This document shows, in pieces, positions 1 through 64,000 of a stretch of 64,000 bases of DNA. The stretch is taken from NCBI GenBank assembly GCA_025361335.1, contig JANYAK010000038.1, positions 1 through 64,000 of the forward strand. The letters run 5' to 3'. Positions within the stretch are counted from its first letter, which is position 1. Every line of letters begins with the position of its first letter. The notes beneath the pieces are model-generated. The model was given only the letters and a program-made list of their open reading frames with translations. It did not search any database and was not told the DNA's origin. The translations under genes and the position numbers were made by a program. This DNA comes from Coriobacteriia bacterium (GTDB lineage Bacteria > Actinomycetota > Coriobacteriia > Anaerosomatales > PALSA-660).

Positions 1-1776
1 GATGCCCTCGTAGTTGTACGTCCGCCAGAGGTCCCGCTGCACCATCACGCTCTCGTCCGGGTTCGCGGTGTAGAAGTGGACGCCCTGCTTGAACTTGAAG
101 AAGCGGAACACGGGTATGGCCCCGTCGGCCGCGGTCGGGCATACGTTGTACACCGCGTTCTCGAAACGGTAGGTCTGTGCCTGGTTCTGCCGCACGCTCA
201 ACATCTCGTCCGGGTTCGCCGTGTAGAAGTGCACACCGGCCCTCATGTTGAAGAAGCGGTACAGGGGGGCGTTGTTCGCCGGATTCGAGAAATTGACCTG
301 GAAGGCGACGATCTCGAGACGGTAGGTCGCCCCGAGCTGGGTCTGGACGTAGACCTTCTCGTCCGGGTTCGCTGTGTAGAAGTGCGCGCCGTTCCTCATG
401 TTGTAGAAGCGCCAGACGGGGTGCAGGCCCGGCGCGGGCGGGGTCGCGGCCAGTTCGACGTTCTGCGTGGCGGTGCCACCTGCGGTGATGCCGACTCCTG
501 TGATGGTCCTGCTGACGTAGCCGGTCTTGGCGTAGGTCACGGAGTAGGTGCCGACGGCGACGCCCGAGACGGTGTAGGCGCCGCCGGTTGTCGTGGTCAC
601 CGGGGCGAGCGCTCCGACGGTCACCGAGACTCCGGCCAGCGCGGCGCCCCCGGTCGCGGTCACGTTGCCCGAGAGCGAGCCCGTGGTGGGCGCCTCCACC
701 GAGAGCGTCCCCCCGAGCACGGTCCCCTTCGGCCCGTCGCTCTGCGCCGCGATCCATATGCGAGTGGCGTCATCAGGTGCGATAGCGACGCCGTGCATGC
801 GAAGGTTGCCGCTCTCTCCGACGCCCGAGGGGAGGCGGTCCGATTCCCACGTCACGCCGCCGTCGGCCGTGCGCCAGAACACCGCTGACTCGCCGACAGC
901 GATGCCGTTGCGGGTGCCGCTGAACGCGACCGCATTCGGCCTCATGTCGTCGACCGAGTAGCCCGGGAAGTTGCTGAAGGGCGCGTCCTGGACCGTCCAC
1001 GAATGGGACACGGCGTTCCAGGACAAGAATGTGTTGGCATCCCCGACAACCCACCCATGACTCGCGTCGGGGAACGCTACGGACCTGAGGGCCTGGGCAC
1101 CCGCCGACGTCACCGACTGCCACGCCGATCCGTCCCATCGCAGAGTGACCCCGGAAGCGCCCACGGCGACCGCCATGCTGGAGCTCGGCGCGGAGACCCC
1201 GTACAGGTCAAGAACGGTGCCACTGACCGAGACGGCCCACGTCGATCCGCCGTCGGTCGTTCGCAGGATGACCCCACCGGCGCCGACAGCCCAGCCGTTC
1301 GAAGCGTCCGAGAAGGACACCGCGTTGAGCTTGGCCGCGGTGATTCCCGATCCGTATCGAGCCCAAGTGCCGCCGTTCCACTTGAGGATGAGCCCGGCGT
1401 CGCCGACCGCCCACACGTTCGTGACACTGACGGCATCGACGCCGTTGAGGGCGCCGGTGAACGATGCGAGTTTGGGTTCGGCCCACGGAGGACCGGCGAG
1501 ACCAGAGACGACGAGCGGCCGCACGAGGGCGGCCGAGCCGTCCTGGTACCATCCGACGGCCCACACATGCGCCGAATCCGCGGCGCTGACCGCGCGCAGA
1601 TCCGCGCTGACGACCACGTCCAGATCGCCGGCGTCGCGGTAGTTTGCCGGGCCCGTGTACTCGTGCGACCAAGAAGTGGTGAGCGCCGCCGACGCGGCCA
1701 CCACCCATACGAGGAGCGGGATGAGCGCGATCGCGAGCGCCGTTGCGACGAAGGAACGTCGGCTGCGCGGGAGCAT
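1..1776 (-). CDS. Secreted beta-propeller protein with carboxypeptidase-like and DUF5648 repeats (3' end outside window)
   Basis: The reading frame is open from ATG at 1776 to the window edge (592 codons, no stop), so the C-terminus is missing; edge-open frames are absent from the ORF track. The N-terminus (MLPRSRRSFVATALAIALI) is a signal peptide. Residues about 40-370 contain repeated WAVGDAG / GWAVGAGG / GWVVGDA blades with TTDGGSTW-type turns, as in Ycf48/BNR-like propellers. A carboxypeptidase-regulatory-like beta-sandwich follows (GNVTATGGAALAGVSVTVG). The end carries three repeats of about 45 residues with the core HFYTANPDE, characteristic of the DUF5648 family. It is probably an exported surface or adhesion protein; its ligand is unknown. 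Upstream on the minus strand lies a perfect TATAAT and an untranslated leader of roughly 95 bases. Confidence 0.8.
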   Translation of the reverse strand, partial: MLPRSRRSFVATALAIALIPLLVWVVAASAALTTSWSHEYTGPANYRDAGDLDVVVSADLRAVSAADSAHVWAVGWYQDGSAALVRPLVVSGLAGPPWAEPKLASFTGALNGVDAVSVTNVWAVGDAGLILKWNGGTWARYGSGITAAKLNAVSFSDASNGWAVGAGGVILRTTDGGSTWAVSVSGTVLDLYGVSAPSSSMAVAVGASGVTLRWDGSAWQSVTSAGAQALRSVAFPDASHGWVVGDANTFLSWNAVSHSWTVQDAPFSNFPGYSVDDMRPNAVAFSGTRNGIAVGESAVFWRTADGGVTWESDRLPSGVGESGNLRMHGVAIAPDDATRIWIAAQSDGPKGTVLGGTLSVEAPTTGSLSGNVTATGGAALAGVSVTVGALAPVTTTTGGAYTVSGVAVGTYSVTYAKTGYVSRTITGVGITAGGTATQNVELAATPPAPGLHPVWRFYNMRNGAHFYTANPDEKVYVQTQLGATYRLEIVAFQVNFSNPANNAPLYRFFNMRAGVHFYTANPDEMLSVRQNQAQTYRFENAVYNVCPTAADGAIPVFRFFKFKQGVHFYTANPDESVMVQRDLWRTYNYEGI

Positions 1777-1910
1777 GGACGACACCTACCCCTCATGGGG
1801 ACGTGCCCGGGCTGTTCAGACCCGGTGTCTCCAGCCACTGCCGTGCCATCCGGCGGCGTCCGGTACTGGTGACGCGGGCAATTATACACGCAGGGATCGA
1901 CCTTTCCTCG
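1777..1910 (-). promoter_or_regulatory. Promoter and leader of the propeller/DUF5648 gene
   Basis: Read on the minus strand, TATAAT lies at 1886-1881; no good -35 is seen at 17-18 bases. The leader between it and ATG 1776 contains two small hairpins (CCGGG...CCCGG and CCCC-ATGA-GGGG). I could not match it to a known riboswitch. Confidence 0.35.
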
Positions 1911-1993
1911 GGGTGCGGCCGAACGGCGCGGACCCGACCGGCGCTGTTCGCTCGCCCACAGAAGCGAGCCCTGGCGGACGATGCCCCGCGCGA

Positions 1994-2021
1994 ACGACCC
2001 CCGGCGGGAACCGGGGGTCGT
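1994..2021 (-). terminator. Hairpin downstream of tRNA-Sec
   Basis: An 11-bp perfect stem (ACGACCCCCGG / CCGGGGGTCGT) with a 6-base loop begins 13 bases past the CCA end of the selenocysteine tRNA. No U-tract follows on the minus strand, so it may act as a processing or Rho-assisted end rather than a classical intrinsic terminator. Confidence 0.4.
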
Positions 2022-2034
2022 GGCTCGTAGATGG

Positions 2035-2131
2035 TGGCGGAGGCGCGTGCGAATCGAACACACCCAGGAGGCTCTTCACCCCCCACGACGGTTTTGAAGA
2101 CCGCGGAGCCCACCAGGACCCATTCGCCTCC
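2035..2131 (-). tRNA. selC: Selenocysteine tRNA (UCA anticodon)
   Basis: The minus strand reads GGAGGCGA...GCGCCTCC-G-CCA, a 97-base tRNA including an encoded CCA, close to the length of E. coli selC. The anticodon loop CTTCAAA (UCA at 2097-2095) is closed by GCGGT/ACCGT. A long variable arm rich in G followed by CCTCC and the T-arm GTGTG-TTCGATT-CGCAC are visible. The eighth acceptor pair appears as A-G. It reads UGA as selenocysteine with SelA, SelB and SelD, whose genes lie at 6.8-11.6 kb. It was found by its anticodon loop and arms, not by a scanning program. Confidence 0.93.
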
Positions 2132-2139
2132 AAGCGGCT

Positions 2140-2168
2140 ATGGTGGCGACCTGCGCCGGTGGTGTCAA
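2140..2168 (-). promoter_or_regulatory. Putative selC promoter
   Basis: Minus strand TTGACA at 2168-2163, a 17-base spacer, then CACCAT at 2145-2140. This would start transcription almost exactly at the 5' G of the tRNA (2131). The -35 is perfect, the -10 poor, so the call is moderate. Confidence 0.45.
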
Positions 2169-2352
2169 CGGCGGACCGGGAGCGCTCTGGCGTACACAGG
2201 GCTTAGCGGCGGCGGACTGGAGGCCCTATGGCGACGGCCAGGTCGGGCGCTGCGCCCGTGAGGGATCTCTCATGCGGTTCTCATCTCCTGCTCATGCGCA
2301 ATGCCGAGTATCAACGGCATGCGCCACCGAGCAGAGATGCGGGGTTCCCAAG

Positions 2353-3702
2353 ATGAGGCTTCGAGCCAAGATGATCGCGCACCCCGTCGTCGCGATCATG
2401 ATCTTCCTCGCGTTCGTCGGTGTCGCCGCGGGCGCCGTGCCCGCGTTCCGAGCCTCGGAGCGTGCATCGTTCTGCACGTCGTGCCATGAGATGGGCCCGT
2501 ACTACGACGCTTGGGCGAAGGGGCCGCATCGTCTCGTCGAGTGCGTCGAATGTCACGTGGACGCCGGCGCGCTCAATCACGTCTCGCACAAGGCGACCGC
2601 GGCCAAGGAGCTGTGGATACACCTCACGGGAGATCCGCGCTTCCCGAAGGGGACCGCGGCGGTTCCCGATGCTCGCTGTCTGACGTGCCACGCGTCCATA
2701 CCCCGATCCTCCGGTCCTCGGTTCTCGCACAAAGCCCACGCGAAGACGGGCCCATGCCTGACGTGTCACCTCGACGTGGGCCACAGGGTCCCCCTGGCCG
2801 CCCTCGTCGCCGCCGGGGTTCTCAAGTCCGGCGTGGAGACCTCTCGGACGCCCGCCGCTGCCTCCGCCGCCACGACGGCGACCCTCCACACCGTGGTGCC
2901 GTGCACCCGATGCCACGACCTGAACGCGATCGCCTGCGCCACCTGTCACAAGCCCGCGCACAAGGACCGAGGGGAGTGCGCGACCTGCCATCGCCCCGGT
3001 CCGCGATGGGTCTTCTCGCACCCCGCGTCCGCGGACTGCGCGTCGTGTCACGCCGCGCCGCAGAAGCACTTCGGCGCTTCGTGCGCCTCATGCCACTCCC
3101 CGAGCGTCCCGTTCGCACGGACGGTCTACACCCACACGTCGGACGCGTGCGGCGACTGCCACGCCGCGCCGGCCCGCCATAACACCGCGGCAGCCTGCGC
3201 CGCGTGTCATCGAAAGCCCGGCGTGTCGTGGGCCTTCTCCCATCCGGACACATCAGCGTGCGGGTCATGCCATGCGGCGCCCGCGAAGCACTTCGGCGGG
3301 GCTTGCGCGAGCTGCCACCATCTCGGAGTGGCCTTCGCCAAGGCGTTATATCGCCATACGTCCTCGGGGTGCGCGTCATGTCACTCCTCTCCCGCCGGTC
3401 ACAACCGGGCGGTGTCGTGCGCGTCATGCCACAAGAGGCCGGGCGTGTCCTGGGCCGCCTCACACCCCTCCTCGACGTCGTGCGCGTCATGTCACAGGGC
3501 GCCTTCGTCCCACTACGGCACCTCGTGCGCTTCGTGCCACAAGGCGTCCGTCGCGTGGAGCTCGGCCACATTCCGACACCCGTCCACCGGACCCAAGCAC
3601 ACGTACCGCAGCTTCGCCTGCGTGAAGTGCCATCCGAACGGATACGCCTCGCACACGTGCGTCGCTTGCCACGATTCCGGGGCCGGTGGGAGCGACGACT
3701 AG
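2353..3702 (+). CDS. Multihaem c-type cytochrome (19 CxxCH), NapC/NirT-type N-terminus
   Basis: 449 residues. The start MRLRAKMIAHPVV puts an uncleaved membrane anchor (about residues 8-30) directly before the first haem site; the longer ORF from 2140 or 2272 adds an unrelated leader. CTSCHEM near residue 41 followed by CVECH matches the NapC/NirT/NrfH entry module, including a possible Met ligand. I count 19 CxxCH motifs. Residues about 222-369 are two 74-residue tandem repeats (SHP...CASCH...HFG...CASCH...CxxCH...HN...CxxCH..PGVSW), each carrying four haems, followed by a partial third copy. This points to a quinol-linked, extracytoplasmic electron conduit. No haem lyase or partner oxidoreductase is nearby. 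The ribosome site is weak. Confidence 0.9.
   Translation: MRLRAKMIAHPVVAIMIFLAFVGVAAGAVPAFRASERASFCTSCHEMGPYYDAWAKGPHRLVECVECHVDAGALNHVSHKATAAKELWIHLTGDPRFPKGTAAVPDARCLTCHASIPRSSGPRFSHKAHAKTGPCLTCHLDVGHRVPLAALVAAGVLKSGVETSRTPAAASAATTATLHTVVPCTRCHDLNAIACATCHKPAHKDRGECATCHRPGPRWVFSHPASADCASCHAAPQKHFGASCASCHSPSVPFARTVYTHTSDACGDCHAAPARHNTAAACAACHRKPGVSWAFSHPDTSACGSCHAAPAKHFGGACASCHHLGVAFAKALYRHTSSGCASCHSSPAGHNRAVSCASCHKRPGVSWAASHPSSTSCASCHRAPSSHYGTSCASCHKASVAWSSATFRHPSTGPKHTYRSFACVKCHPNGYASHTCVACHDSGAGGSDD
3016..3459 (+). repeat. Two in-frame 222-bp tandem repeats within the cytochrome
   Basis: Unit 1 (3016-3237) and unit 2 (3238-3459) each encode exactly 74 residues with CxxCH at equivalent positions and the same SHP start and PGVSWA end. 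A truncated third unit begins at 3460. The DNA is diverged between units, so the duplication is not recent. Confidence 0.8.
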
Positions 3703-3704
3703 CG

Positions 3705-3730
3705 CACCGGACCCGCGGGCGGTTCCGGTG
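3705..3730 (+). terminator. Hairpin after the cytochrome gene
   Basis: CACCGGA / TCCGGTG stem with an inner CCCGCGGG palindrome lies directly after the cytochrome stop. No U-tract follows; it may be a weak terminator or a stabilising 3' structure. Confidence 0.35.
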
Positions 3731-3775
3731 TCAGGGAGGAACGGTGGGGCGGTAGTATCCATCGAGGGGGTTGCC

Positions 3776-4156
3776 ATGAAGATGCCGCACGAACGATCGG
3801 TCGCCATAGCGGTCTCGGTGACGGCGGGTCTGCTGGCGACCGCGGCCGTGACATTCACCTTGTGGGGAAACGCGCCCGGAGCCCCGGGGTCCGGAGATCT
3901 CCCGGTCATAACGGTTGACTCCTCTGCCCCCACCGGGACGACGGCGACGCCCACGGTCGCCTCCACGTTCCCCCCACCTCCAGCGAAGCCGCCCGCCGCG
4001 GCACGCCCGGCCCAAGCGAACGCGACTGGTCCTTCGGGTACGAAGACATCGGGCGCGGTTGAAGACCACGAGGTGGTGAAGCCTCGGATCCACGAGTCGG
4101 ACGAGTCCCCGCCGGCGCCATCAGAGCGCTCCGCCCCGAGCCCCGGCGGCGACTGA
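3776..4156 (+). CDS. Small membrane-anchored Pro/Ala/Thr-rich protein of unknown function
   Basis: 126 residues, starting at ATG 3776 behind GAGGGGG. Residues about 8-30 form one transmembrane helix (AVSVTAGLLATAAVTFTLW); the remainder is low-complexity and rich in proline, alanine, serine and threonine, as in extracytoplasmic linkers. There are no cysteines or recognisable domains. It ends 36 bases before the response-regulator gene, so it may be co-transcribed with the two-component pair and could be a sensor accessory, but that is inference. I do not recognise a family. Confidence 0.6.
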   Translation: MKMPHERSVAIAVSVTAGLLATAAVTFTLWGNAPGAPGSGDLPVITVDSSAPTGTTATPTVASTFPPPPAKPPAAARPAQANATGPSGTKTSGAVEDHEVVKPRIHESDESPPAPSERSAPSPGGD

Positions 4157-4192
4157 CACGGACAGGCGACGGCCTGGGAAAGGAGCGGTCCG

Positions 4193-4858
4193 TTGAGGAT
4201 CCTGCTCGTCGAGGATGAGGACCGCATCGCTTCGTTCGTGGCGAAGGGCCTGATCGCGGAAGGGCACACGGTCGAGCGCGCCACCGGCGTGAGCGAGGGC
4301 GCGGCGATGGGGGTCAGCCGGGACTACGACCTCGTCCTTCTCGACCTTCTGCTGCCCGACGGGCACGGGCGCGACGTGCTTGCGGGAGTCAGGGCGGCCA
4401 AACCCGAGCTTCCGGTCATCGTGCTGTCGGCCCTCGGTGAGATCGATGACAAGGTCGACCTGCTCGACATGGGGGCGGACGACTACCTCACGAAACCGTT
4501 CTCCATGCGCGAGCTCTCGGCACGGGTCCGCGCCAGCGTGCGCCATGGCGCGGCGGCAAGCCATGTCGTGACCATACGCGACCTGACGCTCGACACCCAC
4601 ACCCGCGTGGCCAAGCGTGGCGGCAGATCAGCGGACCTCCCATCGCGGGAGTTCGCGCTCCTCGAGTACCTCATGCGGCATGCTGGGCAGGTGGTCACGC
4701 GTCAGCAGCTTCTGGATGCCGTGTGGGGATTCGATTTCGACACAGGCAGCAACGTGGTCGACGTCTACGTGGGATACGTGCGGCGCAAGCTTGACGAGCC
4801 GGGGCGACCGTCGGCCATCGAGACGGTGCGCGGAGCGGGCTACCGTGTCCCTTCGTGA
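4193..4858 (+). CDS. OmpR/PhoB-family response regulator
   Basis: 221 residues from a TTG start with AAAGGAG in front. The receiver domain (residues 1-115) shows the acidic pocket ED near residue 8, phospho-acceptor Asp51 in LVLLDLLLPDG and the switch lysine in YLTKPFS. The C-terminal winged helix (about 125-221) has the LPSREFALLEYLM and VWGFDFDTGSNVVDVYVGYVRRKLD segments. It is phosphorylated by the histidine kinase whose start overlaps its stop by 14 bases and then binds DNA. Targets are unknown; the neighbouring cytochrome is a candidate. Confidence 0.95.
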   Translation: MRILLVEDEDRIASFVAKGLIAEGHTVERATGVSEGAAMGVSRDYDLVLLDLLLPDGHGRDVLAGVRAAKPELPVIVLSALGEIDDKVDLLDMGADDYLTKPFSMRELSARVRASVRHGAAASHVVTIRDLTLDTHTRVAKRGGRSADLPSREFALLEYLMRHAGQVVTRQQLLDAVWGFDFDTGSNVVDVYVGYVRRKLDEPGRPSAIETVRGAGYRVPS

Positions 4859-6266
4859 GCGGCTGACGACCACGACAAGGGTTGCCCTCGCCGTCACGGC
4901 GATCCTGGCCATCGGCGTGGCCTCGCTCTCGACCATCTCCTACTTCAGCGTCCGCGAGCGCCTGCGCGTCGACCTCGATCGCGCGCTGCTCAGAGAGACG
5001 GAAGCGTTCGCCGCCTCGATCGTCCAGACTTCGACGGCGAGCCCCGGGCGCGATCTGCACGCCGCCGCGCGCGTGTACCTGGAGACGCGGACGGCGGTCT
5101 ATTCGAACTCGCGCCCCATCCTGATGATCAGACTTTCCGACGGCAGGGTGCTGTCCAACTCCAGCGTCCGACTCGAAGACGCGCCGGGCAATGTGTCCGC
5201 CCTCGACGCGGCGGGCAGCGTGCGGGCGTACGCCGATCTCGAGTACAGGGGCGAGGCGTACCGGGCGGCCACGGTACCCGTGCTGGACAAGGTCGGCACC
5301 GCCGTCGCGGTCTTTGAAGCCGCGCTCCCTCTGACCCCGTCCCGGGAGCTCGCTGCTCAGCTGCTCCGCATCCTTGCTGTGGCGAGCATCCTCATCACGG
5401 TGCTGGGTGCCCTGTTGTCCGCCATCGCGGCGCGTACCAGCCTCGCGCCGCTGAGACAGGCCGCCGCCTCGGCCGACCGCATCACACACGCCCGTCTGGC
5501 CGAGCGCATCAGCTATGCGGGCCCGAACGATGAGGCGGGCCGGCTCGTCTCGGCCGTGAACGCCATGCTCGATCGCCTCGAAGCGGCCTTCCGCGAACAG
5601 AGGCACTTCCTCGCGGACGCTTCGCATGAACTCAGGACACCGCTCGCCGTCGTCTCCGGCCACCTCGAGATACTGGAGGCGCCCCACCTGCCGCAGCAGG
5701 AGCGGAGCGATGAGCTGGCGATCGTTGCCGACGAGGTGGCAAGGATGGGGCGGCTTGTCGAGGACATGCTCGCCCTGGCACGGCTGGAGTCCGAGGCGTC
5801 ACGGCCCTTCCAGCTCCTCGAGGTCCGCAGCCTCCTGCAGGAGGCTGCGGGGCGCGGGCGCGGACTCGGCTTGCAGACCATCACCGTCGACGCGCCCGGC
5901 GACCTGTGGATCTATGGCGAACCCGACCAGCTGATGCAGGCGCTGCTCAACCTGGTCAGCAACGCCGTCAGCCATACGCCGGCCACAGGCATGATATGGC
6001 TGACGGCCTCGGCCACGCGGGATACCGTGCGAGTGTGCGTCGAGGACAACGGACCGGGATTGCGTCCCGAGGACCTCGACCGCGTCTTCGACCGGTTCTA
6101 CCGCGGGGGCGGACCGCGGGGCGCCGGCGGTGGCAGCGGCCTCGGTCTCTCCATCGTCCAGCGTCTGGTGGAACTGCACGGTGGAGTGACCGAGGCCGCC
6201 AACAGGCAGGGGGGCGGTGCCGCGCTGAGCATCACTCTCCCACGAGCCCCCGCGCCGGCCGACTAG
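4845..6266 (+). CDS. Membrane sensor histidine kinase, partner of the OmpR-type regulator
   Basis: 473 residues from GTG 4845, inside the 3' end of the regulator gene; the ORF-track start at 4617 is too early. Order: transmembrane helix at about 10-35, extracytoplasmic sensor of about 130 residues, second helix near 175-195, HAMP linker (SLAPLRQAAASADRIT), HisKA box SHELRTP with His near 260, and HATPase_c with N box NLVSNAVSH, G1 DNGPGL and G2 GSGLGLSIV. The class is EnvZ/PhoR-like; the signal is not evident. Translational coupling to the regulator implies a cognate pair. Confidence 0.94.
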   Translation: MSLRERLTTTTRVALAVTAILAIGVASLSTISYFSVRERLRVDLDRALLRETEAFAASIVQTSTASPGRDLHAAARVYLETRTAVYSNSRPILMIRLSDGRVLSNSSVRLEDAPGNVSALDAAGSVRAYADLEYRGEAYRAATVPVLDKVGTAVAVFEAALPLTPSRELAAQLLRILAVASILITVLGALLSAIAARTSLAPLRQAAASADRITHARLAERISYAGPNDEAGRLVSAVNAMLDRLEAAFREQRHFLADASHELRTPLAVVSGHLEILEAPHLPQQERSDELAIVADEVARMGRLVEDMLALARLESEASRPFQLLEVRSLLQEAAGRGRGLGLQTITVDAPGDLWIYGEPDQLMQALLNLVSNAVSHTPATGMIWLTASATRDTVRVCVEDNGPGLRPEDLDRVFDRFYRGGGPRGAGGGSGLGLSIVQRLVELHGGVTEAANRQGGGAALSITLPRAPAPAD

Positions 6267-6308
6267 CGCGACCATGCGCGCTGACGACCGTCGGATCCGC
6301 ACGGCCCG

Positions 6309-6860
6309 CTAGCGGGCGCCACTCCACTCGTCCGCCGTCATCAGCAGGAGAACGTGGGCGTACCCCTCGAGGGTGAGGACGGCGCCCGTGTCCCGGAGCC
6401 CCAGACGGCGTGCTACGCCCAGGGAACGCTCGTTGTCGGGCAAGATGACCGCATGTACCTGGGGCAGTCCGGCGACCTCGAAGCTGTGCCGTAACAGCAG
6501 CCGTGCGCCACGGGTCACGTAGCCGTTGCCGGTCCAGGGGGCGGCCTGGTTCCAACCGATCTCCACGAGCCCGGTGTCGTCCAGGGGCTTGAGCATCACC
6601 GAACCGACCGGATGACCGACCGTCTCCGGCACGAGCGCGTAGATCCCGAGACCGGCGGCCATCGCCTCGCTGCGCGAGATGATCGAGGCGATCCGCGTGC
6701 GCGCGGCCTCCTCGTCGGTGACCGGCGCGAGTTGGAGCCAGCGCGCTATCTCCTCGTCACCATAGACGCGCAGGAAGACCTCCAGGTCGTCTTCACGCCA
6801 CGCCCTCACGATGACGCCGTCGCCCCGCAAGAGAAGATCCGCGTACCGCGGCGCGCTCAC
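6309..6860 (-). CDS. GNAT-family N-acetyltransferase (RimJ/RimL-like)
   Basis: 183 residues. The segment from VEIGWNQAAPWTGNGYVT through LPDNERSLGVARRLGL is the acetyl-CoA binding core of RimJ/RimL-type GNAT enzymes, which acetylate protein N-termini or small amines. Its start overlaps the selB stop by 4 bases, making it the last gene of the selenium operon. A role tied to selenium metabolism is only suggested by this coupling; the substrate cannot be predicted. Confidence 0.85.
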   Translation of the reverse strand: MSAPRYADLLLRGDGVIVRAWREDDLEVFLRVYGDEEIARWLQLAPVTDEEAARTRIASIISRSEAMAAGLGIYALVPETVGHPVGSVMLKPLDDTGLVEIGWNQAAPWTGNGYVTRGARLLLRHSFEVAGLPQVHAVILPDNERSLGVARRLGLRDTGAVLTLEGYAHVLLLMTADEWSGAR

Positions 6861-8764
6861 GACCGCTTCCTCAGCACCCGGACGTCGCCGTCTCGCTTCG
6901 TGACCCCCTGCGCGTCGAAGTACTCGAGCAGCGGCACGATGTACTTGCGGGACGTCCCTGTGATGTCACGCGCGTCCTTCGCGAGCATCGTAGGATGCGC
7001 CCCCAAGTACTCCTCGATGCGCCGCCGGGCCTCTTGGACCGCGGCCGCGGCGAAATGCATCTCGGGGCCGAGCCGTACGACCTTGCCCATGGCGAACAAC
7101 TTGCCGAGCGCCTTTCGAGCGACGCCCGGGTCCACGCCTGCCCGGCTCGCCAGTTCCGCGACCCCCGGTGTGGAGAGCCCGAGCTCCTCGAGGATCGGAA
7201 CCAGCCTGTCCAGCGCGGCATCCTCCTCGGCCAGCGCCGCGACCGCGGCCTGCGGATGCCGCACCGTCCCGGCTGTCGCCCGGACCAGCCCGCGCTGCGC
7301 AGCAAGGTCCACCACCGCGTCGAAGACCCTCTGGGGCACACGCCGATCGACAAGGTCGCGCAACGCACCCCCCGCCACTCCCGTGGCCATGGGGTGATCC
7401 TCATGGAAGCGGAGCAACGCTTCCGCGGTGCCGTCGAAGAGCCGCTCCAGCCCCTCCGGCGTGACGAAGTACGTGTCGGCCGCGACCTTCAATCGGCGAA
7501 GGTCGGCCCGGTTGAGCTCATCCGCCACCCCCGCGCGGGGGATCCCGAGCGCGGTCGCGACCTGCGCCGAGGTCATCGGCACGCCGCGCGAGGCGAGCAG
7601 ACCGAGCGTCGCCCCCGACAGGTCGTGTCGCACCAGCGCCTCGAGAAGAGCGCGCTCCGTGTCGCGCAAGTGCGTCCTCCGCGGCGGGAGCACGTCGAGC
7701 ACTACGCCTCCCCCGATCGTGAGCATCGGAGAATACGAGCGCACGATGAAGCGGTCGTCGTAGCGCGGCGCGATGGGTCCCTCGAGTCTGATCTGGGCGA
7801 AGGCGTGCTCCCCCGGCTGCAGCTCTTCTCCGTCCATCAGCAGGACGCGTCCGAGAACCTCGCGGGTCCCATGATGCACATGGACGCGGGCGCCGGAAAC
7901 GAACGGACGCTCGTTGCCGGGCAGATAGGTGAAGCGTGCGTCGAACCGCTCCGTCACGGTGAGCGTCCCCACAGCGGCGACGACATCCCCACGCGCCACC
8001 TCATCCACGTCAAGCCCGACGATGTTGAGAGCGACACGATGCCCCGCGTCCGCGCGCTCGACCGCCTGGGAGTGCACCTGCACGCCGCGAACGCGGCCCG
8101 TGCGGCCCGATGGAAGGACCTCGACCGGATCGTCCCGGCTCACCGAGCCCGACCACAGGGTGCCGGTCACGACCGTGCCGGAGCCCGCGACGGTGAACAC
8201 GCGGTCCACGGGAAGGCGCATGGGCAGGGAGGCCTGGCGGGCGGGCGCCTCCCCCGAGACGGCGTCCAGAGCGGCGCGCAGTTCGTCGAGGCCGCTCCCG
8301 GTCCTGCTCGACACGGCCACGATCGGGGCGTGCTCGATCGATGTCCCCTCCAGAAGGCGCGCCACGTCGTCGGCCACGAGCGCGATCCAGTCGTCGTCCG
8401 CGAGATCCGATTTGGTGATCGCCACCACCCCCCGCGATATCCCCAGCAGGTCGATGATGGCGAGATGCTCGCGGGTCTGGGGCATGATGCCGTCATCCGC
8501 GGCGACGACCAGCAGCACGACATCGATGCCCGTCGCGCCGGCGACCATCTGGCGGATGAAGCGCTCGTGGCCTGGCACGTCGACGACGCCCATCGAGTTC
8601 CCGCTGGGAAGGTCGAGCCGGGCGAACCCGAGTTCGATCGTGACGCCGCGCTCCTTCTCCTCGGGCAACCGGTCGGGATCCGTGCCCGTGAGCGCCTTGA
8701 CAAGCGCGGACTTCCCATGATCGATGTGGCCGGCAGTACCCAGAATGAGCGAGGCGGCTCCCAC
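6857..8764 (-). CDS. selB: Selenocysteine-specific elongation factor SelB
   Basis: 635 residues from GTG 8764, three bases after selA. The N-terminal GTPase has G1 GHIDHGKS, a switch region ERGVTIELGFA, G3 DVPGHERF and G4 TKSDL. EF-Tu-like beta domains follow, then about 250 residues of winged helices ending in DITGTSRKYIVPLLEYFD, the SECIS-binding module typical of SelB. It delivers Sec-tRNA(Sec) to ribosomes at UGA codons marked by a bacterial SECIS hairpin. Length and domain order are those of a full SelB. Confidence 0.97.
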   Translation of the reverse strand: MGAASLILGTAGHIDHGKSALVKALTGTDPDRLPEEKERGVTIELGFARLDLPSGNSMGVVDVPGHERFIRQMVAGATGIDVVLLVVAADDGIMPQTREHLAIIDLLGISRGVVAITKSDLADDDWIALVADDVARLLEGTSIEHAPIVAVSSRTGSGLDELRAALDAVSGEAPARQASLPMRLPVDRVFTVAGSGTVVTGTLWSGSVSRDDPVEVLPSGRTGRVRGVQVHSQAVERADAGHRVALNIVGLDVDEVARGDVVAAVGTLTVTERFDARFTYLPGNERPFVSGARVHVHHGTREVLGRVLLMDGEELQPGEHAFAQIRLEGPIAPRYDDRFIVRSYSPMLTIGGGVVLDVLPPRRTHLRDTERALLEALVRHDLSGATLGLLASRGVPMTSAQVATALGIPRAGVADELNRADLRRLKVAADTYFVTPEGLERLFDGTAEALLRFHEDHPMATGVAGGALRDLVDRRVPQRVFDAVVDLAAQRGLVRATAGTVRHPQAAVAALAEEDAALDRLVPILEELGLSTPGVAELASRAGVDPGVARKALGKLFAMGKVVRLGPEMHFAAAAVQEARRRIEEYLGAHPTMLAKDARDITGTSRKYIVPLLEYFDAQGVTKRDGDVRVLRKRS

Positions 8765-8767
8765 GTC

Positions 8768-10186
8768 CTACCGCCCGGCGGGCCCGGCCGCGCAGACCCG
8801 CGCCAGAGCGCCGACGACCTCGGCCTCCTCGGCCGTGGTGAGTGTCCGCGGGTCGATGAGGACCCGGTCGTCTTTGATGCGAGTCACGATCGCGGGCTCC
8901 CCAAGGCGCAGTCGCAGTTCGAGGTCGTTCGCGCTCATCGAGCGCGGAGCCAGCGCGACGACAGTGGTCGCGATGTCGGCCATCGGCATCGCGCCCCCGC
9001 CGGCGCGTGCCACGTCGGGCATCGCCACCGCGAGGTACGCGTCACCGCAGGCGCCGATGATGCGGTCGACGAGGAGGCGCGCCCGCACCGCGACCGCGTC
9101 ATTGGGGGTGGTCAGCATCCGCAGGGTCGGGATCTCGGCCAGCGCGCGCTCCGGGTCGAGGTAGAGCCGCAGCGTGGCTTCCAGCGCGGCGAGCGTCATC
9201 TTGTCCATTCGGAGCGCCCGCGCCAGGGGGTGCTTCTTCAGGCGCGCGATCACATGCGCTTTGCCCGCGAGGATGCCCGCCTGCGGGCCGCCGAGAAGCT
9301 TGTCGCCGCTCACCGAGACCAGATCCGCGCCGGCCTCGATGCTCGACCTGACCGTGGGCTCATCGGGCAGGCCGAAGGGTCTGAGGTCGAGCAGCACGCC
9401 GGACCCTTGGTCCTCGTAGACCGGGACGCCGTGGGCACGACCGATCCGGACCAGCTCCGACAGCGGGACCTCCTCCGTGAATCCGACGACACGGTAGTTC
9501 GACGAGTGGACCCTCAGGATCAGCCCCGTCCGCGACGTGATCGCCTGCTCGTAGTCGCTTGCGTGAGTCTTGTTGGTGGCGCCGACCTCCACCATCTTGG
9601 CGCCCGACTGTCGCATGACGTCCGGGATCCGGAAGGAGCCGCCGATCTCGACGAGCTGCCCGCGCGAGACGATCGCCTCCTTGCGAGACGCCAGTCCCGC
9701 GATCCCGAGCAGTACGGCGGCCGCATTGTTGTTCACGGCCATCGCGGCCTCGGCGCCGGTGACGTCGCGGATGAGTCGTTCGACGTGGCTGTGGCGGCTT
9801 CCGCGCTCCCCCGTCGCCACGTCGTACTCGAGCGTCGAGTAGTTGCCTCCGACCTCGAGTACGGCCCGGAGGGCGGAGTCCGCGAGCACGCTCCGCCCCA
9901 TGTTGGTGTGAACGATGATCCCGGTGGCGTTGACGACCCGGCGCAGGGATGGCCGCATCCGTGTCGCGACGAGTCCCGCTGCTGCCGCCGCCACGGTATC
10001 GGCGTCGAACTCGCACGCCTCGCCCGAGAGGATGCGCGAACGCAGGCCTTCGACGATATCGCGCACGGCATCGACGACGACGGCACGCGGCTGGGAGGAG
10101 GCGAGCTCCGTCAGATCGGGGCGGTTGAGCAGATCGTCGGTTCTGGGGAGCCGGCGAAGCAGAGGTCGGGTGTCCATGCGCGCCAT
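8768..10186 (-). CDS. selA: L-seryl-tRNA(Sec) selenium transferase SelA
   Basis: 472 residues, ATG 10186. It is a PLP enzyme that converts seryl-tRNA(Sec) to selenocysteyl-tRNA(Sec) using selenophosphate. Visible family segments are NATGIIVHTNMGRS, GERGSRHSHVE, AVNNNAAAVLL and the PLP-lysine motif SGDKLLGGPQAG near residue 294. The gene lies between yedF (40 bases upstream) and selB (3 bases downstream) in one minus-strand operon. The length is normal for bacterial SelA. Confidence 0.97.
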   Translation of the reverse strand: MARMDTRPLLRRLPRTDDLLNRPDLTELASSQPRAVVVDAVRDIVEGLRSRILSGEACEFDADTVAAAAAGLVATRMRPSLRRVVNATGIIVHTNMGRSVLADSALRAVLEVGGNYSTLEYDVATGERGSRHSHVERLIRDVTGAEAAMAVNNNAAAVLLGIAGLASRKEAIVSRGQLVEIGGSFRIPDVMRQSGAKMVEVGATNKTHASDYEQAITSRTGLILRVHSSNYRVVGFTEEVPLSELVRIGRAHGVPVYEDQGSGVLLDLRPFGLPDEPTVRSSIEAGADLVSVSGDKLLGGPQAGILAGKAHVIARLKKHPLARALRMDKMTLAALEATLRLYLDPERALAEIPTLRMLTTPNDAVAVRARLLVDRIIGACGDAYLAVAMPDVARAGGGAMPMADIATTVVALAPRSMSANDLELRLRLGEPAIVTRIKDDRVLIDPRTLTTAEEAEVVGALARVCAAGPAGR

Positions 10187-10226
10187 TCTAGCCCAGCCAC
10201 CGAACCGATGCGGCGTCGAGGCGCGG

Positions 10227-10565
10227 TCAGGCGACCGTCACGACGTCCGAGTCGCCGGACAGCGCTTCGACCGAGCCGATCATGTCGCCCACCTCGCCCA
10301 CCGCGAGCTCGTCTTTGAGCCCCAGGAAGTCGAGGCATGTGCCGCATGCTCTGACCCTCACGCCCTTCTCGGACAGAAGTCGCAGGTCGTCGAGCGAGGC
10401 CGACCCCTCGCAGGCCAGGCGAACGCCGCCGTTCATGAACAGGATGCGGCCAGGTGGGGTCGCGGAGCGCGCGAGCGCGTAGAGGAAGGCGCGCATGAGC
10501 GTACGCCCGAGCTCCTCGTCTCCAGAGCCGATCCGGTCGGTGACGATCCAGAACGTCTTGGCCAT
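10227..10565 (-). CDS. yedF: DsrE-like selenium metabolism protein YedF
   Basis: 112 residues. The sequence from FWIVTDRIGSGDEELG to ACGTCLDFLGLKDELAVGEVGDM matches the C-terminal DsrE-like domain of YedF proteins that accompany sel genes. The usual N-terminal TusA/SirA-like domain is absent, so this is a stand-alone DsrE version. The CxxC-like CGTC pair could carry sulfur or selenium. It lies 46 bases after selD and 40 before selA, consistent with selenium trafficking to selenophosphate synthetase. Confidence 0.85.
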   Translation of the reverse strand: MAKTFWIVTDRIGSGDEELGRTLMRAFLYALARSATPPGRILFMNGGVRLACEGSASLDDLRLLSEKGVRVRACGTCLDFLGLKDELAVGEVGDMIGSVEALSGDSDVVTVA

Positions 10566-10611
10566 TTCTGCGTGGATCCTCTCACTGCGCGCCGCACCCT
10601 CGCGGATGCGC

Positions 10612-11643
10612 CTAGTCGACCGTGATGGTGCCGGCCGGCCCTTCCGTCACGCTGCCGATGATCGCCGCCCCGGCGCCGCGCGCGGTGAGCGCCGCGACCA
10701 GCGGGCCGGTCAGCTCGGGGGACACGGACATGAGCAGGCCTCCACTCGTCTGGGGATCGCACATGATCCGCCAGCCGACATCGTCTCCGCCGCGCCACGC
10801 CGTGAACGGCCGGACGTACTCGATCACATCGGCCGTGCGCCCGGGTACGACGCCCGCGAGGGCATGCTCGCGGACGCGATCGAACACGGGCACGGCCGCC
10901 GAGTCGAGTCGAGCCGCGCAGTCGCTGCCGGTCAGCATCTCGTGGAGGTGCCCCAGCAGGCCGAACCCGGTCACGTCGGTACACGCGTGGACGCCCACCT
11001 CGACCATGGCCTCCGATGCCCCGCGGTTCAGTGCGGCCATCGACTCGATGACCTCTCTCGCGGTGTCCTCCGTCTCGAGGCCCCGCTTGAGGGCCGTCCC
11101 CATGACGCCGGTGCCGATCGGCTTCGTCAGCACGAGCGCGTCACCCGGCACGGCGCCCACATTGCGCACCACCTTCGACGGGTGGACGGTCCCCATGACC
11201 GACAGGCCGAACTTGGGCTCGTCGTCGTCGATCGTGTGCCCGCCCACGACGACGGCTCCCGCGGCGCGCACCACATCGGCCCCCCCGCGCAGCACTTCCA
11301 CGACGATCCCGGGGTCCAGCGAACACGGGAAGGCCAAGAGGTTCATGGCCGTCAGAGGACGCCCGCCCATGGCGTACACGTCCGACAGCGCGTTCGCGGC
11401 GGTGATCCGACCGAAATCGTAGGGGTCGTCCACGATCGGCGTGAAGAAGTCGACGGTCAGCAGCAGCGCCGTCTCATCGTCCAGCGCGTACACCGCCGCA
11501 TCATCCGACGTCTCGAACCCGACCAGCACCCGGTCCGACACTCCGGGGACGAGCTTATCCAGGATCGCCTGCAGGTCCGCCGGACCGTACTTGGCGGCTC
11601 AACCAGCCTTGCTGGACATCTTCGTGAGTCGGACGGGATCCAC
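10612..11643 (-). CDS. selD: Selenide, water dikinase SelD, a selenocysteine-containing form
   Basis: The ORF track begins at an internal site (11541), but the frame continues upstream through TGA at 11601-11599 in the context KAG-U-AAKYGPADLQAIL. This aligns with the Cys/Sec catalytic position of SelD (E. coli GAGCGCKI). With Sec included, the best start is GTG 11643 (VDPVRLTKMSSKAGU, CGGAG just upstream), giving 343 residues against 347 in E. coli. ATG 11619 and ATG 11703 are alternatives. Other family motifs are FFTPIVDDPYDFGRI, NALSDVYAMGG, VVGGHTIDD, DVTGFGLLGHL and CDPQTSGGLL. It makes selenophosphate from selenide and ATP and heads the operon selD-yedF-selA-selB-GNAT. Confidence 0.93.
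11577..11597 (-). promoter_or_regulatory. Putative bacterial SECIS hairpin in selD
   Basis: Immediately 3' of the UGA the mRNA can form CCGCC-[AAGTACGGTCC]-GGCGG, with GGU exposed about 13-15 bases after the stop codon. A G/U apical loop at this distance is typical of bSECIS elements read by SelB. The stem is short, so it is a prediction. Confidence 0.5.
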
Positions 11644-11756
11644 GACGCTCCGATCATGCTCTCCGGCGGGATGAGCGCCAACCCGGTGTGCGAACAGCTG
11701 CATGCATAAGCATACATGATGATTCCATCAGGCGACATTCTTGATCGCGTTTCCCG

Positions 11757-11790
11757 GCGCCGGCGGAGCTTCGACCTCCGCTGCCGGCGC
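11757..11790 (-). terminator. Strong hairpin after the EAL gene
   Basis: GCGCCGGC-GGAG / CTCC-GCT-GCCGGCGC forms a 12-bp stem with a 3-base bulge, starting at the EAL stop codon. No clear U-tract follows. It separates the EAL gene from the selenium operon. Confidence 0.5.
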
Positions 11791-13160
11791 TAGAACCCGA
11801 GTGCCAGGTCCGCATCGTCCGGGAACGGCAGCACAGGCCGAGAGAACAGGAATCCCTGGCCGTACGCGACGCCGATCTCGCGCAGCGCGGCCAGCTCGGC
11901 CTCGGTCTCTATTCCCTCCGCGACCAGCTTTACGTCCATGCGCTCCGCGAACATGACGAGGCTATGCATGAGTTCGCGCCGCACATCGTCGCTGTCGACA
12001 CCACGCACGAGCGAGATGTCGATCTTGAGCCATTCGGGTCGGACCTCCGCGAGCACCTGCAGGGAACCGAAGCCCGCCCCGGCGTCATCGACCGCGACCG
12101 AGAATCCCAGTGCGCGCAGGTACTCGAGCGTCGAACGGAAAGTCGGGAAATCGATGATGGCAGTACGTTCCGTGATCTCCAGCACGATCCGATCGGGCGT
12201 GATGGAGGCGTCGGCCAGGATGGAGGTGAACATCGCGTCTCGCAGCTCAGGGTCGCCGATCGATTCGGGCTCGATGTTGAGGAACATCAGCCTATCCGGC
12301 TGAAGGGCGGTCGCTGTCTGGATCGCCTGCTTGCGGCACAGCCGCTCGAGCTGCATGACCAGGTCCGAGTCGTACGCCACCTTGAACAACTTGTCCGGGC
12401 GCTCGAACTCCCCGCCCTCCGGTCCGCGGGAGAGGGCTTCGTAGCCGATGACGCTCATATCGTCCAACTTGATCACCGGGTGAACGAGCGTACGGATCTC
12501 GCCGCGCTCGATGATCTCCGCGAGCCGCGCCTTCCGCTCGAGGGCGTCCTTCTCCTCCCGCGTCGAGGACTCGGCCAGAGCGGACTCAAGAGCCTCGTGC
12601 AGCAAGCGCTCGAGACGCATCTTGGGGTCGGCTTTGATGACGGCGGATCCGACGTAGCAGCCGAACTTGCGGTACAGGTTCGCCGGGATGGTGGCCTCGA
12701 GGTCTGCTGCCACGCTCGCTTCGACGCGCCGGGCGAGCTTGGCCAGCGCGCCTTGCTCCATGTGGAGGGTGTTTCGCGGGGGCGAGAGCACGATCACGAA
12801 CGAATTGCCCGAGATCATCAGCTCGGCGACGATGTCCGAATCGCGCAGGTACGAGCCCGTGATGTTCTCGAGGGCCTGCGACACCTCGCGCATGACCTCG
12901 TCGAACACCTTCCAGCCGTAGATCTCCTCGATCTTGCTGTAGCGGACTACGTTGAGGCACAGCAGCGCCACCTCGCCGCGCTCGGCGAGCAGAGCGCGGA
13001 TGCGAGGGAACAGCAGCGGCGTTGTGGGCAGCCCGGTGACCGAATCGAAGAGGAGCTTGCGAAGCTCGGGATGGGTCTCGATGGCGTCGGACAACTCGAG
13101 CCACGACTCGAGCAGGTAGTCGCGAGCGGCCTTCCGGGTCCGATCCATCAGCACCCCCAC
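11790..13160 (-). CDS. c-di-GMP phosphodiesterase with degenerate GGDEF and intact EAL domain
   Basis: 456 residues from GTG 13160; ATG 13148 is an equally possible start. The GGDEF-type half (about 35-200, beginning LLFDSVTGLPTTPLLFPRI) has SGNSF where GGDEF should be, so it is unlikely to make c-di-GMP. The EAL half keeps the catalytic signature: YEALSRG, LNIEPES, LEITERT, DDAGAGFGSL, LKIDISLV, AEGIE and GQGFLF. No transmembrane segment is seen, so it is a cytoplasmic enzyme lowering c-di-GMP, possibly gated by nucleotide binding to the degenerate half. Transcribed alone, by the hairpin after it. Confidence 0.9.
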   Translation of the reverse strand: MGVLMDRTRKAARDYLLESWLELSDAIETHPELRKLLFDSVTGLPTTPLLFPRIRALLAERGEVALLCLNVVRYSKIEEIYGWKVFDEVMREVSQALENITGSYLRDSDIVAELMISGNSFVIVLSPPRNTLHMEQGALAKLARRVEASVAADLEATIPANLYRKFGCYVGSAVIKADPKMRLERLLHEALESALAESSTREEKDALERKARLAEIIERGEIRTLVHPVIKLDDMSVIGYEALSRGPEGGEFERPDKLFKVAYDSDLVMQLERLCRKQAIQTATALQPDRLMFLNIEPESIGDPELRDAMFTSILADASITPDRIVLEITERTAIIDFPTFRSTLEYLRALGFSVAVDDAGAGFGSLQVLAEVRPEWLKIDISLVRGVDSDDVRRELMHSLVMFAERMDVKLVAEGIETEAELAALREIGVAYGQGFLFSRPVLPFPDDADLALGF

Positions 13161-13304
13161 ACTCGCGGTTCGAACCGGCCGCCGCCCCCCGGGGCGGCTC
13201 CGGAGTGTCGACTCCAGACTCTGGGTCGAATGGTAGCACCGCCGACGAGCGAGTGACGTGACCTGCGTCTCACCTCGCTCGCGACCTCCCGGCGCACACG
13301 CCCG

Positions 13305-15338
13305 TCACGCCCACTTCAGGCGCAGGGCCGACGAGCCGTTCGGGGAGAGAGGCACCCCGAAGGTGCCCCCGCCCACGGTGACCGGGGCGCCGCCGCGCAC
13401 GTCGGCGACCGATGCGACGACGCGTTCGGATGTCAGGCCGGCCGTGACTCGATCGGGCGAATGGTTGAGCAGAAGCAGGATGTCGTCGTCGGCGCCGCTG
13501 AACAGACAGATCTCCACCACGGGAGCGTCGCATACCAGCGGAAGCGCGGCGCCGGCCGTGCGGGCGACGTGGCCATACACCGTGCGGAGCAGGGCTGTCA
13601 CCGCCGCTGGCGCCGCCCACGCGTCACCCTGGGCGAGCGCGCGCTCGATCGGGATGGCGAAGTAGACGGCCCTGCCTGAGCCGAAGGCATGCTGCGTCAG
13701 CAGCGGACTCCCCTTCTCGTCGGTGGCCACAACGGTCGCTGAGCCTCCCCCGAGGAGAGCGAAGTGCGCTACGGCAAGCGGAGCGTCGAACGAGCGCAGG
13801 GCGCCGAGAGCATCTTGCTGGGCGACACGACACGAGAGGTCCGCGCGAGGTCCATGGTCACCCAGGAATTCGACTCCGAAGATCTCTCGCAGCGCCGGGT
13901 CGGCGTCTCCGCCCCCGTAGGACGCGATGACCGCGCCCCCTCCCCCGACGAACTCCGAAAGCTCGCTCCATGTGCCGCGCAGCAGCTTCCCCACGCTCGG
14001 CACGATGAGAACACTGAACTCGCCCAGGAGGTCTCCCTCCCGCACTATCTCCACGGGCAGGTGGGACTCCTTGGCGGCGATGTACGCAGCCAGGCAGGCC
14101 CGAGGCCCGTACAGGCCCGCCAGCGACGGGAGCTGCTCGTAGCGTTCGGTCGGGATGAGCACAGCGACACGTTCCGGCTGGGGTGAGTACCTGTGGAGGT
14201 CGACCCGCGCGGCCACCCGGGCGAAGCGGGTGACCTCGTCGAGCGACGGCTTCGGCGTTCCGTCGATGTCCGCGACGCCGACCAGCACTTCGTACGGGTC
14301 GCGGAAGTACGGCTCGCGCCGTTCGGTCGAGACGTCCCGCCACCGGCGCAGAACCACGCCGGAGCCACGGTTCATGAGCGAACCGTAGAGGACGGTGCGA
14401 AGGTAGCCGGCCTCCTGGGCGGCGCTGTGGTCGAGCGACGCGACGCCGGCTCCGTCCACCAGGACAGGCATATCGCGACGCGCGCTTCTCAGGAGGAACG
14501 AGTCGAGATACGTCGCGGGGCCCGACGAGATCGGCCCCTCGGCGGCGTAGGCCGAGTAGGGGGCCGTGGTGTGGCTGATCGCGAGCTCGGACTCGTCGAT
14601 GACGTTGCGGGCGTCCACGCCCGTCGCGCGCATGAAGGTCTCGGGATCGATGCCCAGCAGGATCGGCCGGTCGGGGTCGACGTCCCGCACCGCCTCACGC
14701 AACGTCGCCGCCCAAGCCGCGAGGTCGGAAGCGCTGGCGAAGCCGGCGCAGAACGCCTCGTTCGCCAGGTCCCACGCAAAGATCGCATTCTCCGCGCGAT
14801 GCAGCGACACGATCCGCTGGACCAGAGAGACCTCCCGCTGGATGAGGTACGGGTCGGTCCTCGGGTCCCGGCGCTTGCCCCACGTGACCTCCGTCAGCTC
14901 GGCGAGCCGGTCGTCGGCGAAGAAGCACACGATGAGCTGCAGCCCGTTCTCGCGAGCCGCCGTGACCAGCCGCTGCAGCCGCTGAGCGGCGTCATCGTCG
15001 TAGTTGCCGACCTGCCGCTCGAACAGCTTCCAGGAGATGAAGACGCGCACCAGGGTCAGGCGTGCCGCCGCGAAGGCGCCGAAGTCCGTCTCGATATTTC
15101 CGCCGTACCAGTCGGAGAACGAAGAGATCTCGTCGTCGATGGGCCAGTAATCGATCCCTAGCGGGAAGGTGGCCGAGCGCCTGGGCGCCGGGGCCGGGAC
15201 GGCCGTCGGCTCCGCGGGATCGTCGGCCGATCCGGGAACCGGCCCGCTGCCCTCGGCGGCGTCGCTCGACTCGTCCGCGCGGACCGCGTCCGGGTCGAGC
15301 GGAACCGCGGAGCGCGTCCTTCGCCTTCTGGGCGTCAC
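13305..15338 (-). CDS. Glycoside-hydrolase-like TIM barrel protein with GATase-like domain
   Basis: 677 residues from GTG 15338, overlapping the TPR gene stop (GTGA). After a disordered acidic N-terminus (1-55), residues about 58-340 resemble a clan A barrel (FPLGIDYWPIDDEI, RVFISWKLFE, FAWDLANEAF with an acid/base Glu near 194). The expected nucleophile strand reads PVLVDGAGV, with no glutamate at the usual place. Residues about 370-580 resemble the trimerisation/GATase-like domain of GH42 enzymes (VAVLIPTERYEQLPS, VLIVPSVGKLL, GGGGAVIASYGGGD). No signal peptide is seen. It is the third gene of the corrinoid/TPR operon. Activity and substrate are uncertain. Confidence 0.75.
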   Translation of the reverse strand: MTPRRRRTRSAVPLDPDAVRADESSDAAEGSGPVPGSADDPAEPTAVPAPAPRRSATFPLGIDYWPIDDEISSFSDWYGGNIETDFGAFAAARLTLVRVFISWKLFERQVGNYDDDAAQRLQRLVTAARENGLQLIVCFFADDRLAELTEVTWGKRRDPRTDPYLIQREVSLVQRIVSLHRAENAIFAWDLANEAFCAGFASASDLAAWAATLREAVRDVDPDRPILLGIDPETFMRATGVDARNVIDESELAISHTTAPYSAYAAEGPISSGPATYLDSFLLRSARRDMPVLVDGAGVASLDHSAAQEAGYLRTVLYGSLMNRGSGVVLRRWRDVSTERREPYFRDPYEVLVGVADIDGTPKPSLDEVTRFARVAARVDLHRYSPQPERVAVLIPTERYEQLPSLAGLYGPRACLAAYIAAKESHLPVEIVREGDLLGEFSVLIVPSVGKLLRGTWSELSEFVGGGGAVIASYGGGDADPALREIFGVEFLGDHGPRADLSCRVAQQDALGALRSFDAPLAVAHFALLGGGSATVVATDEKGSPLLTQHAFGSGRAVYFAIPIERALAQGDAWAAPAAVTALLRTVYGHVARTAGAALPLVCDAPVVEICLFSGADDDILLLLNHSPDRVTAGLTSERVVASVADVRGGAPVTVGGGTFGVPLSPNGSSALRLKWA

Positions 15339-16504
15339 CCCGGTTCACCTCCTCGCCTGTAGGCGTCCCACAGTGTCCAGAACAGGTTCTGGCGCTTCGT
15401 GTCGTAGTAGGCCGCGCGGCGGACTTCCCAGTCGGCTTCCGCGTGCCGGCCTTCGGTCAGCAGGGTGGCCGCCAGCCCGAAGCGCGCGCGAACGCACGCG
15501 GGGTCGAGCGCGACCGCCGTGCGATACGACTTCATCGCCTCGGTGAACCGCTGAAGGCCCATGAGCGATTCGGCGAGAAGGACGTGCGGCATGGGGTGCG
15601 CGGGCACGGACACCGCCAGGGCCGACAAGACGCGCGCGGCGTGACCGCCGAGCCCGGGATGCTTGGCGTACGCGACACCGAGCACGTAGACGGCCGCGAT
15701 GCAGTCCTTCGAGAGCGTCAGCGCGCGCAGCGCCACGGCCATGGCCTCGTTCACGGCCTCCTGCTTGAGATACATGTAGCCGGCGAGCGCCAGGGCGTCG
15801 GGGTCGGCCGGGTCCGACTCCAGGACAGCACTGAGGAGGTCCTGCGCGCCGAAGTAGTCCTCGGCGCGAGCCAGCACCCCGGCGGCCTCGAGAAGGGCGC
15901 CCCGCTCGTCGGGGACGGCGTCCGGATCCGGCAGCACATCGGGCACGGGGCCGATCCCCGCGATGGCGAAGAAGAGGTCGTCCTGGCTCGGGTCGAGTTC
16001 GCCGGCCTTGCGGAACGTGGGCAGGGCCGTGGGGACACCTTCCCGCTTGAGGGCCGCCACCGCCATGTTGTACATGGCGCGCGGATGCTTCGGGTCGATC
16101 GCGAGAGCGGCCTTCCATGCGTCGACCGCCTCTTCGTCGAACGAGGCGGCCGCGAATGCCTCTCCGAGTTGGACGCGGGCCGTGACCAGGTCCTCCGCGA
16201 CCTCGGCCAGCTCATGCCAGACCAGGATCGACTGGTCCCACATCCCCCCGCGCCGATCGTACGCCAAGCCGAGGTCGAGGTACGCGGGCGCGCAATCCGG
16301 ATCCAACTCGATGGCTTTGGTGGCCGCGGCCGCCGCCTCGTCGTAGAAGTCGCCGGCCAACATCAGCTCGGCGAGCAACGCGTGGACGCCGGGCTGTGCG
16401 GGATCCTCGCCGAGTGCCGCGTAGCACGCCGCTACCGCCGGCCCGACCTGACCCCTGCGCGCGAGGGTCTCCGCCAGGATCGCGTCGTGGGAGCCCGCGC
16501 GCAT
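15335..16504 (-). CDS. TPR-repeat protein
   Basis: 389 residues from ATG 16504, overlapping the TGA of the corrinoid-protein gene; the longer ORF start at 17011 runs through that gene in another frame. At least eight tetratricopeptide-type helical pairs are visible, for example EDPAQPGVHALLAELMLAGDF, AIELDPDCAPAYLDLGLAYD and ALAIDPKHPRAMYNMAVAAL. There is no signal peptide, membrane segment or catalytic motif. It is probably a cytoplasmic scaffold linking its two coupled neighbours, which is inference from operon structure. Confidence 0.85.
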   Translation of the reverse strand: MRAGSHDAILAETLARRGQVGPAVAACYAALGEDPAQPGVHALLAELMLAGDFYDEAAAAATKAIELDPDCAPAYLDLGLAYDRRGGMWDQSILVWHELAEVAEDLVTARVQLGEAFAAASFDEEAVDAWKAALAIDPKHPRAMYNMAVAALKREGVPTALPTFRKAGELDPSQDDLFFAIAGIGPVPDVLPDPDAVPDERGALLEAAGVLARAEDYFGAQDLLSAVLESDPADPDALALAGYMYLKQEAVNEAMAVALRALTLSKDCIAAVYVLGVAYAKHPGLGGHAARVLSALAVSVPAHPMPHVLLAESLMGLQRFTEAMKSYRTAVALDPACVRARFGLAATLLTEGRHAEADWEVRRAAYYDTKRQNLFWTLWDAYRRGGEPG

Positions 16505-17169
16505 CACGTCGGCCCGCCGGCCGACGTGAGCCGATCCGCGGCGACCTTCGCGACGAGGTGCACCGCGCTCTCCGCGCCGCGCAGCACGCCATTGGCTCCC
16601 GCCTGCTTCGCTATGCGCACGTCGGCCTGAAACGGTCCTCCGGAGACGAGCAGCACGACGTCGTCTCGTCCCGCACCGCCGAGCATGTCTCGCACCCGCC
16701 CGACCGAGCGCGCGGTCTGCAGTATCTCGGCGCACACGATGACGATCTTGGCGCCGGTCTCGTCCACCTTCTCCAAGAAATCGGCGGGGCGGACATCGAC
16801 CCCGAGATCGATGACGCGATCGCCGGCGCCTCTCAGCGCCGCGACGATGATGTTCTTCATCACGGCATGGCGGTCCTTGTGCATGCACCCGATGATGACC
16901 GTCACGCCTGTGTCGAGCACGGCGGACGGTGGGGTCACGAACGAGGTGATCTGCTCGGCGACCACCGCGGCCTGGGTGAATGCGATCTCGTCGACGTCGT
17001 CGCACGCCCACGCGGCGCCGAGGAAGGCTAGGGCGGGCGCGAACAGTGCATCGAAGATCTGGTCCTGTGTCGTCCCGGTAGCCCGGACACCCTCGACCAC
17101 TTTGATGGCGCTCGCGGGGTCCTGGTGGACGAAGGCCTGATAAAGGCGCAGAGGTGCGTCGTCACTCAT
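16504..17169 (-). CDS. Cobalamin-binding (MtaC/MetH-like) corrinoid protein
   Basis: 221 residues. Residues 1-85 look like the helical cap domain of corrinoid proteins (FDALFAPALAFLGAAWACDDVDEI). Residues 86-215 match the B12-binding Rossmann domain: GCMHKDRHAVMKNI holds the lower-ligand Asp99-x-His101, although Gly of DxHxxG is Met104; LVSGGPF and AGANGVLRGAESAV fit the later strands. Family members carry methyl groups or sense B12. No methyltransferase is adjacent; instead it is coupled to a TPR protein and a glycosidase-like protein. Confidence 0.85.
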   Translation of the reverse strand: MSDDAPLRLYQAFVHQDPASAIKVVEGVRATGTTQDQIFDALFAPALAFLGAAWACDDVDEIAFTQAAVVAEQITSFVTPPSAVLDTGVTVIIGCMHKDRHAVMKNIIVAALRGAGDRVIDLGVDVRPADFLEKVDETGAKIVIVCAEILQTARSVGRVRDMLGGAGRDDVVLLVSGGPFQADVRIAKQAGANGVLRGAESAVHLVAKVAADRLTSAGGPT

Positions 17170-17293
17170 GCTCTGCTCAAGACCTCCTCCCAGGCGTCAA
17201 GGGCGCATCGGGCCCGGTCGGGGCGCCATCGCGCGCGCGGACCGCACGCCGAGAGTATCGCACAGCCCAGTGTCCGCGAGACGCGCATCCCCG

Positions 17294-17313
17294 CGGGCCC
17301 GAGAACGGGTCCG
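17294..17313 (-). terminator. Hairpin downstream of the UAA tRNA
   Basis: CGGGCCC-GAGAAC-GGGTCCG (7 bp, one G-U) lies about 47 bases past the tRNA 3' end; a second hairpin CTCGCC...GGGCGAG is nearer the tRNA. No U-tract. They may end the ppx-tRNA transcript. Confidence 0.3.
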
Positions 17314-17359
17314 CTGCCGCTCTCGCCAGCCGACGGGCGAGCGCACAGCCGGTCCCCGG

Positions 17360-17436
17360 TGGTGGCCCCCCTGGGATTCGAACCCAGACTGGCCCGGGTT
17401 TAAGCCGGTTCCCTCTGCCGATTGGGGTAGGGGGCC
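17360..17436 (-). tRNA. tRNA with UAA anticodon and short variable loop (tRNA-Leu by anticodon, class I shape)
   Basis: The minus strand gives acceptor GGCCCCC/GGGGGCC with discriminator A and encoded CCA, T-arm CTGGG-TTCGAAT-CCCAG, and anticodon arm CCGG-CTTAAAC-CCGG with UAA at 17402-17400. Total length is 77 bases with CCA. The variable region is only five bases (CCAGT), whereas bacterial tRNA-Leu is normally class II with a long variable arm. The D-stem CCCC/AGGG has one mismatch. UUA codons are used in the window (one in the cytochrome gene), so a UUA reader is needed. Amino-acid identity is therefore open. Confidence 0.8.
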
Positions 17437-17467
17437 GACCGGGTCGGCAGCGGCGGACTTGACGGCG

Positions 17468-18406
17468 TCAGGTGCTCTCGAGCACGAGCCCATAGAGGAT
17501 ATCGTGCTCGCTGACTGTAGACGAATCGAGACCCGCCAGCGCCAGGATCGTCTCCAGGATGATGGCGCCGGCGACGATCACCTCGGCGCGCGCCGGGTCC
17601 ATCCCGACGACGTGGCGCCTCTCGGCCAGGGGTAGCGCGGCGAGCTCCTCGCGCAAGTCCGCGATGTCGCCCCCTGAGAGCCGAGAGCCGTGCACTTTGG
17701 CGGCATCGTACACGTCGAGCCCCTGCCTGACCGCGGAGAGCGTCGTGCCGGTGCCGGCGAGCGTCACCAGAGTCCGCGGACGGCCGGTCAACCCCGCGAA
17801 GAAGGGACGCATCTCGTCGGCCACCCAGGCGGAGGCCGCATCCATCTCCTCCGGCTTCGGCGGGTCGGTGTGCAGGAACATGTCGAGGACCCGCCGCGAG
17901 CCGACGTCTATCGATCGGGCCGCGCCGATCTCGACGTCGCGCCCATCTTCAGTGTCATGAGCACAGCCGAAGACGAGTTCTGTCGACCCTCCTCCGAGAT
18001 CGGCCACCAGCACGTCGTCGTCGTCGATGGAGTTCGTCGCGCCCCGGAACGACAGGTCCGCCTCCTCCTCACCGGAGATGATGCGCGGCCGCACGCCCGT
18101 TTTCTCGATCAGGTCGAGGAATTCGTTACCGTTGCACGCGTCGCGCGCCGCCGACGTGGCGACGGCGACCACCCGGGCCGCGCCGGTCTCCTCGATGTCG
18201 CGCATGAACCCCGAGACCGCATCCGCGACTCGGCCGATCGCCACATCCGAGAGTCGGCCGCTGCCGTGCAGTCCTTCGCCGAGATGCGTCACGGCCGTCC
18301 GGCGGACCACCTCACAGACATCGCGGCCCGACACGTCGGCGATCAGAAGACGCGTCGTGACCGTCCCGATGTCGATGGCGGCCGTGCGGTTGGCGACGCG
18401 ATCCAT
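17468..18406 (-). CDS. ppx: Ppx/GppA-family exopolyphosphatase / pppGpp phosphohydrolase
   Basis: 312 residues. The actin-like ATPase fold is shown by the phosphate-1 loop AAIDIGTVTTRLLIADV, the segment VATSAARDA, the catalytic-region GEEEADLSFRGA and phosphate-2 VADLGGGSTEL. It is the short, two-domain form common in Actinobacteria and hydrolyses polyphosphate and/or pppGpp. It follows the DUF501 gene in the conserved actinobacterial order eno-divIC-DUF501-ppx. Confidence 0.93.
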   Translation of the reverse strand: MDRVANRTAAIDIGTVTTRLLIADVSGRDVCEVVRRTAVTHLGEGLHGSGRLSDVAIGRVADAVSGFMRDIEETGAARVVAVATSAARDACNGNEFLDLIEKTGVRPRIISGEEEADLSFRGATNSIDDDDVLVADLGGGSTELVFGCAHDTEDGRDVEIGAARSIDVGSRRVLDMFLHTDPPKPEEMDAASAWVADEMRPFFAGLTGRPRTLVTLAGTGTTLSAVRQGLDVYDAAKVHGSRLSGGDIADLREELAALPLAERRHVVGMDPARAEVIVAGAIILETILALAGLDSSTVSEHDILYGLVLEST

Positions 18407-18467
18407 GTGCTCCCCCGGTTCCCATGCGCCGGTGCCGTCACGATATGCCCGGCCCGTCTTCTCGATT

Positions 18468-19067
18468 CTACCGTGCGGCAGGCCCCGTGGCTTCCAGGAC
18501 CGTGCAGCGGACCTCGTCGCACGCGGAGTCTCCCCACGCCCCCTCGAGCTCGAGCAGCAGACCCTTCCCGGCCGGATCGTCGATCCCGCACAACGCCGCC
18601 GCGACCCGGGCGTGCAGGCACTTCACGGCCAGGGGGTCGGACTGTCCTGCCACGCCTACATCGCCGCAGGGGTCGTCTTCATCCCCTAAAGAGGCGCGGA
18701 ACACCCGGTAGGCGTGGTCCGCCCGCCCGGCACGCTCGGCGGACAGCGGGTCCGATCGCAGTCGCGCGCTCCACCATGCCGTGGCGCCGGCCGACTCCCG
18801 GTCGGAGACCAGGGCGGCCAACTTGGGGCATGTGAGCCACAGCGCCGTGGGAAACGGGGCGCCTGTTCCGAGCCGAGGGGCGACCGCGATCACCACGGGC
18901 GATCCGGACCGGCAGCGCAGCTCCACCCGCCACGCGCCGCGAGGAGCGCGTCCCAGCTGCCGCTCGACGATAGCGCCATCGGACGCACGGGGGCGGTCTC
19001 GGATCGTGCCGCGGGCCCCGGCCCACTCGGGGAGGGTCGAGGATCCGCGGAGGGCTTCTCGGCTCAC
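18468..19067 (-). CDS. DUF501 family protein
   Basis: 199 residues from GTG 19067, overlapping the divIC stop by 4 bases (GTGA). The core PFPTALWLTCPKLAALVSDRES and the HAYRVFRASLGDE region are those of DUF501, an actinobacterial family always found near divIC and ppx. It contains several cysteines (LTCP, CGDVG, KCLHA). The function is not established; the ORF-track version reaching 19697 is an out-of-frame extension. Confidence 0.9.
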   Translation of the reverse strand: MSREALRGSSTLPEWAGARGTIRDRPRASDGAIVERQLGRAPRGAWRVELRCRSGSPVVIAVAPRLGTGAPFPTALWLTCPKLAALVSDRESAGATAWWSARLRSDPLSAERAGRADHAYRVFRASLGDEDDPCGDVGVAGQSDPLAVKCLHARVAAALCGIDDPAGKGLLLELEGAWGDSACDEVRCTVLEATGPAAR

Positions 19068-19663
19068 CTCACGCCGAATACGGCGTCGAGCAGCGCGGTG
19101 ACCACGTCCTTGCCGCCCCGCCCCGCCTTCGGGCCGGAGGCGTGGGTGACCGGCTGTCCGCTGGCAGTGGCCGAAGGCATGACCACATACACGTTCTCCC
19201 CCGGGAGGGTGAGCCCGAGGCTCTCGCGCGCGGCCTTCTCCACCCCCTCCGGGGTCTTGAGGTCGGAGATCTCCGCGCGCAGGGACGCGTTGTTCTTCCG
19301 CAGGCTCTGATACTGCTGTTGGAGACCCGCGACGCTTCGCCCCATCTCGTACTGGACCTTGAGCGCGGGATACATCCACCAGCACAGCAGGACTATCGTT
19401 CCGACGACCGCGATGGGGGTGAGAGGGAAGCCGACTGCCCGGCGCGCGGCGCTCGACGTGGTGCGTCGCGCTCCGCGCGCCGGGCTGGCCGACGAGCGGG
19501 TCGTGCCCGATGCCGTCTGCGGCTTCCGGGGGGAGGAGGAAGCTGTCGCGCCGTTCGACTTTCGGGCGCGTACGGACGAGCCGCCGGTGCGTCCCTTCGG
19601 GGGAGTGGACGCGGTCCGACCGCTTCGCGAGGCCCCGCGCTGCGATGACGTGCCAGATGCCAT
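19064..19663 (-). CDS. divIC: Septum formation initiator DivIC/FtsB
   Basis: 199 residues from ATG 19663. A basic, Ser/Thr/Arg-rich cytoplasmic tail of about 70 residues precedes one transmembrane helix (PIAVVGTIVLLCWWMYPAL), then a coiled coil (GLQQQYQSLRKNNASLRAEI) and the FtsB-type PEGVEKAARESLGLTLPGE. Such bitopic proteins join FtsL and DivIB/FtsQ in the divisome. The gene is translationally coupled to DUF501. The long basic tail is common in actinobacterial versions. Confidence 0.92.
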   Translation of the reverse strand: MASGTSSQRGASRSGRTASTPPKGRTGGSSVRARKSNGATASSSPRKPQTASGTTRSSASPARGARRTTSSAARRAVGFPLTPIAVVGTIVLLCWWMYPALKVQYEMGRSVAGLQQQYQSLRKNNASLRAEISDLKTPEGVEKAARESLGLTLPGENVYVVMPSATASGQPVTHASGPKAGRGGKDVVTALLDAVFGVR

Positions 19664-19824
19664 GGCGTGGTGGTCCTGTGTGAAGGCCCGCGAACATGTC
19701 AGGTGCCGCGACCCGCCGCGGCGAGGAGCCTGAAGTCGCGCTCCTCGCGGAACATCATACCACCGGCCGTCAAACAATCGACCTCAACACGAGGTCGAGG
19801 CGACACGCAGGCACCGAGCAGGCG

Positions 19825-21225
19825 TCATACGTGGAGGACGCGGACCAGGTCGGTCGTCCCCGGGCGGTTGAGAGCGACGCCGGCGGTCAGCGCCACCAAG
19901 TCGCCGGGCCGGGCCACTCCGGTGGCGCGAGCCACCTCGACCGCGGAGGCGGCCATCTCCTCGAGCGTCGTCGGCGCGGGCACCACATGCGGGTACACAC
20001 CCCACACGAGCGCCAGCTGGCGCGCGACTGCCGGATCCGGGGTCATCGCCACCACCGGGACGCGCGGACGGTGAGCGGCGACCGCCCGTGGGGTGCCCCC
20101 GGACTCGGTCGCCGTCACCACTGCTGCGAGGTCGAGGTCCGAGGCAAGTGAGCACACGGCGGCGCTCACGGCCCGCGTCACGTCGTCTCTGGCGGCCACC
20201 ACGCCCGGCCTCGCCGACGCTGGCGGCCCGTACTCCTCGGCGGTCACGCAGATGCGCGCCATCGTCTCCACCGCCTCGAGCGGATGCTCGCCCACAGCCG
20301 TCTCAGCGGAGAGCATGACCGCGTCGACGCCCTCGAAGACCGCGTTCGCCACGTCGGAGGCCTCGGCGCGCGTGGGCCGCGTGAAGTGGATCATCGATTC
20401 GAGCATCTGGGTGGCCACGATGACCGGTTTGCCGCTCGCACGGCATGCCGCGACGATGGCGCGCTGGACCACCGGGACCTCCTCAGGGGAGGTCTCCACC
20501 CCCAGGTCTCCGCGGGCCACCATGACGGCGTCGGCCGCCTGCACGATCCCGTCGATGTCGCTCGCGGCTTCGTGTTTCTCGATCTTGGCGACGATGGGCA
20601 GGCGGGCCCCTCCCATCGCGCCGCGCAGGCGACGGACATCGTCGCCCGACCGCACGAACGACTGCGCGATCAGGTCCACGCCCGCCGCGATCGCCCACTC
20701 GAGGTCGTCGATGTCCTTCGGCGTTATCGCATCCACGCGCAGCCGCACCCCCGGCACGTTCACGCCCTTGTGGCTGCCCAGTGGGCCTCCGACCAACACC
20801 GTGGTGTCGACGCGACCCGGTGCGGTGGCCGTGACCCGCAACTCGATCCGGCCATCGTCGATCAGGATGCGGTCACCGACTGACACGTCGTCAGCGAGGC
20901 CGTCATGGTTCACGTGGGCCGCCGCCGCGTCTCCGGCTCCCTCGCCGGCCAGCAGGCAAAACGGAGCGCCCTCGACCATCTCGACCCCGGGAGCCACCTC
21001 TCCCACCCGCAACTTCGGGCCGCCCAGGTCGAGCATGACCGCCACGTGGCGCCCGGCGCGCTCGGCGGAGGCGCGCACCGCCGCGAGCCTGCGCTCGAGG
21101 CCCTCGCGCGAGGAGTGCGAGGCGTTCAGCCGTGCGACGTCGATACCCGTCCCGATGAGCGTATCGAGAACTCCCGGCTCGTCGCTGGCCGGACCGATGG
21201 TCGCGATGATCTTCGTGCGTCGCAT
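19825..21225 (-). CDS. pyk: Pyruvate kinase
   Basis: 466 residues from ATG 21225 with TTGGAG five bases upstream; the ORF-track start at 21486 includes the leader. It makes pyruvate and ATP from phosphoenolpyruvate and ADP. Motifs: MRRTKIIATIGPAS, RLNASHSSRE, MLDLGGPKLRVGEV, IVAKIEKHEA (catalytic Lys), VMVARGDLGVE, TQMLESMI and AVMLSAETAVGEHP. The C-terminal allosteric domain is complete. It lies between eno and divIC, preceded by an unusually long hairpin. Confidence 0.97.
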   Translation of the reverse strand: MRRTKIIATIGPASDEPGVLDTLIGTGIDVARLNASHSSREGLERRLAAVRASAERAGRHVAVMLDLGGPKLRVGEVAPGVEMVEGAPFCLLAGEGAGDAAAAHVNHDGLADDVSVGDRILIDDGRIELRVTATAPGRVDTTVLVGGPLGSHKGVNVPGVRLRVDAITPKDIDDLEWAIAAGVDLIAQSFVRSGDDVRRLRGAMGGARLPIVAKIEKHEAASDIDGIVQAADAVMVARGDLGVETSPEEVPVVQRAIVAACRASGKPVIVATQMLESMIHFTRPTRAEASDVANAVFEGVDAVMLSAETAVGEHPLEAVETMARICVTAEEYGPPASARPGVVAARDDVTRAVSAAVCSLASDLDLAAVVTATESGGTPRAVAAHRPRVPVVAMTPDPAVARQLALVWGVYPHVVPAPTTLEEMAASAVEVARATGVARPGDLVALTAGVALNRPGTTDLVRVLHV

Positions 21226-21348
21226 AAGGGCTCCAAGCCAGCAGCCGGAGTTCGTGCACGGTTCTGTTGGTACCCACCCATGGCTCGAGTGGGACCACTC
21301 GGGTTCGTCGCCGTTGTAGTCGAGCCCGGGGCAGCGCCTCCGTCCCGG

Positions 21349-21474
21349 GGCTTTGAGGGATGGGGTCCGCCGCGAGTCCCGCAGAAGGGGCGTCTCCACC
21401 GGATGCAGAAGGGACGCCCCATGAGGACGCCCCTTCGAGGACTGTGTGAGCGCCGGACCCCACCCCTCAAAACC
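21349..21474 (-). promoter_or_regulatory. Very long near-perfect hairpin between eno and pyk
   Basis: The outer arms are TTTGAGGGATGGGGTCCG (21352-21369) and CGGACCCCACCCCTCAAA (21454-21471), complementary at 17 of 18 positions and extended by GGG/CCC. Inside, CGC/GCG, AGTCC/GGACT and AAGGGGCGTC/GACGCCCCTT continue the stem. A second GACGCCCC copy (21413-21420) competes for the same partner, so two folds exclude each other. It could be a 3' end of eno mRNA, a pyk leader switch or a MITE-like insertion. Confidence 0.6.
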
Positions 21475-21492
21475 CGGTCCACCCAAGAAGTG

Positions 21493-23975
<2,483 letters not shown>

Positions 23976-24004
23976 CAGACCCCCGGCCGCGACGTGTCGC
24001 GACG

Positions 24005-25006
24005 CTACTTGGCGGGAGCGGTCGACGTCGCGGGCTTGGAGGCGGCCTCGACAGCCTTCTTGAGAGCGGCGTCGAATATCTCGACCTCCGCTTTCCCGCG
24101 GAGCTTGTCTATGTACGCGGTGAACTGGTCCGTGCCGCCCCGCTGGGACAGGGTCGCGTTGATCTGCGCCTTCACCTGATCGAGCGTGCGCTGGACCGGC
24201 GCCTTGTTCTCCAGCAGCTTGATGATGTGCCAACCGAACTGGGTCTGCACGAGCCGGACCTCGTTCGGCTTCATCTCGGTCACGGCCTTGGAGAACTCCG
24301 CCACGTATCGGGAGGCGGGCGCCCATCCGAGATCGCCGGCCTTGTCCTTGCTCGCCGGGTCGATGGAGAACTGCTTGGCCAGCACCTTGAAGTCCCCGCC
24401 CTTCTGCGCTTGGGCGAAGATGTCCTGAGCGATGGCCTTGTCCTTCGTGGCGACCAGGACGTGGGCGGCGTGCACCTGAGCGGGCTGCAGGAACATCGCG
24501 GTGTTGGCGTCGTAGTACGCCTTGACCTCGTCATTCGAGGGGACGGTCTCTTTGGCGATCTTCTTCGTGACGGCGTCCACCATGAGGCGGCTCTGGACGC
24601 TCGACTTGAGCTGGTCCTGCGTCACGCCCGACTGCTTCATCGCGTCGTCGAGGCCCTTCTTGCCCCCGTACTGGGTCTGCAGCTGGGTGAGGTAGTCGTT
24701 GACCTGCTTGTCGGTCGGCTCGACCTTGAGCCGCTTGGCCTCTTGCTTCACGAGCTCCAACTGGATGAGGCTCTCGAGGATCTTGGCCTTGAACTCGGCC
24801 TCGCGCGCCTTGGCGTCGGCGCCGGTGAACGTCTGCGGCGACGACTTCTTCATCTGGTCGAACTGTTCCTGCATCGCGGACAGCTTGATGGGCTCGCCGT
24901 TGACGCGCGCGACAACGTCGGCATTCGTGCAGCCGACGATGCCTGTCGCGGCGAGCAGGATGATTCCCACGAGGAGGGGGGCGACAAAACGTGACCGGAT
25001 CTTCAT
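24005..25006 (-). CDS. Lipoprotein peptidyl-prolyl isomerase (PrsA/SurA-like foldase)
   Basis: 333 residues from ATG 25006 with GGAGG in front. The N-terminus is a lipoprotein signal with lipobox IVGC (Cys26). Residues 30-180 form the SurA_N-type chaperone helices; residues about 185-285 are a parvulin domain (VHAAHVLVATKDKA, FSIDPASKDKAGDLGWAP, VQTQFGWHIIKLLE). Such proteins fold exported proteins outside the membrane. The gene lies 31 bases after mfd and 29 before mazG. Confidence 0.9.
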   Translation of the reverse strand: MKIRSRFVAPLLVGIILLAATGIVGCTNADVVARVNGEPIKLSAMQEQFDQMKKSSPQTFTGADAKAREAEFKAKILESLIQLELVKQEAKRLKVEPTDKQVNDYLTQLQTQYGGKKGLDDAMKQSGVTQDQLKSSVQSRLMVDAVTKKIAKETVPSNDEVKAYYDANTAMFLQPAQVHAAHVLVATKDKAIAQDIFAQAQKGGDFKVLAKQFSIDPASKDKAGDLGWAPASRYVAEFSKAVTEMKPNEVRLVQTQFGWHIIKLLENKAPVQRTLDQVKAQINATLSQRGGTDQFTAYIDKLRGKAEVEIFDAALKKAVEAASKPATSTAPAK

Positions 25007-25037
25007 TCGGACTTCCTCCGTGTCGCGCGTGAGCAGG

Positions 25038-28000
25038 TCACGCGGGTGCGGGTGCAGTGACTGCGAGTATAGCATCCAAGGTGCGCAGGACCGCCGTCAC
25101 CACGGATTCTCCATACGTGAGCGGCAGCTGGAGCCGCTGGTCGCGTTCGACGTACACGGCCCCCAGCGTGGCGAGCTTGCCCCGCTCCTCCGAGCCGAGC
25201 GCGATGGGCGAGACCGCGACGCGGTTGCGGGTGACGGCCACGTTGGTGACTCCGAGCTGCGCCGCGAGCGCTCGGGCCCGGGCGATGCCGACGATGTTGG
25301 AGGCCGCCTCGGGCATCGCCCCGTACTTCTCGGAGATCTCGGCGCCGATGGCGACAGCCACCTCGGGCGTGACGGCAGCGGCGAGCCGACGGTAATAGCG
25401 CACCCGCTCGTCGACCTGTGTGACGTACTCCTCGGGCAGGAACGCCGGCGCCGGCACGTCGACACGGACGTCGGTGTGCGCGGGCAGGGCCTCCCCGCGC
25501 GCCTCGGCGACGGCCTCGCGCAACATGTCGGCGTACAGGTCGAAGCCGACCGCCGAGAGGTTGCCGGACTGCTCGGCGCCCAGCAGGGAGCCGGCGCCGC
25601 GTATCTCGAGGTCCTTCAGCGCGATCTTGATCCCGCTGCCGAGCTCGGTGAACTCGGCCATGGCGGTGAGCCGCTCGACGGCCTGCTCGGTGAGCGCCTT
25701 GCCGCGTCCCACCAGGAAGTACGCGAACGCGCGCACGTGGCTGCGGCCCACCCGCCCCTTGAGCTGGTAGAGCTGAGCGAGCCCCAGCCGTTCTGAGTCC
25801 TCGATGACCAGGGTGTTGGTGTGCGGGTTGTCGATGCCGCTCTCGATGATGGTGGTCGCTACGAGCACGTCGACCTGTCCGGCCGCGAAACTCTCCATCA
25901 CGCGCTCGAGCTGGTGCTCGCTCATCTGGCCGTGCGCCACGCGGATGCGCGCTTCGGGGACCATCTCGCTCACGCGGCGCGACGCCTCGTCTATGGTCAT
26001 GACGCGGTTGAATACGTAGTAGACCTGGCCTCCGCGCTCGAGCTCGCGACGTATGGCCGCCTGCACGAGGTCGTGGTCGAACTCTCCCACGTGCACCCGC
26101 ACCGGGAACCGGTTGGGCGGCGGCGTGTCGATCACTGACATCTCGCGCACTCCCGACAGCGCCATCTGCAGCGTACGCGGGATGGGCGTGGCCGACATCG
26201 CGAGCACATCGACCTGCTCGCGGAGGTTCTTCATGTGTTCCTTGTGCTGGACGCCGAACCGCTGCTCCTCGTCCACGATGATGAGGCCGAGGTCGTACGG
26301 CGTGACGTCCCGCGACAGCAGTCGATGCGTGCCGACGAGGATATCGACGCTCTTGTCGGCGAACCCCGCCAGCGCGGCGTCTTGCTGGGCCTTCGACCGG
26401 AAGCGTGACAGGACCTCCACCCTGACAGGGAACGGCGCGAACCGGTCCGAGAAGGTCGTGAAGTGCTGCTGCGCGAGGATCGTCGTCGGACACAGCACCA
26501 TGACCTGCTTGCCGTCCTGAGTGGCTTTGAACGCGGCCCGGATGGCGACCTCCGTCTTGCCGTAGCCGACGTCGCCGCACACCAGCCGGTCCATCGGCTT
26601 GTCGGCCTCCATGTCGGCCTTGACGTCGGCGATCGCGGCGAGCTGATCGGGCGTCTCCACGTACGGGAACGCGGCTTCCATCTCGGCCTGCCACGGCGTG
26701 TCCGGTCCGAACGCGTAGCCCAGGGTCGTCGCGCGGCGGGCGTACAGGTCCACAAGGTCGAACGCGAGCTTGCGCGCCGCCGTCCGGGCCTTCGTGGTCG
26801 CGCGGCTCCAGTCCGCCGTGTTGAGACGCGTGACCCGCGGAGCTGAGGCGTCGGAGCCGACGTACTTGGTCACGCGGTCGAGCTGCTCGACAGGCACGAA
26901 CAGCTTGTCGCCCTTCGCGTACTCCAAGTGCAGGTAGTCGCGCGCCGACCCCAGGACCTCCCGGCGAACGACATCCCGGAACAGCGCGATGCCGTGGGTC
27001 GCGTGCACCACGTAGTCGCCGGGCTTGAACTCGAAGGTGAGCAGGGTCGGGTCCGAGGTGGGGCTCTTCCGGATCGACCGGGGGAAGGCGTCATCCACGC
27101 TCACCACGGCCAGCCGCGCGTCGGGGATGACGTACCCGGCCGGGACGTCAGCCACGGCCATGTGCACGACACGCTCCGCAAGCCCGCTGGGGGCGTCAGC
27201 GACGGTCCCCGGCTCGGCGTGCGGGGCGCCGGAATAGGTCACGACCGGCAGTCCCGCGTCGGCGAGCGAGGCGATGAGCGTCTCGCGCTGCCGCCTGTCA
27301 TGCGAGGCGACCACGACGCGGAACCCGGCCTCGAGAAGCGACCGAAGACCCGCGACGGTCTTGGACTCCCCGCCAGCCACCTCGGGACGGCGGCCGGCGA
27401 GCTCTCCGTCGACCGCTCCCCCCGTGCGCAGCAGGGATAACAGGGTGAGCCGCTGTCGCCCGCCCAGGTCGACGTCTGCGGGCGACAGGAAGTAGCGGTC
27501 CGCGTCGAATCCGGCGGTGTGCGCGGCGGTCTCGGCCTCTTCCAGATGACGCACGGTGTCGTCGAAGAGGGCACGCGGCTCCACCACGACCACAAGGACA
27601 CCCTTGGCGATGTAGTCGGTCGCGACGCCCATGTCCTTGTAGATGCGCGGCATGTACGCCTCGACGCCGTTGAAGTACACGCCCTGCTCCAGAAGCTCAA
27701 GGTCGTGCGCCATCCACGGATCGGTCAGCGACTGCTCCTTGATCTCGCGGAACGCCGAGCGATAGCTGTGCGCCACGTCCTTGGCGATGCTGTTGGAGAG
27801 GCGCAGCTCCCTGCAGGGATAGACCTCCGTCTCGCCCGCATCTCCCACCGTCTGGCTCGTGCCGGGCACGTAGCGACGCAGCGTCTCGATCTCGTCGCCG
27901 AACAGCTCGGCCCTGACCGGAGAGTGTCCGTCGGACGGAAATACATCCAGCACTCCACCGCGCACGGCGAAACGGCCGGGCTCGTCAGCCACATCGACGC

Positions 28001-28496
28001 GCTCGTAGCCCATGAGTGCGAGGCGCTCCGTCGCTTCGACGAGGTCGAGCGTGGCGCCCGCGCGAAGCACCAGCGGCTCATATGTCTCGGGTGCGCTGCG
28101 AGGAGCGACGAAGCGCATCAGCGACCGCGCCGAGGCCACCACGACGAGAGGGCGGCTCTCCTGGAGCGCGTGCAGCGCTCGCGCGCGCCGGCCGGCGATC
28201 TCGGGACGCGCCGGCTCTCGCGACCATGGCCACGTGGCCGGCATGGGCAATGTGAGCACTCGATCGAGGGGGAGGTACGCGGCGAGCTGGCGCGCGAAAC
28301 GATCGGCGGCCTCGGCGCCCGAGACGACGACGAGCGTGGCGCGAGGGTCGGCACGGAAGTTCGCCGCGACGGTCAGGGGGCGCACCCCCGCGGGAGCGGC
28401 CAGCGTGAAGTCCGAACCGCCCGCGAGCGCCTCGCGGGCATGCGCGTATCCCGGCGCGCACTCGAGCCGGGCCGAGAGGTCTGCGAGAAGCGACAT
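25038..28496 (-). CDS. mfd: Transcription-repair coupling factor Mfd
   Basis: 1152 residues from ATG 28496; the track start at 28532 adds 12 codons. Order: UvrB-homology module (1-450), RNA polymerase-interacting CarD-like domain (FKPGDYVVHATHGIALF, near 490), RecG-like translocase with Walker A GDVGYGKTEVA near 645 and DEEQ box IIVDEEQRFGVQHKE, motif VI region ESGIDNPHTN and QLKGRVGRS, and the C-terminal TRCF domain. It dislodges stalled RNA polymerase and recruits UvrA. It heads the block mfd-prsA-mazG-eno. Confidence 0.98.
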   Translation of the reverse strand: MSLLADLSARLECAPGYAHAREALAGGSDFTLAAPAGVRPLTVAANFRADPRATLVVVSGAEAADRFARQLAAYLPLDRVLTLPMPATWPWSREPARPEIAGRRARALHALQESRPLVVVASARSLMRFVAPRSAPETYEPLVLRAGATLDLVEATERLALMGYERVDVADEPGRFAVRGGVLDVFPSDGHSPVRAELFGDEIETLRRYVPGTSQTVGDAGETEVYPCRELRLSNSIAKDVAHSYRSAFREIKEQSLTDPWMAHDLELLEQGVYFNGVEAYMPRIYKDMGVATDYIAKGVLVVVVEPRALFDDTVRHLEEAETAAHTAGFDADRYFLSPADVDLGGRQRLTLLSLLRTGGAVDGELAGRRPEVAGGESKTVAGLRSLLEAGFRVVVASHDRRQRETLIASLADAGLPVVTYSGAPHAEPGTVADAPSGLAERVVHMAVADVPAGYVIPDARLAVVSVDDAFPRSIRKSPTSDPTLLTFEFKPGDYVVHATHGIALFRDVVRREVLGSARDYLHLEYAKGDKLFVPVEQLDRVTKYVGSDASAPRVTRLNTADWSRATTKARTAARKLAFDLVDLYARRATTLGYAFGPDTPWQAEMEAAFPYVETPDQLAAIADVKADMEADKPMDRLVCGDVGYGKTEVAIRAAFKATQDGKQVMVLCPTTILAQQHFTTFSDRFAPFPVRVEVLSRFRSKAQQDAALAGFADKSVDILVGTHRLLSRDVTPYDLGLIIVDEEQRFGVQHKEHMKNLREQVDVLAMSATPIPRTLQMALSGVREMSVIDTPPPNRFPVRVHVGEFDHDLVQAAIRRELERGGQVYYVFNRVMTIDEASRRVSEMVPEARIRVAHGQMSEHQLERVMESFAAGQVDVLVATTIIESGIDNPHTNTLVIEDSERLGLAQLYQLKGRVGRSHVRAFAYFLVGRGKALTEQAVERLTAMAEFTELGSGIKIALKDLEIRGAGSLLGAEQSGNLSAVGFDLYADMLREAVAEARGEALPAHTDVRVDVPAPAFLPEEYVTQVDERVRYYRRLAAAVTPEVAVAIGAEISEKYGAMPEAASNIVGIARARALAAQLGVTNVAVTRNRVAVSPIALGSEERGKLATLGAVYVERDQRLQLPLTYGESVVTAVLRTLDAILAVTAPAPA

Positions 28497-28569
28497 GGAG
28501 AGGGACCTTTCACGGCGACGTGCGGGTCTCACGCGGGACTGGGCGATGTCGGTCGTACCAGCACAACGG

Positions 28570-28594
28570 CCCCGCGCCGGATACCGGGGCGGGG
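28570..28594 (-). terminator. GC-rich hairpin upstream of mfd
   Basis: CCCCG-CG-CCGG-ATA-CCGG-GG-CGGGG forms an 11-bp stem with one mismatch and a 3-base loop, between the small gene ending at 28696 and mfd. There is no U-tract on the minus strand. It could end the upstream transcript. Confidence 0.4.
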
Positions 28595-28695
28595 TGTGGT
28601 TGCGGGTGGAGGGTACGCCGCGCCAGCGACGGGGTCAAACCGGCCACGCCGGGCGGGCAGGAGCGCGGGCGGGCGGATGACAGGCGTGGCTCGCC

Positions 28696-28950
28696 CTAGG
28701 GGCGTCCCTCGACCTTGCGCGCCGTGCCGACCGCCCCACCTGCGTGCTTGAAGTCGTCGACGTACTCGACCAGGTCGATCTGGCATCCCGGGCCGATCAC
28801 GACCGTCTTGCCGCGGACGACCTTGCAGGTCGTCTCCTCCAGCCGCACCTCGTCGGCCTCGATCGTCTCCGCATACAGGTGCTTGTCCAAGAAGAAGGCG
28901 AACCCTTGGCCCTCGCGCACGTTGACGCGCTCGCCACCGAAGGCGCTCAT
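28696..28950 (-). CDS. Conserved small beta-rich protein (bactofilin/YhbE-like segment)
   Basis: 84 residues from ATG 28950 (MSAFGGERVNV). The sequence alternates hydrophobic and charged residues in short beta strands (LYAETIEADEVRLEETTCKV, VVRGKTVVIGPGCQIDLVEY), which resembles the C-terminal strands of polymer-forming YhbE/bactofilin-type proteins. The match is by eye and partial, so function is left open. It is divergent from nth with 62 bases between. Confidence 0.55.
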   Translation of the reverse strand: MSAFGGERVNVREGQGFAFFLDKHLYAETIEADEVRLEETTCKVVRGKTVVIGPGCQIDLVEYVDDFKHAGGAVGTARKVEGRP

Positions 28951-29012
28951 GCGCGAGCGCCAAGGGTATCCTCGCAAGAGATGCGTACCCGCCGACGAAC
29001 CGAGTCCGTCCC

Positions 29013-29681
29013 ATGCCGGAGATGACGGTCGAGACCCGCGCCCGCGAGATCATGCGCCGACTGGGCGATCTCTACCCGGCAGCGCATATCGCCCTGGACC
29101 ACGATGGCGATCCGTGGCACCTCCTCGTGGCGGTCATCCTGTCCGCGCAGACGACCGACGTCGGCGTGAACAGGGTCACGCCGGTGCTCTTCGCCCGCTT
29201 CCCCGGACCACGCGAGCTGGCGGCGGCCGACATCCTCGAGGTCGAGGACATCGTTCGCCCCACGGGCTTCTACCACAACAAGACGAAGTCGATCATGGGA
29301 AGCGCACGCATGGTGATCGCCGAGTTCGGAGGCCATGTCCCGGACACGATGGACGACCTCATGCGGCTGCCCGGCGTGGCGCGCAAGACGGCCAACATCG
29401 TCATCAGCAATGCGTTCGGACGTGTCGAGGGGATAGCCGTCGACACCCATGTGTTCCGGCTCGCGCATCGTCTCGGCCTGTCGGGCGAGAACGACCCGAA
29501 CAAGGTCGAGAGGGACCTGTGTGCGCTGATCCCACGCGAGGAGTGGTTCCACGTGAACTACCGGTTCATCGATCATGGGCGCGCCGTCTGCACCGCCAAG
29601 CGACCGATCTGTGGAGCATGCGCGCTGTCGGACCTCTGTCCGAGCGCATTCGAGGTCCTCGGCTGGCGAGAGAGCGCCTAG
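29013..29681 (+). CDS. nth: Endonuclease III (DNA glycosylase/AP lyase)
   Basis: 222 residues. It removes oxidised pyrimidines and cleaves AP sites. Visible: LLVAVILSAQTTDVGVN, helix-hairpin-helix MRLPGVARKTANIV with the catalytic Lys near 125, the catalytic Asp in AVDTHVFRLAHRLGL and the [4Fe-4S] motif C-x6-C-x2-C-x5-C (CTAKRPICGACALSDLC). Complete and of normal length; convergent with the next gene. Confidence 0.97.
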   Translation: MPEMTVETRAREIMRRLGDLYPAAHIALDHDGDPWHLLVAVILSAQTTDVGVNRVTPVLFARFPGPRELAAADILEVEDIVRPTGFYHNKTKSIMGSARMVIAEFGGHVPDTMDDLMRLPGVARKTANIVISNAFGRVEGIAVDTHVFRLAHRLGLSGENDPNKVERDLCALIPREEWFHVNYRFIDHGRAVCTAKRPICGACALSDLCPSAFEVLGWRESA

Positions 29682-29712
29682 GTCCGACCGCCTGAGAAGC
29701 GCCGCGCCCGTG

Positions 29713-30174
29713 TCACTCTTCGGCCTCGGCCAGCGCCTCGGCGAGCAGCCGCACCTTCGCCGCGTCGACGTTGCCCGACTCCCGCCACACCACCCTGCCA
29801 TGCGCCCCCACCAGGAACGCGTGGACGTTGCGGCGGTCTGGGATCCCGAGTAAACGAGTGAGTGTGCGCAGGTCGGTGTACGCCGTGATCACGTGCTGCC
29901 TTTCCGATAGCTCAGGGATCGCCGCGCGCATGCCGCCGTCGATGTAGGGCCGGGCCGGCGCGTATCCCCGAGCGAGCGCCGGCATCTCCCAGACCGTGAG
30001 GTCGGGATACGAGTCGGCCAACTCCTCCGCCGCCGCCTTCCACCTGTCGACGATCGACTGATGCCGTCTCTGGAACGCGACGATGAGCAGGTGCCGTCCG
30101 GGAGGCAGGTCGTCGGGCAGGCGATATCGACGGCCCTCGAGGTCGCGCGCCTCGACTGTGGGGAAGCGATCCAT
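29713..30174 (-). CDS. Thioredoxin-fold protein lacking redox cysteines
   Basis: 153 residues from ATG 30174 (MDRFPTVEARDLEGRRYRLP); upstream ATG codons overlap the previous gene end and are less likely. The pattern GRHLLIVAFQRRHQSIVDRW, FLVGAHGRVVWRESGNV fits a peroxiredoxin/ATP10-like thioredoxin fold, but the whole protein has no cysteine, so it cannot be a classical oxidoreductase. It sits 40 bases after the DUF554 gene. Role unknown. Confidence 0.65.
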   Translation of the reverse strand: MDRFPTVEARDLEGRRYRLPDDLPPGRHLLIVAFQRRHQSIVDRWKAAAEELADSYPDLTVWEMPALARGYAPARPYIDGGMRAAIPELSERQHVITAYTDLRTLTRLLGIPDRRNVHAFLVGAHGRVVWRESGNVDAAKVRLLAEALAEAEE

Positions 30175-30214
30175 TCTCACGTTGTACCCGATAACGCCCC
30201 CGAGCCCGGGCACG

Positions 30215-30952
30215 CTATCCCAGGAACGCTCCCAGCACCCCCGCGACGATCACGGCGGGCATGAGGTTGCCCACCGGCAGGCGCTTGATGTCCATCAGGT
30301 CGAGGCCGATCGCGAGGATGAGCGTGCCGCCCACGGTGGACATCTCCCGCACGACCGGGTCGGTGAGGAGCGGTTGAAGCCCGTGCGCCCCCAGGGCGAT
30401 CCCGCCCTGAACGATCAGTATCGGGATGACGGAGAATCCCACGCCGATGCCGAGCGCCGAGGCCAGGGCGACGGACGCGATACCATCGAGCAGCGACTTG
30501 AGATAGAGCAGGTTCGGCGAGCCGAGACCGTCCTGGAGCGATCCGATGATGGTCATGGTGCCCACGCAGTACAGCAGCGACGCGGCGACGAACCCTTCGA
30601 CCATGTGGTGCTCGCCCTCACCCGACGCCGCGAACGCGGGGATGCGATACGCGGTAGCGCGCAGCCACTGGCCGAAGCGCTCCAGCCAGGCCTCGACGCC
30701 TATCGCCTCTCCGATGAGGCCGCCGACCACCAGCGACACGACGAGGACGAGGACGGCGTACCTCGATCCGGCCGCGTCCGCCTTGATCAGCCCCCCGATG
30801 ACCATGACCCCGCCTATCGAGAAGGTCGACAGCCCGAGGGCGACGAAAGCGATCCTGCGGAACCGGTCCGCGATGAAGCGACCGAAGATGAGGCCGATCG
30901 CGGTGCCCGCGAGCACCGCCACGACGTTCGTGATAACGCCGAGCCCTGGCAC
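30215..30952 (-). CDS. DUF554 family membrane protein
   Basis: 245 residues from GTG 30952, immediately after the NYN-gene stop. Seven or so hydrophobic helices; LGVITNVVAVLAGTAIGLIFG at the start, HHMVEGFVAASLLYCVGTMTIIGSLQDGL in the middle and the final GLDLMDIKRLPVGNLMPA are DUF554 hallmarks. It is an inner-membrane protein, possibly a transporter; substrate unknown. Likely co-transcribed with the NYN nuclease gene. Confidence 0.9.
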   Translation of the reverse strand: MPGLGVITNVVAVLAGTAIGLIFGRFIADRFRRIAFVALGLSTFSIGGVMVIGGLIKADAAGSRYAVLVLVVSLVVGGLIGEAIGVEAWLERFGQWLRATAYRIPAFAASGEGEHHMVEGFVAASLLYCVGTMTIIGSLQDGLGSPNLLYLKSLLDGIASVALASALGIGVGFSVIPILIVQGGIALGAHGLQPLLTDPVVREMSTVGGTLILAIGLDLMDIKRLPVGNLMPAVIVAGVLGAFLG

Positions 30953-31438
30953 CTACTCGTCCTCCTTGGGAAGCCACATGTCCGCGAGCTCGCGAGTGAT
31001 GTTCTCATGACCCTTGGGCAGTCCGCCGTGCGCGTGTCTGCGTGCCGGTCTGCGGGTGGAGGGCGCCGGCGGCGCGTCCTCGAAGATGGTCGAGACCGGC
31101 CGCACGCCAACGGACCTCCCCGCGTGTTCCCGCACGCGCGAGCGCAGTTCCCGGTCGGCGGTCACGACGACCACGTCGCCGCGGGCGGCGATCGCCATGT
31201 CCACGATGACGTCGTCGGCGCTGCCGTCACCTGAGAACCGCACGTGGACGTTGCCATGGACCTCGTCCGCACGCAGGGCTCCCCCGTCGAACACGATGGT
31301 CACGGGACCGACTCCCAGCAACTCGCGCCCGCGCGCCGACATGCGCCGCACCAGCGCGAGCCGCTGGGAGTCGCGGTCGAGGCGGCGCGTGGCGTCGTCA
31401 GCCATGGTCACGTTGTAGCCGTCGATGAGATAGCGCAT
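30953..31438 (-). CDS. NYN-domain (YacP-like) RNase
   Basis: 161 residues. RYLIDGYNVTM at the start, TIVFDGG, SADDVIVDMA and VVVVTADRELRSRV give the acidic residues of the NYN/PIN nuclease fold seen in YacP/Rae1. Rae1 is a ribosome-associated mRNA endonuclease in Bacillus; by family, this is a cytoplasmic RNase. It abuts the DUF554 gene with no gap. Confidence 0.88.
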   Translation of the reverse strand: MRYLIDGYNVTMADDATRRLDRDSQRLALVRRMSARGRELLGVGPVTIVFDGGALRADEVHGNVHVRFSGDGSADDVIVDMAIAARGDVVVVTADRELRSRVREHAGRSVGVRPVSTIFEDAPPAPSTRRPARRHAHGGLPKGHENITRELADMWLPKEDE

Positions 31439-31507
31439 CGCACCATGGTACGCCTGCGAACCGACCGATGCGGCTGTCCCCGTCTCCCGAAGGGTGGACG
31501 GGCGAGC

Positions 31508-32296
31508 CTACTTCGACTCGGACGTGCCGACGCGGAACGACTTCGCCAGGCTCTCCGCCATCGTCACGAACTCGGACGGCATCATGATGATGGTCGTGGT
31601 GTTCTGCTCGGCGCCGACCTCGGTGATCATCTGCATGCGCCGCAGCTCGAGCCCGAGCGGATTCTCCGTGATGATCTTCGCGGCGTCGGCCAGCTTCGAC
31701 GACGACTCCAGCTCCGCCTCGGCCTTGATGATGCGCGCGCGCTTCTCGCGCATGGCCTGGGCCTCCTGGGCCATCGCACGCTGCATGCTGACGGGGATCT
31801 CGACGTCCTTCATCTCGACCATCTCGACCTTGACGCCCCACGGCTCGGTCGCCTGGTCGACGACCGCCTGGAGCGCTTCGTTGATCTTGTCACGCTCCTT
31901 GAGGACCTCGTCCAGCACGTGCTGGCCGATGATGTTGCGGAGGCTCGTCAGCGCCACCTGATAGGACGCGGCGTAGTAGTTGGCCACGCCGACGACCGCT
32001 TTGATCGGGTCCGATATCTTGAGCCATACGACCGCGTTCACCTTGACGGTGACCGAGTCTTTCGTGATGGACTCCTGGCTCTCCATGTCCACGGTCATGG
32101 TCCGCAGGTCCATCTTGCGCTGCGTCTCTATCCCGAGCGGTATGAGCCAGTACAGGCCCGGTCCCCGCAGGCCCTTCAGACGCCCGAGCCGAAACACCAC
32201 GGCGCGCTCGTATTCGTTCGCGACGCGCAGGCCGGAGAGCGCCACGGCTACCAACACGACGACCGGCAATACGAGAAACGCCAGTAGAATGTCCAC
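31508..32296 (-). CDS. SPFH/band 7 protein (slipin/stomatin-like)
   Basis: 262 residues. N-terminal hairpin-like membrane segment (LLAFLVLPVVVLVAVALSGL), then the band-7 domain (EYERAVVFRLGRLKGLRGPGLYWLIPL, DLRTMTVDMESQESITKD) and a coiled-coil tail rich in A/E/K. Slipins form membrane-microdomain rings and often pair with an NfeD protease partner; no nfeD is adjacent here. Confidence 0.92.
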   Translation of the reverse strand: MDILLAFLVLPVVVLVAVALSGLRVANEYERAVVFRLGRLKGLRGPGLYWLIPLGIETQRKMDLRTMTVDMESQESITKDSVTVKVNAVVWLKISDPIKAVVGVANYYAASYQVALTSLRNIIGQHVLDEVLKERDKINEALQAVVDQATEPWGVKVEMVEMKDVEIPVSMQRAMAQEAQAMREKRARIIKAEAELESSSKLADAAKIITENPLGLELRRMQMITEVGAEQNTTTIIMMPSEFVTMAESLAKSFRVGTSESK

Positions 32297-32464
32297 TTGG
32301 GATCCCCCTCCAAAGCACCGATGGAACCACGGCCATCATCATAGCGCCCGACGGCCGGGAGCGGAGGCGCCGGCATCCGAACGCTTACGATGGATAGCCG
32401 CGCGCACGGGTATCCTATCGGGAGACTCGGACGCACGCCCTTCCAGACGATGGGAGCCTTTCTG

Positions 32465-34219
32465 ATGGCGTCCTCACGGCTGTCGGATGCCGCGTCTCTC
32501 TACCTGCGACAGCATGCGGACGATCCGGTCGATTGGTACGAGTGGGGCCCCGCGGCGTTCGAGGCCGCGCAGTCGGCACAGCGGCCGATCTTCCTGTCCG
32601 TCGGCTACTCGGCATGTCACTGGTGCCACGTCATGCAGCGAGAGTCGTTCCGCGATCCCGAGACGGCCGAGCTGCTCAACCGGCGCTTCGTGCCCGTGAA
32701 GGTCGACCGCGAGCTGCGGCCCGATGTCGACGCCCTCTACATGGACTACGTCGTCGCGACCACCGGGCACGGCGGCTGGCCGATGTCGCTGGTGCTGACC
32801 CCCGACCTCCTGCCTCTGCTGGGCGGCACGTACTTCCCCAAGGAGCCGATGGGGGACCTGCCGTCGCTGTGCGGAGTCCTGAACGCGGCCGACGAGGCCT
32901 TCAGCGCGGGCGGCGGCGATCTCGAGCGCGTCTCGCAAGCCTCGCTCGCCTTCCTGCGCGAGCAGGCCGGACCCAGGCCTGCCCGAGAGCTCGACCGGGG
33001 CACCCTCGACACCGCCGCGGAGTACCTCCTGCGCTCGGTCGATACCGAGTCCGGCGGGTTCGGGACCGGGACCAAGTTCCCCGAGGCCCCGCTGCTGCTG
33101 TTCCTCGCCCGCTACCAGTCGCTCGCCCCGGACCCCGGGATCGCCTGGTCCATCGAGACCACGCTCACGTCGATGATCCGCGGCGGCGTCTACGACCAAG
33201 CCGGAGGGGGGCTCTTCCGATACGCCGTGGACCGTCGCTGGCGGACGCCGCACTTCGAGAAGATGCTCTACGACAACGGTCTGCTGCTGTCGTCGCTGGC
33301 CGCCGCCGCCCCGCTTGCCTCCGACGACGCCGTGCGGGCCGAGTATGCGCATGTGGCTCACCAGACAGCTCTGTTCCTACGGCGTGAGCTGACGGCGCCG
33401 GAGGGTGGCCTGTACGCGTCGCTGGCGGCCGACACCGCCGGGCTCGAGGGCGCCACCTACCTGTGGACCAGAGCTCAGCTCGAGACGGCGCTCGCACCGG
33501 CCGCGTACCGGGTCGCGCTCGCTCACCTCGGCGCCGACTCGGTGACGGAGCCGTTCACGCTCACTCGGTCGCGAGGTCGCGACGCAGACGCCGATGTCGT
33601 CGACGGCGTGCTCGAGTTCATCGCGGGGGACCGTGCGCGACGGCCGCAGCCGGAAGCCGACACCAAGGTCGTGACCTCGTGGAACATGATCGCCGCGCGC
33701 GGCCTCATGGAGGCGGGGATGGCCTTCAGCGACTCCGGGATGTCCGCCCTCGGATTGGAGACCCTCGTCTCGGTTCTCGACATGTCGCTGTCCGCCGGGA
33801 CACTGCGACATGTCGCCGATGACCCTTCGGTCGCCGACGTCCGCCTCATCGAGGATCACGCTCACGCCGCGGCCGCGTGCCTGACAGCTCATCAGGCGAC
33901 GGGCGACCCGGTATGGATCGACCGAGCCGCTTTCCTGCATCGAGAGACGCTGCGGAGGTTCGCGGACGGGGACGCGCTCTATATGACGCCCGCCGGCACC
34001 GAGCTCCCCGTCAGGCCTCGCGAGCAGGGCGACCAGCCGACTCCGTCGGGCGCCGCCACCGCTGTCGAGAACGCCTTGTTGCTGGCGGAGGCGACCGGCG
34101 ATGAGGGATACCGGGAGTTCGCGCGGCAGGCGATCCGCCGATTCTGGGCCCTGGCCGACGCCGCGCCCGAGCATGCGGGAAAGGCGCTCGAGTGCGCCGC
34201 CCGGATGGCCGGAGCCTGA
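32465..34219 (+). CDS. Thioredoxin-domain DUF255 protein (YyaL-like)
   Basis: 584 residues; ATG 32465 chosen because GGGAG lies eight bases upstream; ATG 32450 is possible. The N-terminus LYLRQHADDPVDWYEWG and SVGYSACHWCHVM (CxxC) define the DUF255 thioredoxin-like domain; the rest is an (alpha/alpha)-barrel with GGVYDQAGGGLFRYAVDRRW and PHFEKMLYDN. The family resembles N-acylglucosamine epimerase barrels fused to thioredoxin; its reaction is not established. It is somewhat shorter than typical members (about 670). Confidence 0.9.
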   Translation: MASSRLSDAASLYLRQHADDPVDWYEWGPAAFEAAQSAQRPIFLSVGYSACHWCHVMQRESFRDPETAELLNRRFVPVKVDRELRPDVDALYMDYVVATTGHGGWPMSLVLTPDLLPLLGGTYFPKEPMGDLPSLCGVLNAADEAFSAGGGDLERVSQASLAFLREQAGPRPARELDRGTLDTAAEYLLRSVDTESGGFGTGTKFPEAPLLLFLARYQSLAPDPGIAWSIETTLTSMIRGGVYDQAGGGLFRYAVDRRWRTPHFEKMLYDNGLLLSSLAAAAPLASDDAVRAEYAHVAHQTALFLRRELTAPEGGLYASLAADTAGLEGATYLWTRAQLETALAPAAYRVALAHLGADSVTEPFTLTRSRGRDADADVVDGVLEFIAGDRARRPQPEADTKVVTSWNMIAARGLMEAGMAFSDSGMSALGLETLVSVLDMSLSAGTLRHVADDPSVADVRLIEDHAHAAAACLTAHQATGDPVWIDRAAFLHRETLRRFADGDALYMTPAGTELPVRPREQGDQPTPSGAATAVENALLLAEATGDEGYREFARQAIRRFWALADAAPEHAGKALECAARMAGA

Positions 34220-34234
34220 AGCCGCCCCGGCGCG

Positions 34235-35449
34235 CTATCGTCGCCCGCGACGCCTTCCCATGACGCGACCGCCGAAGGCGCGGCGCTTCTTGCGCGCCGT
34301 CAAGCGCCCGGCGCGAGGGACGGCACGTTCCCGGTACGGGAATCCCTCGAGCTCCTCGACCGGGATCTCGGAGTCGATCAGCATCTCGATCGCGTCGAGG
34401 TCGGGGAACTCCATGATGGACACGAACGTGAACGCGGTGCCGCTGGCTCCCGCTCGCGCGGTGCGACCGATGCGGTGCACGTAGTCCTCGGGGCTGTTCG
34501 GCACGTCGTAGTTGACCACGTGGCTGATGTCGTCGACGTCGATGCCGCGGCTCATCACGTCCGTCGCCACGAGCACGCGGATCCGGCCGTCGCGGAACCG
34601 TTCAAGCGCCTTGGTGCGCTGCTCCTGCGACCGGTCGGAGTGCATCGCGGTCGCCTTCACCCCCGCGCGCTCCAGCGCGCTGACGACGGCGTCGGCGCGC
34701 TGCTTCGTGCGCGTGAACACGAGCGTCCGGTCGAAGTCTCCGTGCGCCTTCATGAGCGCGACCATCAGGTCGACCTTCTGCGAGTCGTCGACCGGGTAGA
34801 GCGCCTGGTGGATGGCCTCGATGGGGGTCCCGGTGGGAGCCACGTCCACACGCACGGGGTCGACCAGGTTCTTGTTCACTATTCGCAGGACCTCAGGCGC
34901 CATCGTGGCGGAGAACAGGAGCGTCTGCCGCTTGTGAGGCAACTGCGCCAGGATGCGGCGGACGTCGGGCCAAAAGCCCATATCGAGCATGCGGTCGGCT
35001 TCGTCGAGAACGAGGATCTCCACCCGGCCGAGGTCGGCCGCCTTGCGGTTCACGAGGTCGAGCAACCGCCCGGGCGTGGCGACCAGCATGTCGACGCCCT
35101 TCTTCAGCGCCGCCGTCTGCGGATCGATCGGCACGCCTCCCAGTGCCGCAAGCACGCGATGTCCCGTATGCGCGGCCACCGCGGTGGAGAACACCTCGAT
35201 CTGCTGCGCGAGCTCGCGCGTCGGCGAGACCACCAGGATGCGGAGCACTCCCTCGGCGGGGATCCTCTGGAACGCCGGCAGGACGAACGCCGCCGTCTTG
35301 CCGGTGCCCGTCTGCGCACACCCCACGACGTCGCGGCCCTCGAGCACCAGCGGGATGGCCTGAGCCTGGATGGGCGTCGGCTCGACGTAGCCGAGCGCCG
35401 CGACGGCATTGGTGAGTTCGGGCGTGAGACCGAGTGGATCGAAGGACAT
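34235..35449 (-). CDS. DEAD-box ATP-dependent RNA helicase
   Basis: 404 residues from ATG 35449 behind AGGAAG; the ORF-track start at 35689 is too early. Motifs in order: Q motif PTPIQAQAIPL, I AQTGTGKT, Ia PTRELAQQ, II VLDEADRMLD, III SATM, IV LVFTRTKQ, V ATDVMSRGID and VI HRIGRTARAG. A basic tail (RKKRRAFGGRVMGRRRGRR) ends the protein, as in RhlE/RhlB-like enzymes. It remodels RNA, likely in ribosome assembly or decay. Confidence 0.95.
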   Translation of the reverse strand: MSFDPLGLTPELTNAVAALGYVEPTPIQAQAIPLVLEGRDVVGCAQTGTGKTAAFVLPAFQRIPAEGVLRILVVSPTRELAQQIEVFSTAVAAHTGHRVLAALGGVPIDPQTAALKKGVDMLVATPGRLLDLVNRKAADLGRVEILVLDEADRMLDMGFWPDVRRILAQLPHKRQTLLFSATMAPEVLRIVNKNLVDPVRVDVAPTGTPIEAIHQALYPVDDSQKVDLMVALMKAHGDFDRTLVFTRTKQRADAVVSALERAGVKATAMHSDRSQEQRTKALERFRDGRIRVLVATDVMSRGIDVDDISHVVNYDVPNSPEDYVHRIGRTARAGASGTAFTFVSIMEFPDLDAIEMLIDSEIPVEELEGFPYRERAVPRAGRLTARKKRRAFGGRVMGRRRGRR

Positions 35450-35582
35450 GGAGTGACTTCCTGCTGGATGCGTCGCCATCAAGGGCGGACCGATACGTGT
35501 GGCGAGCGCGGGTTCTACATTCCCAAAGGCACCCGGGGGTGGCCCGAGTATAGGGCAGTCGCCGAACCGGTGTCGATTCGCC

Positions 35583-36620
35583 TCAGCCCAGCAGCGGGTG
35601 CAGCGCCTCGCACAGACGGTCGACGTCATCCTCAGTGGTGTCCCACGAACAGACCCAGCGAGCCACGGTCGTGCCGTCCGCGCGCACATCCCATTCGTAG
35701 AAGTCCGCGACGGCTTGCAGCAGCGGCACGGCCGCGGTCGGCAGCACGGGGAACAACTCGTTGGCAGCCACCGGGTACGCGAAACCCACGCCGGCGGCGC
35801 GCGCGCCGATCTCGAGCCGGCTGGCCATGGCGTTGGCGTGATCCGCGAGCTCCAACCACAGGTCGCCGGCGTACAAGGCCGTGAACTGCGACGACACGAA
35901 CCGCATCTTGCTCGCCAGCTGGGAGCCGACCTTGCGGACGTACTTGAAGCCCTCGCCCAGCCCCGGGGTCAGGAAGCAGACCGCCTCCCCGAACAGCATC
36001 CCGTTCTTGGTGCCGCCGAAGCTCAGCATGTCCACGCCCGCGTCGGTCGTGAACGCGCGGATCGGCAGCGCGAGCGACGCTGCCGCGTTCGCCACGCGGG
36101 CCCCGTCCATGTGCAGCAGCATGCCGTTGCCGTGGCAGTAGTCCGCCAACGCTCGTACCTCGTCCGGCGAATAGACCACTCCCGTCTCCGCGACCTGGCT
36201 GATCGAGGCGACCCTCGGCTGGGCGTGATGCTCGACTCCGGTGAGCAGGCGCACGCTCGGTTCCATGGACTCGACCGTGAGCTTCCCGTCCCGGGTGGGC
36301 AGGCCCATCACCTTGGCGCCCAGGAAGTACTCGGGCGCCCCGCATTCGTCGGTGTTGACGTGGGCGGTCGCCGGACACAGGACGGCCTGGCCTGGGCGCA
36401 CGACCGAGGACAGCGCCGTGACGTTCGCGCCCGTGCCGTTGAACACGAAGTACACACGGGCGTCGTCGCCGACATGGCCTCTCAGCGTGGCCACGGCTTC
36501 ATCCGTCCACGGGTCGTAGCCGTACGCATGGACGTGACCGGCGTTGGCCGCGGCGATCGCGGCGAGGACGGCGGGGTGCGCGCCCGAGTTGTTGTCGGAG
36601 GCGAATGTGCGTGATGACAT
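35583..36620 (-). CDS. Low-specificity L-threonine aldolase / beta-eliminating lyase family
   Basis: 345 residues from ATG 36620 with GAGGAG upstream. A PLP fold-type I enzyme: FASDNNSGAHPAVLAAI, VFNGTGANVTAL, HVNTDECGAPE, LLHMDGARVANAA and the PLP lysine in LSFGGTKNGML near 202. It cleaves L-threonine/allo-threonine to glycine and acetaldehyde. The family also includes related lyases, so the exact substrate is uncertain. Divergent from the DedA gene. Confidence 0.92.
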   Translation of the reverse strand: MSSRTFASDNNSGAHPAVLAAIAAANAGHVHAYGYDPWTDEAVATLRGHVGDDARVYFVFNGTGANVTALSSVVRPGQAVLCPATAHVNTDECGAPEYFLGAKVMGLPTRDGKLTVESMEPSVRLLTGVEHHAQPRVASISQVAETGVVYSPDEVRALADYCHGNGMLLHMDGARVANAAASLALPIRAFTTDAGVDMLSFGGTKNGMLFGEAVCFLTPGLGEGFKYVRKVGSQLASKMRFVSSQFTALYAGDLWLELADHANAMASRLEIGARAAGVGFAYPVAANELFPVLPTAAVPLLQAVADFYEWDVRADGTTVARWVCSWDTTEDDVDRLCEALHPLLG

Positions 36621-36692
36621 GGCTGGGCTCCTCGGGCAGACATTCGCGGTGGCCCCCGTAGGATACCCTCCCGGCGCGGGTATCATGCGGAC

Positions 36693-37367
36693 ATGTCATC
36701 CATGCCGACCCTACAGGCGCTTGGCTCCACGTTGCTCACGGACGTGGGCCGCTACGGCTACGCCGCTCTGGCCGCCGGCGTCTTTCTGGAGAACGCCGGG
36801 CTGCCCGTGCCGGGCGAGACGATGCTGCTCACGGCGGCCGCGCTCGCAGCCCGAGGCCGCCTCTCCATCGTGCTCGTCGGCCTTGTGGCGGCCGCCGCCG
36901 CGATCACGGGAGACAACATCGGCTTCGCCATCGGGCGGGAGGGCGGCCGGCCGTTCCTGGAGCGGTTCGGGCGATGGGTGTTCGTCACACCGGAGAGGCT
37001 CGATCGGATGGACGCCTTCTTCAAGAAGCGCGGCCCCGTGGCGGTCTTCTCGGCACGATTCATCCCCGCCCTGCGCGTCGTCGCGGCACTGGTCGCGGGC
37101 GCGTCGGCCATGCCGTGGCACACGTTTCTCACGTACAACGCGCTCGGGGCCGTGGCCTGGTCGATCGTCGTGTGCACGATCGGATACACCGGGGCCGACG
37201 CCGCCTCCAGGGCGCTCCCGTGGATACGCACGGCGCACCTGGGGGTGTGGGGGCTGCTCGCGGGCACGGCCGTGGTGCTGCTCGCGCACATGTTCTTCGA
37301 GATCGTGCACGAGCGACGCCTCAGGACCGCGGCGGCCCGGCACGAGCGACCGAAACGACATCGATGA
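36693..37367 (+). CDS. DedA-family membrane protein
   Basis: 224 residues. FLENAGLPVPGETMLLTAA is the DedA entry motif; GDNIGFAIGREGGRP and FFKKRGPVAVFSARFIPALRVVAALVAGASAMPW contain the conserved acidic and arginine residues of the SNARE-associated/DedA fold. Family members move lipids such as undecaprenyl phosphate or phosphatidylethanolamine across the membrane. Complete; convergent with the ABC permease. Confidence 0.93.
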   Translation: MSSMPTLQALGSTLLTDVGRYGYAALAAGVFLENAGLPVPGETMLLTAAALAARGRLSIVLVGLVAAAAAITGDNIGFAIGREGGRPFLERFGRWVFVTPERLDRMDAFFKKRGPVAVFSARFIPALRVVAALVAGASAMPWHTFLTYNALGAVAWSIVVCTIGYTGADAASRALPWIRTAHLGVWGLLAGTAVVLLAHMFFEIVHERRLRTAAARHERPKRHR

Positions 37368-37428
37368 CGCGTGCCCCCGCACCCCGGCTGCCGCGCCACG
37401 GCACCCCGGCTGCGCCGCGGCGACCATG

Positions 37429-39855
37429 TCACTCGTACGCGATGGCGTCGCGCACGCTGACCTGCGAGGCACGGAACGCCGGGAGCAGGCTCGCGCCCGC
37501 GGAGATGATCGAGACGATCGCCAGCCACAGGAACATCCCGCCCCACGAGAACTCGTAGGACAGCGGGATGGTGATCGCCTTCTCGAGCAGCCGCACGAGC
37601 CCCAGGCTGACCGGGTAGGTGAACAGGGCCCCCAGCAGCCAGCTGAGCGTGCCGATGACCACGCCTTCGGTGACGAACACCTGGTAGATGGATGCGTGCG
37701 AGGCTCCGACCGCGCGCATCACGCCGATCTCGCGCGTGCTCTCGAGCACGTTGATGATCATGGTCCCCGACAGCCCGATGATGCCGACCGCGGCCAAGAT
37801 GACCGCCATGATGATGAGGAACGTGACGAGGATGCCGAGTTCGCTGGAAAGGCTGGCTGCCATGGCCTTCTGGTTGCGGACGCTTGCGACGGCGAAGCCC
37901 GCATCCTTCAGCCGCTGCTCGAGCCGGTCGCCGGTCTGGCGCTGGCCGAAGTCCGTCTGGTCCGCGGCGCGCACCACCATCCGCCCGATGCCGCCGGCCT
38001 CAGCCAGCGCGCTCTCCAGATAGTTGCGCTCGACGAAGACCGCGGACCCCATGAGCTGGCCCTGCACGATCCCCACGATCCGCCACTCCCGCTCCTTGTC
38101 GAGGACCGTGAACGTGCGCACGTCGCCGACATGGATGCCGTCGTCGTTGGCGACATCGGTGTTCACGACGACCTCGCCCTCGTCGCCCGGCGCCAGCCAA
38201 CGGCCGGCGACGAGGCGAGGGGTCACGAACGTGGTCGTCGCTGGAAGACCGATCACGGAGATCCCCTCGTCCTCCGTGCCGCCAGGCCGCTTGAGCGAGG
38301 CCTGTCGCACGAGCCACGTCTCGACGGCCGTCACCCCGGGCGTCCGCAGCGCCTCGCGCTCCACCGCGGAGGCGTTGACCGGCTGCTGGAAGCTCACCTC
38401 GACGTCGTAGCGCCACCAGCTCGCGACATCGTCCACCGTGCGGAGCATCGACGTGCGCACGCTCATGACCGACATGACGACCACGGACGCCAGGGTGAGC
38501 GTGGTCAGCGTCAGCGCGAGTCGGCCCTTGCGCAGGAAGGTGTTGCGCAGCGCCAGCGCCACCGGCCGCGGCAGCCCCCTCACGAGCCCGAGGATCCGAT
38601 CGATGACACCGTGACCGAAGCCGGCGGCCGACATCCCCGTCGAGTTGAGGGCCCGCACCACCGTCACTCGCGTGCCGGAGCGGATCGGAAGGTAGGCCGC
38701 CGCGAGGGGCACGACGAGTCCCACGCAGATGGCCAGCGCGACGGCATAGCCGGGCGGTCCGGCCGGGGCGTCGCCGAAGTTGAGCAGGCCGCCGCCGAAC
38801 CTCGCGAACCAGGCCGCCCAGTAGCTTCCCGTCGGCAGGCCGACCGCGACGGCAAGCACGCCATACACGGCCACGAGCGCCAGGTACATCCACATGATCT
38901 GCGACGAGCGGGCGCCCACCGCCTTCATCACGCCGATCTGCCGGACCTGCTGAGAGACCAGGGCGGATACCGTGTTGACGACGAGGAACCCCGACAGCAT
39001 GAGCGCCATCACCCCGAGCGCGAGCAGAAGGACCGCCACCGCCCGGAAGATGTCGCCGAGGAAGTGGCTCCCGGGCTCGGGGACCTGCATGCCGAACACC
39101 CGCACGCCCCGAGGCGCCAGCACGTCGTCGCGCAGCCGTATCGCGATGCGGCTGGCCTCGTCGCGGGTGATGTCGGGCCGGTCCATGGATACGACGATGC
39201 GGTTGTACTCCGCGGCCTGGCCGAGCGCCCCCATCTCGGCCATCGAGACGAACCCGCTGATGTGGCCCGAGAACATGGCCGGGATGGCGTTGATGTCGTG
39301 CGCATAGCCTGTGACGCGCAGGACGCGCTTCGTGCCGTCGCCCGCGTCGACCGTGATGACATCGCCGACGACGGGCGAATCCTGCTGGAGCGCGGAGCGC
39401 TCGAGGACGACCTCGCCGGCCGCGGGCGGCCACGAGACGCCTGAGTCGGGAAACACACGCTCCACGCGAGCGGTCGCCCAGTCCTCGGAAGCGACCAGCT
39501 CGATGCTGCGCGAGCGTTGCGCCAACGTGACACCCGCGGGGGGTTGGGCCTGGGAGCGCAGGTCTCCCGGAAGGTACCTGAACACGACGCTTCTGCGTCC
39601 AGCCACGGCACCCACGCCCGCGGAGCGTTCCACCGCGCGCAAGAGGTCGGATCCGCAGTCGCTCGTGTAGAGCGTCGCGTCACCCGGCACCGAGCGCGGA
39701 AAGTTCGCGTCGAAGGACTGCAGGAGCATGCCGCGGCCGCCGAGGACCACGAGGATCGCGAACACACCGACGGCGATCGATAGGACGGTCAGCAGGGTCC
39801 TGACCTTGTGCGCCAGCAGGTCGCGGCCGATCTTGGCCCAACGGGGATCAGGCAT
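37429..39855 (-). CDS. ABC transporter permease, two FtsX domains (MacB/LolC-like)
   Basis: 808 residues from ATG 39855, overlapping the ATPase gene by 8 bases. N-terminal helix [23 protein letters not shown], a large MacB-type periplasmic domain, a first FtsX block ([37 protein letters not shown]), a second periplasmic domain, and a second FtsX block ([34 protein letters not shown]). Such pairs export lipoproteins, peptides or act mechanically; substrate unknown. Confidence 0.93.
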
Positions 39856-40582
39856 CGCGGCGAGCCGGCACCCGCATCGGGTTCCGTGCATCCTCCACGA
39901 TCTCGCCGTCACGGACGTGCAGGGCGCGCGTCACCCGGGCGGCGAGGTCGTCGTCATGGGTCACCATGACGATGGTCTTCCCTCGATGGACCAGCTGCTC
40001 GAACAGCCCGAAGACGGCCTCGGCCGTCGCGGAGTCCAGGTTCCCGGTCGGCTCGTCGGCCGCCAGGATCGGCGGGTCGTTTGCCAGGGCCCTCGCGATG
40101 GCGACCCGCTGCTGCTGGCCTCCCGACAGGGCGGCTGGGAGCTTGTACGCCTGGTCGGCCATCTCGACCTGCTCTAGAAGGGCCATGGCGTAACCCTCCC
40201 GCTCCCGGCGGGCGTGCACGTTGCAGAAGTCCATTGGCAACATGACGTTCTCCACGACCGTGAGCGTCGGGAGCAGCTGGAAGAACTGGAAGACGACGCC
40301 GATCGTGCGCCCGCGCCACATGGCCAGACGATTCTCCCCCAGCTCGTGCACCGGGGTCCCGGCCACGACGACGCCGCCGGACGTGGGCCGATCGATGCCG
40401 GTGATCATGTTGATCAGGGTCGTCTTCCCCGAACCCGACTTGCCGATGAGCCCGACGAACTCTCCCGCCTCGACCGCGAGGTCGATGCTCTTGAGCGCGG
40501 TGAAAGGCACCTCGCCGGTGTCGTACACCTTGACGACCGACGACAGATCGATGAGCGCGCTGCCCCTTGATTCGAGCGACAA
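39848..40582 (-). CDS. ABC transporter ATP-binding protein (MacB/LolD-type)
   Basis: About 244 residues. Walker [14 protein letters not shown] loop [13 protein letters not shown], signature [15 protein letters not shown], Walker [14 protein letters not shown] and switch His THDDD are all intact. No ATG lies near the domain start; TTG 40582 is my choice and upstream ATG 40630 an alternative, so the N-terminus is uncertain. It powers the FtsX-type permease whose gene overlaps its stop. Confidence 0.9.
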
Positions 40583-40706
40583 AGTCTTCGTTTCCCTTCG
40601 GAAGGACTCATCGCCCTCCAGCCGGCACATCGCGCGAGGGCGCCGCTCGAGGGTACGACTTCGCGCACGAGCGGCCAACCGTCGCTCGCCCGACGGCCGC
40701 GACGGA

Positions 40707-43216
40707 CTAGAGGGCCGGGCAGCGCCCGATCTCGATCAAAGTGCAGCCAGGATCGGCGGCCTGGAGGGCGGCGAGGGTCTCGCGATGACAGGTGAAGACG
40801 ACGACCTGACGCACTGAGGCGAGATGCGCGATCGCCTCGGCCGCGCCCTGACGGCGCTCGGGGTCGAGATTGACGAGGATGTCATCCATGAGCACCGGCA
40901 GAGAGCCCCCCACCGCTCCGAGCTGCTCGATGAGCCCGATGCGCATGGCGAGGTAGAGCGCCTCCGCCGTTCCGCGGGACAGCGACTCCGTCGTGTAGTC
41001 CGTGCCGCGACCTGTGACGACTTGGATGCTGCGCCCGCCCAAGGGAACGTTGATGCGAGCGAACCGGTCGCCGGTGATCCGCCGGAAGACATCACCCGCC
41101 GCCGTGACGACCTGTGGCTGGCGATCCCGCTCGTACTTCTCCTGGGTGGCGCCGAGCAGGCGCGCGGCGCACGCGAGCACCGCGTAGTCGGACTGCGCCG
41201 AGATGATGCGTTCCTCCACCCCTGACTGTTCGGCGCGCACAGCGCCCATGCCGCTGTCGCGAGACTCGGTGTCGAGTCGGCCCTTCAGCTCCGACCGCTC
41301 CTCTGCGAGCGCCTCGAACGCGTCGCGTGCGGCCACGGCCTGCTCATGGACGGCGTCGGCTGCGACTCTCAGCGCCGTCGCGCTGTCGGCGGCGTGCTCC
41401 GTCAGCACGGCCGCGATCGCGGCCTCCGCGCCCGCCGCGCGGCTGTCGAGGTCCGTCACGCGAGCTGTCGCGACCCGCAGGCGTTCGGCGGCCGAGTCGC
41501 GCTGGCTGGCGACCGCGCGGGCGGACGTGAGCGCCTCGCGTAGCCGCTCAGCGGTGACCGCCGCCGTCTCAGCCGTAGAGGCCGGCGCTTCGGGGACGAA
41601 GACCGCCACCAGAGCCGAGAGCCGGGCGGCGTACGCCTGGCGGTGGCTCGCTCGGAAGCGAGCGCCTCCGCGCGGACAGCGCGGTCGTTCTCAAGGGCGG
41701 CGATGGCCTTGCCGGCGGACACGACGGCCGCGGCTTCGGCCGGCGTGATGCCGGGCCGCAATCCCGCTGAAACCAACCATGCGGCCCACTCGCCGCGCGC
41801 CGACTCGACGTCGCCTGCGTCGTCGCTCGCGCGCTGCGCGGCCAGCCGAGCCGATGCGGTGAGCTCTTCCGTGCCAGGGGTTGTGCCCGGGGTCGTGCCC
41901 GAGACCGTGACTCGCACCCGCGAGAACAGAAAGAGAGCGCCCGTGGCCAGGAGCAGAAGGCCCATCAGCCACATCGGCCACTGTCCGATGAAGGCTCCCA
42001 CCGCGACCGCAACGGCCCCGAACGCGAACATCGCATATGCAGCCGTGGGCCCGGGGCGCGCGCCGGAAGACTCGTCCGTCCGCGCCGCGACCCGCGAGGC
42101 GGCCTCCCCATCGCGCGCCGCCCGCCGCGACTCGTCCGCTCGAAGCGCCACGCGCTCGAGCCGCGTACGCCACTCCTCCACCTCCTCCGACTGCCCGAGC
42201 TGGATGCCGGGTGCGGCGCCGGCCGGGCCGCCGAGCGCGGCACGCTCGGCGGCCACGCGGCCGTCTATCTGGGCCAGTTCGGCCTCGGCCGCCGCGAGGC
42301 GCTCCATGCGGTCGCGATGCCCCGAGAGGTCGGCGAGGACCGCCTCGATCTCCGGCGCGGCGCCCAAGACCCGCCCGTCGGGTACGACCCCCGCCAAGGC
42401 GGCCCCTTCGCGCTCGACCTCGGCGCGCGCTTCGAGGAGTGCGGCTTCGGCTCCAGCCAGTTCGATGGCGCGCGCCTCGACCTGCTCGACCGCCCTCGAT
42501 GTATCTCGTGAGGTCACCTCGAAGCGGTCCCGCTGAACCCGGGCAGTCTCGACCTCCGCGTCGAGGGTCTCGAGTCGCGCTCTGTCGGCTGCGAACGTCT
42601 CGGCTTCGGCCGCGAGGGCCTGCAGGCGCACGCGCAGCTCGTCACGCTCGGCGAGCAGCGTGTTGAGGCGGCGTCGCGTCGCGCCCGGAGCCCATATGGC
42701 GCCGGCGGAATCCAAGAGCCTGGCCCGCACCTCCACGGGGTTCACCGCGACCCCCGTGCCCGCGGAGTAGAGCCTCCCGACGATGTCGTCACCCGAGTCC
42801 CTCATCTGCTCGATGGCGGCGAGGTCGCTGAGTCCGAAGCCGAACACGACTCGGTAGGCGCTCTCGCTCACTCCGCTCACGAGGTCGTCTCGAAGCTGAC
42901 CGGGATAGTCGGCGCCGCGGAGGGTCCGCACGGAGACTGGACCGCCGTGCACGCCGTCGACACGCTCGAGCGCCCACACGCCGTGGTCGCCTTCGAACAC
43001 CAACCTGCCGTGACGGTCGCCGGCTCGCGGGGCGTACGAAGCCTCCTTCGCGTTCCTCTTGGGAAAGCCGTACAGCAGGTGCCGGACCAGGGCCGTGAAC
43101 GTGCTCTTGCCCGCCTCGTTCGGCCCGAGCACCACCGTCAGCCCGTCGCCGAACTCCTCGAGAAGGGCATCCGAAAGGCCGCCATAGCGGATGGCCTCGA
43201 CCCGTCGCAGCCTCAT
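40707..43216 (-). pseudogene. YhaN/SbcC-like AAA ATPase, interrupted by one frameshift
   Basis: The N-terminal half (frame from ATG 43216) has MRLRRVEAIRYGG, Walker A GPNEAGKST, coiled coil and a transmembrane pair near residues 395-435 (MFAFGAVAVAVGAFIG, GLLLLATGALFLFSRV). Near 41639-41645 the frame must change: EALASERATA continues logically as QAYAARLSALVAVFVPEAP in the next frame, which then carries the signature SLSRGTAEALYLAM and Walker B VLMDDILVNLDPE to the stop at 40707. One missing base explains it. No slippery heptamer is present, so a mutation or assembly error is likelier than programmed frameshifting. Its partner is the YhaO-like nuclease upstream (ATGA overlap). Confidence 0.85.
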
Positions 43217-44481
43217 CGTGCCCCGTCCTCAGCGAGCAGCCGATCGAGGCAGAGGTCGCGAGCCCGTTCCAGGACCGTCCGAGGGTCAAGGTCCACGGCC
43301 GACCCGCCCACCTTCTTGCGCACGGGATCGATCACTTCGGCGAACATCGCCTCGATCGCGACCTCGTCGGCCAGGACCCCGTCGGCGAGCCGTACCAGGT
43401 CGCCGACGAAGTCCTCCTGTGCCCTCAACGCCTCCAAGTCCACGGTCGCCGATGTGAGGTCGCGGACGCGGTCGACCCAGAGCCATGGCTGGCGGGACAT
43501 GAGATCGAGGCGCAGATGGGAGACGATCTGGGCCAGCGCGGTCGCGCCCGAGCCATCCTCACGGGCGAGGTCCGCGTGCGCCTCGCTACGACCGACCAGG
43601 TCGATGCGCAGGCTCACCGGGATGTCTCCCTCGCCGGCCACCTCGATGCAGGCGGACCGCAAGGCATCATGCACCGCTTCGAGATCGGACAGGGCGCCCG
43701 CTTCAACGGTCAACCTCGCCCAGCGCACAGCAGCGGTCGGGAGGAGTTCCTCGCTCACGACACCGCCCGCGATCTCGACCAGCAGACAGCCGTGCTCACC
43801 GTCCTCTTTGGGGTTGAGCCCCTGCGGACTTCCGGCATAGTTGACTCGCGGCTTGTCGGACAGCCGTGACGGCTTGTGGATGTGACCGAGCGCCCAGTAG
43901 TCCATCCCCGCCGCGCGCAGGTCCTCGAGCGAGCATGGCGCATACGGCTCGTACTCGGTGTCGCCGCCCACGTTGGCGTGCAGCACGCCGATGGATACCG
44001 CCTCGCCGTCCTGTCGGACGAAGCCGCGGGCAAGGTTCGCGGTCTCGGCGGCGGTCCCGAAACTGCGGCCGTACAGGGAGCAGAGAGGCTCGCCTTCGCG
44101 TTCCACGACCAGTCGTTCGACGGTCGTGTGCGAGAACACGTGGACCGACGGCGGCAACGGGAGGCGAGCCGACCAGCCGTTCGCGGGGTCGTGGTTGCCG
44201 TGAGCGATGAAGACTTCCACTCCCGCGTCCGCCAACCGCCTCATGCCGTCGGCGAAGCGCAGTTGGGCGCGGACGCTCCTGTCGGCAGCGTTGTACACGT
44301 CGCCCGCTAGCACAAGGAAGTCGACCTCGCGCTCTATCGCGGCCGACACGACGGCGTCGAAAGCGACATACGTCGAATCCACGAGCACGGATCGAACGCG
44401 AGGATCCGCGGCGTCGATGCCCTTGAACGGCGCGTCGAGGTGAAGATCGGCGGCGTGGATGAATCGAACTGGCCGAGTCAT
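43213..44481 (-). CDS. YhaO/SbcD-like metallophosphoesterase (DNA exonuclease)
   Basis: 422 residues. Calcineurin-type metal motifs: RFIHAADLHLDAPF, LAGDVYNA, HGNHDP, VLHANVG and ALGHIHKP. This is the Mre11/SbcD-like nuclease of the YhaO group, paired with the YhaN-type ATPase gene that overlaps its stop by 4 bases. Together they would process DNA ends, but the ATPase is frameshifted here. Complete. Confidence 0.92.
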   Translation of the reverse strand: MTRPVRFIHAADLHLDAPFKGIDAADPRVRSVLVDSTYVAFDAVVSAAIEREVDFLVLAGDVYNAADRSVRAQLRFADGMRRLADAGVEVFIAHGNHDPANGWSARLPLPPSVHVFSHTTVERLVVEREGEPLCSLYGRSFGTAAETANLARGFVRQDGEAVSIGVLHANVGGDTEYEPYAPCSLEDLRAAGMDYWALGHIHKPSRLSDKPRVNYAGSPQGLNPKEDGEHGCLLVEIAGGVVSEELLPTAAVRWARLTVEAGALSDLEAVHDALRSACIEVAGEGDIPVSLRIDLVGRSEAHADLAREDGSGATALAQIVSHLRLDLMSRQPWLWVDRVRDLTSATVDLEALRAQEDFVGDLVRLADGVLADEVAIEAMFAEVIDPVRKKVGGSAVDLDPRTVLERARDLCLDRLLAEDGAR

Positions 44482-44596
44482 GGTCCTCCCCGAGTCCGTC
44501 GGCGCCCCATTCTACCGCGGGGCGCTGACACGCCCGCCGAGACCGGGCCGACCGCATGGCCAAGCGTCAGGCCAGGTTGGCTTCACGCGAACGGGA

Positions 44597-44707
44597 TCAC
44601 TGCAGGGTCAGGCCGCCGTCCTGCCCAAGGTCCACCCTCACTGTGTCCCCCTCGTGGACGGAGCCGTCGATGAGCGCCTTGGCCACGCACCCTTCGCATC
44701 GCTGGGG
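44597..44707 (-). pseudogene. clpB: C-terminal remnant of ClpB
   Basis: Too short for the ORF track. The minus strand encodes about 36 residues, AKALIDGSVHEGDTVRVDL followed by GQDGGLTLQ and TGA, resembling the last residues of ClpB disaggregases (ALxxGxVxEGDTVxVD). No start codon or ATPase domain precedes it; homology stops next to the lipoprotein-gene terminator. Its place after dnaK-grpE-dnaJ-hspR is where actinobacterial clpB normally sits, which supports the reading as a deletion scar. It is an eye alignment, not a search. Confidence 0.6.
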
Positions 44708-44715
44708 GAAACAAC

Positions 44716-44750
44716 GGAGCCGGCGCCCCCGTCAAGGGGACCCCGGCTCC
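44716..44750 (-). terminator. Terminator of the heat-shock operon/lipoprotein gene
   Basis: GGAGCCGG / CCGGCTCC outer stem with an inner CCCC/GGGG pair, followed on the minus strand by GTTGTTTCC. It lies 18 bases after the lipoprotein stop. Confidence 0.65.
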
Positions 44751-44767
44751 CGTTCTCACTCGTCGAG

Positions 44768-45166
44768 CTACTTAGCGCCGGTCACCATCCACTTACCCTT
44801 GACGTTGGCCAACGTCACCTTGGTGAAGTCGGCCGCGGCCGCGCCGGCTACCAAGTCCTTCGGACCGCGCAGCGCGCCCGTCACGACGATCTGGTCCTTC
44901 GCGTCCGACACGTAGTTCATGTAGACATAGACGGGATCCCCGACCGTGAAGGACGCCGCCTTGAGGACGTCCAGCATCTCGCCGCGGACGCTGTCAGGCA
45001 CGACCAGGTTCGCCGCGCCCGCGGGTACGCCCGTGCCGCTCGGGCCCCCGGGTGACTCCTTCGTCCCGCCGCAGCCCGTCAGCGCGACCGCCATCATCAC
45101 CATCGCGGCGATCGCCGCCATGGCGACCGCCTTGTGAAGCCCGCTCCCTGTGCGTAGTGCTCTCAT
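44768..45166 (-). CDS. Small lipoprotein of unknown function
   Basis: 132 residues from ATG 45166. Basic start, hydrophobic stretch AVAMAAIAAMVMMAVALTGC with lipobox LTGC (Cys32), then a compact domain of about 85 residues (VPDSVRGEMLDVLKAASFTVGDPVYVYM ... VTLANVKGKWMVTGAK) reminiscent of small NTF2/DUF-type beta folds. No family recognised. It lies 75 bases after hspR and before the clpB remnant, possibly in the position clpB once held. Confidence 0.75.
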   Translation of the reverse strand: MRALRTGSGLHKAVAMAAIAAMVMMAVALTGCGGTKESPGGPSGTGVPAGAANLVVPDSVRGEMLDVLKAASFTVGDPVYVYMNYVSDAKDQIVVTGALRGPKDLVAGAAAADFTKVTLANVKGKWMVTGAK

Positions 45167-45241
45167 TCCTGCCCCCTGCTCGTCGCATCCGTGTCGTGGC
45201 GTGCTATCCATTCGGCGCGCACGGCGCCATTCCTGTACATG

Positions 45242-45673
45242 CTACGCCGACCGGTGCGCATCGCGCACGACTCTCGCGATGCCGCCTCGGGGAACGAGCA
45301 CGATCTCGCGGCGATACGACGCGTGTGCCGACTGGATCTCCTGGTCCATCCGCAGGCGTATCTCCTCCGCAAGCCCCCGCAGAGCGTCTATCTCCGCAAG
45401 GAGGTGGGCCCGCTCATCTTCAAGCTCGATGATACGCATCACGCCGGCGAGGTTGATCCCTTCCTGGGAGAGGTTCTGGATGAACCGCAGCCGCTCGATA
45501 TCAGCGTCCGAGTACAATCTCGTGTTCCCAGAGGATCGTCTCGGCCGCAGCAGATGACGGCGCTCGTACACGCGCAGGGTCTGCGGATGCATGCCGGAGA
45601 GCTCCGCCGCCACGCTGATCATGTATACGGGCCGCTCGTCGCTCGGGTCCGCGGCCCTGCTCCTTGCCGTCAT
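45242..45673 (-). CDS. hspR: Heat-shock repressor HspR (MerR family)
   Basis: 143 residues. The MerR-type winged helix VYMISVAAELSGMHPQTLRVYERRHLLRPRRSSGNTRLYSDADIERL is the HspR signature, followed by a coiled coil. HspR binds HAIR inverted repeats with DnaK as co-repressor; a HAIR-like site overlaps the dnaK promoter at 49389-49409, closing an autoregulatory loop. It lies 9 bases after dnaJ. Confidence 0.95.
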   Translation of the reverse strand: MTARSRAADPSDERPVYMISVAAELSGMHPQTLRVYERRHLLRPRRSSGNTRLYSDADIERLRFIQNLSQEGINLAGVMRIIELEDERAHLLAEIDALRGLAEEIRLRMDQEIQSAHASYRREIVLVPRGGIARVVRDAHRSA

Positions 45674-45682
45674 CGCGTCACG

Positions 45683-46813
45683 TCACCCTCGTCCAGTACG
45701 CTGGAGATGCCCGCGCACGTCTTCATCCCGAGCGGAGGCGAAGCGTTTGAGGAGTTCCTTCTGCTCCGCGCTCATCTCCCTCGGTGTGACCACCTGCACC
45801 TTCACCTTCATGTCACCACGCGCTCCACCCTTGAGCTTCGGCGCGCCCTTGCCCGGCAACTTGAACACCTTACCGGTCTGCGTGCCCTCCTTCATCTTGA
45901 GCTTCACGCGTCCGTCCGGCGTCGGCACCTCGAGTTCGGCTCCGAGCGCAGCCTCCGTCACAGTCACGGGCAGGTCGAGCAGGATGTCGGCGCCGTCGCG
46001 CGTGAAGAAAGGGTGCGGGCGGATGTGGGTGACCACGTACAGATCGCCCGCTGGGCCTCCCGACGACCCGGGCTCACCCTTGCCGCCGAACCGGATCTTG
46101 CCGCCATCGGTGACACCGGCGGGGATCTGAACGGTGAGGGGCTTCACCCTCACAACGCTTCCCTTACCGCGGCACGTGCCACATGGGGTCTCGACCACCT
46201 GCCCTGAGCCGCCGCACCGGGGACATGCCCGCGAGACGGCGAACATGCCCTGACCCTGAGCGGAGCGGCCGCTGCCCTTGCAGACGGGACACGTGGTGGG
46301 GCCGGTGCCGGGAGCCGCACCCGACCCCTTGCAGGTCGAGCACCTCTCACTGCGCTGGACCTCGACCTTGCTCGAGACACCCGTGAAAGCCTCATCGAAG
46401 GACAACGTCACGTCGTACTGAAGATCCCGACCCCGTTGCGCGCGAGGCGCGCCTCCACCACCCCCGCCCACCCCTGAGAATACGGAGCCGAAGATGTCGC
46501 CGAACCCGCCCAGATCGCCCAGGTCCACGTTCTGGTGATTGAAGCCCCCGGGAGCCCCAGGGCCCCCCGGGCGCCGGCCGGCCCCTCCGGGAGGGGGGTT
46601 GCCGCCGAAGTACTGTCCGAACTGATCGTATTCCTTGCGCTTCTCGGGATCGGAAAGGGTCTGATACGCTTCGTTGAGTTCCTTGAACCGCTCCTCCGTG
46701 CCACCCGTGTCGGGGTGATGCTTCCGCGACAGGCGCCGGAAGGCCTTCTTGATCTCATCCGCGGACGCCGACTTCGGCAGTCCGAGCACCTCGTAGTAGT
46801 CCTTCGACGCCAT
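45683..46813 (-). CDS. dnaJ: Chaperone DnaJ
   Basis: 376 residues. J domain with HPD (KDYYEVLGLPKSASADEIKKAF, KHHPDTGG), Gly/Pro-rich linker, and four zinc-finger repeats CSTCKGSG, CPVCKGSG, CPRCGGSG and CGTCRGKG, then the peptide-binding beta domains. It delivers clients to DnaK and stimulates its ATPase. Third gene of dnaK-grpE-dnaJ-hspR, 8 bases after grpE. Confidence 0.98.
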   Translation of the reverse strand: MASKDYYEVLGLPKSASADEIKKAFRRLSRKHHPDTGGTEERFKELNEAYQTLSDPEKRKEYDQFGQYFGGNPPPGGAGRRPGGPGAPGGFNHQNVDLGDLGGFGDIFGSVFSGVGGGGGGAPRAQRGRDLQYDVTLSFDEAFTGVSSKVEVQRSERCSTCKGSGAAPGTGPTTCPVCKGSGRSAQGQGMFAVSRACPRCGGSGQVVETPCGTCRGKGSVVRVKPLTVQIPAGVTDGGKIRFGGKGEPGSSGGPAGDLYVVTHIRPHPFFTRDGADILLDLPVTVTEAALGAELEVPTPDGRVKLKMKEGTQTGKVFKLPGKGAPKLKGGARGDMKVKVQVVTPREMSAEQKELLKRFASARDEDVRGHLQRTGRG

Positions 46814-46821
46814 GGCCGCAG

Positions 46822-47418
46822 CTACTCCCCCGTCGGCGTCTTCCGGCCGGGGCCGCCGCTGCTGACGACGACCATCGCATACCGCAGGACCCGCCCGTGC
46901 ATCGAATAGCCCTTCTGGAACACCTCGACGACGGTGTGCTCGGGGAACTCGGCGTCCTCCCGCTGCGTGACAGCCTGATGCATGTGGGGGTCGAACTCCT
47001 CACCGAAGGGGTCGATGACGTCCACGCCCTCGCGCGCCAGGACGTCGAGCAGTTGGGTGTGGACCATCTCGACGCCCGTGAGCAGATGTGACGAATCCCG
47101 GCCGGCCGCGGTGTGGTCGATGGTCCGCTCAAGATCGTCGATGACCGGCAGAAGCCTCTCGACGACGCGCTCGCTCGCGCGCAGCACTTGGTCCTGCGCC
47201 GCCGCTGCTTGACGCTTGCGGAAGTTCTCGAACTCGGCCTGCCACCTGGCCGCGGCCTCCAAGTTGCGGGCCGCCTCCGCACGGGCCTCGGCGAGGTCGG
47301 CCTCCAGATCAGGCCGATCGGAGAACTGGGCGCCGAGGTCCTCGACCACTTCCGGGTCCGCGGCCCTTCCGCGGACGCGATCGTCGCGCCCAGGATGCGG
47401 GTCCTTGCGCGGAACCAT
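46822..47418 (-). CDS. grpE: Nucleotide exchange factor GrpE
   Basis: 198 residues. Acidic N-terminus, long coiled coil (LEADLAEARAEAARNLEAA, EFENFRKRQ) and the beta-wing segment FDPHMHQAVTQRED ... VVEVFQKGYSMHGRVLRYAMV. It releases ADP from DnaK. ATG 47418 begins 3 bases after the dnaK stop. Confidence 0.97.
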   Translation of the reverse strand: MVPRKDPHPGRDDRVRGRAADPEVVEDLGAQFSDRPDLEADLAEARAEAARNLEAAARWQAEFENFRKRQAAAAQDQVLRASERVVERLLPVIDDLERTIDHTAAGRDSSHLLTGVEMVHTQLLDVLAREGVDVIDPFGEEFDPHMHQAVTQREDAEFPEHTVVEVFQKGYSMHGRVLRYAMVVVSSGGPGRKTPTGE

Positions 47419-47421
47419 GGC

Positions 47422-49323
47422 CTACTTCTTCCCTTCGTCGTCGACGACCTCGAAATCGGCGACCTCCTCGTCCGCAGGCGGCTCATCGCCTTCCGGAGTC
47501 TCGGTGCCCGACGCCTCGTTATCGGCGCTCTGGTAGACGATCTCGGCCAGCTTGTAGGACGCCTCCTGCAGAGTCGTCGATGCGCTCTTGATGGCGTCGG
47601 CGTCCTCGCCTTCGAGCGCCTTCTTGACGTCCGATATGGCGGACTCGACGGTCGAACGTGTGTCACCGGGGACCTTGTCGCCAAGGTCTTTCAGGGTCTT
47701 CTCCGTGCTGTAGACCAGGGTGTCGGCAACGTTGCGGGCCTCCACGGCCTCCTTCTTGGCGCTGTCCTCGGATGCGTGCGCCTCGGCATCCTTGACGAGC
47801 CTGTCGACCTCGTCGTCCGAGAGCGCGGTCGAACCGGAGATCGTGATCTTCTGCTCCTGCCCGGTCCCGCGATCCTTGGCCGACACGTTGACGATGCCGT
47901 TCGCGTCGATGTCGAAGGTGACCTCGACCTGCGGCACACCGCGCGGCGCGGGCGGGATGTTGGCCAGGCTGAACTTGCCGAGGGTCTTGTTGCCCGACGC
48001 GATGTCGCGCTCGCCTTGCAAGACATGGATCTCCACGGACGTCTGGCCGTCGGCCGCGGTGGTGTAGGTCTCCGTCTTGCGGGTCGGGATGGTGGTGTTG
48101 CGATCGATCATCTTGGTCATGACGCCGCCCAGGGTCTCAACGCCCAGCGAGAGAGGAGTCACGTCGAGCAACAGGATGCCCTTGACGTCGCCGCCGAGCA
48201 CGCCGCCCTGGATGGCGGCGCCCAGCGCGACGACCTCATCGGGGTTGACGCCCATGTGGGGATCGCGTCCCGTGAGGTTCTTGACCATCTCTTGCACGGC
48301 AGGCATGCGGGTCGAGCCTCCGACCAGGATGACCTCGTCCAGGTCGCCCATCTTCATGCCCGCGTCCTTCATGGCCGCCTCGACCGGCTTCTTGCAGCGG
48401 TCGAGGAGGTCGGCCGTGATCTTGAGGAACTCGGCGCGCGTCAACTCGTAGTCGAGGTGCTTCGGGCCCGATGCGTCAGCCGTGATGAACGGCAGGTTGA
48501 TCTGGACGGTCTGGGCCTGAGACAGCTCCATCTTGCCCTGCTCGGCCTTCTCCTTGAGCCTCTGCAGGGCCATCTTGTCGGCGCGCAGGTCGATGCCGTG
48601 GTCGTTCTTGAACTTGTCGGCGAGCCAGTCGATGACGCGCTGGTCCCAGTCGTCGCCGCCGAGATGGTTGTCGCCGTTGGTCGACTTGACTTCGTACACG
48701 CCGTCGCCGAGCTCGAGGATCGACACATCGAACGTGCCGCCGCCGAGGTCGTACACGAGAACCGTCTGCTCCTTGGAGCCCTTGTCGAGGCCGTATGCCA
48801 ACGCCGCGGCAGTCGGCTCGTTGATGATACGCAGGACCTCGAGCCCGGCGATCTTGCCCGCGTCCTTGGTCGCCTGGCGCTGCATGTCGTTGAAGTACGC
48901 CGGGACGGTGATGACCGCCTGCGTGACGGTCTCGCCCAGATAGGCCTCGGCATCCGTCTTGAGCTTCTGCAGGATCATCGCGGAGATCTCCTCCGGCATG
49001 TACTGCGTGCCCTCGACGTCGACGACGGCGCGTCCGTCCTTGCCCTTCTCGACCTTGAACGCCACGGTCTTGCGCTCAGAAGCGGTTTCCTCGAACTTCC
49101 GCCCGACGAACCGCTTGATGGACTTGATGGTGTTCTCGGGGTTCGTGATGGCCTGGTTCTTGGCCGCCTTGCCGACGATGCGCTCCCCGTCCTTGCGGAA
49201 CGCGACCACCGACGGCGTGGTGCGATCGCCCTCTGCGTTGATGATGATCGACGGTTCTCCGCCTTCAAGGACGGCCATCGCCGAGTTGGTGGTGCCCAAG
49301 TCAATTCCGATTACCTTGCCCAT
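47422..49323 (-). CDS. dnaK: Chaperone DnaK (Hsp70)
   Basis: 633 residues. [64 protein letters not shown] and the substrate domain [18 protein letters not shown] are intact; the acidic tail ends [12 protein letters not shown]. It is an ATP-driven chaperone and, in HspR systems, the co-repressor that senses unfolded protein. Lead gene of the operon, with promoter TTGACA-N17-TACTGT overlapping a HAIR-like operator. Confidence 0.99.
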
Positions 49324-49379
49324 GGTCCGATCGACTCCTTCCGGTGTGCATCGACGCCGCCTGACAGCATCGGCGTCCT

Positions 49380-49409
49380 ACAGTAGAATCTGAGTGTATG
49401 CGTGTCAAG
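49380..49409 (-). promoter_or_regulatory. dnaK promoter with overlapping HAIR-like HspR operator
   Basis: Minus strand: -35 TTGACA (49408-49403), 17-base spacer, -10 TACTGT (49385-49380). CTTGACA-N7-ACTCAGA (49409-49389) matches the HAIR consensus CTTGAGT-N7-ACTCAAG at 10 of 14 positions with the right spacing. Repressor binding here would cover the -35. Confidence 0.7.
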
Positions 49410-49542
49410 TTACGTGATGGCACGCAGAGTATGCCCACCCGGCCCAGAGGCCAAACACGCGACGGCGTGCGAAGGAAGGGCTCTCCGGGTCGCTCAGGGC
49501 GGGGCCCACCATCGCAGGCATGGGGCCTCCGCGAGAGACACC

Positions 49543-49571
49543 TTTACACTTCGCCCGCCGCTCGGTAATGT
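49543..49571 (+). promoter_or_regulatory. Ferredoxin gene promoter
   Basis: TTTACA (49543-49548), 17-base spacer, TAATGT (49566-49571), about 37 bases before the ferredoxin ATG, itself preceded by GAAGGAGAG. Confidence 0.6.
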
Positions 49572-49607
49572 ACGCGCGACAATCGGTCCGGTGTCGAAGG
49601 AGAGACC

Positions 49608-49796
49608 ATGCCCCGACCCATCATCAACGAGGACGAATGCTCCGGCTGTGGCATCTGTGTCGACGCATGCCCCGAGAAGGTCCTCGAACTCGTGAACGAC
49701 AAGGCGGAGCCCGTGAACGAGGACGACTGCACGGCCTGCGCGACCTGCATGGAGGAGTGCCCGATGGGCGCGATCGAGGAGATCGAGGAGGACTAG
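49608..49796 (+). CDS. 2[4Fe-4S] ferredoxin
   Basis: 62 residues. Two clusters are ligated by CSGCGICVDACP and CTACATCMEECP, the classical clostridial-type arrangement; the rest is acidic. It is a low-potential electron carrier for anaerobic metabolism. Its own promoter and ribosome site are visible; its stop codon overlaps the stop of the convergent UDG-like gene. Partner enzymes are not in the window. Confidence 0.95.
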   Translation: MPRPIINEDECSGCGICVDACPEKVLELVNDKAEPVNEDDCTACATCMEECPMGAIEEIEED

Positions 49797-50338
49797 CCCT
49801 TCGCGAGCGCCTTCATCTGCGCCCACACACGCGCCTTCGCGCGGTCGTCGCCAAGGGAGGCTTCGAGGCCTCCCACCGCACCGAAGACGCGCCCACGCTC
49901 CACCGCCGGCACGCCTGGGCGCAGGGCTCTTGCGCCGAACGCGGAAGCGAGGTCTTGGGCGGCCTCCGCGTCCAACGCGACGACGAGGCGAGGATCGACC
50001 GCCTCCACTGTCGCCTCCAGCCTGCGGGCCCGATCCGCGGGAGCCACGCCGGGGCGCGGTCTTGAGCACATGGACCAGACTGCGTCGCCCTCGAAGCCGA
50101 GGGCTTCAAGAGCCAGACGGAGGGCGTCGCCATCCGCTCCAGCCAGCGCTCGACGGGAGGTCATGTCGGCCGGCCCAGGCTCGCCCTTGACCACGAGGAC
50201 CTCACCCGTGGGATCGCCGGCGCCCGCGACCGTCGCGGAGCCCGCGGCCATCGCGTCGGCCAGGCGGATCTCCGCGCGGGCCTTCGCCTCGAAGATCCTT
50301 GTCAGGCGGTCGGCCGCCGCATCGGGCTCGGGGTTCAC
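49793..50338 (-). CDS. Uracil-DNA-glycosylase-superfamily-like protein, divergent
   Basis: 181 residues from GTG 50338, coupled to the epimerase gene (GTGA). After a helical N-terminus, GEVLVVKGEPGPADMTSRRALAGADGDALRLALEALGF and RLVVALDAEAAQDL follow the layout of family 4/5 UDGs (VLVVGEAPG...GRxFVGxAG...LG..A). The N-terminal FeS cysteines and the GExPG context are incomplete, with a single cysteine-arginine SMCSRPRPG. Enzymatic activity is doubtful. Confidence 0.6.
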   Translation of the reverse strand: MNPEPDAAADRLTRIFEAKARAEIRLADAMAAGSATVAGAGDPTGEVLVVKGEPGPADMTSRRALAGADGDALRLALEALGFEGDAVWSMCSRPRPGVAPADRARRLEATVEAVDPRLVVALDAEAAQDLASAFGARALRPGVPAVERGRVFGAVGGLEASLGDDRAKARVWAQMKALAKG

Positions 50339-51279
50339 CGCAGTGCGTGCTCGAACCAGCGCCACGTGATCGCCAGACCGTCCTCGAGAGGTTGCCGGGC
50401 CGTCCAGCCGAACGAATCGCGCGCCTTGGAGGGGTCGAGCGCACTCCGCTCGATATCGCCCGCGCGCGCGGGCACGTGCTCGAACTCCTTCATGACGCGC
50501 GACGCAGCCCGCAGGATCCCCGCCACCTCTTCGACCTGGCGCTGGACGCCCGTGGAGATGTTGTACGACGAACCATCGGGGAGCGGTCCGGCCAGAGGGT
50601 GGGTGGAGTCGAGTGCGCCGACGATCGCCGCGACGATATCGCCGACGTAGATGAAGTCGCGGGTCTGCCGGCCGCTGCCGTAGATCCGGGGGCGTTCTCC
50701 AGCGGCCAGCGCGGCTGCGAAGATCGCCACGACCCCACCTTCGCCCCGCCAGTCCTGGCGCGGGCCGTACACATTGGAGAAGCGGAACGACGCATGGTCC
50801 GTGCCGGTCCCCGCAAGTACCTCGGCGATGGCGGTCTCCGCTGCCAGCTTCGAGATGCCGTACGGATTCGCTGGCGCCTTCGGCGATGTCTCCCTCAGGG
50901 GCAGTTCGGCAGGCTCCCCGTAGACCGCGGCGGAGGACGCCGAGATCACTCGCGTCGCCCCGGCCGCCACGGCGGCGAGCGCGACCGCCCGCGTGCCATC
51001 CACGTTGACCGCCCTGTCCCGGTCGGGGTCGGCGATGGAGGACTGGACGTCGGCTTGAGCCGCGAGATGGACGACCGACTCCGGGGCGAACTCGGCGATA
51101 GCCTCGGTCAGAGCCGGATCCAGAATGTCGAGGCGCCGGAACCACGCCGCCGGATGGAGGTTCTCCAGCTTCCCGGTCGACAGGTCGTCGATGACGCCCA
51201 CGTCGTGTCGCGCGGCCGCGAGCGAGTGCACCAGACTGCTGCCGATGAAGCCCGCGCCACCGGTGATCAGGACCCGCAT
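50335..51279 (-). CDS. NAD-dependent epimerase/dehydratase (GalE-like)
   Basis: 314 residues. Extended SDR: GGAGFIGSS cofactor motif, DDLSTGKLENL, HLAAQADVQSS, SSAAVYG and active YGISK, plus RFSNVYGPRQ. These are UDP-glucose 4-epimerase-type sugar-nucleotide enzymes; the exact sugar is not determinable. No glycosyltransferases are adjacent. It is 75 bases after lon. Confidence 0.92.
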   Translation of the reverse strand: MRVLITGGAGFIGSSLVHSLAAARHDVGVIDDLSTGKLENLHPAAWFRRLDILDPALTEAIAEFAPESVVHLAAQADVQSSIADPDRDRAVNVDGTRAVALAAVAAGATRVISASSAAVYGEPAELPLRETSPKAPANPYGISKLAAETAIAEVLAGTGTDHASFRFSNVYGPRQDWRGEGGVVAIFAAALAAGERPRIYGSGRQTRDFIYVGDIVAAIVGALDSTHPLAGPLPDGSSYNISTGVQRQVEEVAGILRAASRVMKEFEHVPARAGDIERSALDPSKARDSFGWTARQPLEDGLAITWRWFEHALR

Positions 51280-51354
51280 GCGACCTCTTCTCGTTGGGGC
51301 GGCTCGCCCAGCGATGGTATCACCCGCGTGGACTCACCAAGGCGCCGCGCCACC

Positions 51355-53745
<2,391 letters not shown>

Positions 53746-53792
53746 CGGCGGCTTCCCTCGGCTTTGCGGTACTCTGCTGTCTGTGTGTTCGA

Positions 53793-53799
53793 TATAGTA
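53793..53799. promoter_or_regulatory. Overlapping divergent -10 elements between lon and the secreted-protein gene
   Basis: GATATAGTAC contains TATAGT on the plus strand (53793-53798) and TACTAT on the minus strand (53799-53794). Both would give starts at sensible distances from the two genes; -35 boxes are weak. Confidence 0.35.
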
Positions 53800-53855
53800 C
53801 CCCGTCGCCCCTGCGCGCTCTCGACGCTGGGGGCCGTCCCCCTCGGAAGTCCGCC

Positions 53856-55766
53856 GTGCCGAGCCCCATCACCACACGCAACCCTGTCGTCTCCCTCGCG
53901 ATCGCCGCGTCGCTCGCGGTATGTCTGCTGACCGCCTCGTCCGCCTCGGGCGCTCCGGCACCGGGGGGCGCGCCCCTCGTCACCATGGCGCACGCGGGCG
54001 TGCAGTCGACGGCGAGCACCGGTCTGGACGTCAGCGTCTCCGTGACACTGCGGCGCCCCGCCTCCCGATTGGGCATCCGCCTGCGAGTCTTGTCGGCGGA
54101 CGGGTCGATCCTGATCCAGGAGAACCAGACCCGAGGGCGCCTCGACGCCGCGACCTATGTGCTGGGCTTCACTCGCCAGCTGAGGGCCAAGGAGCTGCGG
54201 GAGGGGCGCGACCGTCTGGAGGTCCAGGTGACGGTTCCCGGGCAGCCTTCGGTCAGCGTCACCGAGCCGCTCTACGTTGCCGACCCGTCTCGGGCACCGA
54301 TCCGGCTCGCGGTCGTCGTGCGAGCGACCGAAGCCCCGGCCACCGATCCCGACGGGAAGCGATCGGCTGAGACGACGGAGGCCGCGTCCCTGCGGGCCGA
54401 GGCGGGGGCGCTGATGCGAGCGAGCGCCGCAGCCCCCGAGTATCGGCTCACGTTCGCGCTCCCCCCGTTCCTTCTCGACCAATGGGGTCTGGCCGGCACC
54501 GGGATACCGACCGGCCTGCCCCTGCTGCGCATCCCGTACGCCGACCCCGATGTGTCAGGCCTGGAGGCCATCGGCGCACTCGGCGATCTTGGCAGCCAGC
54601 TGGAGCGCACGTCCCTCGCGACGAGCGACACGCCCGCCTCTCGCGTCAGCACCGGGGCCGTGGTGGCGGGCGACAGTGTGTCCATGCGCGTGGCGCGGAC
54701 CTTGAGCTCACATGGGATCGCCTACGCGCTCGTGTCTCCCGATGCGGTCTCCGCCACCGCGTCGGGACGCGAGACCACCGCCACCCCCGGCGTCCATGCG
54801 GTGATGGATACCACCCTGACGGCCCTGGTGATCGACTCCAGGGTCACCTCGTTGCTGACCGCCGCGTCGACGGACCCCTTGGGGGACATCGTGGGGCTGT
54901 TGGACCACCTCTTCAGTCGTCTCACGGCCAAGACCACGAAGGGCCAACCCTCGGTGGCTGTCATAACGCTGGGGGCCGGCTCGCCCGCGACGGCCACCGG
55001 CCTGGAAGCCGCGCTGGCCGCGCTGTCGCGCGTCCCGTGGGTGCGGCTGACCGGCGCGGCCGAGGCCGCGGCCATGACGAGAACCGATACCGTCTCCCTG
55101 CCGTCCCGGTCGCGCACCGGACCCCCCGCCCCCGCCGGATACTGGGACGCCGTTTCCAAGGCGCGGTCGGGGATGCTCGCCCTTCGCGCCGCCACGGGCG
55201 CCGGCGATACCGATGTGCTCGCCTCCGCGAACGACGTGATGTTCGCGGAGAGCAGGTCCTGGGCGGGGGGCGACGGTGGCTGGGCGCTCGCCGACCGGGG
55301 ACTGGCGTTCGCGGCGTCAGCCACGAAGCGGGCCTCCTCGGTGCTCTCAGCCGTGTCGCTCGCCGTCCCCGCCGTGACCTTGTCCGGCAACTCCGGCAAG
55401 GTGCCCGTGAGTGTCACGAACCGGTCGGAGAAGGAGCTGCGTCTGTCGCTGCACGTGCGTTCGGCGTCCGTGCTGCTGCCCGGCGGGCCTCGGATCGACG
55501 TCGTCGTCCGCCCGGGCGAGAACATCCTGTCCGTGCCGGTCGATCTGCGAGAAGCGCTCAAGGGTAGCCTGCTGCTCGACCTGTATGCGGGCGCGTCACC
55601 CATCGCCTCGACGACGTGCGTGGTGCGCGCGTCCTACATAGACAGGCTCGGCATGCTCGGCGGTGTGGTACTGGTCTTGCTGATACTGCTCTGGTTCGTG
55701 CGCACACGAGGGAGTGCCGCCGCCCGGCTTCGCGGTGATCCTGAGCCCGGCACGGACCGTCCCTAA
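53856..55766 (+). CDS. Secreted, C-terminally membrane-anchored protein (DUF6049-like layout)
   Basis: 636 residues from GTG 53856 (GGAAG upstream). Signal peptide ([22 protein letters not shown]), about 570 residues of extracytoplasmic beta-rich sequence, then one helix ([18 protein letters not shown]) and a basic tail. Size and topology resemble actinobacterial DUF6049 proteins, but I cannot confirm membership. The C-terminal ectodomain ([20 protein letters not shown]) looks Ig-like. Followed after 16 bases by the next small membrane gene. Confidence 0.75.
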
Positions 55767-55782
55767 ACAGCGGGAGGCCGCA

Positions 55783-56145
55783 TTGGGCAAGTGGATGGTA
55801 CGAGCGGCGTTGCTGCTTCTTCTCGCGACGGTCGTGAACGACGGCGGACGATACCTCGCCGCCCTCTACCGGATAGACGACGTGACCCGGAACATGGCGT
55901 TCGCCGCCGCTGTGATGGCGAAGGGTCGGCCTGGAGCCGACACCGGCTGGCCCGCCGTCGCCACACTCGCGCAGGATAGCGGCGTCGAGGTGACCGGCTA
56001 TCGGCAGACGGGGAACACCGTGGTCGTGACGACCCGCGCGCAGGTTCCCGGGACGTGGCTGGCCGGCCCCATCCTCGCGTGGGTCACCCACCAGCCGACG
56101 CAGGCGCCGCTCACCATCACCCAAGAAGCGAGTTCCAAGTCCTAG
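55783..56145 (+). CDS. Small single-pass membrane protein, TadE-like in size, unknown function
   Basis: 120 residues from TTG 55783, chosen because GGGAGG stands five bases upstream. N-terminal helix MVRAALLLLLATVVNDGG, then RNMAFAAAVMAKGR and a soluble tail of about 70 residues with VEVTGYRQTGNTVVVTTRAQVPGTW. The arrangement recalls minor pilins or TadE/TadG-like proteins, but without a diagnostic motif. Likely co-transcribed with the preceding secreted protein. Confidence 0.6.
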   Translation: MGKWMVRAALLLLLATVVNDGGRYLAALYRIDDVTRNMAFAAAVMAKGRPGADTGWPAVATLAQDSGVEVTGYRQTGNTVVVTTRAQVPGTWLAGPILAWVTHQPTQAPLTITQEASSKS

Positions 56146-56233
56146 CGAGCGGGCCAAGCGGTATACACTTGTGAAGCGCCGCGGCGAGATCCCTCCCGCT
56201 GGCGCTCCGAATCTGAACGAAACGAGGCCCTTC

Positions 56234-57346
56234 GTGCGCACCGTCGTACTGGACACGAACGTGTTGCTGTCCAACCCGGACGCCATCGCCGACTTCCCCG
56301 ATGCGGAAGTCATCATCCCCGACACGGTCCTGTCGGAGATAGACAAGCTCAAGACCGCGCGCGTCGATGCGGAACTGAAGTTCAAGGGACGACAGATCAG
56401 CCGCCTCCTGTTCGATCTGTCCGAGAAGGGCGCGCTGCAAGACGGCGTCGATCTTCCCACGGGGGGCCGCCTGCGCGTGGTGTCGCTGCGCAACGAGGGC
56501 AGCTTCCCCGAAGGCCTGAGCCCACGCAACGCCGACGACCGCATCCTTGCCATAGCCATCCAGTCGTGCGCGGAGGGATGTGATCGGCTCACCCTCGTCA
56601 CGAACGATCTCAACATGCTGCTCAAAGCGCAGACCTACGGCGTGGAGGTCGAGCGGATCGAGGGCGTCGACAGTTTCACCCGGCGGTTCATCGTGCGGCC
56701 GTTCCAACGCTACCGGATCCCGCTCACGATCCTCGCGGTCGCCCTCGCGGTGTTCGCCGCGATCATCTACCTCGTGACGTTCAGCCCGTTCGCCCTCGGC
56801 CGCCAGACCGGGGGCGTCGGCTCCCTGCCGACCGAGTTCGTCGATCAGCTGTCCGTCGACCAGCAGCAGGTCCTGACGTACCTGTACAAGCTGGAGGCCA
56901 ACCCCTCCGACCTCGCGACGACCCGGGCCCTGGCGATCCTCTACGACAGCATGTCGCAGCAGAACATCACCTACCTCCCCTACGCCATCAACCAGTACGA
57001 GGCATCCCTCAAGCTGGCGCCGGACGACCCCGACCTTCGCACCGACCTCGCGACCGCATACTACCGAGCGGGTAAGGCTGACCCGGCCATGAAGGAGATC
57101 TCGCAGGTCCTTCGCAAGAATCCGAGCCACATCAACGCGAACTTCAACCTGGGGATCTTCTACCTCAACGCGAAGCCCAAGCAGTACCAGAAAGCGGCGA
57201 ACCAGTTCAGCCGGGTCATCCGGCTCACCGAGAACAGTCCCAGCATGATAGACACCCTCAGCCGCGCCCGGTCGATGCTCGACAGCGTCGTCAAAGACGC
57301 CGCTGCCGCCGGGGATCCGATCTCGCTCAACGGAGGGACCCTGTGA
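56234..57346 (+). CDS. PIN-domain nuclease fused through a membrane helix to TPR repeats
   Basis: 370 residues from GTG 56234 (GAGG six bases upstream); the track start GTG 56171 would add 21 residues. Residues 1-140: PhoH-type PIN domain with RTVVLDTNVLLSNPDAI, PDTVLSEIDKLK, NADDRILAIA and LVTNDLNMLLKA, giving the four acidic positions. One transmembrane helix follows (RIPLTILAVALAVFAAIIYLVTF), then TPR-like repeats (LAPDDPDLRTDLATAYYRAGK, NPSHINANFNLGIFYLNAK). The PIN domain would be cytoplasmic and the TPRs outside. Stop overlaps trxB (GTGA). Confidence 0.8.
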   Translation: MRTVVLDTNVLLSNPDAIADFPDAEVIIPDTVLSEIDKLKTARVDAELKFKGRQISRLLFDLSEKGALQDGVDLPTGGRLRVVSLRNEGSFPEGLSPRNADDRILAIAIQSCAEGCDRLTLVTNDLNMLLKAQTYGVEVERIEGVDSFTRRFIVRPFQRYRIPLTILAVALAVFAAIIYLVTFSPFALGRQTGGVGSLPTEFVDQLSVDQQQVLTYLYKLEANPSDLATTRALAILYDSMSQQNITYLPYAINQYEASLKLAPDDPDLRTDLATAYYRAGKADPAMKEISQVLRKNPSHINANFNLGIFYLNAKPKQYQKAANQFSRVIRLTENSPSMIDTLSRARSMLDSVVKDAAAAGDPISLNGGTL

Positions 57347-58284
57347 CCGACGTCCTCGACATCGCCATCATCGGCGGAGGCCCGGCCGGATTGGCGGCCG
57401 CGCTCTACGGCGCGCGCGGCCGTGCGACGACGGTGGTCTTCGAGAGTTCCATGCCGGGCGGGCAGATCATCACCACCGACTGGATCGAGAACTATCCGGG
57501 CATGCCGGAGGGGCTCAACGGGTCGCGCATCGGTGAGCTCATGCACGCCCACGCCGAGAAGTTCGGCGCGCAGTTCCGCACGTTCGCCAAGGTCGAGTCC
57601 ATCCGGGCGCAGGATGGCGGCTTCGTCCTCACCTGCGATGACGGCGAGGAGTACCGCGCCCGCACGACGATCCTGGCGACCGGGGCGATCCCGGTCAGGC
57701 TGGGCATCCCGGGTGAGGCGGAGTACACGGGCCGAGGTGTCTCGTGGTGCGCCACGTGCGACGGCGCGCTGTTCCGGGGCAAGGAAGTCGCGGTGCTTGG
57801 CGGAGGGGACGCTGCCGTCGAGGAGGCGCTGTTCCTCACCCGATTCGCCGAGCGGGTCCATCTGATCCACCGCCGCGACGAGCTGCGGGCGGCCAAGTGC
57901 ATCCAGGAGAGGTGCTTCGCCAACGACAAGGTGGAGATGCACTGGAGCCGCTTGCCCGTCGAGATCATTGGGCATGAGGGGAGAGTCACCGGCGTGCGGC
58001 TGCAGTCCACGAAGGACGAGGCGGAGGAGGTACTCCCGGTGCAGGGCGTGTTCGAGTTCATCGGCGTCCATCCCGTGAGCGAGCTCGTGAGCGGACTGGC
58101 CGATCTCGCACCGGGCGGATGGGTGAAGGTCGACGGGTCCTGCATGACCTCGGCGCCGGGACTGTTCGCCGCCGGCGACGTGACCGACACGCCGCTCAAG
58201 CAGGTCGTCACCGCGGCCGGGCAGGGCGCGACCGCCGCGTTCGAAGCGATGCGTTTCGTCGATACCGGTGTCTGTACGTTGTAG
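57343..58284 (+). CDS. trxB: Thioredoxin reductase
   Basis: 313 residues from GTG 57343. FAD motif [18 protein letters not shown], redox pair CATC near 137 in [16 protein letters not shown](P)H motif [15 protein letters not shown] and the FAD-binding [23 protein letters not shown]. It reduces TrxA, whose gene follows 47 bases later. Translationally coupled to the PIN-TPR gene. Confidence 0.97.
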
Positions 58285-58331
58285 AATGCGTTGGCGCGCA
58301 GGCGATTGCGCACCCGATGAGAGGGGCTCTC

Positions 58332-58661
58332 GTGAGCGAGAATCTGGTCCATATCACGGATGACGGCTTCGAGGAGTCGGTCACACGCAGCAGCCTGCCG
58401 GTCGTTCTGGACTTCTGGGCGCCCTGGTGCGGGCCGTGCCGGATGATGGAGCCCGTGCTCGACGAGCTCGCCTCCGAGTACGCGGGCAAGGTGGTCGTCG
58501 GCAAGCTCAACGTCGACGAGAATCCCAAGACCGCCATGGCCTACGACATCCTGTCCATCCCGACCTTGCTGGTGTTCTCCGGCGGCGCGGTCGTCAAGAA
58601 GCTGGTGGGCGCGATGCCCAAGAAGCGGCTTGTCGAGGAACTCGCTCCTTGGGTCGGATAG
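58332..58661 (+). CDS. trxA: Thioredoxin
   Basis: 109 residues from GTG 58332, preceded by AGAGGGG; ATG 58317 is an alternative. [22 protein letters not shown] holds the WCGPC active site, and [15 protein letters not shown] the cis-proline. It is the substrate of the adjacent thioredoxin reductase and a general disulfide reductant. Confidence 0.97.
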
Positions 58662-58691
58662 TCCCTGACACCACCGGCGAAAGGCGCTGCC

Positions 58692-58937
58692 ATGTGTGAG
58701 AGCGGCATCAATGCGGAGCAGCTGCGGGTCTCCATCGGCCACACAGAGGAGGCCATCGGGATGGCGCAGAAGTGGCTTGAGGATCTGCACCACCTCGCGG
58801 ACCACGGGAAGCAGCATGACGCGAGTGCTCAGCTGGCACAGGTGACCGTCATGTTGGGCGAAGCACGGGTGAAGCTCGAGAAGGCCGCCGACGCGCTCGG
58901 CGGGGGCAGCCCGGACGTGACGGTCGAGCTGGTCTGA
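58692..58937 (+). CDS. Small helical protein of unknown function
   Basis: 81 residues. Almost entirely amphipathic helix: INAEQLRVSIGHTEEAIGMA and a second helix with AQLAQVTVMLGEARVKLEKAADAL, suggesting a helical hairpin. Several histidines (HTEE, HHLADHGKQHD) could bind metal. No family recognised. It follows trxA by 30 bases and ends just before a strong terminator. Confidence 0.7.
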   Translation: MCESGINAEQLRVSIGHTEEAIGMAQKWLEDLHHLADHGKQHDASAQLAQVTVMLGEARVKLEKAADALGGGSPDVTVELV

Positions 58938-58966
58938 GCGCCCCGCTCACGGCGACACTGACGAAC

Positions 58967-59005
58967 ACACGCCCGGCCACCCCTTGACGGGGAGGCCGGG
59001 CGTGT
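58967..59005 (+). terminator. Terminator after the trx cluster
   Basis: ACACGCCCGGCC / GGCCGGGCGTGT is a 12-bp stem whose loop can add CCCC/GGGG. TTACATTCTTG follows. It overlaps the nikR promoter. Confidence 0.7.
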
Positions 59006-59029
59006 TACATTCTTGCCGTTTCGTGTTAC
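58984..59029 (+). promoter_or_regulatory. nikR promoter with CGTGTTAC direct repeats (putative NikR operator)
   Basis: TTGACG (58984-58989), 16-base spacer, TACATT (59006-59011). CGTGTTAC occurs at 59001-59008 and again at 59022-59029; GTGTTAC copies are separated by 14 bases. GTGTTAC-N14-GTAACAC is a reported NikR site type in other phyla, but here both halves point the same way. Confidence 0.5.
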
Positions 59030-59048
59030 GCAACGGCGGGAGTGGCCA

Positions 59049-59468
59049 GTGGGCAACCTTGTGCGGTTCAGCGTGGCGATGGATGAGGCGCTGCTCGACC
59101 GGTTCGACGGGATGGTCGCCCGCCGCGGGAGTGCGGTGAACCGTTCAGAGGCGGTCAGAGACCTCGTCCGCAGGGCGCTCGTCGAGGCCGAATGGGAAGC
59201 GTCCGACCAAGAGATCGTCGGGACGATCACGATGGTGTTCGACCACCACGCCACCGACCTGTCCGACAAGCTCGACTCCCTTCAGCACGCGCACCACGAA
59301 CGGATCATCTCGTCGATGCATGTGCATCTGGACGCGCACAACTGCCTGGAAGTCATCGTGGTGAGGGGGACGAGCGCGGAGGTGCGCTCGATCGCCGACG
59401 CCCTTCTGGGGACCAAGGGCGTCAAACACGGGAAACTCGTGCCCACCACCACCGGACGCCACCTCTAG
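59049..59468 (+). CDS. nikR: Nickel-responsive regulator NikR
   Basis: 139 residues from GTG 59049 (GGGAG upstream). N-terminal ribbon-helix-helix ([37 protein letters not shown]) and a C-terminal ACT-like metal domain with HAHHERI and [13 protein letters not shown], supplying the square-planar His, His and Cys nickel ligands. Nickel-bound NikR represses nickel uptake; the transporter genes begin 15 bases downstream. Confidence 0.96.
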
Positions 59469-59482
59469 GGAGCACGAGCGGA

Positions 59483-60415
59483 TTGCACATCCCCGACGGC
59501 ATGCTGGACGCGAAGACGATGGCGGGTACCTGGGCCGTGGCGGCGACGGGTCTCGGCATCGGCGTGCGGGCGGTGCGCACACGGATGACCGACGGCCGCT
59601 TGGTGCTCATGGCCGTGCTGGCCGCGCTCGTGTTCGCGCTGCAGATGCTCAACTTCCCGGTCGCCGGAGGCACCTCGGGCCATTTCGCGGGGGGAGCGCT
59701 CGCCGCGGTCCTGCTGGGGCCGTGGCCGGCGATGATCGTCATGTCGGCCGTCTTGGTGGTGCAGGCCTTCTTCTTCGCGGATGGGGGCGTCATCTCACTT
59801 GGCGCGAACATCGTGAACATGGCGGTGGTCGCGCCTCTCGTCGGATGGTGGGTCTACAGCCTGGCGGTGCGGATCAGCGACACACGGAGCGCCCGCATGG
59901 CTGGGGCGTTCGTCGCCGCCTGGGCCGCGTGCGTGGCCGCCGCGCTCGCGGCGGCGCTCATGCTGTGGGCGTCGGGCGCCGCACCGCTCCTCTTCCTCGC
60001 CGGAGCGATGACGTTCTGGCACGCGCTCATCGGAGTCGGGGAGGGTCTGGTCACCGCGGGGCTCGTGGGATATGTGTTCCGCCTGCGGCCCGACCTGATG
60101 CGTGCCGACACGGAGATCCTGCGGCCGCGGGGGCTCGCGCTCTCGCTGGGCGCGGTCGCTGTGGCGGCCACCGGCCTCTCCCTCCTCGCCTCACGGGCAC
60201 CGGATGGCCTGGAGACCGTCGCGGGGACCCTCCCGTCGCTCGGCGGCGCGGGCACCGCGTCGAAGCTCAGCCCGATGGCCGGCTACATCGTCCCCGGTAT
60301 CGCGAACGAGGCGCTGGTGGGCGTCCTCGCCGGACTCGTCGGCCTGATCATCACCAGCGTCGCCGTGTACTTGGGGTTGCGCTCGCTCCGCTCGCGAAGA
60401 GCGGCCCGGGGATGA
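59483..60415 (+). CDS. nikMN: Nickel ECF transporter substrate-specific component NikM fused to NikN
   Basis: 310 residues from TTG 59483; this start is fixed by the family N-terminus MHIPDGML, whose Met1-His2 amino-terminal group coordinates the metal. About eight hydrophobic helices; LNFPVAGGTSGHFAGGALAAVLLGP is the CbiM/NikM core. Residues about 230-300 contain RAPDGLETVAG, the PDGLE (NikN) domain, so M and N are one chain. NikR control and the downstream hypF favour nickel over cobalt. Confidence 0.94.
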   Translation: MHIPDGMLDAKTMAGTWAVAATGLGIGVRAVRTRMTDGRLVLMAVLAALVFALQMLNFPVAGGTSGHFAGGALAAVLLGPWPAMIVMSAVLVVQAFFFADGGVISLGANIVNMAVVAPLVGWWVYSLAVRISDTRSARMAGAFVAAWAACVAAALAAALMLWASGAAPLLFLAGAMTFWHALIGVGEGLVTAGLVGYVFRLRPDLMRADTEILRPRGLALSLGAVAVAATGLSLLASRAPDGLETVAGTLPSLGGAGTASKLSPMAGYIVPGIANEALVGVLAGLVGLIITSVAVYLGLRSLRSRRAARG

Positions 60416-61311
60416 GTGCGGATATCCGCCCCGGCGACGGGGCTCCCACCGCCACCCCGCCCGCGCCGGGCCTCCACCGCGACGCGCACGAGCACAACGG
60501 CGAGGTCCATCGTCACGTCCACCACCACCCCGAGAGGGCGGGACCGGGACACGATCACGGCCACGGGCAGGGGCTCGAGAGGCTCACATACCTTGTCTCT
60601 CCGATCCACGACCTGGACCCGAGGGCGAAGATCGTCGGCGCGATCGTGCTCATCCTCGCGATCGTCCTGTCCCCGCCGATGCGGGCGGCCGAGTTCATCG
60701 GGCTGTGGGCCCTCCTGCTGTCCGCGGCGGCGATCGGGCGCCTGCCGCTGCGCTGGGTGCTTGCGCGCGCGGCGGTGGTCCTTCCCGTGGCCGGCACGAT
60801 CGCGCTGTTCGCTCCGCTCGCCCGCGGCGGCTCGCTTTCGGTCGGGGGGGTCGCCGGCGCCTATGCGGGTGGCGGCTGGGTAGCGGCGTGGGCGATACTC
60901 TCGAAGGCCTTCCTCGCGGTGACCGTCACGGTCGTGCTCTCGGGGACAACGCCGACGTCGAAGATCATCCGCGGGCTCGAGTCCTTGCGGGTGCCCGACG
61001 TCTTCATCGCCCTGTTCTCCTTCCTCTACCGCTACACCGACGTCTTCCGCGCACAGCTGCGATCCCTGCGCACGGCGCTCGAGAGCCGCGCCCCTTCGAT
61101 GCCGCGGGTCCGGCGCTGGAGGCTGTACGGCAATCTGGCGGGCAACCTGTTCCTGCGCGCGTATGACCGCGGCGAGCGCATCCACCAGGCCATGCTGTGT
61201 CGCGGGTTCAGCGGCAGCCTCCCCACCGCCGACACGCTCGGCCTGTCCGCCGCGGACGCGCTCCTGATGCTGGTGGTCCTACTGGCCGCCGCGGCCGTCG
61301 CGCTCTACTGA
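60412..61311 (+). CDS. cbiQ: ECF transporter transmembrane component NikQ/CbiQ with His-rich N-terminus
   Basis: 299 residues from ATG 60412, overlapping nikMN (ATGA). The first 50 residues are histidine-rich (HRDAHEHNGEVHRHVHHH, GHDHGHG) and could hold nickel in the cytoplasm. The CbiQ domain follows: SPIHDLDPRAKIVGAI, LLSGTTPTSKIIRGLESLRVP and the coupling motif RGERIHQAMLCRGF. It joins the substrate component to the ATPase. Confidence 0.94.
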   Translation: MSADIRPGDGAPTATPPAPGLHRDAHEHNGEVHRHVHHHPERAGPGHDHGHGQGLERLTYLVSPIHDLDPRAKIVGAIVLILAIVLSPPMRAAEFIGLWALLLSAAAIGRLPLRWVLARAAVVLPVAGTIALFAPLARGGSLSVGGVAGAYAGGGWVAAWAILSKAFLAVTVTVVLSGTTPTSKIIRGLESLRVPDVFIALFSFLYRYTDVFRAQLRSLRTALESRAPSMPRVRRWRLYGNLAGNLFLRAYDRGERIHQAMLCRGFSGSLPTADTLGLSAADALLMLVVLLAAAAVALY

Positions 61312-61324
61312 AGAGAGGTCCACC

Positions 61325-62059
61325 GTGCCGAGTGCAGCCCTCGAGCTTCGAGCCGTGCGTTACAGCTACCCTGACGGGACCGTCGCCCTCTCGGGGATCG
61401 ACCTCGTCGTCGGCGAGGGAGAGTCCGTGGCGCTGCTCGGACCGAACGGGGCCGGCAAGTCGACTCTGCTGCTGCACCTCAACGGAATCCTGCGACCCGC
61501 GGAAGGCGCCGTGAGTATCGGAGGCGTGCGTCTGGAGGAGGGGACCCTGCGCGTCGTGCGAGCGCGGGTGGGCATGGTGTTCCAGGATCCGGACGACCAG
61601 CTGTTCATGACGACGCTGTACGACGACGTGGCGTTCGGTCCTCTCAACATGGGCCTCGCTCGCGACGACGTCGATGCGCGGGTCCACGAGGCTCTCCACG
61701 CGGTCGGTCTGGCGGAGTCGGCGTCCCGTCCCGCACAGCATCTGAGTTTCGGCCAGCGCAAGCGCGCCGCCTTGGCCACCGTGCTCTCGATGCGTCCCGG
61801 GTTGTTGGTGCTCGACGAGCCGACCTCCAACCTGGACCCGAGGGCGCGGCGGGAGATGATCGCCCTTTTGGACGCGCTCCCCGCGACAAAGATCCTCGCC
61901 ACGCACGACATGGACTGTGCGGCATCCCTGTGCCGTCGTGCGGCCGTCATCGACGGGGGTCGTATCGTGGCCGACGGGCCGTCGTCCGAGATCATGCGCG
62001 ATGCGGTCCTTCTGGAGGCGCATGGTCTCGAGCGACCGACTGCTACACTCGCGTCATGA
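61325..62059 (+). CDS. cbiO: ECF transporter ATPase NikO/CbiO
   Basis: 244 residues from GTG 61325. Walker A GPNGAGKSTLLLHLNG, Q loop VFQDPDDQLF, signature LSFGQRKRAALATVL, Walker B LLVLDEPTSNLDP and ATHDMD. It energises nickel uptake with NikMN and NikQ. Stop overlaps the next gene (ATGA). Confidence 0.96.
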   Translation: MPSAALELRAVRYSYPDGTVALSGIDLVVGEGESVALLGPNGAGKSTLLLHLNGILRPAEGAVSIGGVRLEEGTLRVVRARVGMVFQDPDDQLFMTTLYDDVAFGPLNMGLARDDVDARVHEALHAVGLAESASRPAQHLSFGQRKRAALATVLSMRPGLLVLDEPTSNLDPRARREMIALLDALPATKILATHDMDCAASLCRRAAVIDGGRIVADGPSSEIMRDAVLLEAHGLERPTATLAS

Positions 62060-62706
62060 AGAAGTCCCAGCGGCCCATTCCCGCACAGAACTACGTACCG
62101 GCGGCGAACGCCCCCTCCTTCTGGGAATGCCCGGGGTGCGGCTTCCTGAGCAGCGACGTGATGCTCGCGGACGCGGCGACGCCGTGCTCCCGGTGCGGCG
62201 CCTCCGGGGTAGAGCGTCGCGTCTTCCCCAACGAGCGTCTGCGCCACCTTGACGAGCGCATCCGCGCCTACCACTCGGAGTCCGAGTCCGAGATCGTCGT
62301 GATCCTGGGCGCCACCTTCCTGGAGACACTGCTCGAGGACCTCCTCGACCGCATCATGAGCGCTCATGGGGCCGACGTCGCCGTCCGCTCGATGGTCCTG
62401 GACAACGTGCGGGCCGTCGGGCAGCGGATCGGGAGGCTGTTCCCGCAACTGACCGCCGAGGAGTTCGAGGCGGCAGCCCTGGAACTGGGCTTCCGTGACT
62501 TCCCGAAGCGCTGGCGGCGCATCAGAGAGGCACGCAATGCGTTCATCCACGACACGCCGTATCGGGAGGCCCCGGGAGGGCTCGACGAGTCGACCGCCCT
62601 GCGGACCATGGAACTGATCGACCAGTCGTATCTGCTGTTCGTCTCGATGAACAACCGGTTCGTGGCCGACGGCCACCGCGGCCTGGGACCCGTGCGCAGG
62701 CCATGA
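62056..62706 (+). CDS. Zinc-ribbon protein with HEPN-like Rx4H motif
   Basis: 216 residues from ATG 62056. An N-terminal zinc ribbon has CPGC (25-28) and CSRC (44-47). The rest is helical; REARNAFIHDTPY contains R160-N-A-F-I-H165, the RNxxxH form of the HEPN RNase/toxin motif. It is coupled by 4-base overlaps to nikO upstream and hypF downstream, so it is expressed with the nickel genes. Whether it cleaves RNA is unknown; non-catalytic HEPN-like helical domains also exist. Confidence 0.7.
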   Translation: MKKSQRPIPAQNYVPAANAPSFWECPGCGFLSSDVMLADAATPCSRCGASGVERRVFPNERLRHLDERIRAYHSESESEIVVILGATFLETLLEDLLDRIMSAHGADVAVRSMVLDNVRAVGQRIGRLFPQLTAEEFEAAALELGFRDFPKRWRRIREARNAFIHDTPYREAPGGLDESTALRTMELIDQSYLLFVSMNNRFVADGHRGLGPVRRP

Positions 62707-64000
62707 CGGTCGCCGCGCGAATCCGCGTCACGGGCGTCGTCCAAGGCGTCGGCTTCCGCCCCTTCGTCTACAACCTGGCTCGGTCGCTGGCCCTGACGGG
62801 GTGGGTGAACAACGACTCTCAGGGCGTCAACGTGGTCGTCGAGGGCTCTCCCGCAGCCGTCGAGCGTCTCGCGGCGGAGTTGCGCGACCTGGCCCCCGCG
62901 CGCGCCGTGATCGAGACCCTCGATGTGGAAGCGATCCCGCCCGAAGGGTTCACCGACTTCACGATCCGCGAATCGGGATGCGCGGACGGCGCCATGACGC
63001 TCGTCTCCCCCGACATCGCGACGTGTCCGGCGTGTCTCGCCGAGATGCGTGCACCCGGGGACCGGCGCTATCGCTACCCGTTCGTGAACTGCACGAACTG
63101 CGGCCCGCGCTTCACCATCATCGAGGACGTGCCGTACGACCGGCCGATGACGACGATGCGCGACTTCCCGATGTGTCCGGACTGCGCGGCCGAGTACGCG
63201 GACCCCGCCGATCGGAGGTTCCACGCCCAGCCCAACGCCTGTTCCGTCTGCGGGCCACGGCTGTACCTGTCGGGCAAGGGCCGCGTGAGCACCGGCTGGG
63301 AGTGGGACGCCGCGATGGAGCGGACTCCCCGCCTCCGGCGAGACCCGGGCGACGAGGGGAGGCGGACCGGAGACATCCTGCAGGCGGTCACGTTCATGCT
63401 GAGCGGCGGCGAGATCGTGGCGCTCAAGGGGCTCGGCGGATTCCACCTCGCCTGCGACGCCACGAACGAGGCCGCGGTGTCCCGACTTCGCGACCGCAAG
63501 CGCCGCTGGGGCAAACCGTTCGCCGTGATGTTCCCCACGCTCGAGATGGCCCGAGCGTACTGCGAGATCGATGACACCGAAGCGGCGCTCCTCGAAGGCA
63601 GCGTTCGCCCAATCGTTCTGCTGAGGCGACGCGACGGAGCCGCGGGGAAGCCGACCACGGGATCCGACGGCGGACGGCTTGCGCCGTCGATCGCTCCCGG
63701 GCTGGCCGAGATCGGCGTCATGCTGCCCTACACGCCGCTGCACCATCTGCTGCTGGACGTCTTCGGCGGCCCGCTCGTCATGACCTCGGGCAACCTCTCG
63801 GACGAGCCCATCGCGACCGGCAACGCCGAGGCCATGGCGCGGCTTTCGCCGATCGCCGACGCGTTCCTCCTGCACGACCGCGGGGTCCGCTCGCGCTATG
63901 ACGACTCCGTGGTGCGCGTCGTGTCGGGCCGGACCGAGATGGTCCGTCGGGCGCGCGGGTACGCCCCGTTCCCCCTGCACCTCCCGTCCGCCTCAGCCCT
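62703..64000 (+). CDS. hypF: Carbamoyltransferase HypF (3' end outside window)
   Basis: 432 codons present and open at the right edge, roughly the first 55-60 per cent of the family length. Acylphosphatase domain (IRVTGVVQGVGFRPFVYNLA), two zinc fingers (CPACLAEM ... CTNCGPRF; CPDCAAEY ... CSVCGPRL), then the YrdC-like domain (GGEIVALKGLGGFHLACDA, LPYTPLHHLLL, VMTSGNLSDEPI). HypF makes the cyanide ligands of NiFe hydrogenase from carbamoyl phosphate with HypE. It is coupled to the HEPN-like gene (ATGA). Confidence 0.97.
   Translation, partial: MTVAARIRVTGVVQGVGFRPFVYNLARSLALTGWVNNDSQGVNVVVEGSPAAVERLAAELRDLAPARAVIETLDVEAIPPEGFTDFTIRESGCADGAMTLVSPDIATCPACLAEMRAPGDRRYRYPFVNCTNCGPRFTIIEDVPYDRPMTTMRDFPMCPDCAAEYADPADRRFHAQPNACSVCGPRLYLSGKGRVSTGWEWDAAMERTPRLRRDPGDEGRRTGDILQAVTFMLSGGEIVALKGLGGFHLACDATNEAAVSRLRDRKRRWGKPFAVMFPTLEMARAYCEIDDTEAALLEGSVRPIVLLRRRDGAAGKPTTGSDGGRLAPSIAPGLAEIGVMLPYTPLHHLLLDVFGGPLVMTSGNLSDEPIATGNAEAMARLSPIADAFLLHDRGVRSRYDDSVVRVVSGRTEMVRRARGYAPFPLHLPSASA

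Follow-up and report, generated by a model that had tools for sequence, protein, structure and literature searches.

The window, the whole 64,000-nucleotide stretch analysed here, carries a short-arm tRNA gene that is almost certainly the functional UUA-reading leucine tRNA of its genome (G000, 92% complete). It is best understood as the positional counterpart of the long-arm form of related genomes, probably charged by an ordinary LeuRS. We propose that the long variable arm of tRNA-Leu(UAA) would have been reduced to five bases, and that leucine is most likely still attached by the ordinary bacterial LeuRS, which would recognise A73 and the corner between D-loop and T-loop (A14, A15-U48, G18G19, A20a) and not the arm. 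The expressed tRNA would then decode UUA and probably, by wobble, UUG. The reading as an ordinary short-arm tRNA-Leu(UAA) draws together the leucine marks of the gene, the meaning of UUA as leucine, more than 100 further cases and the independence of LeuRS from the arm.

The gene and its fold

ARAGORN, the RF00005 model and the sequence itself confirm the starting point of the original prediction: a complete tRNA with an encoded CCA, a UAA anticodon and a variable loop of five bases (Table 1), short of the 10 or more nucleotides by which class II tRNAs are recognised. ARAGORN calls the gene tRNA-Leu(taa). RF00005 aligns it over model positions 1-71 as a complete cloverleaf, and its 48.1 bits lie above the gathering score, which is 29. 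This is the lowest score among the 33 G000 tRNAs over the cut-off, the others reaching 52-76 bits, and a run of the model over the whole window with default filters missed the gene. The acceptor stem is GGCCCCC/GGGGGCC, the anticodon loop CUUAAAC and the T-arm CUGGG/UUCGAAU/CCCAG. Two stem pairs, A27.G43 and C10.A25, are imperfect; at the first of these, the sister genus g3 shows G27-C43. A plain fold gives z = -0.86, a measure that is uninformative for tRNAs. Elsewhere in the window there is a tRNA-Sec gene, so the organism probably makes selenoproteins.

Table 1. Features of the window discussed in the text
Feature	Position	Strand	Evidence
Class I (short variable loop) tRNA-Leu(UAA) gene, including CCA	17360..17436	-	ARAGORN; RF00005; family conservation
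Anticodon UAA	17400..17402	-	ARAGORN anticodon position 35; sequence
Variable loop CCAGU, 5 nt, final base U48 pairing with A15	17388..17392	-	sequence
D-loop A14 A15 U16 C17 G18 G19 C20 A20a G20b A21, leucine-type	17414..17423	-	
Discriminator A73, major leucine determinant	17363	-	A73 in 116/116 distinct class I sequences; PMC9976931
ppx-family (exopolyphosphatase/GppA-like) gene, directly upstream of the tRNA	17468..18406	-	TIGR03706 1.8e-57, below curated cut-off
Corrinoid-binding (MtgC/MtbC-like) protein gene	16504..17169	-	
tRNA-Sec gene	2035..2131	-	RF01852 68.3 bits

Leucine identity and the meaning of UUA

According to reviewed work on E. coli, leucine identity resides in A73, A15-U48, G18G19, A20a and the contacts between D-loop and T-loop (PMC9976931). 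Neither the long arm nor the anticodon is a determinant there, and variants without the arm are reported to be still charged (PMC9976931), which leaves without support the premise of the original prediction that LeuRS recognises its tRNA through the long arm. The window tRNA carries the E. coli set in full, with A73, A14, A15-U48, G18G19 and A20a all in place. Within G000, only the three class II tRNA-Leu and the window gene unite A15-U48, C20-A20a-G20b and A73, and the window tRNA shows the distinctive identity set of no other G000 tRNA, in a comparison that left out two tRNA-Gly that could not be parsed. A73 is present without exception in 116 distinct class I tRNA-Leu(UAA) sequences, of which 112 have A15-U48. 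Seven genomes, five with the class I and two with the class II form, each encode a single LeuRS of bacterial type that scores above the curated cut-off of TIGR00396. The class I tRNA-Leu(UAA) agrees with the finding in E. coli that LeuRS needs no long arm.

The proteins themselves point to the same amino acid. We masked UUA and aligned the proteins to their counterparts in G018, a relative whose tRNA-Leu(UAA) has the long arm, after removing shadow reading frames (a first pass without this step was noisier). Leucine was the residue opposite UUA at 6 of the 8 sites of G000, at 68 of the 103 of G069 and at 71 of the 137 of G072, comparable to CUC, CUG and CUU, which faced leucine at 51-76%. The residues next in frequency were chiefly Val, Ile, Ala, Met and Phe, which commonly replace leucine, and in the two large samples (G069 and G072) no residue other than leucine exceeded 13%. 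The gene combines a leucine anticodon, UAA, with a codon that proteome alignments read as leucine. Because UUA is very rare in G000 (0.11 per 1000 aligned codons, compared with 2.9 per 1000 codons in G069 and 12.6 in G072), there are just eight direct sites, and the weight of this result comes from the relatives. Codon pairs between the window and G001 include only four with UUA (three to GTC, one to GAG), too few to be read and left unchecked. UUA is likewise near-absent in high-GC Streptomyces, where this codon and bldA are regulatory.

Distribution and the ppx locus

In 100 related genomes, comparison at the DNA level found the tRNA at 92-99% identity in seven other genomes of the family (f1), which rules out chance resemblance, and gave more distant matches in other Coriobacteriia families. 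All eight f1 genomes have the short-arm gene. When 250 genomes of the class were scanned by pattern, the form turned up, as a conserved tRNA-Leu, in 21 genomes of five families (f1, f6, f17, f20 and f21), across which the T-arm, D-loop, anticodon loop and CCA are kept. Such conservation among relatives is an outcome that the original prediction had itself named as speaking against it. One further match, in G144, was unlike tRNA-Leu(UAA) and was set aside.

The same pattern with long-arm spacing found no long-arm tRNA-Leu(UAA) in any of the 21 short-form genomes; its matches in G069, G072 and G074 resemble unrelated sequence or tRNA-Met. Most surveyed relatives without the short form have the long one (19 genomes), and ARAGORN confirmed the calls for the long-arm genes fetched from them. 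Three genomes, G008, G076 and G096, show neither form by these patterns. Since the pattern found the long form in none of the genomes with the short one, the short tRNA-Leu(UAA) is no spare copy. In G000, the window gene is the only UAA tRNA found; the remaining leucine tRNAs (UAG, GAG and CAG) are class II, and class II leucine tRNAs are present throughout the relatives. The sequence missing from the 92%-complete G000 might hold a long-arm copy, but the seven other family members also lack one. As a separate observation, tRNA-Leu(CAA) was not found in G000 or G001, both members of the genus, while G002-G007 carry one; in the first two, the UAA tRNA may read UUG, or the tRNA-Leu(CAA) gene may sit in missing sequence.

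The two forms also share a location. The long-arm tRNA-Leu(UAA) of sister families lies, like the window gene, just downstream of ppx, and the short form adjoins ppx in f6, f17, f20, several Propionibacteriaceae and other Actinomycetota. The f6 short-arm gene and the long-arm genes of sister families have a common acceptor stem, GGCGGTG/CACCGCT, and the short-arm genes of f17, f20 and f21 resemble the long-arm genes of f18 and f22 at the ppx locus. A Ppx tree labelled by tRNA class requires four changes, two of them forced by well supported branches; its named rows were chosen via their class I tRNA, so that it gives no estimate of class frequency. Taken together, the common locus, the resemblance of the genes and the Ppx tree indicate that short and long forms are positional counterparts and that there was more than one switch between them. 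Probably there have been several such switches at the ppx locus, in Coriobacteriia and the wider Actinomycetota, with leucine identity retained throughout, and the short form most likely arose from the long one by loss of the arm in place. What is mildly new is that Coriobacteriia appear to have switched tRNA class more than once at one conserved locus. The corrinoid-binding protein gene also adjoins the tRNA and is adjacent to it in many families of the order.

More widely, the class I UAA pattern matched at least 118 stretches of species genomes, and ARAGORN called tRNA-Leu(taa) in 111 of the 118 matches listed. Most of those listed are from Actinomycetota (Microbacterium, Nocardioides, Mycolicibacterium, Corynebacterium, Pseudonocardia and Propionibacteriaceae); Planctomycetota, Myxococcales and Cyanobacteria are among the other sources. 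In the complete genomes of Pseudonocardia dioxanivorans and Leucobacter coleopterorum, for example, the pattern finds a single UAA tRNA, of class I. A survey of the phylum found class I spacing in at least 29 genomes of 12 families, with an ARAGORN check on part of them. The original prediction had considered a highly atypical tRNA-Leu; the tRNA-Leu stands, while atypical holds only against the textbook view that every bacterial tRNA-Leu is class II, the form being common in Actinomycetota. Short-arm UAA tRNAs of L095 (Victivallaceae), L168 (Elusimicrobia), L101, L175 and L181 have D-arms unlike those of the main class I group, which suggests further independent arm losses in other phyla. In G252, the genome of Mycolicibacterium parafortuitum (L155), three UAA matches with class I spacing lie within about 15 kb and are possibly a mobile tRNA cluster.

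Alternative readings and known counterparts

The short variable loop combined with the anticodon of a class II family might indicate a tRNA that accepts some amino acid besides leucine in its place and so reassigns UUA, as the original prediction had also considered. We regard this as extremely improbable. UUA faces leucine at rates like those of other leucine codons, no other residue stands out in G069 or G072, and the gene carries the full leucine identity set and no other set distinctive in G000. Moreover, the same form occurs across many cultured Actinomycetota, which are not known to depart from the standard code. Equally improbable is the inactive copy that the original prediction had listed, a decayed pseudogene beside another tRNA for UUA, even if the imperfect pairs in two stems and an RF00005 score that is the lowest in the genome (still over the cut-off) would fit such decay. 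No second, class II tRNA-Leu(UAA) was found in G000, the short gene is the sole form in all 21 genomes that have it, its key parts are conserved across families, and the sister genus has a regular G-C pair at the site of the A27.G43 mismatch. Conservation and the status of only UAA tRNA found thus dispose of the inactive copy, just as the alignments and the identity set dispose of reassignment.

Another alternative concerns origin and leaves function unchanged: a class I gene from outside, for example from a phage, might have replaced the native class II gene. Similar class I genes, annotated as tRNA-Leu and called tRNA-Leu(taa), do occur in Mycobacterium, Pseudomonas and Vibrio phages, and the class I D-stem differs from that of class II. 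Against this, class I and class II genes occupy the same ppx locus, and the f6 class I gene has the acceptor stem of sister-family class II genes. A Ppx protein search of viral contigs gave no match. We consider replacement possible but rather unlikely, and retain the short-arm gene as a counterpart of the long-arm one, most likely derived in place.

In much of Actinomycetota, mycobacteria included, UUA is read by a class I tRNA-Leu. Annotators should therefore not mark such a gene as a pseudogene, an isotype conflict or a change of code. Where neighbouring families carry one form or the other at the same locus, they offer natural pairs for studying how arm loss affects charging and modification, and repeated switching at ppx, if true, would amount to a natural experiment on changes of tRNA class, undescribed in the literature searched. 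We found no explicit description of a class I tRNA-Leu(UAA) in bacteria in the open-access papers searched.

Among known leucine tRNAs, the bacterial class II tRNA-Leu(UAA), represented by Streptomyces bldA and the Coriobacteriia genes L073-L091, has the anticodon, A73, A14 and G18G19 in common with the window tRNA, and the Coriobacteriia long-arm copies add the ppx locus and a similar T-arm; the window tRNA differs in its 5-nt variable loop in place of the long arm and in an altered D-stem. Human mitochondrial tRNA-Leu(UUR) also reads UUR codons without a long arm and is recognised through A73 and A14 (PMC9976931), but it is organellar, is served by another LeuRS and has a weak anticodon stem, and no homology is claimed. 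The nearest published form in the open-access papers searched is the tRNA-Leu(TAG) with a short variable loop in Mycobacterium tRNA clusters (PMC6582537). It shares with the window tRNA a leucine anticodon, the short variable loop and its occurrence in Actinomycetota, but has another anticodon and accompanies a normal long-arm isoacceptor as an additional copy. The class I tRNA-Leu(UAA) found elsewhere in Actinomycetota, in other phyla and in phages has the same 5-nt variable loop, leucine-type D-loop and A73, differs from the window tRNA only by sequence divergence and is of the same kind.
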